Assembly (NCBI GenBank): GCA_021325215.1
Contig: JAJPHO010000002.1
Span: 1 to 38,947 of the forward strand
Length of the DNA: 38,947 bases
Source: Alphaproteobacteria bacterium
GTDB taxonomy: Bacteria > Pseudomonadota > Alphaproteobacteria > Rhodospirillales > Magnetospirillaceae
Direction of reading: 5' to 3'
The translations under genes were made by a program, and so were the position numbers. How positions within the stretch are numbered: the first letter of the stretch is position 1; each line of letters starts with the position of its first letter. Below are positions 1-38,947 of the stretch, one piece after another. Under the pieces are notes generated by a model. It saw only the letters and a program-made list of their open reading frames with translations. It had not been told where the DNA came from and made no database searches.

Positions 1-342
1 CAGGCCCGTGCCGCCCTGACTCCCGGCAAGACCGCGCCGGCCGCCGCGCCTGACGGCACCAAGGGCGAGCAGTTCCTGCTGGCCAAGTCCGGTGGCGACA
101 AGGCGCCGAAGGACATCCGCCGCACCGTCAACGAGGAGACCACCCAGATGGTCGAGGCCGACGATCATTTCGTCGACCGCCTGATGTTCTGGCAGGATAA
201 GGCTCCGCCCGGCGACATCGTCAATCCGGGCGCGGAAAGCAAGCGCCTGAAGGACAATGCCGCGGCCGGCAAGTCGCCGACCGAAGGGCAGACCGTCGTC
301 ATCGAGCGGAAGACGTCCTATTTCTGGGACAATTTCTTCTGA
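1..342 (+). CDS. DUF3035 (BamF-like) lipoprotein, C-terminal part
   Basis: An open frame runs in from the left edge and stops at TGA 340-342, giving the last 113 residues. The segment has the ending I associate with the DUF3035 family of alphaproteobacterial outer-membrane lipoproteins, sometimes called BamF: an acidic stretch (NEETTQMVEADDHFVDRLMF), then a conserved WQD, and a basic, aromatic end (ERKTSYFWDNFF). In this family the lipobox and signal peptide are at the N terminus, which is outside the window. The likely role is as an accessory of outer-membrane protein assembly, facing the periplasm. The match is from remembered family patterns, not a search. prfC begins 11 bp downstream, so the two may be co-transcribed. 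Confidence 0.65.
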   Translation, partial: QARAALTPGKTAPAAAPDGTKGEQFLLAKSGGDKAPKDIRRTVNEETTQMVEADDHFVDRLMFWQDKAPPGDIVNPGAESKRLKDNAAAGKSPTEGQTVVIERKTSYFWDNFF

Positions 343-352
343 TCTCGTTCCG

Positions 353-1936
<1,584 letters not shown>

Positions 1937-1937
1937 A

Positions 1938-2402
1938 ATGAGCGACGCCCTCATCCGACCTGTGATGAGGGCCGACCGCGAAAAGTGGCAGGTGCTGTGG
2001 GACGGCTATAACGAGTTTTATGGCCGTACCGGCGCCACCGCGCTCGATCCCGGCGTCACCGGCATGACCTGGGCCCGCTTCTTCGACAGCTATGAGCCCG
2101 TCCATGCTTTGGTCGCCGAGCGTGGCGAGGAGCTGCTCGGGCTGGCCCATTTCCTGTTCCACCGCAGCACCACCACCATCGAACCGTTCTGCTATCTGCA
2201 GGATCTGTTCACGACCCAAGAGGCGCGCGGCCAGGGTGTCGGCCGCGCTTTGATCGAGGCGGTCTATGACCGCGCCCAGCAGGCGGGAGCCCCGCGGGTC
2301 TATTGGCAGACCCACGAGAGCAACGAGACGGCGATGCGGCTCTATGACACGGTGGCCGAGAAGTCCGGCTTCGTCGTCTATCGCCGCCGATTTATTCCCT
2401 GA
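1938..2402 (+). CDS. GNAT-family N-acetyltransferase
   Basis: A 154-residue protein that starts one base after the prfC stop, so it is very likely in the same operon. The acetyl-CoA-binding motif of the GNAT fold is visible as ARGQGVGRALIEAVYDRAQQ (about residues 95-114), followed by the usual WQTHESNETAMRLYD segment (motif B region, 'N..A..LY'). The acceptor substrate cannot be told from sequence. Small GNAT enzymes of this kind acetylate amines, amino acids or protein N-termini. Its last 11 bases overlap the 3' end of the convergent cyclophilin gene. Confidence 0.88.
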   Translation: MSDALIRPVMRADREKWQVLWDGYNEFYGRTGATALDPGVTGMTWARFFDSYEPVHALVAERGEELLGLAHFLFHRSTTTIEPFCYLQDLFTTQEARGQGVGRALIEAVYDRAQQAGAPRVYWQTHESNETAMRLYDTVAEKSGFVVYRRRFIP

Positions 2403-3273
2403 CCGGCACGGCCACATTGCAGACATTGGTGAAATTGGCCTTGTAGACGTGGAAATCGTCGGGCGGGTTGCGCCGGGTTTCCAGATAGTCCTTCCAGGTC
2501 TTGCTGCCGGTTTTCAGGATCTGCAGCTTGGGCCGCTGGTCGGCCGGCAGATCGGCCATCAGCTTGACCGAGTTGATCTTCACCAACTGCTCGGGCTTGT
2601 CATACATGCCCATCGGGGCGGTGCCGCGCGGCAAAGCGGACAGATATTCCATGCCCTTCAGCACGCGCCCGACCACGGTGATGTTGAGGTCGAGCATGCG
2701 CGGGCTCTGGCCGATGATGGCGTAGAGTTCGGCGCCGGTGCTGCTGTCGACTTCCATATTGCGGCCGGCGCCGACCACGCCGTAGCAATGGGTGATCCAG
2801 GCCTTGTTCTGCTTGGGGTCGGCGGCGACCGGGAAGCCTTCGCTCCAGCCGGTCAGCGGCGCCCAGCCGTCGCGGTCGGCCAGCTTGCTGAAGGGCAGGC
2901 TGCCCTTGAACGGGATCGAGAATTCGGCCGGCAGATGGGCCGAGGCGGCGCCGAGCGGCTTGGCTTTGGCCTTGTCGTCCTCGTTCGGATCACCCCATTG
3001 GGTGACGAAATTGTCCTGCACGCGCACCACCGCCAGATTGTCGTAATACCCCTCATGGGCCAGGGTGCGGATATTGGCGACATGCTCGGGTGCAAAGCGC
3101 GGCGCCAGCTCGATGATCACCTGATGGCCGTCGAGATCCATCACCAACCCGTTCTTGGGATCGAGCGGGCGCCAGTCCGAAGCCGGCGAGTCCTTGAGGA
3201 TTTCCGCCGGCGTCTTTGCCAGCGCAGGCGCGCACAGAGCCGAGAGCAACAGAAGGGCGGCAGCTCGCTTCAC
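2392..3273 (-). CDS. Periplasmic cyclophilin-type peptidyl-prolyl isomerase
   Basis: A 293-residue protein with a clear Sec signal peptide (MKRAAALLLLSALCAPALAK), so it should act in the periplasm as a proline-isomerising folding helper. The cyclophilin core begins about residue 45 (VMDLDGHQVIIELAPRFAPE) and includes the YYDNLAVVRVQDNFVTQWGD segment, which corresponds to the catalytic Arg region and the F-x-x-Q-x-GD motif of cyclophilins. It is longer than minimal cyclophilins. An extra insertion of about 100 residues and a C-terminal tail match a subgroup seen in alphaproteobacteria. The start is GTG 3271-3273, with an AAGGAG ribosome site about 8 bases upstream. It is divergent from alaS. 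Confidence 0.88.
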   Translation of the reverse strand: MKRAAALLLLSALCAPALAKTPAEILKDSPASDWRPLDPKNGLVMDLDGHQVIIELAPRFAPEHVANIRTLAHEGYYDNLAVVRVQDNFVTQWGDPNEDDKAKAKPLGAASAHLPAEFSIPFKGSLPFSKLADRDGWAPLTGWSEGFPVAADPKQNKAWITHCYGVVGAGRNMEVDSSTGAELYAIIGQSPRMLDLNITVVGRVLKGMEYLSALPRGTAPMGMYDKPEQLVKINSVKLMADLPADQRPKLQILKTGSKTWKDYLETRRNPPDDFHVYKANFTNVCNVAVPVRE

Positions 3274-3352
3274 GGACAGTCTCCTTGCTTGGGACGGGGT
3301 GGGTTGTTAAAAGACAGGCTAACTCTGGATCATCAGGATCATCGGTAATTCC

Positions 3353-5989
<2,637 letters not shown>

Positions 5990-6006
5990 TATATCGCGGT
6001 ATGATG

Positions 6007-6080
6007 TATTGTGCAGTGCACAATAATTTGATTGAAATTTGCCGGGAAAGGGGTATCATTCATCGTGCTGCATTGCAGCA
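6007..6080 (+). promoter_or_regulatory. Phasin promoter with two palindromic operators (PhaR-like)
   Basis: Two perfect palindromes bracket a good sigma-70 promoter. Site 1 is TATTGTGCAGTGCACAATA (6007-6025, nine-base arms around one base). Site 2 is TGCTGCATTGCAGCA (6066-6080, seven-base arms) and contains CTGC-N3-GCAG, the target pattern reported for the polyhydroxyalkanoate repressor PhaR in Paracoccus. Between them lie TTGAAA (6032-6037), a 16-base spacer and TATCAT (6054-6059), placing the start point at about 6066, on site 2. Operator centres are 57 bp apart. The geometry fits repression by a factor that occupies both flanks of the promoter. That the factor is PhaR is inferred from the motif and the phasin gene downstream. 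Confidence 0.75.
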
Positions 6081-6118
6081 AAGTGAGTGCCCCCCTCTCT
6101 TTCAGCAAGGACAGAATC

Positions 6119-6478
6119 ATGACCGCCAACACCACCCAGTCGCTCGATCAGTTCGTCGCGTTCGGCAAGGAAAATGTCGATGCGTTCGTCAAGAGCAGCA
6201 GCCTCGCCGTCAAGGGCATCGAAGAGCTGACCAAGGCCTACACCACCCTGGCCAACCAGCAGATCGAGCAGACCGTTTCCGCGGTCAAGGCTCTGTCGGC
6301 GGTCAAGTCCCCCTCCGAATTCCAGGCCGTGTACTCCAACCTGGCCAAGACCAGCCTGGAGACCTTGGTCGCCGAGGGCCGCAAGCTGCAGGAACTGACC
6401 AGCTCGGTCGTCACCAGCAGCGCCGCCCCGATCAACGCCCGCATCCAGGCCGTCGCCGGCAGCTTCAAGGCCGCCTGA
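6119..6478 (+). CDS. Phasin family protein (PHA granule surface)
   Basis: A 119-residue, helix-rich protein lacking Cys and Trp, typical of short phasins that coat polyhydroxyalkanoate granules. The N-terminal half has the Phasin_2-like pattern (SLDQFVAFGKENVDAFVKSS, then KGIEELTKAYTTLANQQIEQ), with amphipathic helices to the end. ATG 6119 follows an AAGGA ribosome site at 6107-6112. An in-frame ATG at 6032 is rejected because it lies in the promoter -35 region. The gene stands alone: its own regulated promoter is upstream and a strong terminator hairpin is downstream. It implies that this organism stores PHA. Confidence 0.88.
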   Translation: MTANTTQSLDQFVAFGKENVDAFVKSSSLAVKGIEELTKAYTTLANQQIEQTVSAVKALSAVKSPSEFQAVYSNLAKTSLETLVAEGRKLQELTSSVVTSSAAPINARIQAVAGSFKAA

Positions 6479-6497
6479 ATCCCGGCCTGACTTTCGG

Positions 6498-6539
6498 AAC
6501 GGCCGGCGTGGCGCCCGATGGCGCTGCGCCGGCCGTTTT
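6498..6539 (+). terminator. Rho-independent terminator of the phasin gene
   Basis: An 11-bp perfect stem (AACGGCCGGCG at 6498-6508 pairs with 6527-6537), an 18-base loop with further self-pairing, and a TTTT run at 6536-6539. It sits 20 bases after the phasin stop. It also ends only 10-12 bases before the next start codon. Confidence 0.85.
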
Positions 6540-6548
6540 CATGTCATC

Positions 6549-7946
6549 ATGCTGACGCCGCGCCAGGCGCTGGCCGTCCTGCCGGCCGAGGCCCCGCTGC
6601 TCAATGCGGCGGGCACCGCGCTGGCCGCCTCCGATCCCGCTGCCGCTTCCGACTGGTTCCGCCGCGCCGTCCGGATTACACCGGGCGAGCCCGAACCCTG
6701 GGCCAATCTCGCCGCGTCCCTGCTGGCCCTCGGCCATGACGCTGACGCGCATCACGCTGTTACTCGGGCGCTGATCCTGGCGCCGGGCAGCGCTGAGGCC
6801 TGGAACAATCTCGGCAACACCCTTTTCGAACAGCGCGCCTATGGGCCGGCGCTCGCCGCCTTCGGACGGGCGCGGCGGATCGCGCCGCTGTTCGCCGATG
6901 CCTGCCTCAATGAAGGCGGTCTGCGCCTCGATCTCGGCGAGGCGGGCGAGGGGGCAAGGCTGAGCCGTCTCGCCGTGGCGCTGTCACCCGATCTGCCGGG
7001 GGCGTGGAACAATCTCGGCAATGGCCTGCTGCTGGAATGCCGCCTGGCCGAGTCCGACGCCGCTCTCCGCTACGCCGTCCTGCTGGCGCCCGATGATGCG
7101 CAGATCCATTTCAACCGTGCCGCGCCGCTGCTGAAGATGGGCCGTTTCGAGGAAGGCTGGCGCGAATATGAATGGCGGCGCCTTACCCCTGCGGCGCTGG
7201 AGCGGCGCCGCAGGTTCGATCCGCCCGATTGGCCGGGCGGCGATCCCAAGGGCGTGACAGTGCTGCTGAGCACCGAGCAGGGCTTCGGCGACGCGCTGCA
7301 ATTCAGCCGCTACGCGGTATGGATGGCCGAACGTGGCGCCCGGGTGATCCTGCGCACCAACGCTCCGCTGGTGCGGCTGATGCGAACCTTGCCGGGCGTC
7401 TCCGGCGTGGTGAGCTTCGACGAGGAGCCGCCGCCGTTCGATTTCCATCTGCCGGTGATGAGCTTGCCTAATCTCTATGGCGAGATGCCGGTTCCGGTGC
7501 CTTATCTCTTCGCCGACCCTGCGGCGGTCGATCTGCCGGGGCTCAAGGTCGGCCTGGCCTGGTCGGGCAATCCGCGTCCCCGCCAGCGTTCCGCCCATCT
7601 GCTCGATGCCCGCCGCAGCCTGACGCGTGCCCATTTCGACGATCTGGCGGCGATCCCCGATATTTCACTGGTCAGCGTGCAGAGGGATGCGGGCGATTTC
7701 GCCGATACGGCCTCCCTGATCATGGCGCTCGATCTGGTGGTTTCGGTCGACACCGCGGTGGCCCATTTGGCCGGCGCCCTGGGCAAGCCGGTCTGCATCC
7801 TGTCGCGCTTCGACGGTTGCTGGCGCTGGCTGCAGGGGCGGGACGATACGCCCTGGTATCCCAAGGCGCGCCTGTTCCGCCAGCCGGCCCCGGGCGACTG
7901 GGAGTCGCCACTCGGTGCGCTCCGTAAACATATTGTTACATTATAA
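6549..7946 (+). CDS. TPR protein with glycosyltransferase-9-like C-terminal domain
   Basis: A 465-residue protein in two parts. Residues about 1-215 are tetratricopeptide repeats (repeated WxNLxxxL-type units such as PEPWANLAASLLALG, AEAWNNLGNTLFEQ and PGAWNNLGNGLLLE). Residues about 230-465 resemble the TPR-linked heptosyltransferase/GT9-like domain, with STEQGFGDALQFSRYAVWMA (nucleotide-sugar-type 'GxGD'), GLAWSGNPR, and the C-terminal SVDTAVAHLAGALGKPVCIL. These proteins are usually tied to glycan or flagellin modification, but the exact sugar and acceptor are unknown. No ribosome site is visible and the phasin terminator abuts the start. The sulfotransferase-like gene that follows may work with it. 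Confidence 0.8.
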   Translation: MLTPRQALAVLPAEAPLLNAAGTALAASDPAAASDWFRRAVRITPGEPEPWANLAASLLALGHDADAHHAVTRALILAPGSAEAWNNLGNTLFEQRAYGPALAAFGRARRIAPLFADACLNEGGLRLDLGEAGEGARLSRLAVALSPDLPGAWNNLGNGLLLECRLAESDAALRYAVLLAPDDAQIHFNRAAPLLKMGRFEEGWREYEWRRLTPAALERRRRFDPPDWPGGDPKGVTVLLSTEQGFGDALQFSRYAVWMAERGARVILRTNAPLVRLMRTLPGVSGVVSFDEEPPPFDFHLPVMSLPNLYGEMPVPVPYLFADPAAVDLPGLKVGLAWSGNPRPRQRSAHLLDARRSLTRAHFDDLAAIPDISLVSVQRDAGDFADTASLIMALDLVVSVDTAVAHLAGALGKPVCILSRFDGCWRWLQGRDDTPWYPKARLFRQPAPGDWESPLGALRKHIVTL

Positions 7947-8023
7947 CGACTGGCGGAAATATCGCTGAAAGATGGAGCTCCTAGGATCAAAGAACGTCAA
8001 AGGGACTCTAGGGGAATAGTGGC

Positions 8024-8851
8024 ATGAGCTTTTTAGGGAAAAGCTCCGGCGGGCTGGCTACGGCTCCGCAGGAGAAACCGGTGGCCTTGCCAGTCGTCGA
8101 TCCCACCCGCCGCCGTTTCCTGATCGTTTCGGACGGACGAGCCGGCTCGACCCTGATTACCGCCATTCTCGGCGCCGCCGGCCTCGATCTCGGCATGCCG
8201 TCGGTCGGCGATTGGAATCCGCTGGGCGGGGCTTACGAGCATCCCGGCCTGGCCGAGCTGAACCGCGCGCTGGAGACCGCCGAGCACCTGTCCGCCCTCG
8301 ACGAACGCTTCCCCGGTTTGCAGGCCATTTCCCGCTTCTATCGCAGCCGCGCCAAGCGGCGGGTGCGCAAGCTGATGAGCCTGGGGCAGTGCGTGAAATG
8401 CTCGCCGCTCGCCGCCGGCTATGTCTTCAAGATCGGGCTGATGCCGCAGATCATCACCGTCTATCGCGATTTCGGCGATCTCGCCCGCTCGAAGATGCTG
8501 CTGGAACGCATGCCTTGGCCGGCCATCGCCGATCGCGCGATCCATACCTATCGCAACGCCCTGATCGGCATCCATACCTTCGGCGGCTGCGCCATCTCCT
8601 ATGACGAGATGATCGATCCGCAGCAGACCGCCTGGCTGCAGGCGCTGGCCGACTGTACCGGGCTGGATTACCAGTCGCTGGCCGAGTCGCGCGCCAAGAT
8701 CGCGCGGCCCAAGCCGAAGGGGAACCGCGAGGCGCAATTGTTCCATCTCGACGAGCGCCTCGATTCGGTCGAACGCGACCTGCGCGCCTTGCACGGACGC
8801 TACACGCCGCCCAGCTGGCAATATCTCCGCGCCGCCGCCGCGGCAAAATGA
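8024..8851 (+). CDS. Sulfotransferase-like P-loop protein
   Basis: A 275-residue protein. The segment RRFLIVSDGRAGSTLITAIL (about residues 29-48) has the form of the 5'-phosphosulfate-binding loop of PAPS-dependent sulfotransferases, where a 'GRSGST'-like loop follows the first beta strand. A later segment, IITVYRDFGDLARSKMLLER (about 145-165), looks like the 3'-phosphate-binding strand with its 'YRD/R' pattern. The acceptor cannot be predicted. It lies 77 bp after the TPR glycosyltransferase-like gene, so a joint role in modifying a surface glycan is plausible. An AGGGGA ribosome site precedes ATG 8024. A 14-bp direct repeat (GCGGCAAAATGATT at 8840-8853 and 8866-8879) includes the stop codon. 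Confidence 0.6.
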   Translation: MSFLGKSSGGLATAPQEKPVALPVVDPTRRRFLIVSDGRAGSTLITAILGAAGLDLGMPSVGDWNPLGGAYEHPGLAELNRALETAEHLSALDERFPGLQAISRFYRSRAKRRVRKLMSLGQCVKCSPLAAGYVFKIGLMPQIITVYRDFGDLARSKMLLERMPWPAIADRAIHTYRNALIGIHTFGGCAISYDEMIDPQQTAWLQALADCTGLDYQSLAESRAKIARPKPKGNREAQLFHLDERLDSVERDLRALHGRYTPPSWQYLRAAAAAK

Positions 8852-8947
8852 TTCCCGCCGCGGAAGCGGCAAAATGATTATCGTTTTCATAGTCAGCTGA
8901 CAGCGCTGACGCTACTCTGGCATCGCAACCATAAAAACGAGGAAGCG

Positions 8948-10660
8948 ATGCGGAGAATATTGTTGTGCCTGCTGGCGTTTCTGAGCGTTCGCGCCTACGC
9001 CGAGCCGGCTGTTCCTCAGGACAGGCTGGGCCTGCAGCTCTATAGCCTGCATGAGGAGCTGGCCGCCGATCTGCCCGGCACGCTGACGCAGATCGCCGGA
9101 CTGGGCATCAAGAATGTCGAGATCTACGGCCTGCTGGGCCGCACGCCGGACCAGTTCAAGGCCGAGCTCGACCGCGCCGGGCTGAAGGCGGTCGGCTATC
9201 ACGTCCAGCTCGCGCAATTGCAGACCGACGTGCCCGGCATCATCGCCCAGAGCAAGCTTCTCGGCATCGGCCATGTCGGCGTCGCCTGGATCAAGCCGGC
9301 CAGCGCCGGTCCCGACGAGGGCATTACCGCCCATGACGTCGATGTCGCCGCCGACGCCTTCAACAAGGCCTGTCCCGCGCTGAAGGGGGCCGGGCTGCAT
9401 GTGTTCTATCACCTGCATGGCTTCGAATTCCGCAAGGATGAGACAGGTCGGACTTTACTCGACCGCTTCCTGGCCGAGACCGATCCGTCGTGCGTCGAGC
9501 TGCAGGTCGACGTGTTCTGGGTGGCCCAGGCCGGTGTCGATCCGGTCGCCCTCCTGCGCCGCTATCCCGAGCGGATCAAGCTTCTGCATCTCAAGGACAT
9601 CCGCAAGGGCGCCGCCATCGGCGGGATGGCCGGTCATGCGCCGAAGGAAGATTTCGTCGCCATGGGCGAAGGCTCGGTCGACTGGCCGCATTTGTTCGCG
9701 GCAGCGCGCGAGGACGGCGTGGAGTGGTACATCCTCGAAGACGAATCGGGCGATGTGATCAATCAGCTCAAGCGGTCGCTGCGCTATCTGGCCGACCATC
9801 CGCCGATCAGGCTCAAGAGTCATGTCTCGATCTTCGACCTGAAGACCCGCAAGGCCGAAGAGTTGTTCGCCGCCGATGGCGTGTGGGAAGCGCCGAACTG
9901 GTCACCGGACGGCAAGGCGCTGCTGGTCAATTCCGGCGAAAAGCTCTATCGCCTCGATCTCGCCAGCAAGACCCCGGTGGAAATTCCGCTGGGCGGTCTG
10001 CTGCCCAACAATGACAAGGGCTATTCACCGGATGGCAAGTCGATCGCCTTTTCGGCGGCGCAGGGGCCGGGGGCGCCGTCGCTGATCTACCGGGCCGGCG
10101 CGGACGGCTCCAACCGGACACCGATCGATTCGGACGGTCCGAGCTATTTCCATGGATGGTCGCCGGACGGCAAGGCCGTCGCCCTGGTCGCGCCGCGCGG
10201 CGGTCACTTCCACCTTTATTCCCGGGCCGCCGATGGCAGCGGCAGCGATCATGCGCTGACTTCCGCCGCCGCCAATGACGACGGGCCGGATTACAGCCCC
10301 GACGGCAAATGGATCTATTTCAATTCCGACCGCTCGGGCGGCTGGGACATCTGGCGCATGCCCAAGGACGGCGCCGGCGCCGATGACGCCAAGGCCGAGC
10401 GCCTGACCTCCGACGCCTGGGAAGATTGGTTCCCCCACCCCTCGCCGGACGGCAAGCATCTGCTGCTGGTGTCCTTTCCCGCCGGCGTGAAGAGCCACAA
10501 TGCCCGCCTGGACGGCATGGCGCTGCGGATGACCGGCCCGAAAGGCGGCAAGGTGGAAACGCTGCTGACCTTCTATGGCGGGCAAGGCTCGCTGAACGTC
10601 AATAGCTGGTCGCCGGATTCCACCCGCTTCGCTTTCGTGCGTTTCGAGGAGGTGCGGTAG
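8948..10660 (+). CDS. Secreted sugar isomerase/epimerase-like domain fused to a TolB-like propeller
   Basis: A 570-residue two-domain protein with a signal peptide (MRRILLCLLAFLSVRAYAEP). Residues about 25-282 match the xylose-isomerase-like TIM barrel (AP endonuclease family 2): GLQLYSLHEELAADLPGTLT, GIKNVEIYG, HLHGFEF, ELQVDVFWV, KLLHLKDI and a late YILEDE. Residues about 288-570 are a beta propeller with six PD40-type WSPDGK repeats (NWSPDGKAL, GYSPDGKSI, GWSPDGKAV, DYSPDGKWI, HPSPDGKHL, SWSPDSTRF). Each half is about the length of a stand-alone protein, and the frame is continuous with no sign of a sequencing artefact. It probably acts on or senses a carbohydrate in the periplasm, but its substrate is unknown. 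An AACGAGGA ribosome site precedes ATG 8948. Confidence 0.85.
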   Translation: MRRILLCLLAFLSVRAYAEPAVPQDRLGLQLYSLHEELAADLPGTLTQIAGLGIKNVEIYGLLGRTPDQFKAELDRAGLKAVGYHVQLAQLQTDVPGIIAQSKLLGIGHVGVAWIKPASAGPDEGITAHDVDVAADAFNKACPALKGAGLHVFYHLHGFEFRKDETGRTLLDRFLAETDPSCVELQVDVFWVAQAGVDPVALLRRYPERIKLLHLKDIRKGAAIGGMAGHAPKEDFVAMGEGSVDWPHLFAAAREDGVEWYILEDESGDVINQLKRSLRYLADHPPIRLKSHVSIFDLKTRKAEELFAADGVWEAPNWSPDGKALLVNSGEKLYRLDLASKTPVEIPLGGLLPNNDKGYSPDGKSIAFSAAQGPGAPSLIYRAGADGSNRTPIDSDGPSYFHGWSPDGKAVALVAPRGGHFHLYSRAADGSGSDHALTSAAANDDGPDYSPDGKWIYFNSDRSGGWDIWRMPKDGAGADDAKAERLTSDAWEDWFPHPSPDGKHLLLVSFPAGVKSHNARLDGMALRMTGPKGGKVETLLTFYGGQGSLNVNSWSPDSTRFAFVRFEEVR

Positions 10661-10693
10661 CTCCTGGCATCTTCCTGGGGCTGACGCGGCAGA

Positions 10694-10831
10694 TTCACCA
10701 CGAAGACACGAAGGCACGAAGGAAAATGCGCCGCAGGCAATCGTTCATCCTTCCAGACAGATGCTCTGGGAATGAAATGACTGCGCTTCGCGCTTTTCTC
10801 CTTCTTCGTGTCTTCGTGTCTTCGTGGTGAA
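10694..10831. repeat. Inverted repeat of CACGAAGA-type units
   Basis: A 28-base left arm (10694-10721) and a 28-base right arm (10804-10831) are reverse complements with one mismatch, separated by 82 bp. Each arm is made of short tandem units, CACGAAGA/CACGAAGG on the left and CTTCGTGT on the right, running into CTTCGTGGTGAA. I recognise this unit as a type of intergenic repeat found in many unrelated bacteria. It lies between the convergent isomerase-propeller gene and oxalate-CoA ligase gene, where a large hairpin could act as a bidirectional transcription stop. No T-run follows directly. Confidence 0.8.
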
Positions 10832-10841
10832 ATTCCTATTT

Positions 10842-12368
10842 TCACCCTAATCCCAGCTTCTGGGCGAGCCCGATGCGCTGCAGTTTGCCTGTGGCGCCTT
10901 TCGGGATCTCCGGCAGGAACAGGATCTTTTTCGGCACCTTGAAATCGGCCAGCCGCCCGGCGGCGAAATCGCGCAGATCGCGCTCGGAGGAATCCATCCC
11001 CTCGCGCAGCACGACGCAGGCGCCGACTTCCTCGCCCAGCTTGTCGTGCGGAATGCCGAAGGTGACGACCTGCTGGACGGCGGGGTGATCCATCAGCACC
11101 TCGTCGACCTCGCGCGGGGAGATCTTCTCGCCGCCGCGATTGATGATCTCCTTCAGCCGCCCGGTCACCGAAATATAGCCCTCGTCATCCATCACACCCT
11201 GGTCGCCGGTGCGGAACCAGCCATCGGTGAAGGCCTCGGCGTTGGCTTTCGGATTGCTCTCATAGCCGTCGGTGACGTTGGCGCCTCGGATCACGATCTC
11301 GCCGACCTGGCCATGTTTCAGCAGCGCGCCCTTGTCGTCCATGATGGCGACCTCGGGACCGGCCGGCAGACCGACCGTGCCCGGCTTGCGTTTCAAAGGG
11401 GGAAGCGGATTGCAGGCCATCTGGTGCGCCGCTTCGGTCATGCCGTAAGCCTCGATCACCGGCGCCCCGAACGCGGCTTCGAGATCGGCCAGCACCTGGG
11501 GCGGCAGCGACGCGGAGGAGGAGCGCAGGAAGCGCAGAGGCTGGCGTTCGATCAGATCCTTGTGATGGCCGGCGCGCAGCAGAATTCCCTGATGCATGGT
11601 CGGCACGGCGGTGTACCAGCTCGCCTTGCATTCCTCCATCCAGCCGAAGAATTTCAGCGCGTTGAACCCCGGCGTGCAGAACACCGAACTGCCCGCCGAC
11701 AAAGGCGCCGTCACCCCGGCGATCAGGCCGTGGATATGAAACAGCGGCATGATGTTGAGGCCGACATCCGCCGGTTCGAAGCGGGTGGTCGTGCGGATAT
11801 TGTGCGCCGAGGCGCAGACATTGCGCTGGCGCAGCGGCACGATCTTGGGCCGGGATGTCGTGCCCGACGTGTGCAGCACCAGCGCCACGTCGTCGGGTTC
11901 GGCATAGCCGCCCATGCTCGGCTTGGCAGCGGGCATTCCACTGATGTCGAGGCTGAAGCGTCCGGCTCCATCCTCGCGCCGGGGCGTCAGGCGCAGCATC
12001 GGCACGTTGAGCTTTTCCGCCACGGCGATGGCCGGGGTTTCGACATCCTTTTGGACGATCAGCGCCTTGGCGCCGAGATCGGTAAGGTAGAATTCGAACT
12101 CTTCCGCACGATAGGCCGGATTGAGCGGCGCCGACGCGGCGCAGGAGGCGACGGCCAGGAAGGTGGCGGCCATTTCCGGGCCGTTGGGCAGCACGATGGC
12201 GACGCGGTCGCCGCGTCCGATCCCGACCTTGTTGAGAGCGTCCAGGGTCTCGGCGATCTGGGTCCGCAGGCCGCCGAAGCTCAGGGGCCTGGTCCCGGGC
12301 GCGCCGAGCGCCGGAGCGGCGGCGTCGAGGGGGGCCAGAAGCAGCTGCAAGGTGGCGGGAAAGCTCAT
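10842..12368 (-). CDS. Acyl-CoA synthetase, probable oxalate--CoA ligase
   Basis: A 508-residue member of the ANL adenylate-forming family. The phosphate-binding motif is HTSGTTSRPKIVPL (from residue 166), the adenine motif YGMTEAAHQMACNPLPP (from 308), the hinge region FRTGDQGVMDDEGYISVTGR (385-404), and the catalytic lysine is K495 in GATGKLQR. The stretch around RSSSASLPP...EAYGMTEAAHQM...KRKPGTVGLP closely resembles oxalyl-CoA synthetases of the AAE3/Pcs60 type. That resemblance, and the OxlT-like transporter overlapping its start by four bases, support oxalate as substrate: oxalate + ATP + CoA to oxalyl-CoA. A medium-chain acyl substrate cannot be excluded by sequence alone. It is last in the minus-strand operon. 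Confidence 0.75.
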   Translation of the reverse strand: MSFPATLQLLLAPLDAAAPALGAPGTRPLSFGGLRTQIAETLDALNKVGIGRGDRVAIVLPNGPEMAATFLAVASCAASAPLNPAYRAEEFEFYLTDLGAKALIVQKDVETPAIAVAEKLNVPMLRLTPRREDGAGRFSLDISGMPAAKPSMGGYAEPDDVALVLHTSGTTSRPKIVPLRQRNVCASAHNIRTTTRFEPADVGLNIMPLFHIHGLIAGVTAPLSAGSSVFCTPGFNALKFFGWMEECKASWYTAVPTMHQGILLRAGHHKDLIERQPLRFLRSSSASLPPQVLADLEAAFGAPVIEAYGMTEAAHQMACNPLPPLKRKPGTVGLPAGPEVAIMDDKGALLKHGQVGEIVIRGANVTDGYESNPKANAEAFTDGWFRTGDQGVMDDEGYISVTGRLKEIINRGGEKISPREVDEVLMDHPAVQQVVTFGIPHDKLGEEVGACVVLREGMDSSERDLRDFAAGRLADFKVPKKILFLPEIPKGATGKLQRIGLAQKLGLG

Positions 12369-13672
12369 GGATGTCCTCGTTCTTGTTGTGAATTCAAAGT
12401 CTGCCGCATGGGCTTCAGCATCAGCAGCGCCATCGCCGAGGCCAGCAGATTGAACCCGGCGGCGGCGGAGAAGACGCTGGTCCAGTCGCCGCTATCGGCC
12501 AGCAGGCTGGAAAACGGCACCAGCAGCGCCGCGGTTCCCTTGGCGGTATAGAGCAGGCCGGCATTGGCGGTGGCGTAGCGGGTGCCGAAGATGTCGCAGC
12601 ACAGGGCGGGGAACAGGCTGTAGATCTCGCCCCAGGCGAAGAACACCAGGCCGGACAGAATGACGAAGGCGACCGGATTGCGGCCGAACAGGGCCAGCGC
12701 CATGATGCCGAACCCTTCCAGGGCGAACGCCAGTCCCATCGTGTTCTCGCGGCCCAGCTTGTCGGACAGCCAGCCGAAGAAAGGGCGGGTGACGCCGTTC
12801 AGCACCCGATCGATCGTCATGGCGAAGGTCAGGGCCGGCAGGACGATGCCGGCCAGCGAGACCGGTATGTCGGCGATGCGGAAATCATGGGCGATCGGCC
12901 CCAGCTGCGCGGTGGCCATCAGCCCGCCGGCGGCCATCATCACGAACATCGCATAGAGGGTCCAGAACACCGGGGTGGAGGCCATCCGCCAGGGCGGGTA
13001 CTGGACATGCGGCACCACGGTCTCGGCACAGGGCGCCGGAATGGTCCCGATGGTCCCGTCGTCATGCGGCGGGGCGCGCAGCAGCCAGCCGAGCAGGAAC
13101 ACCGCCAACCCCTGGATCACCCCGAACAGCAGGAAGGTCTGGGCATAGCCGCGCATTTCGATCTGCTGGGCGATCGGCACCAGGGTCATGGCCGAGCCGG
13201 CCCCGAAGCCCATCGCCGTAATGCCCGCCGCCAGCCCGCGGCGGTCGGGGAACCATTTCAGCGCATTGCCGACGCAGGTGCCGTAGACGGCGCCGGCGCC
13301 GATCCCGCCAAGCACCGAGCCGGCATAAAGCGCCATCAGCGTGTCGGCTCTCGCATCGATCACCCAGGACAGCCCGACCAGCACGCCGCCGGCAAGGATC
13401 ACCGGGCGCGGACCGAAGCGGTCGACCAGATAGCCCTCCAGCGGCACCAGCCAGGTCTCGGCCAGCACGAACAGGGTGAAAGCGACCTGGATGGCGGCGC
13501 GGCCCCAATGAAAGCGGTCGTCCAGCGGCGTGACGAACAGGGTCCAGCCATATTGCAAATTGGCGATCATCGACATGCACAGCACGCCGAACAGCAATTG
13601 CCACCATCGCCCGGCGGAGGTCCGCTCGGCGGTTTGAGAAACGGCTTGGGTAAGCTGCTCGACTGCTCCCAT
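12365..13672 (-). CDS. MFS transporter of the oxalate/formate antiporter (OxlT) family
   Basis: A 435-residue inner-membrane transporter with about 12 hydrophobic helices. Family signs include NLQYGWTLFVTPL (TM1), YLVDRFGPRP (loop 2-3), LKWFPDRRGLAAGITAMGFG, and in TM11 the segment AGLLYTAKGTAALLVPF, whose K378 matches the substrate-binding lysine of Oxalobacter OxlT (K355). R296 in LNGVTRPFFG matches the TM8 arginine (R272). Both charged residues are needed for dicarboxylate binding in OxlT. The start ATG is preceded by GGGGAGGA, and its stop overlaps the ligase start (ATGA). It should bring oxalate, or a related dianion, into the cell. The counter-substrate is not known. Confidence 0.82.
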   Translation of the reverse strand: MGAVEQLTQAVSQTAERTSAGRWWQLLFGVLCMSMIANLQYGWTLFVTPLDDRFHWGRAAIQVAFTLFVLAETWLVPLEGYLVDRFGPRPVILAGGVLVGLSWVIDARADTLMALYAGSVLGGIGAGAVYGTCVGNALKWFPDRRGLAAGITAMGFGAGSAMTLVPIAQQIEMRGYAQTFLLFGVIQGLAVFLLGWLLRAPPHDDGTIGTIPAPCAETVVPHVQYPPWRMASTPVFWTLYAMFVMMAAGGLMATAQLGPIAHDFRIADIPVSLAGIVLPALTFAMTIDRVLNGVTRPFFGWLSDKLGRENTMGLAFALEGFGIMALALFGRNPVAFVILSGLVFFAWGEIYSLFPALCCDIFGTRYATANAGLLYTAKGTAALLVPFSSLLADSGDWTSVFSAAAGFNLLASAMALLMLKPMRQTLNSQQERGHP

Positions 13673-13696
13673 GACGTCCTCCCCGGTGAGGGTCGG

Positions 13697-14704
13697 TCAG
13701 CTGGTTGGTTGGATCTCCAGCTTTCCTTTTTTATCGGCCAGCGTTTTCGCCAGCAGGCTTGCTATCGCGTAAATGGCGTCGACATGCGGCGTCGGCGTCT
13801 CGGTCAGGCGGGCCATCTCGACCACCGACCCGACCAGCGCCTCCAGCTCCAGGGCGCGCCCGGCTTCGACATCCTGCAGCATCGAGGTCTTGTGCTCGCC
13901 CACCGCCTCGGCGCCGGCGATGCGCTTTTCGATGCTGATGCGGAACCGCACGCCCAATTTCTCGGCCACGGCCTGTGTCTCGGCCATCATCTTGGCGGCC
14001 AAGTCGCGGGTGAGGGGGAAGCCGCAGATGCCGGCCAGCGTGCCATGGGTCAGGGCGCTGACCGGATTGAAGATCACATTGCCCCACAGCTTCATCCAGA
14101 TCTCGGCCCGCAGATCGGCGGCGACCGGCGCTTTGAAGCCGGCCTTGGTCAAAGCGTCGGACAGGCGCTGGACACGCTCGGACTTCGATCCGTCGGGCTC
14201 GCCCAGGGTGAAGCGGTTGCCCTCGATCACCTTGACCACGCCGGGCGCGATGAGTTCCGAGGCCGGATAGACCACGGTGCCGATGATGCGGTCATTGTCG
14301 ATATGGCGGGCGATCGAGCCGTCGGGATCGGCGGCCGTCACCGGGCGTCCTTCATAGGGGCCGGGCAGCTTGTGGAAATACCACCAGGGAACGCCGTTCT
14401 GCAGGGTGACGATGGTGGTTTCAGGGCCGAGCAGGCGATGCAGGTCGGGGGCGACGGCGGCGACCTGATGTGCCTTCAGCGCCAGCAGGACCACGTCGTG
14501 CGGCGCGCCATCCTTGATCGCCGCAGCCTTTACCGAACGGGTAACTTGTTCGGAGCCGTCCTCTTCGATCAGCGTGAAGCCATTCTTCCCGATCGCCTCG
14601 AGATTGGCGCCGCGAGCGATGAAGGTAACGTCCTCTCCCGCCAAGGCGAGGCGCGCGCCCAGGAAACCGCCGATCGAACCGGCGCCGACAACCGCGAACT
14701 TCAT
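13697..14704 (-). CDS. Ketopantoate reductase (PanE/ApbA) family, candidate oxalyl-CoA reductase
   Basis: A 335-residue NAD(P)-binding reductase. The Rossmann motif is at the start (MKFAVVGAGSIGGFLGARLA, G7-x-G9-x-x-G12), then LLALKAHQV, TLQNGVPWW, and the family's C-terminal domain signature LWGNVIFNPVSALTHGTLAGI. By sequence alone it would be called 2-dehydropantoate 2-reductase. However, it is first in an operon with an OxlT-like antiporter and an oxalate-CoA ligase. In Methylobacterium extorquens a PanE homologue (PanE2) reduces oxalyl-CoA to glyoxylate, so that role is a good inference here. ATG 14704 is chosen for its GGGAGGA ribosome site. The frame is open further upstream without support. 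Confidence 0.85.
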   Translation of the reverse strand: MKFAVVGAGSIGGFLGARLALAGEDVTFIARGANLEAIGKNGFTLIEEDGSEQVTRSVKAAAIKDGAPHDVVLLALKAHQVAAVAPDLHRLLGPETTIVTLQNGVPWWYFHKLPGPYEGRPVTAADPDGSIARHIDNDRIIGTVVYPASELIAPGVVKVIEGNRFTLGEPDGSKSERVQRLSDALTKAGFKAPVAADLRAEIWMKLWGNVIFNPVSALTHGTLAGICGFPLTRDLAAKMMAETQAVAEKLGVRFRISIEKRIAGAEAVGEHKTSMLQDVEAGRALELEALVGSVVEMARLTETPTPHVDAIYAIASLLAKTLADKKGKLEIQPTS

Positions 14705-14744
14705 CCTGCCCCGGTCCTCCCGCTTGCAAAGCGATTTACATCGA

Positions 14745-14773
14745 ATGCTACGACGGGCGCTTGCCCTGGTAAA
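14745..14773 (-). promoter_or_regulatory. Candidate promoter of the oxalate operon
   Basis: On the minus strand, TTTACC (14773-14768) and TAGCAT (14750-14745) are 17 bp apart and lie about 40 bp upstream of the panE-like start. A small palindrome, GGGC-GCTT-GCCC (14755-14766), lies in the spacer and could be an operator. The hexamers match consensus only 4 of 6 each, so this is tentative. Confidence 0.35.
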
Positions 14774-14928
14774 CATTTGATGGATCGCCCACCTGTTTAA
14801 GCAGCGAGGCTGGGGACAAGACAAATCGAAGCAATCGATCAAAACTTCAAAATTTAATCATTTCATTCCAGACGAGTGTCCAGCCTAGGGTCATAACCAT
14901 CGCTTGAGCCTTTGGAAGGAGCCCCCTG

Positions 14929-16407
14929 ATGACTGATACACCCGACAAGAAGAAAGCCCTGACCACCGTTGCCGGCTGTCCGGTCGCGCATGACACCAAC
15001 GTGATGACCGCCGGTCCGCGCGGCCCGATGCTGCTGCAGGATGTCTGGTTCCTCGAGAAGCTCGCCCATTTCGACCGCGAAGTGATCCCCGAGCGCCGCA
15101 TGCACGCCAAGGGCTCGGGCGCTTTCGGCACCTTCACCGTGACCAACGACATCACCAAATATACCCGCGCCAAGATCTTCTCGAAGGTCGGCAAGAAGAC
15201 CGAGATGTTCGCCCGCTTCACCACCGTCGCGGGCGAGCGCGGTGCGGCCGACGCCGAGCGCGACATCCGCGGCTTCGCCCTGAAATTCTATACCGAGGAA
15301 GGCAATTGGGATCTGGTCGGCAACAATACGCCGGTCTTCTTCCTGCGCGACCCGCTGCGCTTTCCCGATCTCAACCATGCGGTGAAGCGCGATCCGCGCA
15401 CCAATATGCGCAGCGCCACCAACAATTGGGATTTCTGGACCGGCCTGCCGGAAGCGCTGCACCAGATCACCGTGGTGATGAGCGACCGCGGCATTCCCGC
15501 CAGCTATCGCCACATGCACGGCTTCGGCAGCCACACCTTCAGCCTGATCAGCGCCGACAATAAGCGCCATTGGGTGAAGTTCCACTTCGTCACCCAGCAG
15601 GGCATCAAGAACCTGTCCGACGCCGAGGCCGAGGCGCTGATCGGCAAGGACCGCGAAAGCCATCAGCGCGATCTCTACGAGTCGATCGAGAAGGGCGATT
15701 TCCCGAAATGGACCCTGAAGATCCAGGTCATGCCCGAGGAGGACGCCGGTAAGGTGCCCTATAATCCGTTCGACCTCACCAAGGTGTGGCCGCATGGCGA
15801 TTATCCGCTGATCGAGGTCGGCGTGATGGAGCTGAACCGCAACCCGGAAAACTTCTTCGCCGACGTCGAACAGGCCGCCTTCAACCCGGCGCAGGTGGTG
15901 CCCGGCATCGGCTTCTCGCCGGACAAGATGCTGCAGGGCCGTCTGTTCTCCTATGGCGACGCGCAGCGTTACCGCCTGGGCGTCAACCATCACCAGATCC
16001 CGGTCAACCAGCCGCGTTGCCCGGTCCATTCCTATCACCGCGACGGCGCCATGCGGATCAACGGCAATTACGGCGGCACGACCAGCTATTTCCCCAATAG
16101 CAACGGCGAGTGGGCCGAACAGCCCGACTTCTCCGAGCCGCCGCTGCCGATCGACGGCCCGGCCGCCCATTGGAACCATCGCGAGGATGCCGACTATTTC
16201 TCGCAGCCGGGCGATCTGTTCCGCCTGATGACGCCGGCTCAGCAGAAGACCCTGTTCGAGAACACCGCCCGCTCGATCGGTTCGGTGCCCAAGGAGATCC
16301 AGCTCCGTCATATCCGCCACTGCCACAAGGCCGATCCGGCCTATGGCAAGGGCATCGCCGAGGCGCTGGGTCTGACGGTCACCCCCGCCGAGCTGGCGGC
16401 CGAGTAA
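14929..16407 (+). CDS. katA: Monofunctional heme catalase
   Basis: This enzyme disproportionates hydrogen peroxide. The 492-residue length suits a small-subunit (clade 3 type) heme-b catalase. Catalytic residues are in place: distal H59 in [15 protein letters not shown]132 in [10 protein letters not shown], and proximal heme ligand Y342 in [14 protein letters not shown]. The NADPH-site region ([13 protein letters not shown]) is also present. The start has a strong GGAAGGAG ribosome site. It is divergent from the oxalate operon, and the 224-bp spacer contains ATCG-N7-CGAT at 14825-14839, which loosely resembles OxyR half-sites, but this is too weak to assign. The symbol katA is by family; other names are possible. 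Confidence 0.95.
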
Positions 16408-16424
16408 TCACCCCTCGCGACCCT

Positions 16425-16468
16425 CTTCGCGCCGGTTCTGTGCCTTTAATCACAGAGCCGGCGCGAAG
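16425..16468 (+). terminator. Long hairpin after catalase
   Basis: An 18-bp stem with one G-T pair (16425-16442 with 16451-16468) and an 8-base loop, 18 bp after the katA stop. It lacks a downstream T-run, so it may be a transcript-stabilising hairpin or an inefficient stop rather than a canonical terminator. Confidence 0.6.
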
Positions 16469-16530
16469 ACCTGTTTACCCTGTCCCGCGACCGTGATTAG
16501 CTGATCGGGGTATCAGGGTTGAGGGCACGC

Positions 16531-18228
16531 GTGTCGAATCACAGTGATCAGGCATGGCAGGCGGCAGGCGCAATGCCGGGCCTCGGCGCTGACGCACTCG
16601 AATCGTTTCCGCATCCGGCCGCCATTCTCGACGAGGCGGGCGCCGTCAGCGCCGCCAATGCCGCGTTTTCCGATGAATTCGGACTTGTCTCGGAGGACGG
16701 CGTTCATGCCGCCGAGGCGCTGCTGTCCGCCTTGGAGGGGGAGCCGGGACACACGGTTTCGCTGCCCGGCCGCGACGGGCCACGTCTGGTCGATCTGCTG
16801 ACCCTGCCTCTGGACCGCCCGGGCTGGCGCCTGGTGATGGTGATCGACCGCACCGTCGACGTGCATATGCGCAGCGCCCTGGCCGTGTCGCGTCAGCGCT
16901 TCAAGGAACTGGTCGAGATTTCCAGCGATCATGCTTGGGAAACCGATGCCGGCGGCAATTTCGCCATGATCACCCCAAAGGGCGTGGCCGGGCGCGAGGG
17001 GCCCGATCTGATCGGGACACTGCCGTCCGCTCTGTTCGATCCGGCCATGCCGGCTCCGGCGCTGTCTCCCTTCGAGACGCCGGTGCCGGTCGAAGGGGTC
17101 GAGGTCTGGCTGCTCGACACCGGGGGCGAGTCCCTCTGTTACGAGGTCACGGCGGTGCCGTTGTTCGATCAGGGCGGCGAGTGGAGCGGGGCGCGGGGCA
17201 TTTGCCGCGACGTGACGCGCGACCGCCGCAACCGCGCCCATCTGGCGGAGCACCGCGACCAGGAACGGATCTTCGCCCGCATCACCAGCGTGTTCCGCGC
17301 CGAAGCCAATCCCGACGACATGCTGCGCCTGGCGGCCAGCGCCAGCACCCACGGCTTTTCGGCCCATGGCTGTCAGATCCTGACCGCGCCGCCCAATGCT
17401 CCCGATGGGGCGGGCCTTAAGCTGGCCGTGGCGGCGTGGTTCGGCAAGATCGACGAAAATCAGCCCCTCGACCCCGTGCTCGATCCGCTGCTGGCCGAGG
17501 ATGCGCCGGATATCCAGATGATCGCTTATGACGACTGGTCGGTGCTGGCGGCGCGCACCATCTATGCCGCCCGCACCGTCGGCGCCATCCTGCTGTGGCG
17601 CGGACCCGGCCGGCCTGCCTGGACGGAGGGCGACGCGGCGCTGCTGCGCTCCGTGGCCGGGCAATTGGCGGCGGCCATCGAGCTGCGCGCCAAATATCAT
17701 GCGCTGTTCGATATCTCGCGCTCGGACCCGCTGACCGGCGTGCTGAACCGGCGCGGCTTCTATGACGAGGTGCGCCGCCGCTTCGCCCGTATGCAGCGCA
17801 CGCCGGCCACCGCGGCGACCCTGGTCTATTGCGACCTCGACAATTTCAAGCTGGTCAACGACGTGCACGGCCATGGGCGGGGTGACGAGGCCTTGCGCCA
17901 TGTCGCCGATATCCTGCGCAATAATTCGCGTTCCACCGATCTGGTCGCGCGCCTCGGCGGCGACGAATTCGCCGTCTGGCTGGATAATGCCGGCGAGGCC
18001 GCGGCGGTCGCCCGCGCCCTGGTCTTCCTGACCGCCGCCAAGTCGCTGCGGGTCTATTCCGGCAGCCGCAACCGCCCGCTGTCCCTCTCGATCGGCATGG
18101 CGGTCTACGATGCCGCCTCGCACGAGACCATCAACGAATTCCTCAGCCGCGCCGACACGGCGATGTATCGGGTCAAGCGCGAGGGCAAGGGCCATTACGC
18201 GCTGGCCCCGGCGGCGGGCCGGCCGTGA
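16531..18228 (+). CDS. PAS/GAF-linked diguanylate cyclase
   Basis: A 565-residue signalling enzyme predicted to make cyclic di-GMP. An N-terminal PAS-like half covers about residues 20-235 (two PAS-like folds, for example PHPAAILDEAGAVSAANAAF). A GAF-like domain follows at about 245-385. The GGDEF domain runs from SDPLTGVLNRRGF (about 398) to the end. The active-site motif is intact (RLGGDEFAVW, GGDEF at about 476-480) and the product-inhibition site RxxD is present as RSTD five residues before it, so feedback control is expected. No membrane segments are seen. GTG 16531 is preferred because TGAGGG lies five bases upstream; TTG 16519 in frame is the alternative. Its stop overlaps the next start by four bases. 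Confidence 0.92.
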   Translation: MSNHSDQAWQAAGAMPGLGADALESFPHPAAILDEAGAVSAANAAFSDEFGLVSEDGVHAAEALLSALEGEPGHTVSLPGRDGPRLVDLLTLPLDRPGWRLVMVIDRTVDVHMRSALAVSRQRFKELVEISSDHAWETDAGGNFAMITPKGVAGREGPDLIGTLPSALFDPAMPAPALSPFETPVPVEGVEVWLLDTGGESLCYEVTAVPLFDQGGEWSGARGICRDVTRDRRNRAHLAEHRDQERIFARITSVFRAEANPDDMLRLAASASTHGFSAHGCQILTAPPNAPDGAGLKLAVAAWFGKIDENQPLDPVLDPLLAEDAPDIQMIAYDDWSVLAARTIYAARTVGAILLWRGPGRPAWTEGDAALLRSVAGQLAAAIELRAKYHALFDISRSDPLTGVLNRRGFYDEVRRRFARMQRTPATAATLVYCDLDNFKLVNDVHGHGRGDEALRHVADILRNNSRSTDLVARLGGDEFAVWLDNAGEAAAVARALVFLTAAKSLRVYSGSRNRPLSLSIGMAVYDAASHETINEFLSRADTAMYRVKREGKGHYALAPAAGRP

Positions 18229-19505
18229 GCGGAGCGCTGACCTACCAGCAGGCGCGCGGCGTTGCCGCCCATGGCGATGCCCTGGCGCGCACCGCCCTGG
18301 CGCGCCGCCAGGACGTGCCGCCGGAAGTGTTGTACTTCCTGGCCAGCGACGACGAGGCTACGGTACGCGGCGCGGTGGCGGCCAATGCCCTGACGCCGGC
18401 GCTTGGAAATCTGGTGCTGGCCGGCGACGTGGACGAACAGGTGCGCGACGCGCTGGCCGGCAAGCTGACGCGCCATGGCCGCTATTGCGGCATCGGCGAG
18501 ATGCAGATGCGGGCGCGGGCCATCGCCGATCTGACGGTGGAAAAGCTGGCTGGCGATTCCAGCGTCGCCATCCGCGCCGCCATGGCCGAGATCCTCAAGG
18601 ACGATCCCGGCGCCACCCGTTCGGTCATCCTGGCTTTGGCGCTCGACGAAAATCTCGATGTGGCGCTGCCGGTGCTGGAATTCTCGCCGGTGCTGACCGC
18701 CGAGGATCTGCTCGAGGTGATCGCCGGCTCCCAGGACGATGCCAAGCTGGCGGCCATCGCGCACAGACCGCTGCTCGACGAACGGGTCGCCTCGATGCTG
18801 GTGGCGAGCCGCAACGTGCCCGCTATCGCTCATATGCTGGGTAAATCGAGCGCCGATGTGCAGGAAACCACCCTGGACCGGCTGATCGACAGCGCCGCCG
18901 AGGAGCTGGGCTGGCAGGAGCCGCCGCATTTCCGCCGCGACGTCACCGAAAGCACGGTGCAGACCCTGGTCGACAAGGTGCAGACCCGGATCGAGGAACT
19001 GTTCCCGTCCGACCAGGATCTGCCCGCCGGGGCGCGCTCGACCATCCAGGCGATGGTCCAGAAGCGGCTCGATAAGGGGACCGATCGGATTCGAGGCGCC
19101 GCCGCCGCCGGTCTGGCGGCCGAGCCGGGCGGCGGGATCGAGGTGGCTCTCGACAACGCCCATGCACTCGAGGATCAGGGCTTGCTCGACGAGGGCACCC
19201 TGCGGGTCTTCCTGCTGACCGACCATGACGAGGCGCTGATCGCCGGTCTGGTGGTGCGCGCCGGTCTGCCGGTCCGCACCGTGCTGCATATCGTCGCGGC
19301 GCAATCGGCCCGCGCCATGTGCGCGCTGGCCTGGAAGGCCGGTCTTTCAGCCGCCTTCGCCCTGGAACTGCAATTGCGCCTGGCCTCGGTGACGGCGGAA
19401 AGCGCGATCGCGCCCGCCGATGACGGCTCCTATGCCGTGGACGATGAAGAGATGCAGTGGCAGCTCGGCATGTTCGGAGACGCCGACCCGCACCTGCCTT
19501 TATGA
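18225..19505 (+). CDS. DUF2336 domain protein
   Basis: A 426-residue, all-helical protein of the DUF2336 family, known mainly from alphaproteobacteria. It shows HEAT-like repeats, such as LYFLASDDEATVRGAVAANA and VRDALAGKLTRHGRYCG, through the first half. The function of the family is unknown. It starts with GTG in a GTGA overlap with the diguanylate cyclase stop, so the two are translationally coupled. A role in cyclic di-GMP or sensory signalling is inferred from that coupling only. The 3' end overlaps the convergent DUF2239 gene by six bases. Confidence 0.82.
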   Translation: MSGALTYQQARGVAAHGDALARTALARRQDVPPEVLYFLASDDEATVRGAVAANALTPALGNLVLAGDVDEQVRDALAGKLTRHGRYCGIGEMQMRARAIADLTVEKLAGDSSVAIRAAMAEILKDDPGATRSVILALALDENLDVALPVLEFSPVLTAEDLLEVIAGSQDDAKLAAIAHRPLLDERVASMLVASRNVPAIAHMLGKSSADVQETTLDRLIDSAAEELGWQEPPHFRRDVTESTVQTLVDKVQTRIEELFPSDQDLPAGARSTIQAMVQKRLDKGTDRIRGAAAAGLAAEPGGGIEVALDNAHALEDQGLLDEGTLRVFLLTDHDEALIAGLVVRAGLPVRTVLHIVAAQSARAMCALAWKAGLSAAFALELQLRLASVTAESAIAPADDGSYAVDDEEMQWQLGMFGDADPHLPL

Positions 19506-20051
19506 GGCGAGCGGCGTCGCCAGCTTGCGCACATGGATGCGCAAATCCTCCGGCCATTCCGCCATATGTGTCTCCAGCCGCGATGCATCGCCGGCATAGA
19601 GGGCGCGGACCGCTTCCTCGAACCCCGGCAGATCACCACCGATCGCCGACATGAAGCGATAAGCCGAATCCTGCGCCGCCCGCACGGCGGCCTGGCCGCC
19701 CTCGGCCTTGCGCGCCTCGTCGATCAGGCGGCGCAAGGTCACCGACGCGCCGCCGCGCTGAGCCGCCAGCCATTCCCAATGGCGGGGCAGCAGGGTCACT
19801 TCCCGCGCCACCACGCCCAGCTTCGGCCGTCCCCGGCCCCGCGCCGCCATGCCTTCCTCGCGGGCATGATGGCGGGCGGTGATCTGCTCGGCGGTGCCGT
19901 GCAGATCGAGATCGACCACCTTTCCGGTGTCGTCGTCGAAAGTCAGGACGGTGCCCGCCGCCAGGCCGGGCGAGGCTTTCACCGCGAGGGTGACATCGAG
20001 GAGGGGGCCGCTCGCCAGCAGGCGATGGCCGTCGAAAGCTGTGTAGGTCAT
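19500..20051 (-). CDS. DUF2239 family protein
   Basis: A 183-residue protein matching the DUF2239 family by several blocks: an N-terminal FDGHRLLASGPL, LTFDDDTGKVVDLDLHGT, the highly conserved RGRPKLGVVAREVTLLPRHWEWL, and the C-terminal AYRFMSAIGGDLPGFEEAVRALYAGD. The family function is not established. The central basic block with 'LPRHWEWL' suggests nucleic-acid binding, which is my inference. The start is 9 bp from a perfect palindrome that is shared with the divergent GIY-YIG gene. No Shine-Dalgarno is visible before ATG 20051. Confidence 0.85.
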   Translation of the reverse strand: MTYTAFDGHRLLASGPLLDVTLAVKASPGLAAGTVLTFDDDTGKVVDLDLHGTAEQITARHHAREEGMAARGRGRPKLGVVAREVTLLPRHWEWLAAQRGGASVTLRRLIDEARKAEGGQAAVRAAQDSAYRFMSAIGGDLPGFEEAVRALYAGDASRLETHMAEWPEDLRIHVRKLATPLAS

Positions 20052-20059
20052 GAAAGTTA

Positions 20060-20102
20060 TTTACCCGGGTAAAAATTTCCTGTCAATTACATCCGGGTAA
20101 AT
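20060..20102. promoter_or_regulatory. Shared operator of the DUF2239 / GIY-YIG divergent pair
   Basis: A perfect 14-bp palindrome, TTTACCCGGGTAAA (20060-20073), lies in the 63-bp divergent gap. A second copy of its right half, CCGGGTAAAT (20093-20102), with a degenerate left half (TTAC) is just before the GIY-YIG gene. The paired sites and their position next to both starts suggest one repressor controls both genes. The regulator is not known to me and is not adjacent. Confidence 0.65.
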
Positions 20103-20114
20103 ATGGAGGAGCTC

Positions 20115-20444
20115 GTGACGGATCGCAAAGCGGCGGTGGCCGCTTACAAGGAACGGAAGAGTGTGTGCGGTATCTACGCCCTGCGTTGCGCGCCTTCGGG
20201 CGAAGTATGGGTGGGGTATGCGGCGGATATGGAGAAGATCCGCAACCGGCTGGATTTCACCCTGCGCAGCGGCGCGACGCCGCATCGTTCGCTGAAGGAG
20301 GCCGTGCAGGCGCATGGGGTGCAGGCCATCGCCTTTGAAGCGCTGGAAGAAAGGGAAGAGGAGGAGCCAGGCTTCGCCCGCGCGGCCTGGCGCAAGGCGC
20401 GGCTGGCGCATTGGCGGGCGGAACTGGGGGCGATGGTGATCTAG
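20115..20444 (+). CDS. Small GIY-YIG nuclease-family protein
   Basis: A 109-residue protein. After MTDRKAAVAAYKERKSV comes CGIYALRCAPSGEVWVGYA, the first strand pair of the GIY-YIG fold, with VWVG in the place of the YIG motif. The family enzymes cut DNA, but the small stand-alone members next to DUF2239 genes are uncharacterised, and the changed second motif raises doubt about activity. GTG 20115 is preferred because GGAGG lies five bases upstream and the product starts like relatives. ATG 20103 in frame would add four residues. The stop codon TAG is part of the CTAG end of the first palindromic element. Confidence 0.75.
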   Translation: MTDRKAAVAAYKERKSVCGIYALRCAPSGEVWVGYAADMEKIRNRLDFTLRSGATPHRSLKEAVQAHGVQAIAFEALEEREEEEPGFARAAWRKARLAHWRAELGAMVI

Positions 20445-20514
20445 TGTCCCGATCGCGAAGTTCGTGCGATCTGGATCACGGCCTTTCGAACTTCGCGATC
20501 GATCAGGACACTAG
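20441..20514. repeat. CTAG-bounded palindromic element 1
   Basis: A 74-bp element that starts CTAGTGTCC and ends GGACACTAG. Outer arms pair over 9 bp. After a short asymmetric bulge in the right arm, inner arms pair over 14 bp (GATCGCGAAGTTCG, 20451-20464, with 20487-20500). The middle is 22 bases. Its left CTAG supplies the stop of the GIY-YIG gene. Confidence 0.85.
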
Positions 20515-20527
20515 CTTTAACAATCAT

Positions 20528-20605
20528 CTAGTGTGGCTTGAAGATTCTTAAATTCCTAAAATCGCTGATATCGAAGTCGTAGGAATTTAAGAATCGCCAC
20601 ACTAG
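20528..20605. repeat. CTAG-bounded palindromic element 2
   Basis: A 78-bp element that starts CTAGTGTGGC and ends GCCACACTAG. Outer arms pair over 10 bp, then a 5-base bulge (TTGAA) in the left arm, then a 16-bp perfect inner stem (GATTCTTAAATTCCTA, 20543-20558, with 20580-20595). The architecture matches element 1, 13 bp away, but the inner stem sequence is different. Its right CTAG supplies the stop of the convergent VOC gene. Confidence 0.85.
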
Positions 20606-21066
20606 GGCGCGGGGCGCTTCGGCTGCCAGAGCTCGACCTTGTTGCCTTCGGGATCGGCGATCCAGGCAAAGCGTCCGTTCGGGTCGGCGTCGTTGCGCTC
20701 CAGCGGCTCGACGCCTTTCTCATGCAGCTTGGCGAGCAGCGCGTCCATGTCGTCGACCGCGTAATTGATCATGAAGTCGCTGGCCGACGGCGCGAAATAT
20801 TTCGTCGTGGCGGGGAAAGCGCTCCAGGTCAGCTTCGGCGGATGGTTCGGCGCGTCGTAGCGCAGCATCGCGCCGCCCCAGGCTTCCAGCGGCATGCCCA
20901 GCACGTTGCGGTACCAGGCGGCCAGCGCCTTCGGGTCTTTGGCTTTGAAGAAGATGCCGCCGATCCCGGTGACATGTCCGGGCGCCTCGGCGGGCGGCGA
21001 TTCGCCCCGGCTGGCCGGACCGGCAAGAATGAGGGCTCCAACGCACAACACCGTGATCGACCGCAT
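20602..21066 (-). CDS. VOC (glyoxalase/bleomycin-resistance-like) protein with signal peptide
   Basis: A 154-residue protein. Residues 1-24 form a signal peptide (MRSITVLCVGALILAGPASR). The rest is one vicinal-oxygen-chelate domain with paired beta-alpha-beta-beta-beta units: GIGGIFFKAKDPKALAAWYR, the Gly-rich turn, INYAVDDMDALLAKLHEKGV and a C-terminal WIADPEGNKVELWQP. The DPEGNKVELW ending is diagnostic of the fold. The reaction is unknown; a secreted VOC protein is less usual than a cytoplasmic one. ATG 21066 is chosen because of the GGGGAGAA ribosome site and the signal peptide. An open frame to 21198 would read through the tRNA gene and is rejected. Confidence 0.85.
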   Translation of the reverse strand: MRSITVLCVGALILAGPASRGESPPAEAPGHVTGIGGIFFKAKDPKALAAWYRNVLGMPLEAWGGAMLRYDAPNHPPKLTWSAFPATTKYFAPSASDFMINYAVDDMDALLAKLHEKGVEPLERNDADPNGRFAWIADPEGNKVELWQPKRPAP

Positions 21067-21114
21067 CGCAGTTCTCCCCGCTGATGCGTCGATTGTAGGC
21101 ATGGGCGCGGGCAA

Positions 21115-21141
21115 GAAAAAAGGGCCCCCGAGGGAGCCCTT
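21115..21141 (-). terminator. Terminator of tRNA-Ser
   Basis: Reading the minus strand, AAGGGC...GCCCTT arms (21141-21136 with 21125-21120), extended by CCC/GGG pairs with one mismatch, are followed by a TTTTTT run at 21121-21116. It lies just after the tRNA 3' end. Confidence 0.8.
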
Positions 21142-21151
21142 CATTTCTGAC

Positions 21152-21241
21152 TGGCGGAGAGGGTGAGATTCGAACTCACGGTACCCTCGCGGGTACAACG
21201 GTTTTCGAGACCGTCACAATCGACCACTCTGTCACCTCTCC
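21152..21241 (-). tRNA. tRNA-Ser (anticodon CGA)
   Basis: A 90-base class II tRNA on the minus strand, with acceptor GGAGAGG paired to CCTCTCC, discriminator G and an encoded CCA (21154-21152). The anticodon stem is ACGGT/ACCGT with loop CTCGAAA, giving anticodon CGA at 21205-21207, which reads UCG codons. A long variable arm (TGTACCCGCGAGGGTACC) marks it as serine, and the T loop is GTTCGAATC. Confidence 0.97.
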
Positions 21242-21260
21242 GGGACCGGTCAGGGGCCGG

Positions 21261-21289
21261 AACATAGCCGAAGGGATTTTTCGGTGCAA
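21261..21289 (-). promoter_or_regulatory. Promoter of tRNA-Ser
   Basis: On the minus strand TTGCAC (21289-21284) and TATGTT (21266-21261) are separated by 17 bp. The predicted start is about 13 bases before the tRNA 5' end, a typical distance for a short tRNA leader. Confidence 0.65.
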
Positions 21290-21376
21290 CCCGTTTTTCC
21301 GAGTATAATTATCGGGCGGATTTCCTCGGTTTAATCACTTGGCGCCGCACTTGGTGCCATAGGGTTACAAATAATC

Positions 21377-21404
21377 TTGACTCCGCTCCGAGCGTCGATA
21401 TATT
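21377..21404 (+). promoter_or_regulatory. Promoter of rplU-rpmA
   Basis: TTGACT (21377-21382) and TATATT (21399-21404) are 16 bp apart, close to the sigma-70 consensus. The leader that would follow (about 70 bases) contains a 7-bp stem, CGCAGCG/CGCTGCG (21415-21421 with 21439-21445), which might be a ribosomal-protein binding site, but I do not recognise a named leader. Confidence 0.7.
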
Positions 21405-21477
21405 TCCGCCCTCTCGCAGCGGACCGGGTCACCTGTAGCGCTGCGTCCGGTTTCGTTTGTATGAATGGTAGAGAATC

Positions 21478-21780
21478 ATGTTCGCAGTCATCAAGACCGG
21501 CGGCAAGCAGTATAAGGTTGCCACCAACGACGTCATCCGCGTCGAAAAGCTCGCGGGTGAAGCCGGCGAGACCGTCACGCTCGATCAGGTTCTGATGGTC
21601 GGTGACAAGATTGGCGCGCCCATCGTGGCCGGCGCCTCCGTCACCGCGACCGTGCTCGAACAGACTCGTGCCGACAAGGTCATCATCTTCAAGAAGAAGC
21701 GCCGGCAGAATTATCGCCGTAAGAAGGGTCATCGCCAGGAGCTGACCGTTCTGCGCATCACCAACATCGCCGGCGCCTGA
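21478..21780 (+). CDS. rplU: 50S ribosomal protein L21
   Basis: A 100-residue protein of the large ribosomal subunit. It opens with [14 protein letters not shown] and carries the signature [22 protein letters not shown] near the C terminus. Length and motifs are standard. It is the first gene of the rplU-rpmA unit, downstream of a clear sigma-70 promoter, and is 27 bp from rpmA. Confidence 0.98.
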
Positions 21781-21807
21781 GCGTCTGGTTTCAGAGGAGT
21801 TTGAAAC

Positions 21808-22065
21808 ATGGCTCATAAAAAGGCAGGCGGATCATCCCGCAACGGCCGCGACTCCGCGGGCCGTCGCCTCGGCGTCAAGAAGTTCGGTGGCGAAGCCGTC
21901 ATTCCCGGCAACATCATCGTCCGTCAGCGCGGCACCAAGTTCCATCCCGGCTCAGGCGTCGGCATGGGCACCGATCACACCCTCTTCGCTCTGGTCGAGG
22001 GTCAGGTCGAGTTCCAGCACAAGTCTGGTGACCGTACCTTCATCGCGGTGAAGCCGGTGGCCTAA
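21808..22065 (+). CDS. rpmA: 50S ribosomal protein L27
   Basis: An 85-residue ribosomal protein whose N-terminal tail reaches the peptidyl-transferase centre. It opens with [20 protein letters not shown], the invariant L27 start, then [10 protein letters not shown] and [15 protein letters not shown]. No N-terminal prepeptide of the Firmicute kind is present. An AGAGGAG ribosome site precedes the ATG. A strong intrinsic terminator follows. Confidence 0.98.
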
Positions 22066-22070
22066 CGGCC

Positions 22071-22126
22071 CCATTCCCCGATTTGAAGTTTTAAGAAGGG
22101 GAATGGATCGTCCATTCCCCTTTTTT
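22071..22126 (+). terminator. Terminator between rpmA and obgE with a competing upstream arm
   Basis: A 12-bp stem (AAGGGGAATGGA, 22096-22107, with 22111-22122), a 3-base loop and a T6 run (22121-22126) form a textbook terminator. The sequence CCATTCCCC also occurs upstream at 22071-22079 and could pair with GGGGAATGG (22098-22106). That pairing would disrupt the terminator, as in an attenuator. Confidence 0.85.
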
Positions 22127-22140
22127 ATTGGATATTTCCG

Positions 22141-23253
22141 ATGAAATTTCTCGATCAAGCCAAGATCTTCCTGAAAAGCGGTGACGGCGGCGCGGGCGCG
22201 CAGAGTTTCCGGCGCGAGAAATTCATCGAATTCGGCGGTCCCGACGGTGGTGACGGCGGCAAGGGCGGCGACGTGGTCGTCGAATGCGTGGCCAATCTCA
22301 ACACGTTGATCGATTTCCGCTATCAGCAGCATTTCAAGGGCGACACCGGCAATCACGGCCAGGGCCGCAACAAGACCGGCGGCGGCGGCAACGACGTGGT
22401 GATCAAGGTCCCGGTCGGCACCCAGATCCTGACCGACGAGAAGGACGAGGTCCTGGCCGACTTCACCACCGCCGGCGAGCGCCGGGTCATCCTGCGCGGC
22501 GGCGATGGCGGCTTCGGCAACGCCCATTACAAGACCTCGACCAACCGCGCGCCGACCCGCGCCGATCCGGGCTGGCCGGGCAAGGAATTGTGGGTCTGGC
22601 TGCGCCTCAAGCTGATCGCCGATTGCGGCCTGATCGGTTTGCCCAATGCCGGCAAGTCGACCTTCCTCGGCGCGGTGACCCGTGCCCGTCCGAAGATCGG
22701 CGATTATCCCTTCACCACCCTGCACCCCAATCTGGGCGTCGCGTCGGTGGGCGGCGAGGAATTCATCCTGGCCGATCTGCCCGGCCTGATCGAAGGCGCC
22801 CATGAAGGCGCCGGCCTGGGCGACCGTTTCCTCGGCCATATCGAGCGCTGCCGCGTGCTGCTGCATCTGGTCGACGGCACCCAGGAAGATGTCGCCGAGG
22901 CCTATCGCATCGTGCGCGACGAGCTGCGCATGTATGGCGGCGGCCTCGATGAGAAGAAGGAACTGATCGCCCTCAACAAGTGCGACTCGCTGACCCCCGA
23001 GGAGATCGAGGAGAAGCTGGCGGCGCTGAAGGAGGCGAGCGGCGCCGAGGTCTTCACCCTGTCGGGCATCGCCGGCATCGGCCTCAAGGAATTGCTGTTC
23101 TCGCTGCTGACCGTGATCAAGGAATCGCGCGAGGAACATGGCGAGGCGCCCCTGGCCGCGGCAGCCACCGCCGGTGTGGGCAAGGCCAGCAATTGGTCGC
23201 CCGTTTCCGACGAAGACGATTATCTCGACGACGTCGATTGGGACGAGAACTAA
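22141..23253 (+). CDS. obgE: GTPase Obg/CgtA, 50S ribosome assembly
   Basis: A 370-residue essential GTPase that binds the 50S subunit and links ribosome assembly to cell growth. The glycine-rich Obg fold occupies residues 1-158 ([30 protein letters not shown]). The G domain follows with P-loop GLPNAGKST (about 166), DLPGLIEGA (about 212), NKCD (about 279) and SGIAGIG (G5). An acidic C-terminal tail ([15 protein letters not shown]) is typical of alphaproteobacterial CgtA. The ATG at 22141 fits the family, but the Shine-Dalgarno is weak and it lies 14 bp after the T-run of a terminator. Expression may therefore depend on read-through. Confidence 0.97.
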
Positions 23254-23260
23254 TCATGGA

Positions 23261-23528
23261 AGCCCCATTCCCTCAGGCCCCTGTCGTCGGCACGGAGAAA
23301 AATACGCCCGCCGGGCAGGCGGCGGGTGAAGCCAAGGCTGGCCGCCTTGGCGAAGCCGACAACGCACCCGGCGGGCGTATTTTTCCCGCCCTTCGGGTCG
23401 CGTTTTGGCGGACGACCGCCGGCGTCGCGCCCCTCGTCAAGGCCGCCAGCCTTGCCGTCGGAGCGCGACTTGACGGATCATCTCCCCAAAACGCGATGAC
23501 GACGGCAGGGGCCTGAGGGAATGGGGCT
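23261..23528. repeat. 268-bp nested inverted-repeat element between obgE and proB
   Basis: The outer arms, 23261-23289 and 23500-23528, are complementary over 29 bp with one mismatch (a possible U-G pair). Inside are two more large hairpins. Hairpin A is a perfect 19-bp stem (23297-23315 with 23367-23385), topped by a smaller GCCAAGG/CCTTGGC hairpin (23331-23337, 23345-23351). Hairpin B is an 11-bp stem (23398-23408 with 23486-23496) enclosing several alternative pairings, such as GTCGCGC/GCGCGAC and CGTCAAG/CTTGACG. The tops of A and B carry related AAGGCTGGC-type sequences in opposite orientation. The right outer arm covers the proB ribosome site and start codon. Confidence 0.85.
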
Positions 23529-24630
23529 TTTGGGAGAGGCGAAGCGGCTAGTCGTCAAGGTCGGCTCGGCTCTCCTGGTGGGAGAAGACGGCGCCATCGA
23601 CCAGCCCTGGCTCGCCGCCCTCTGCGAAGATGTCGCCCATCACCGCCGCGCAGGCCGTGACGTCATCCTGGTCACCTCCGGCGCCATCGCCGTCGGTCGC
23701 CGTCCGCTCGGCCTGAAGCCGGGCCCGCTGCGCCTCGACGAAAAGCAGGCCGCCGCCGCCACCGGCCAGATCCGCCTGGCGCACGCCTATCAGCAGGAAC
23801 TGGCGCGCCACGACATCGCCTGCGCGCAGATCCTGGTCACCATCGACGATACCGAGAACCGCCGGCGTTTCCTCAATGCCCGCAACACGCTGGAGACGCT
23901 GCTGCGTCTCGGCGCGGTGCCGGTGATCAATGAGAACGACACGGTGGCGACCCAGGAAATCCGCTTCGGCGACAATGACCGCCTGGCCGCCCGAGTCGCC
24001 CAGATGATCGGCGCGGATACACTGGTGCTGCTGTCCGACATCGACGGCCTCTACACCGCCGATCCCCGCAAGGACCCGAACGCCCGCTTCATCGAAGACG
24101 TGCGCGACCTGACCCCCGAGATCGAGGCGATGGCCGGCGATCCGACCAGCGCGGTCGGCACGGGCGGCATGGTCACCAAGCTGCAGGCCGCCAAGATCGC
24201 GCTGGGCGCCGGCTGCCGCATGGCGATCGCGCCGGGCAAGCCGCTGCATCCCCTGCGCACCATGGAAAGCGGGCGCTGCACCTGGTTCCATCCGCGCCAG
24301 ACGCCGCAGACCGCCCGCAAGAGCTGGATCGCCGGATCGATCAAGCCGCAGGGCCGGCTGACCGTCGATTCCGGCGCCGCCGCCGCCTTGGCCAAGGGCG
24401 GCAGCCTGCTGCCGGCAGGGATCGTCGAGATCGACGGCCAGTTCCAGAAGGGCGACGCGGTTTCGGTGCTCGGCCCCGATGGGCGCGACCTGGCCCGCGG
24501 CCTCGCCGCCTATGGCGCCGAGGAGGCTCGGCGCCTCAAGGGACGCAAGAGCGGCGATTTCGAAAATCTGCTCGGCTATCGTGGTCCGGATGAAATGATT
24601 CACCGCGACGATCTGGTGCTGACGGCATGA
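23521..24630 (+). CDS. proB: Glutamate 5-kinase
   Basis: This enzyme phosphorylates glutamate in the first step of proline synthesis. The protein has 369 residues with the kinase domain ([48 protein letters not shown]) followed by a C-terminal PUA domain (about residues 280-365, [20 protein letters not shown]...). The ATG lies inside the right arm of the palindromic element. The ribosome site is AGGGG at 23507-23511 or the adjacent GAGGG. Its stop overlaps the proA start as ATGA, so ProB and ProA should be coupled. They catalyse consecutive steps. Confidence 0.97.
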
Positions 24631-25895
24631 ACCACGATACCAGCCTCAATGCCCTGATGACCGGGATCGGCCGTCAGGCGCGCGCCGCCGCCAAGGTGCT
24701 GGCCGCAGCCTCGACCGAGACCAAGAATGCGGCACTGCTGGCCGCCGCGCGGTCGATCCGTGCCCATCGCGATGAGATCCTGGCCGCCAATCGCGAAGAT
24801 GTCGCCGAGGCCGAGCGGAAATCCCTGGGCGGCGCCATGCTCGACCGGCTGGTGCTGAATGAGGCCCGCATCGAGGCGATGGCCAAGGGCCTCGACGAGG
24901 TTGCCGCGCTGACCGATCCGGTCGGGCAGGAGATGGCGCGCTGGTCGCGTCCCAACGGCCTCGATATCGCCCGCGTGCGGGTGCCGCTCGGCGTGATCGG
25001 CATCATTTATGAGAGCCGCCCCAACGTCACCGCCGATACCGGCGCCTTGTGCCTGAAGTCGGGCAATGCCGCCATCCTGCGCGGCGGCTCGGAAAGCTTC
25101 CGCTCGACCGCCGCCATCATGGTCTGTCTGCAGGAAGGCTTGCGCGAAGCCGGCCTGCCCGCCGAAGCAGTGCAATCGGTGCCGACCACCGACCGCGCCG
25201 CCGTCGGCGTCCTGCTGAAGATGAGCGAATTCATCGACGTCATCGTGCCGCGCGGCGGAAAGTCGCTGATCGAGCGGGTGATCGCCGAGAGCCGCATTCC
25301 GCTGTTCCAGCATCTCGAAGGCAACAACCACACTTATGTTCATGCCGCCGCCGACCTCGAGATGGCGCGCAAGATCGTGGTCAACGCCAAGCTGCGCCGC
25401 ACCGGCGTGTGCGGCGCCACCGAGACTCTGCTGGTCGACAAGGCGGTCGCGGGAACCCATCTGGCGCCGCTGGTGACCGATCTGCTCGATGCCGGCTGCG
25501 AAGTCCGTGGCGACGGTGCGACGCAAGCTGTCGATCGCCGGGTGCTGGGCGTGGCCGAGGTCGATTGGCAAACCGAATATCTCGACGCCATCATTGCCGT
25601 AAAGGTGGTCGACGGGCTGGACGACGCCATCGCCCATATCGAGCGCTTCGGCTCGCATCATACCGACGCCATCGTCACCGACGATGCGGCGGCGGCCGAA
25701 GCCTTCCTGGCCGCGGTGGACAGCGCCATCGTGCTGGTCAACGCCTCGACCCAGTTCGCCGATGGCGGCGAGTTCGGCATGGGCGCCGAGATCGGCATCT
25801 CCACCGGCAAGCTGCATGCGCGCGGCCCCGTCGGTGTCGAGCAGTTGACCAGCTTCAAATATGTCGTGCGCGGCACCGGACAGGTGCGGCCCTGA
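24627..25895 (+). CDS. proA: Gamma-glutamyl phosphate reductase
   Basis: The 422-residue NADPH-dependent enzyme makes glutamate-5-semialdehyde, the second step of proline synthesis. It belongs to the aldehyde dehydrogenase fold. The catalytic cysteine is C262 in [15 protein letters not shown]. Other family blocks are [28 protein letters not shown] and [11 protein letters not shown]. The start overlaps the end of proB by four bases. The stop overlaps the apparent start of nadD by two bases. Confidence 0.97.
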
Positions 25896-26527
25896 AACTT
25901 TCCGCGAATAAATGGGGCGACCGGCGCAAGCGGCGGGTCGGCGTGCTGGGCGGATCGTTCAACCCCGCCCATGAAGGGCATCTGCACATCTCGCTGGAGG
26001 CGCTCAAGCGTCTGCGGCTCGACGAAGTGTGGTGGCTGGTCAGCCCGCAGAATCCGCTGAAGGCGAAGAACGGCATGGCGCCTCAGGCCGAGCGGATCGC
26101 CAGGGCCCGCAAGGTGGCGCGCCATCCGCGCATCAAGGTCACCGGCATGGAGGCCGATTGGGGCACGCGCTATACCGCCGATACGCTGGCGGTGATGAAG
26201 CGGCGGTTTCCGGCGGCGCGGCTGGTGTGGATCATGGGTGCCGACAATCTGACCCAGATCCCGCGCTGGGACCGCTGGACCCGGATCTTCCGCAGCGTTC
26301 CCGTTGCGGTTTTCGACCGCTCGCCCTATTCTCGCGAATCGATGGCAAGCAAGGCGGCCCGGCGCTTCTGGCACTGGCGAGTCGCCGCTCCCGCGCGGTT
26401 GGCGGGAACTGCGCCGCCATCCTGGATTTTTATGCATATCAAGCGTCACCCGGCTTCGGCGACTGAGATTCGCCGGCGCCTGGACGCATTGAAGGCAAAG
26501 CCTAAGACCAAGGAGACAGGTAATTAA
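25892..26527 (+). CDS. nadD: Nicotinate-nucleotide adenylyltransferase, CTG start
   Basis: The product makes deamido-NAD from nicotinate mononucleotide. It shows the nucleotidyltransferase motif [35 protein letters not shown], and a C-terminal SATEIRRRL (ISSTxxR-like). With the proposed start it has 211 residues, near the usual size. No ATG, GTG or TTG is in frame between the proA end and the GGSFNP block, except GTG inside the first beta strand. CTG 25892-25894, overlapping the proA stop as CTGA, is the best start by elimination. An off-frame ATG at 25907 does not help. Confidence 0.9.
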
Positions 26528-26534
26528 GAGCTCA

Positions 26535-26876
26535 ATGACCCCCGATGATCTGGTGACGCTGGTCACCGGTCAGTTGGATACCGATCTGGCCGAGGACGTC
26601 CTGGCCATCGATCTGCGTGGCCGTTCCTCGATGGCCGACCATATCGTGATCGCCACCGGCAATTCGAACCGCCAGGTGGCGGCGATGGCCGAGCATCTGG
26701 TCGAGAAGCTGAAGGCGAACCGCTATCGCGTGGCGCTGGAAGGCATGCCCCAGGCCGACTGGGTGCTGGTCGATGCCGGCGACATCGTGATCCATCTGTT
26801 CCGCCCCGAAGTGCGCAGCTACTACAATCTCGAGCGGATGTGGGGCGCTGCGGAGCCGACGGCAGCCACTCATTGA
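26535..26876 (+). CDS. rsfS: Ribosomal silencing factor RsfS
   Basis: A 113-residue protein that binds L14 and blocks joining of ribosomal subunits in poor growth. It has the DUF143/Iojap block: DVLAIDLRGRSSMADHIVIATGNSNRQVAAMAEHLVEKLK, then WVLVDAGDIVIHLFRPEVRSYYNLERMW. The ATG is 7 bp after the nadD stop. The 3' end overlaps the rlmH start as TTGA. The link of RsfS and RlmH, both acting on the 50S subunit, is conserved in bacteria. Confidence 0.97.
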   Translation: MTPDDLVTLVTGQLDTDLAEDVLAIDLRGRSSMADHIVIATGNSNRQVAAMAEHLVEKLKANRYRVALEGMPQADWVLVDAGDIVIHLFRPEVRSYYNLERMWGAAEPTAATH

Positions 26877-27331
26877 ATCTGACGCTGGCGGCCGTCGGGC
26901 GCTGCAAGCCAGGACCGGAAAAGACGCTGTTCGATCATTACAGCGGCCGGCTCGGCTGGCGCCTGACCCTGAAGGAAGTCGAAGAGAAGCGGCCCTTGCC
27001 GGTGCCCGAGCGGATGGCGCGCGAGGCGCAGCTTCTGCGCGGCTGCATTCCGAAAGGGGCGGTGGTCGTCGCGCTCGACGAGCGGGGCAAATCCCTCACC
27101 AGCCCGGCCTTCGCCGAGTTGCTGGGACAGTGGCGGGATACCGGACGGGGCGAGATCGCGTTCCTGATCGGCGGGGCGGACGGCCATGAGCCGGCCCTGC
27201 GCCAATCGGCCGATCTGCTGCTGTGCCTCGGCGCCATGACATGGCCGCATATGCTGGTGCGTGGCCTGCTGGCCGAGCAGCTTTACCGGGCCGAATGCAT
27301 TCTCGCCAACCATCCCTACCATCGGGTGTGA
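26873..27331 (+). CDS. rlmH: 23S rRNA pseudouridine-1915 N3-methyltransferase
   Basis: A SPOUT-class enzyme that methylates pseudouridine 1915 in helix 69 using S-adenosylmethionine. The knotted C-terminal domain is clear: VVVALDERGKSLTSPAFAELL, FLIGGADGHEP, LLLCLGAMTWPHMLVRGLLAEQLYRA and ILANHPYHR (the conserved ending). TTG 26873-26875 is taken as start because it overlaps the rsfS stop as TTGA and gives 152 residues (family about 155). GTG 26840 in frame would add 11 residues inside rsfS. Confidence 0.95.
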   Translation: MNLTLAAVGRCKPGPEKTLFDHYSGRLGWRLTLKEVEEKRPLPVPERMAREAQLLRGCIPKGAVVVALDERGKSLTSPAFAELLGQWRDTGRGEIAFLIGGADGHEPALRQSADLLLCLGAMTWPHMLVRGLLAEQLYRAECILANHPYHRV

Positions 27332-27369
27332 ATCCTGCTATCCTGTGGATAAACGGTGAAGGGGCGCCG

Positions 27370-27879
27370 ATGGCAACGAAATTGGAGCAGATGGCGGCAG
27401 GGGATGACGCTTACCAGGCGTTCAGCGCGAAGGCGCATGGCACGAATATCGATCCGCAGACCCTGCTCGCGACCGACTATCTGAACCATTTCAATGAGAT
27501 CGTGATGTTGCTCGAGCTGATTCCGGACATGCCGGAATGCTTCGAGGATGCCGAAGCCTGGCAGCCCAAATCCTATCAGGATCATTTCCGCGACAGCCAG
27601 TTCCGCGACCGCGACCTGGCCGTCGAAGCCTATAATCATGTCCCGCATTGCTACCGCGAACCGTTCGACGACGTGGTCTCGCAGATGAACCGCATGGTTC
27701 CCTGGGGGCTGCAGCGCATCCGCGAAGCCTTGCCGACGCAAGATCATGAGCGCGTGAAGGTCGCCTGTGCCGAGCTGTCCTACCGTCTGCAAAAGATGAT
27801 CGACGTGGCCAGCGCGGTGATCCACGGCAGCACCAAACGGCTGGATCAAGCTGAAATCGATGGGTTTTTGGCCGATTGA
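27370..27879 (+). CDS. Unrecognised 169-residue protein
   Basis: I do not recognise this family. The protein is acidic, rich in Asp, Glu and aromatic residues, and predicted mostly helical (for example TLLATDYLNHFNEIVMLLELIPDMPECFED and SQMNRMVPWGLQRIREALPT). It has no signal peptide or membrane segment. The start ATG 27370 follows a GAAGGGG ribosome site and is 38 bp after rlmH, so it can be the last gene of the operon. The codon use and composition match the neighbours, so it is likely a real protein. A shorter alternative start is not suggested by the sequence. Confidence 0.8.
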   Translation: MATKLEQMAAGDDAYQAFSAKAHGTNIDPQTLLATDYLNHFNEIVMLLELIPDMPECFEDAEAWQPKSYQDHFRDSQFRDRDLAVEAYNHVPHCYREPFDDVVSQMNRMVPWGLQRIREALPTQDHERVKVACAELSYRLQKMIDVASAVIHGSTKRLDQAEIDGFLAD

Positions 27880-28182
27880 ATGTGGCGGGTGGGTAACAGG
27901 TGACTCATTTTTCGCACTATATCGTCGACTCCCGTCCGAAGACGGATGCAGAGCGCGTTAGTTGATGATATAACTAAAATTTGCCGCTTCCTGTCGGCAT
28001 TTGGGGACGGGGTTTGGAAGCGGTGCGTGTTAGGGGATCAGGGCGACAGTTAGAATAGAGTCGACGTGAAGTTACCGATCGTGGCATCGGAAGTACGAAA
28101 AGGGGGATGCCACGGTGGATTACTCGCCGCCAAGCCTCTGAAACATTGATATTTGACGACAACTGAACGGAAGAGCGAACTA
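27880..28182 (+). promoter_or_regulatory. Long structured 5' region of the cold-shock gene
   Basis: 303 bp with no gene. It holds a TTAGTT-N8-AACTAA inverted repeat (27958-27977), an 8-bp hairpin CCGCTTCC/GGAAGCGG (27984-27991 with 28016-28023), and two mutually exclusive stems downstream. One is CCGAT/ATCGG (28075-28079 with 28086-28090). The other is a 9-bp pairing CGTGGCATC/GATGCCACG (28080-28088 with 28106-28114). Long, switchable leaders are characteristic of cold-shock mRNAs. The start site is not clear from hexamers. Confidence 0.55.
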
Positions 28183-28812
28183 ATGTCTTGGCAGCGTGAT
28201 AGGTCTGAAAATCGCCGGCGTGGCGGCGGTCGACGCGACGATTTCGGGGATTTCGGGGGTGGTGGTTTCGAGCCGGCGCCGGCTATGCGGTCGCCCCGTC
28301 CGGAATTCAACCGTCCCACCGTGGACCAGGCCAATGTGTCGGCCACGGTGAAGTGGTTCAATGCGACCAAGGGCTTCGGCTTCGTGTCGCCGGTTGATGG
28401 CTCTGCCGATGCTTTCCTCCACGTCTCTGCGCTGGAACGCGCTGGCGTGTCCGAGGTTGGCGAAGGCGCCACCATGATCTGTGACCTTGGCCCGGGGCAG
28501 CGTGGACCCCAGGTCGTCACCGTTCATTCGGTGGACATGTCGACCGCGGCCCCGCGCCGCTCGTCGCCGGGCGGCCGCAGCGACGCTCCGCGTGGCGAGG
28601 CCGGTCCGCCGGTCGAAGGCCGCGTGAAGTTCTTCAGCGCCGACAAGGGCTTCGGCTTCATCGCCGTCGATGACGGCGGCAAGGATGTGTTCGTTCACAT
28701 CCGCGCGCTGGAGAAGTCGGGCCTGCGTTCGCTGGAGCCCGATCAGCGCGTCCGTCTGACGATCACGCAGGGCCAGAAGGGCCCGCAGGCCGAGACCGTC
28801 GACATCATCTAA
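28183..28812 (+). CDS. Double cold-shock-domain RNA-binding protein
   Basis: A 209-residue protein with two cold-shock domains. A basic, Gly/Arg-rich N-terminal tail (residues 1-45) comes first. CSD1 is about residues 50-118 with RNP1 KGFGFV and RNP2 DAFLHV. A Ser/Pro/Arg linker follows. CSD2 is about residues 143-209 with RNP1 KGFGFI and RNP2 DVFVHI. Double-domain forms are typical of alphaproteobacteria. These proteins melt RNA structure and help translation in the cold or in stationary phase. ATG 28183 has GGAAGAG seven bases upstream. Confidence 0.93.
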
Positions 28813-28874
28813 AATAAAAAACGCCGCAAAGGACGCCGCGCATTCCGGGGGGAGTGCGCGGCGTTTTTTATTTT
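28811..28874 (+). terminator. Terminator of the cold-shock gene, with an alternative outer stem
   Basis: A 10-bp stem (28833-28842 with 28855-28864), a 12-base loop and a T6 run (28864-28869) form a strong terminator. The left flank 28811-28827 (AAAATAAAAAACGCCGC) is a perfect 17-bp complement of 28858-28874, so a second, exclusive hairpin is possible. The A-rich left and T-rich right sides also make it bidirectional. Confidence 0.85.
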
Positions 28875-28879
28875 GATGA

Positions 28880-29091
28880 TGAGTTTATTTATGCCCCTCA
28901 GGCGCCGGGCGCCGTCCGATGGACGGCTTGGCTACCGCGCCAAGCAATACCATCTGTGTGACAACGGCTAGCGGCAGCGCGGCGGCCGACGCCGGCTTTG
29001 CCGGCAATTGCTTCGATTCGCCCGCCAAGCGGGCGGGCGGCCGCGGAACGATCTCGTAGGGAGATCGTTCCGTCCTTTACACGAGGTATTC
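28880..29091. other. Hairpin-rich intergenic stretch
   Basis: No gene is seen. The sequence holds a series of short perfect hairpins: GCGCC-GG-GCGCC, CGTCCGATGGACG, GCTTGG...CCAAGC, GCCGGC-TTT-GCCGGC, CGCCCGC..GCGGGCG, and finally a 12-bp stem CGGAACGATCTC/GAGATCGTTCCG (29044-29055 with 29061-29072) that ends 19 bp before the next start codon. Confidence 0.6.
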
Positions 29092-29502
29092 ATGACCGGT
29101 GACGAAGATCTTCGACGCATCCTGACGACGACCAAGACCATCGCCGTCGTCGGCTTTTCCGCCAATCCCGCCCGTCCAAGCCATGGTGTCGCGCAGTTTT
29201 TGCAGCGCAAGGGCTTCCGCATGATCCCGGTCAATCCCGGACTGGCCGGGCAGACCCAGCTCGGCGAGACGGTCTATGCGACCCTGGCCGACATCCCCGA
29301 GCCGGTCGACATGGTGGATGTGTTCCGCTCTTCCGAATTTGTCGATGGCGTGATGGACGAAGCCATCGCCATCAAGGCCAAGGTGGTCTGGACCCAGCTC
29401 GGCGTGATGGACGAAGCGGCGGCGGCCAAGGGGCGCGCCGCCGGTCTGGATGTGGTGATGAACAAATGCCCGGCTATCGAGATGCCGCGGTTAGGGCTGT
29501 AG
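29092..29502 (+). CDS. CoA-binding domain protein (YccU-like)
   Basis: A 136-residue single-domain Rossmann protein of the CoA_binding_2 family. It has [34 protein letters not shown] (about residues 15-48), [13 protein letters not shown] (about 70) and a C-terminal [15 protein letters not shown]. Members bind CoA but most have no known reaction. ATG 29092 follows GAGG at 29083-29086. The 3' end overlaps the convergent PLP enzyme gene by 29 bp. Confidence 0.9.
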
Positions 29503-30634
29503 CCAAGTCTTCGTAAAGATCGTCGGGGCTTTCGATCCCGACCGACAGGCGCAGCAGATCCGAGGGCACCGGCGAGGTCGGGCCCTCGACGCTGGCGCGG
29601 TGTTCGATCAGGCTTTCCACCCCGCCCAGCGAGGTGGCGCGCTGCCACAGGGTAACCTTGGCTGCCGTGGCGATCGCGGCCTGTTCGCCCTTCCGGACCC
29701 GGATCGACAGCATGCCGCCAAAGCCGCCCTGCATCTGCCGCGCCGCGATTTCATGGCCGGCGAAATGCGGCAGGCCGGGATAGAGAACTTCGGACACCGC
29801 TGGATGGTTCGACAGGCGCTGCGCCAAGTCCAGCGCGCCGGCGCAGGCGGCTTTGACGCGCACCGGCAGGGTGCGCATGCCCCGCTGCAGCAGCCAGGCT
29901 TCGAACGGTCCGAGAACCCCGCCGATGCCCGACAGATTGGTGCGGATGCGGGTCCACATCTCGTCCTTGGCCTTGGTCACCAGCGCACCGGCGATCACAT
30001 CGGAATGGCCGTTGAGATATTTGGTCGCCGAATGCATGACGATGTCGGCGCCCAGGCTCAAAGGCTTGGTCAGGATCGGCGTGGCGACGGTGGAATCGAC
30101 CGCCAGCTTGGCGCCGGCACTCTTGGCCAGCTCGGCGATGGCGGCGATGTCGGTGATGCTCCACACCGGATTGGCCGGGGTTTCCAGCCAGATCAGCTTG
30201 GTCTTGCCGGGGCGGATGGCGGCCTTGACCGCGGTGGTGTTTTCGGTCTCGACCAGCTCGACCTCCATGCCCCAGCGGGTGGCGGTATCGCCCAGCCAGC
30301 GGCGCAGCGCCCAATACATCATCTTCGGCGCGATGACATGGTCGCCCGGCGACAAAGCCAGGAAAACCGCGGTGGCCGCCGCCATGCCCGAGGCGAACAG
30401 CAGCGCTTCCTCGCCGCCCTCGAGGGCAGCCAGCAGATTGGCCGCGACCTCATAGCCGGGATTATCGGCGCGCGAATAGACGCGGCCATGGCGGTATTGA
30501 TTGTCGGGATCGCGCAGGTAAGTGGTCGAGGGATGAATCGACGGCACGATCATGCCGTTCACCGGGTCGGTGCCGAACAAGGTCTGCGCGGCCAGGGTCT
30601 CGGGCGTCCACTTCTTGCTGTCGTCGCGGTTCAT
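29474..30634 (-). CDS. PLP-dependent Cys/Met metabolism enzyme (cystathionine gamma-synthase/lyase type)
   Basis: A 386-residue enzyme of the trans-sulfuration family. The PLP lysine is K205 in [17 protein letters not shown], the PLP Asp is D180 ([10 protein letters not shown]), and the active-site tyrosine motif [35 protein letters not shown] covers residues 52-86. The C-terminal [14 protein letters not shown] is also typical. Which member it is (gamma-synthase, gamma-lyase or beta-lyase) is not clear from motifs. It converts cysteine or homoserine derivatives into cystathionine, or the reverse. No partner gene is adjacent. Confidence 0.88.
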
Positions 30635-30710
30635 CAGGCGGTCCTCTGTACTACGGGCCGTGCATCTTCTGCTCTGGCGTTCGCAGCCGCAAGTCGCTAT
30701 CTATCCGTTT

Positions 30711-31355
30711 ATGAGCGTGCTGAATCTGCCGGCTCTCGAAGCCGCGACCATCAATCAGGAGCCGTATCCTTACGTCATCCTGCAGAACTTCGTTTCGCCG
30801 GCCGAGCTCGCCGAGATCAGCCGCGATTTCCCGAAGATCGACATGGCTGGCCTGTTTCCGCCGGAAACACTGAAATACGGCCCGGCCTTCGATCGCCTGG
30901 TGAAGGCGTTCGAAGGGCCGGAACTGCGCAAAGTCATTGGCGACAAGTTCGGCATCGACCTGACCGGCAAGCCGACCTTCCTGACCGTGCGCACCCATGC
31001 GCGCGCCCGCGACGGCCAGATCCACAAGGACAGCCGCTTCAAGCTGATCACCGTGCTGCTCTATCTCAATGAATCCTGGGCCTCGGATGGCGGCCGCCTG
31101 CGCGTTCTGCGCTCGCCCACCGACATTGAGGATTACGTGGCCGAAGTGCCGCCCGATGGCGGTTCCTGCTTCATTTTCCGCTGCACCGACAATGGCTGGC
31201 ACGGCCACAAGCCGTTCGAAGGCGCGCGCCGCTGCATCCAGATGAATTATGTGGTCAGCCAGGAGATGCGCGACCGCGAACTGCGCCGCCACAGCTTCTC
31301 GGCGACCATGAAGAAGCTGGGCCGGCTGGTCGGGATCGGCAAGGCGGCGGCCTAA
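30711..31355 (+). CDS. 2-oxoglutarate/Fe(II)-dependent oxygenase family protein
   Basis: A 214-residue protein with the double-stranded beta-helix oxygenase motifs. The iron ligands are H105-K-D107 (DGQIHKDSRFK) and a distal His at 164 or 166 (GWHGHKPFEGARR), with R173/R174 placed for the 2-oxoglutarate carboxylate. The substrate is unknown. Small members in this family hydroxylate proteins or glycan precursors. The ATG was chosen because the product aligns from there; an in-frame upstream extension overlaps the divergent gene. No clear ribosome site is visible. The 3' end overlaps the EAL gene by four bases. Confidence 0.82.
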   Translation: MSVLNLPALEAATINQEPYPYVILQNFVSPAELAEISRDFPKIDMAGLFPPETLKYGPAFDRLVKAFEGPELRKVIGDKFGIDLTGKPTFLTVRTHARARDGQIHKDSRFKLITVLLYLNESWASDGGRLRVLRSPTDIEDYVAEVPPDGGSCFIFRCTDNGWHGHKPFEGARRCIQMNYVVSQEMRDRELRRHSFSATMKKLGRLVGIGKAAA

Positions 31356-33064
31356 GCCTTAAAACTCGCGATTTTGCGGAACAGCTGCGCCTGGGGCAGG
31401 GGGGTGAAGTCCTTCACCTCCTTGGACGGCTTGCCGAACAGGAAGCCCTGCACGTAATTGCAGCCGCAATCGCGGCAGAAATCCAGGGCTTCGACCGTAT
31501 CCACCATCTCGGCGATGGTTTCCACCGTCATGCGGCGGCACAGTTCGGTCAGGGCGGACAGGAAGGCGCGGCCCTTGGGCGCGCGCTGGGCGTTCTTGAT
31601 CGCCGAACCGTCCAGCTTCACCACATCGACATCCAGCACCGACAGATATTGGAACGAGGCGGCGCCGGCGCCGAAATCGTCCAGGCAGATGTGGTAGCCG
31701 CGCTTCCTGAGCGTCTGGATGAAGTTATTGGCTGATTCGAGGTCGCTCATGCGCGAGCTTTCGGTGATCTCGAACATCAGCTTACCCTGGGTCCAGCTGT
31801 TCTCGCGCAGCAGATGCATCAGCGCGTCGAGATAGGAGGGCTGGCTCATCGAGAAGCCCGAGACGTTTACCGCGACCCGGTATTTATTGGTGTTGCGCGG
31901 GAACTTGCCCAGCCATTCGATGGTCTTCTTGGCCATCGCCATGTCGAATTCGTGGATCAGGCCGGTCTCTTCGGCGAAGGTGATCGACTTGAACGGCGAT
32001 TCGCCCGGCTTGCTGTCGAAGCGGCACAGCGCCTCGTAATGGTGAATTTCGCCGGTATAGATGTGGATGATCGGCTGCAGCGCGACGTAGAACTCGGACT
32101 GCGAGATGATCTGCTTGAACTGGGTGACCTTGCCGGCGGCCTCGTTGATCAGCGAGGTCATGTTGGTGGCGAGGTCGTGCAGCCCGACGCCGGCGCTGAC
32201 CGAGTCCGAGAACTTGGTCATCATATAGCCGAGGCCCTTGACCAGATCCTCCTCGGAGACGGCGCCCACCTCCGCCATCGGCACGGTGGCGGCCTCGACC
32301 TTGGCCCCCTTGCCGGCCGGGTCCATCTTCTTGGTGATCTGCTCGATCTGGCTGACGATGTCGGTGATCGGCGTGCCGGTTCCATGCAGCAGCGAGAACA
32401 CGCCGTCGCCGATCTTGGCCGCCGTGTCGCCGCCCACCGAGTGCGACTGCAGGATCTGGCCGACCGCCTTTTCGAGATTGTTCTGTTCCTTGGCGTCGAT
32501 GCGCTTCTGGATGTCGCTCATGCCCGGCAGCGACACCACCGTGACGTCGGCTTCCTCGCCGCTATCCTGCAACTTCTTGATGCGGCTGGCGGCTACGTCG
32601 GCGAAGTTCGAGCCGTCATAGAGGCCGTTCTCGCCGCGATTGTCGGCGGTGGCGGCGCGCGCCGCGGCGGGGCTCGCCTTGCGCATGGCGACGAACAGAT
32701 GGTCCTCGTCGCCGCCCAGGCAATAGGCGGACAAGGCGACGTAAAGCCAGCTCTTATCCGGTCCGATGACGCGGATGAATTCTTCCTGGACGCGGCCGGT
32801 ATTGAGAATCTTCTTCAGCGTCTCGCCGATCTTCGGCACGTCGGGCGGCGCGACCAGATCGCGGAAGGCGCTGCCGGACAGAGCGTCGCTCGATTGACCG
32901 AAAAAGGCACGGGTCGCTCCGGCCGCGAAGACGACGTTGAACTCGCGGTCCAGCTCGAACAGCAGGTCCGCCCAGGTGAACGCCAACGACACGTAACGGT
33001 CGCGTTCCGCCTTTATTGAGTCGAATTTCGACTGTGGTTGAGACACAGGCTTCCCCTTCGCCAA
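31352..33064 (-). CDS. Cyclic di-GMP phosphodiesterase (PAS - degenerate GGDEF - EAL)
   Basis: A 570-residue signalling protein. Residues about 25-130 form a PAS domain. About 150-305 is a degenerate GGDEF domain in which the motif is IGDGVFSLL (near residues 218-226) instead of GGDEF, so it should not make cyclic di-GMP. The EAL domain (about 315-560) keeps the metal and catalytic residues: E344 (EAL), N400, E432, D462-D463 (DDFGAG), K483, E519 and Q539, so phosphodiesterase activity is expected. No membrane helix is present. It opposes in function the diguanylate cyclase at 16.5 kb. The start ATG is at 33064. Confidence 0.9.
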   Translation of the reverse strand: MAKGKPVSQPQSKFDSIKAERDRYVSLAFTWADLLFELDREFNVVFAAGATRAFFGQSSDALSGSAFRDLVAPPDVPKIGETLKKILNTGRVQEEFIRVIGPDKSWLYVALSAYCLGGDEDHLFVAMRKASPAAARAATADNRGENGLYDGSNFADVAASRIKKLQDSGEEADVTVVSLPGMSDIQKRIDAKEQNNLEKAVGQILQSHSVGGDTAAKIGDGVFSLLHGTGTPITDIVSQIEQITKKMDPAGKGAKVEAATVPMAEVGAVSEEDLVKGLGYMMTKFSDSVSAGVGLHDLATNMTSLINEAAGKVTQFKQIISQSEFYVALQPIIHIYTGEIHHYEALCRFDSKPGESPFKSITFAEETGLIHEFDMAMAKKTIEWLGKFPRNTNKYRVAVNVSGFSMSQPSYLDALMHLLRENSWTQGKLMFEITESSRMSDLESANNFIQTLRKRGYHICLDDFGAGAASFQYLSVLDVDVVKLDGSAIKNAQRAPKGRAFLSALTELCRRMTVETIAEMVDTVEALDFCRDCGCNYVQGFLFGKPSKEVKDFTPLPQAQLFRKIASFKA

Positions 33065-33141
33065 TTGCCTCGCGAGATGACAGGGATCAATCTGCCAAGC
33101 GCGGCGGACTTTGGCTAGCTTTTATTACCCGAAAGAGACGC

Positions 33142-36100
33142 TCATGGTCGGACGCCGAGGGCCTTCAGGCTGCGCTCGATCCATTGGCGTGTAAGCTTTT
33201 CCTGCACGGCGTTCTGCGACAGGCGGTCGCGCAGATTGTCGAAATCGACCACATCCAGCGGCTGGTCCTGATCGGCGCAGGTGAACACCACCAATTCGGC
33301 TCCGCTGACCGGGTCGCGGTGGCGCTGCAGGCACTGCGCGCAGATTTCCTTCATCATGCACTGCATCGGCGAATTGATCGAGCCGATAGCGTGGTGCTTC
33401 TGCTTCAGATAGGGCTGCAGCACGCCGTGACGGGCCCCGGCGACCGCCTTCATCATGCGGTCCGAGCCGATGGCGATGACGCGGTCGACATCGGCCAGCG
33501 GCACCGGTTTGCCGCCGAGTTTCCCCTCGGCATAGGCGACCATCGCCTGGACGATGTTGCCGACGAAGCTTTTGTCGCCCGGACGGTCGGGGGTGAAGGC
33601 CTCGCCGCTGTCGACGCACCACACCACCACATCGGCGGCGGCTTCGATTTCCTCGATCTTGAAGCGGTCGGAATGGGTGCGGTACCCGGCGAAATACAGC
33701 ACCTTCGAGCCGGCCCGGCGCAGGGCCTGGCCTATCGAGAACAACACGGCATTGCCGAGGCCGCCGCCGGCCAGTAGGACCGTCTCGCCTGCCGGGGTGA
33801 GGGTCGGGGTGCCGGTCGGGCCCATCAGGATCACCGGCTCGCCGGGTTCGAGGATCTGGCAGAGGTCGGACGAACCGCCCATCTCCAGCACGATCACCGA
33901 AACCAGGCCCTGTTCCCGGTCGACCCAGGCGCCGGTCAGGGCCAGCCCTTCCATCGCCAGCAGGGTGCCGTCGTGACGCTTGGCCATCGTCTCGAAATTC
34001 TGCAGCCGGTAGAACTGGCCCGGCTGGAAGGCGCGCGCGGCGGCGGGGGCCTTCACCACCACCTCGACGATGGTCGGGCCCAGCCGTTCGACCTTGTGCA
34101 CCACCGCGCGGAAATCGGCGTTGACCGAAGCGAAGATCTCGGCGGGCGCGATGGCGGGAGCGGGCTTCCTGTCCAAAGCGCGGCTGATCACCGGATAGCC
34201 CTGCTTGGCGCTGCCCATCGCCGAGACGACGTTGCCGGCATAGGACGGATGCAGATCGCCGAAGAACGAGATCGACGCGCCCAGGCCATCGGCGGCCACC
34301 AGCATCTGCGGCACATCGGGCTTGGTCAGGCGCTGCGGCGAAACGGCCGATCCGTCCTCGCCCAGGGCCTGGAAATACTTGCCGTCGAGATGGATGCGGC
34401 CATCCTCGCGCGCCAGAACGGTGTTGGGGATGGTGCCGGCGGCGACGATGATCGACCGGGCCGGCAGGGTGGTTTCCGACCCGTCGGCGGTTTTGACCCT
34501 CAGGCCCGAGGCGGCGCCGAAGCGGTCGGTCTCGACGGCGACCGGCGATAATTTCTCGGCGAAGCGTATGCCTTCCTCCAGCGCCTTGGTCACTTCCTCG
34601 TGATTGCGATAGGCCGGGCTCTCGGTCAGGGTGCGCCGATACGCCATGGTGGCGCCGCCCCAGCGGTTCAGCAGGTCCAGCACGCGCGGCAGGCGGCCGG
34701 CGCGCAGGGCTTCGGCCTTCTCGGCGCGGATGGCGCGGGCATGGGCGATGAATTCGTCGGCGATGCCGGCCTCTTCCTCGGTGTAGGAAGCGCGCACGGC
34801 GGCTTCGCCCTTCTCGGCTGCCAAAGCTTCGTACCGGGTCAGGAATTTCTCGACCTGCACCGGATAATAGGCCAGCGCCTCGGTGCAGCTGTCGATCGCG
34901 GTCAGGCCGCCGCCGATCACCACCACCGGCAGGCGCAGCTGCAGATTGGCCAGGCTGTCCGAGCGGGCGGCGCCGGTCAGCTGCAGCGCCATCAGGAAGT
35001 CGGAGGCCTGGCGCACGCCGCGCACCAGATTGTTCGGCATGTCGATGACGGTCGGTTTGCCGGCGCCCATGCACAAAGCGACATGATCGAAGCCCATCTC
35101 GAAGGCCTGGTCCAGGGTGACGGTGCCGCCCAGGCGGACGCCGCCCAGCATCAGGAACTCGCTGCGGCGCTCCAGCACCAGGCGGATCACTTTCAGGAAG
35201 TTCTTGTTCCAGCGCACGGTGATGCCGTATTCGGCGACGCCGCCGAAGCCGGCCATGACCCGCTCGGACAGGGTCTCGTAAAGGTCCGAGACGTCCTGGA
35301 TCGGCTCGAAGCGCACGCGCTCGCCGGTCACGGCGACGCCGGACAGGCGTTCGGGCAGCGGCTCGATCTTGAGGCCGTCGACGGCGACCACCGCATGACC
35401 GTCATTCATCAGATGATGCGCCAGGGTGTAGCCGGCCGGCCCCAGTCCGACGACGAGTACGGTACGTTCGGTCGCCGCCTTGGGCAGCGGGCGCTGGATG
35501 TTGAGCGGATTCCAGCGGGTCAGCAGCGAATAGATCTCGAAACCCCAGGGCAGCTCCAGCACGTCCTTCAGGATACGCGATTCGGCTTCGGGAATATTGA
35601 CCGGGTCCTTGTTGGCCTTGGTGTAGATGCAGCCGACCATGCAGTCGTTGCAGATGCGGTGGCCGGTGCCGGGGATCATCGGATTGTCGATGATCGCGAC
35701 GGCCAGGGCGGCGAGCGACAAGCCCTTGCCCTTGGCTTCGTGCATCTCGGAGATGCGCTCTTCCAGCGGGCAGCCGGTCTGGTTGGCGCCGACGGCGTTT
35801 CTGGCGAAGGTGCCGGTCTTGGGATCGGTCAGGCCCTTCGAGCAGCTGTCCTTGCCCTGGTGATGGCAGAAAATGCAGTAATTGATCTCGTCCAGCGCGC
35901 CCTTCAGGTCGGTGCCGGGATCGGTCAGATCGAAGCCCTCGCGCAGACGCAGATGCTCGTCCGACATCAGCAGCTGGGTGACGCCGTCCACCGTCTCGGC
36001 GTGGGCGGGAACCATCCGCATCGGATCATGCTTGACCGGCGCCTTGAACAGGCGGCCGTAACGGTGCTTGCCTTTACCTGCCGCGGACATCAGCGCCCAG

Positions 36101-36612
36101 GCGGCATAGCGGGCGGCCAGGTCGAGCGAGGAGGCGTGGGCGGCTTCGTCTTCCAGCCAGACATTGACGGTGCGGGCGAAGTCCAGTTCGTCCCAAGGGC
36201 AGCCGAACAAAGCGGTCAATTGTTCGGCCAGGGACTCGCCATCGACAGTCTCGGCTTCCTCGGGCTTCATCGCCTTCATGGCGCGGCGCTGCACGAACAG
36301 GCGCTTGCAGGAATAAAGCGGGGCCAGCGCGTCGATGCGCTCGGCCAGGGCGATCATTTCGCCACCGATTCCGAACAGGCGGCCGAGAAAATCCTCGACA
36401 TGCGGCGCCAAAGCCAGCAGAAGCTCAGATTCTTCATGGGCGAGAGCAGGGGGAGCACAACGCGCAGCCAGCAACCGGTTCGCCAGGTCGCCGTCGATCT
36501 CGCGCAGATGGGTCAGGAAAGCGTCATCCAGCTTTTCCAGTCCGGCCCGGCTGTAAAGGTCGGCGAAATCGAGGGAAAAGCCGAGTTCGCACTTACGCGT
36601 AACCAACCCCAT
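33142..36612 (-). CDS. Fused NfnB-NfnA-like (GltD/PyrK) FAD oxidoreductase
   Basis: A 1156-residue flavoprotein with three parts. Residues 1-235 are a mostly helical region I do not recognise. Residues about 240-800 are a GltD/NfnB-like part with an N-terminal Cys set (C246, C249, C257, C281, C321, C324, C328) for two iron-sulfur clusters, a first dinucleotide motif VVGLGPAGY (G389-L-G-P-A-G) and a second, VVVIGGGLTAID (567). Residues about 825-1125 are a PyrK/NfnA-like module with FQPGQFYRLQ (FAD), LLAGGGLGNA (NAD), and C1085-x5-C1091-x2-C1094-x17-C1112 for a 2Fe-2S cluster. The ending CADQDQPLDVVDFDNL matches the PyrK/NfnA tail. It likely moves electrons among NADH, NADPH and ferredoxin. 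The ATG is preceded by GGGAGA. Confidence 0.85.
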   Translation of the reverse strand: MGLVTRKCELGFSLDFADLYSRAGLEKLDDAFLTHLREIDGDLANRLLAARCAPPALAHEESELLLALAPHVEDFLGRLFGIGGEMIALAERIDALAPLYSCKRLFVQRRAMKAMKPEEAETVDGESLAEQLTALFGCPWDELDFARTVNVWLEDEAAHASSLDLAARYAAWALMSAAGKGKHRYGRLFKAPVKHDPMRMVPAHAETVDGVTQLLMSDEHLRLREGFDLTDPGTDLKGALDEINYCIFCHHQGKDSCSKGLTDPKTGTFARNAVGANQTGCPLEERISEMHEAKGKGLSLAALAVAIIDNPMIPGTGHRICNDCMVGCIYTKANKDPVNIPEAESRILKDVLELPWGFEIYSLLTRWNPLNIQRPLPKAATERTVLVVGLGPAGYTLAHHLMNDGHAVVAVDGLKIEPLPERLSGVAVTGERVRFEPIQDVSDLYETLSERVMAGFGGVAEYGITVRWNKNFLKVIRLVLERRSEFLMLGGVRLGGTVTLDQAFEMGFDHVALCMGAGKPTVIDMPNNLVRGVRQASDFLMALQLTGAARSDSLANLQLRLPVVVIGGGLTAIDSCTEALAYYPVQVEKFLTRYEALAAEKGEAAVRASYTEEEAGIADEFIAHARAIRAEKAEALRAGRLPRVLDLLNRWGGATMAYRRTLTESPAYRNHEEVTKALEEGIRFAEKLSPVAVETDRFGAASGLRVKTADGSETTLPARSIIVAAGTIPNTVLAREDGRIHLDGKYFQALGEDGSAVSPQRLTKPDVPQMLVAADGLGASISFFGDLHPSYAGNVVSAMGSAKQGYPVISRALDRKPAPAIAPAEIFASVNADFRAVVHKVERLGPTIVEVVVKAPAAARAFQPGQFYRLQNFETMAKRHDGTLLAMEGLALTGAWVDREQGLVSVIVLEMGGSSDLCQILEPGEPVILMGPTGTPTLTPAGETVLLAGGGLGNAVLFSIGQALRRAGSKVLYFAGYRTHSDRFKIEEIEAAADVVVWCVDSGEAFTPDRPGDKSFVGNIVQAMVAYAEGKLGGKPVPLADVDRVIAIGSDRMMKAVAGARHGVLQPYLKQKHHAIGSINSPMQCMMKEICAQCLQRHRDPVSGAELVVFTCADQDQPLDVVDFDNLRDRLSQNAVQEKLTRQWIERSLKALGVRP

Positions 36613-36681
36613 GTCGATCGTCTCCCGTATATTCTTGTGATGACCGTTCTAAGTCATTTCCGGCGAAAGAGGTAGTTTCCC

Positions 36682-37740
36682 ATGCACCAGAACCGTACCG
36701 AAACCCAACGTCGCAGAACGGTTGGTATCTGGTTGCTGGCCCTTGCCGCCATGATCCTGGTCAATGTCATTCTGGGCGGATTGACCCGTCTGACCGGTTC
36801 GGGCCTGTCGATGGTGGAATGGCAGCCTTTGACCGTGCTGCCGCCCATGTCCGACGCCGCCTGGGCCGAGATGTTCGCCAAATATCAGGAATCGCCGCAG
36901 TTCCAACTGGTCAACGATCAGATGGATCTAGCCGGTTTCAAGGGCATCTTCTGGCTGGAATTCATCCACCGCAATTGGGGGCGGCTGCTCGGCTTCGCCT
37001 TCCTGGTCCCGTTCGTGGTCTTCCTCTGGAAGAAGATCATCACCAGGGCCGAGGTGCCGACTTTGGCGCTGCTGTTCGTGCTGGGCGCCGGCCAGGGCGT
37101 GCTGGGCTGGGCGATGGTGGCCAGCGGCCTGCGCGACCGCCCCGAAGTCAGCCATTACCGGCTGGCGGCCCATCTGTTCGCCGCCCTGGTGCTGTACGCC
37201 GCCCTGCTGTGGGCCGGCTTCGACCGTCTGGAACGCCCCGAGGCGCGGCCGCTCAATAAGGGCCTGCGCAGCGCCAAGCGGCATCTGCGCATCATCCTGA
37301 TCCTGCTGTGCTTCGCCATTCCGGCCGGAGCGCTGGTCGCCGGCCTGCATGCCGGGCTGGTCTACAACACCTTCCCGCTGATGGGCGACACGCTGGTGGC
37401 GCCCGACGCCTTCGAGATGAGCCCGGGCTGGATCAATTTCTTCGCCAATCCGGCGCTGGTGCAGTTCGACCACCGCGTCCTGGCCTTCTTCACCTGGACC
37501 ACGGCGATGGGGCTGACGCCGGCTCTGTTCCGCAAGGGGATGATCCCCGCGGCCCTGCGCGCCAAGATCGGCCTGGTGATCGGTCTGGCCAATGTCCAGG
37601 TCGCGCTGGGTATCTCGACGCTGCTATTCTATGTGCCGATCCCGCTGGCGGTGATCCATCAGCTGTGCGCCTTCCTGCTGTTTGGTGCGACGCTGTGGGC
37701 GTTCCATCAGATCAGGCTGACGATCCGCGCCGAAGTCTGA
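36682..37740 (+). CDS. ctaA: Heme A synthase (COX15/CtaA type 2)
   Basis: The 352-residue inner-membrane enzyme oxidises the C8 methyl of heme O to make heme A for cytochrome aa3 oxidase. It has eight hydrophobic segments. The heme-ligand histidines lie in the expected pairs: EFIHRNWGRLLG, SHYRLAAHLF, VQFDHRVLAFF and AVIHQLCAFLL. The N-terminal GGLTRLTGSGLSMVEW is the family signature. The ATG is preceded by AGAGG. It is divergent from the fused flavoprotein gene with a 69-bp gap. Confidence 0.96.
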   Translation: MHQNRTETQRRRTVGIWLLALAAMILVNVILGGLTRLTGSGLSMVEWQPLTVLPPMSDAAWAEMFAKYQESPQFQLVNDQMDLAGFKGIFWLEFIHRNWGRLLGFAFLVPFVVFLWKKIITRAEVPTLALLFVLGAGQGVLGWAMVASGLRDRPEVSHYRLAAHLFAALVLYAALLWAGFDRLERPEARPLNKGLRSAKRHLRIILILLCFAIPAGALVAGLHAGLVYNTFPLMGDTLVAPDAFEMSPGWINFFANPALVQFDHRVLAFFTWTTAMGLTPALFRKGMIPAALRAKIGLVIGLANVQVALGISTLLFYVPIPLAVIHQLCAFLLFGATLWAFHQIRLTIRAEV

Positions 37741-37760
37741 GTTCGTTCGGCCGTTTCATA

Positions 37761-37982
37761 GCAACACGGACGCGGCCTGCGGCCTTCACGGACAACCACG
37801 GACGGACACGGACCGAGGCTAAAACGCGGTAGGCAATTGATCCTGCATCGAGGGGCGCCGAGGCTTTTGAGAAAGTGCCTTTGGCGCTTATCCGCGCGGT
37901 CCGTGAAGCCGAAGGCGTCCGCGTAAGCGGCGTAGCCGCGCATCCGTGAAGGCGAAGCGCAGCGTAGCCGCATCCGTGTTGC
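37761..37982. repeat. Repeat-rich gap with CACGGA/TCCGTG units and inverted ends
   Basis: This non-coding stretch of about 222 bp carries four CACGGA hexamers on the left (37765, 37787, 37797, 37807) and three TCCGTG on the right (37900, 37943, 37973). Its ends, GCAACACGGA (37761-37770) and TCCGTGTTGC (37973-37982), are a perfect 10-bp inverted repeat. CACGGAC-type repeats of this sort are a known intergenic class in many bacteria. It lies between the convergent ctaA and hydrolase genes. Confidence 0.7.
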
Positions 37983-38001
37983 ATGGGGCGGCTGATCAGA
38001 T

Positions 38002-38796
38002 TCAGGCCGATGATCGCTTGAGAAAACTCAAAATCTCTTCCGCCGTCGGTTTCCACCACGCCTCGTCGATCATCAGGCCATGCGGGGCGCCGGGCAGGAT
38101 CTTCAGCTCGGCGTCGAAGTAGGTGGCGGTTTCGCGGAAAGCGCCGACCGGCAGGAACAGATCGGCGTCGCCGCCCAGCACCAGGATCGGCGGCTTTTCG
38201 TCGCCGCGCACCGGCGTCGGCTGCGAGGGCGCCAGCAATTCGGCGGCGGCGCGCGGGCTTTCCCGTTGCAGCTGGGACAGCAGCGCCTGGCCGGCGCCCG
38301 GCGCGCAGCCGGGGGACAGCATGGCGCGGGCCATGACATCGGCGGAGACCGCCTCGGGGCCGAGGCTTTGCAGCAATCCCAATTGCCACAGCACGTCGGG
38401 TGCCAGCATCGACATATGCATGGCCGAGGAGCTGAGGCCCGACGGCGGCACGGTGGCCAGCAGCACGGCGGCGCGCGGCTTGCGCCTGGCCAGGATATGC
38501 TGAACCACCAGGCCGCCCATCGAATGGCCGATCAGCACCGGCGCTTCGTCCAGCGTGTCGATCACCTGGGTCAGGTCTTCGACGTAATCGGCCAGCGAGG
38601 CCCAGCTCAGCATGCCGTCCGAGGCGCCGTGGCCGCGCAACGACAGCGCATGGCAGCCATACCCATGCTCGCTGAACCAGGGCATGAAGTGGGGTTCCCA
38701 GATCTGCGCCGAGCAATAGGAGCCATGGACGAAAAGGATTGGCGGACGCAGGCTGGCCGCGGCTTTGGCCGGTTTGTGCAGAACTTCCAGCGTCAT
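38002..38796 (-). CDS. Alpha/beta hydrolase
   Basis: A 264-residue enzyme of the alpha/beta hydrolase fold. The oxyanion-hole segment is ILFVHGSYCSAQIW (20-33), the nucleophile elbow GHSMGG has S92, the acid is D210 or D212 in LGGDADLF, and the catalytic base is H239 in GAPHG. The substrate is unknown; an esterase, lipase or acyl-CoA thioesterase-like role is possible. ATG 38796 was chosen for its GAGGA ribosome site. An open frame to 38916 without a ribosome site is rejected. Confidence 0.88.
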   Translation of the reverse strand: MTLEVLHKPAKAAASLRPPILFVHGSYCSAQIWEPHFMPWFSEHGYGCHALSLRGHGASDGMLSWASLADYVEDLTQVIDTLDEAPVLIGHSMGGLVVQHILARRKPRAAVLLATVPPSGLSSSAMHMSMLAPDVLWQLGLLQSLGPEAVSADVMARAMLSPGCAPGAGQALLSQLQRESPRAAAELLAPSQPTPVRGDEKPPILVLGGDADLFLPVGAFRETATYFDAELKILPGAPHGLMIDEAWWKPTAEEILSFLKRSSA

Positions 38797-38864
38797 CCCG
38801 TTCCTCGCCCTGGACGATGTTTCCAACGGTGTTTCCTCCAGCCTCACTATATGTGTGATGATCC

Positions 38865-38892
38865 TTGAGGCCCAGGCCGTTCTGTGTATGAT
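38865..38892 (+). promoter_or_regulatory. Promoter for the gene at the right edge
   Basis: TTGAGG (38865-38870) and TATGAT (38887-38892) are 16 bp apart on the plus strand. Downstream, GGAGG (38922-38926) precedes a TTG codon at 38932. Confidence 0.55.
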
Positions 38893-38931
38893 ACGCCGCC
38901 AACCCGAACACCCCACCCTTCGGAGGCGGCA

Positions 38932-38947
38932 TTGCAGATCAAAGAAG
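38932..38947 (+). CDS. First codons of a gene cut by the window edge
   Basis: A candidate TTG start (38932-38934) is followed by CAG ATC AAA GAA, five residues in all. It is five bases after GGAGG and about 35 bases after a promoter-like pair. The product cannot be identified. The start is uncertain because too little sequence is present. Confidence 0.4.

Follow-up and report, generated by a model that had tools for sequence, protein, structure and literature searches.

The 165-bp unit at positions 20441-20605 of the window (the whole 38,947-nucleotide stretch of DNA that was analysed) is, with a probability of about 0.83, a MITE with hairpin ends, whose outer arms are the ends for an IS630-family transposase and which was inserted at the TA within a CTAG. 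It is a composite repeat with CTAG on both sides, related units have inserted at CTAG, its ends are common to an IS630 element resident in the same genome, and its stems covary. Judging from these likenesses in sequence, the unit is probably moved by the IS630-family element of the host genome. Elements of this kind are already known, the accessible text of PMC2229807 describing RUP together with IS630-Spn1, and it is the two-hairpin design with inward bulges and its spread in the Alphaproteobacteria that are new as far as the searched literature goes.

In the mechanism that we propose, the two bulge-free outer arms would serve an IS630-family (DDE) transposase as terminal inverted repeats, and this enzyme would insert the unit at the TA in CTAG, thus leaving CTAG on both sides. 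Each end has, across a short loop, a second copy of its terminal repeat in inverted orientation, and the 2-6 extra bases of the bulge would mark this inner copy as not being a transposon end; the bulge is presumably what separates the inner arms from the outer arms. The target duplication may well be TA, in which case the element proper would span 20444-20602 (Table 1).

Table 1. Features of the twin-hairpin unit and its two neighbouring genes (positions in the window).
Feature	Position	Strand	Description
Neighbouring gene	20103..20444	+	stop is the TAG of the left CTAG; 4 of 6 plasmid relatives annotated as GIY-YIG nuclease family
Whole unit (hairpin A, spacer, hairpin B)	20441..20605	+	165 bp including the CTAG at either side
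Hairpin A	20441..20514	+	outer stem 9 bp, inner stem 15 bp, loop 22 nt
Outer arm of hairpin A	20441..20464	+	bulge-free, left terminal inverted repeat, CTAGTGTCCCGATCGCGAAGTTCG
TA in left CTAG	20442..20443		proposed left copy of the target duplication
Loop of hairpin A	20465..20486	+	22 nt
Inner arm of hairpin A	20487..20514	+	with ATCA bulge
Bulge of hairpin A	20502..20505		4 nt, ATCA, right arm
Spacer	20515..20527	+	13 nt, CTTTAACAATCAT
Hairpin B	20528..20605	+	outer stem 10 bp, inner stem 16 bp, loop 21 nt
Inner arm of hairpin B	20528..20558	+	with TTGAA bulge
Bulge of hairpin B	20538..20542		5 nt, TTGAA, left arm
Loop of hairpin B	20559..20579	+	21 nt
Outer arm of hairpin B	20580..20605	+	bulge-free, right terminal inverted repeat
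TA in right CTAG	20603..20604		proposed right copy of the target duplication
Convergent gene, VOC/glyoxalase family	20602..21198	-	stop is the TAG of the right CTAG

Structure, copies and distribution of the unit

The first-pass annotation had placed two palindromes at 20441-20514 and 20528-20605, and these coordinates proved exact. As it had described, both start with CTAGTGT and end with ACACTAG, and their outer stems of 9-10 bp and their one-sided bulges of 4-5 bases on opposite arms were as measured here. Its inner stems of 14 and 16 bp were right for hairpin B, whereas that of hairpin A has 15 bp, and the GAT with which both were said to start is CGAT in A. Both inner stems (15 and 16 bp) are perfectly paired, and both bulges, being on the right arm of A and the left arm of B, point toward the spacer. 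The hairpin folding of the unit is not a product of chance: the folding energy of the 165 nt as single-stranded DNA is -48.5 kcal/mol, while 200 shuffles that preserve dinucleotides average -17.6 (sd 2.7), which gives a z of -11.4, and either strand folds stably. The unit is short and non-coding, with no open reading frame of at least 100 aa inside its 165 bp. Base composition alone predicts about 126 CTAGs in the window, some eleven times as many as the 11 found, and 4 of these 11 fall within the unit.

The host genome is a 4.88-Mb draft (195 contigs) whose stated completeness is 100. The search for CTAGTGT...ACACTAG palindromes that the earlier annotation had called for (run here with the pattern CTAGTGT-N50-80-ACACTAG) returned 16 matches per strand, i.e., 16 exact hairpins and hence more than the two in the window, while the reversed control pattern gave 0 matches in the same genome. 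A model of hairpin A gave 50 matches, which may include both strands or B hairpins. Seven complete or nearly complete A-spacer-B units were found in the host (the one in the window and those at L016, L017, L018, L021, L023 and L024). What had been taken for two separate palindromes are, in the copies seen, mostly the two ends of one element, although solo hairpins do exist. At three further host loci (L019, L020 and L022), the second hairpin, which lies about as far from A (CTAGTGTTCC) as in the units, has no CTAG end, and its outer stem is largely self-complementary and different in each copy.

Among 60 relatives, 5 match the pattern, and recognisable members are present in G026, G030 and G050 (solo hairpin); the matches in G003 and G020 were not counted, the architecture being absent there. 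The junction GGACACTAG-N12-14-CTAGTGTGG was found in at least 120 stretches of named genome contigs, and the 120 listed titles name what we take to be members of several alphaproteobacterial orders, or give no more than 'Proteobacteria'. In a sample spread evenly over the class (289 genomes, the host's own included), the exact junction occurs in 9 genomes. Judged by the spacer, five of them hold clear members (G000, G104, G156, G212 and G236), G252 is doubtful, and the matches in G163, G274 and G311 are due to chance or to other palindromes; G163 carries short palindromes, ACACTAGTGCCC...CACTAGTGT, which are probably another repeat. The distribution of the family in the Alphaproteobacteria is patchy, and its end was matched 459 times at up to 2 mismatches in G063. 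In 98 distinct units, the spacer is 13 nt long in 66, 12 nt in 17 and 14 nt in 15, within the range of 12-14 nt that the junction scan admitted. A blastn search of plasmids with the whole unit (E 1e-5) gave no match; with hairpin A alone (E <=10) it gave 23 weak records, among which the match on a Roseomonas gilardii plasmid (33 bases at 90.9%) may be a member of the family. Among viral contigs, 6 and 3 stretches carry the two search patterns.

Variants of the unit were also seen. G088 has solo hairpins that are hybrids of an A outer arm and a B arm, as well as B/B forms without a bulge, and at L099 a single hairpin has one CTAG in common with a unit. A unit at L028 lacks hairpin B precisely, with a single CTAG remaining, as after excision or slippage. 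Other CTAG-ended palindromes abut units or share their CTAG on the right flank (L221 and L223) or the left flank (L037); they read CTAGAGCGTTTC... and CTAGAGTGCTTC..., the first of which resembles the ends of the IS630 copies L285 and L302. There is also a sister family with the same twin-hairpin design, other stems and the ends CTAGTGGAG / CTAGTGGTCC (L063:3668-3840, L152, L158, L096 and L191). An autonomous copy, i.e., one with a gene between A and B, was not seen at six G088 loci with a lone end, of which four reach contig ends and the other two were judged by eye from ORFs of at least 110 aa.

Landing at CTAG and the flanking stop codons

Related whole units insert at CTAG. At L191, a 166-bp unit (both CTAGs counted) lies within a copy of the sister CTAG-ended repeat, and the copies of this repeat at L063, L096, L152 and L158 show just CTAG at the same place. 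At L045, a unit lies between the spacer and hairpin B of an older unit, and L171 is the corresponding locus without the insertion, with flanks 93% and 99% identical. Both comparisons of filled and empty sites fall within other CTAG-ended repeats. Two units at L103 have one CTAG in common. Together with the many copies and the CTAG ends, these sites support the earlier suggestion of a family of mobile palindromes with fixed ends.

The filled and empty sites leave CTAG flanking the unit on both sides, and because CTAG belongs to the target, duplications of TA and of CTAG look alike there. The CTAG target duplication for which the earlier annotation had proposed to look is right in its form, and a 2-bp TA duplication inside CTAG fits equally. 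Of 141 junction hits, in a reading that presupposed TAG at the left and TA at the right, the base 5' of the left TAG could be read in 129 (C in 123, T in 5 and G in 1) and the base 3' of the right TA in 111 (G in 108, A in 2 and T in 1). These outer flanking bases fit YTAR, and they are what is expected either from TA insertion with a preference for CTAG or from CTAG duplication. The TA duplication agrees better than the CTAG duplication with the multi-copy IS630 element of G087, which has TA at both sides in the 4 copies compared. One copy of this element (L306:1038-2091) lies within the CCACACTAG end of a family unit, and each of two matching pieces of it has 8 places in G087.

The outer CTAGs had been read as the TAG stops of two convergent genes, which is true for both 20103-20444 and 20602-21198. 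A Pfam search with the product of the former gave no match, and the alignments of all 6 of its relatives extend to residue 113 of 113; for the latter, those of the 12 listed among 68 relatives extend to residues 192-197 of 198. Since these alignments run to or near the last residues, the insertion appears to have left both gene ends intact. Across the family, 87 of the 191 unit sides examined are reached by an open frame of 100 codons or more; some of these frames are bound to be spurious, the DNA being GC-rich. The stop is the TAG of CTAG in 47 of the 87, with 18 and 22 in the other two frames (binomial p 5.7e-5). As landing in CTAG regenerates TAG on both sides, a TAG stop preceded by C would stay intact, and this seems to have happened in the window. 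Landing at CTAG is thus a way in which an element could enter stop codons and leave both genes unchanged.

Ends shared with IS630 elements, and other candidate movers

The single DDE_3 match in the host genome at E <= 0.001 is an IS630-family element of 1184 bp, which codes for a 373-aa transposase and both of whose ends read CTAGTGTCCTGAT inward. The stop codon of this transposase is the TAG of the right terminal CTAG. Beyond CTAGTGT, i.e., over positions 8-30, the outer arm of hairpin A agrees with each host IS630 end at 18 of 23 positions, a value that none of 20000 shuffles reached, and the outer arm of hairpin B at 14 of 23, a value reached by 12 and 4 of 20000. Similar agreement is found elsewhere: the unit arms of G068 match the ends of its own IS630 at 12-16 of 23 positions, and the arms of sister CTAGTGG-ended palindromes match those of the IS630 elements at L258 and L259, in other genomes, at 13-16 of 23 (the left and right labels of these ends may be swapped, which does not affect the identities). 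Eight crossed arm/IS pairs reached only 6-11 of 23, the two highest, both from B, scoring 10 and 11 with 1108 and 398 of 20000 shuffles as high.

IS870 has a stop codon derived from CTAG, and IS630 elements prefer CTAG. We examined 23 IS630 loci, 21 of which had a homology hit; in 7 of these 21 (L041, L256, L259, L260, L271, L272 and L280) both ends were found and the transposase stop lies in the terminal CTAG, L258 not being counted owing to a premature stop. At four more loci (L262, L274, L275 and L277), the stop lies in CTAG and no matching left end was found.

Several points weigh against an IS630 mover. The match of B to the host IS630 is weaker than that of A, solo hairpins occur, Y1 genes adjoin units in G076 and G085, and the filled/empty comparisons are both from inside other CTAG-ended repeats. 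Of the 32 distinct element-bearing genomes searched (G089, which is the same MAG as G026, was counted once), 20 gave an IS630-family transposase at the thresholds used, three of them (G066, G069 and G075) only below the curated cut-off. None was found in the other 12, including G063 with its many end matches. Most of these genomes are draft MAGs, where repeats can be lost, and MITEs can outlive their mover; with no such gene found in 12 of 32 genomes, co-occurrence adds little. The copies in G088 are nearly identical, and the IS630 genes found there have no CTAGTGT ends in the stretches examined.

Two other classes of transposase were considered as movers. One reading, which we regard as improbable, makes the unit a REP/BIME-type element whose hairpins are a REP and an inverted REP tagged by the tetranucleotide CTAG; a Y1 (HUH) tyrosine transposase like those of the IS200/RAYT group would then move it in single-stranded form. 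The two inverted bulged hairpins, the conserved tetranucleotide, the covarying stems and the fixed bulge are indeed BIME-like, and according to the accessible part of PMC8266576 a CTAG variant of a GTAG-tagged REP is still cut, with reduced activity. The two strongest Y1_Tnp loci, L172 in G076 and L173 in G085, also each hold a twin-hairpin unit (L172:1185-1370 and L173:1187-1370, of the CTAGTGCC-type subfamily), with the B end about 130-170 bp from a 153-aa Y1 gene; these are 2 of the 12 Y1 loci fetched. Either an IS200-like element has landed there twice or a Y1 enzyme has a role in the family, and the CTA end of the unit may be no more than the place where the Y1 neighbour happened to land. 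On the other hand, a resident Y1 (TnpAREP) transposase, which a REP/BIME system would have besides its two inverted bulged hairpins, was not found in the host (0 Y1_Tnp matches in the 195-contig draft, completeness given as 100), and only 10 of 30 element-bearing genomes have any Y1 match, 8 of them over the cut-off. CTAG moreover flanks the hairpins on both sides, and the ends match IS630 elements. The B ends of the L172 and L173 units run into TAAATATCCCCCGGC and TAAGTATCCCCCGGC, respectively, possibly the end of an IS200-like element.

IS481 elements have CTAG targets and TGT ends, which makes the IS481 family, along with IS5, another conceivable source of a transposase for the unit, if an extremely improbable one. 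The IS481 model matched in all 17 of 17 genomes; a gene bracketed by CTAGTG and CACTAG was seen at just one of the 30 loci fetched, L251, which was rejected as an IS481 element, being the host IS630 element L041, which the IS481 model also matches weakly. No IS5/IS481 element with CTAGTGT-plus-stem ends was seen among these 30 loci; the IS630 ends match past the target. In favour of an IS5-family mover, a stretch at L017:1366-1469, which resembles the C-terminus of an IS5-family transposase when its translation is read by eye, follows directly after the CTAG of a unit and runs to the contig end; units may well serve as landing sites for other CTAG-seeking elements. Targets of the CTAG/YTAA and YTAR types are also given, in the accessible text of PMC3189936 and PMC2266754, for a P. 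syringae MITE that may derive from IS5 and for IS711.

Paired changes in the stems, and related repeats

For the covariation analysis, 62 units (62 A and 62 B hairpins) were aligned. Identical units, 45 junction hits without both ends intact and 5 of 98 units beyond 158-170 bp were left out before pairs were counted, and of the 82 distinct A and 91 distinct B hairpins, 20 and 29, mostly extra copies from genomes already in the alignment, were removed by hand with no measured criterion. Paired bases occupy 98.3% (A) and 98.4% (B) of the cells. Two-sided changes were found in 81 cells over 11 of 24 pairs in A (15 cells in column shuffles) and in 232 cells over 14 of 26 pairs in B (73 cells in column shuffles), neither count being reached by any of 500 shuffles, compared with one-sided changes in only 7 and 12 cells. 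The total of 313 two-sided changed cells in 124 hairpins counts cells and not independent events, and kinship among the sequences inflates such counts; the number of pair types in B is unexceptional (67 of 500 shuffles as high). Structures slid by 1-3 columns collapse to 17-42% of cells paired. The test for paired substitutions that the first-pass annotation had proposed is thus strongly positive, the inner stems varying between species while their pairing stays. G-T cells make up 6 of 930 inner-stem cells in A and 11 of 990 in B, less than in column shuffles (3.4% and 7.5%). Extra bases are present in every inner arm (2-4 in 62 of 62 A hairpins and 2-6 in 62 of 62 B hairpins) and in no outer arm.

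The paired changes and the few G-T cells point to a constraint on the DNA palindrome rather than on RNA alone. That annotation had suggested selection on the fold, as RNA or as extruded DNA. Its RNA form, in which the hairpins, transcribed from either side, would serve the convergent genes as stabilisers, processing sites or terminators at their 3' ends, agrees with the place of the unit between these genes, with the stable folding of both strands and with the covarying stems, and is nevertheless very improbable. Two-sided changes far outnumber one-sided ones and G-T pairs fall below the shuffles, whereas RNA stems tolerate G-U. A search for a terminator-like site found none, and the 3 Rfam matches to window positions 20300-20800 at E up to 1 all stay below the gathering score, the best of them being to a microRNA model at a sub-threshold E of 0.087. 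The extruded or single-stranded DNA form of the suggestion is possible.

At the level of DNA, paired changes may also arise without any selection on pairing, through palindrome correction by template switching during replication, a reading that we hold to be quite possible, if somewhat short of an even chance. It is compatible with the IS630 MITE reading, and the element would in all other respects be an ordinary MITE of that family. Correction is expected to leave near-perfect stems and few G-T intermediates, and the hybrid and bulge-less solo hairpins of G088 show arm exchange. Correction alone should, however, erase the extra bases that all 62 A and all 62 B inner arms keep, and within a unit the stems of A and B remain different. 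More doubtful, in our view, is that the ends of this DDE-type IS630 family are recognised or protected as DNA hairpins and kept by selection, with a cruciform or single-stranded intermediate in the transposition cycle. Under such recognition, the inner-arm bulge and the self-complementarity would be kept and the stem sequence would drift along with the transposase; the cruciform or single-stranded intermediate could form, for example, at the replication fork. The DDE class to which the IS630 enzymes belong is thought to act at double-stranded ends, and a double-strand transposase offers no reason for self-complementary ends, a further point against an IS630 mover. Whether self-complementary ends reflect recognition of hairpins or correction of palindromes is a testable question, and the family provides a natural alignment of palindromes conserved at the DNA level in which the role of hairpins in a DDE transposon can be tested.

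With a MITE moved by an IS630-family transposase as the preferred reading, the closest described system is RUP of Streptococcus pneumoniae (about 107 bp), for which the accessible text of PMC2229807 proposes IS630-Spn1 as the mover. Like the unit, RUP is non-autonomous, has terminal repeats that match a resident IS630-family element and has TA as the target, whereas the unit has two hairpins, a spacer, inward bulges and a CTAG site, and belongs to the Alphaproteobacteria. The CIR elements of Caulobacter, Brucella and other Alphaproteobacteria (Chen and Shapiro 2003, as described in PMC2229807) are likewise intergenic, with two palindromic arms and a linker, an arrangement that the unit has too. 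As described there, they differ in being about 110 bp long with GANTC at the terminal loop, which sets the unit apart from them, and that review leaves the mechanism of their mobility open. BIMEs and REP doublets with TnpAREP, in the accessible text of PMC8266576, resemble the unit in their two inverted bulged hairpins and tetranucleotide tag; the unit differs in its CTAG on both sides, its IS630-matching ends and a host in which no Y1 was found. Other alphaproteobacterial palindromic repeats, some of them dimers with conserved spacers, are Br-REP1 and Br-REP2 of Bradyrhizobium (PMC5082802) and the GTAG/CGTC REP dimers (PMC3733652); the consensus sequences printed in PMC5082802 are unlike the unit, and CTAG is absent from the main text of both papers. 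In our literature search, whose coverage left out most subscription journals, including the original descriptions of RIME, Bru-RS and CIR, no description of or name for the unit was found. This class of alphaproteobacterial palindromes hereby gains an architecture, an insertion target and a likely mover, which may bear on other two-armed repeats such as CIR. Among autonomous elements, the IS630 family, to which ISRm2011-2 also belongs (PMC5894124, accessible text), shares with the unit's proposed mover the DDE transposase and, as found for the loci here, a stop codon made by the terminal CTAG; its members differ from the unit in being autonomous, about 1.1-1.2 kb long and without twin hairpins.
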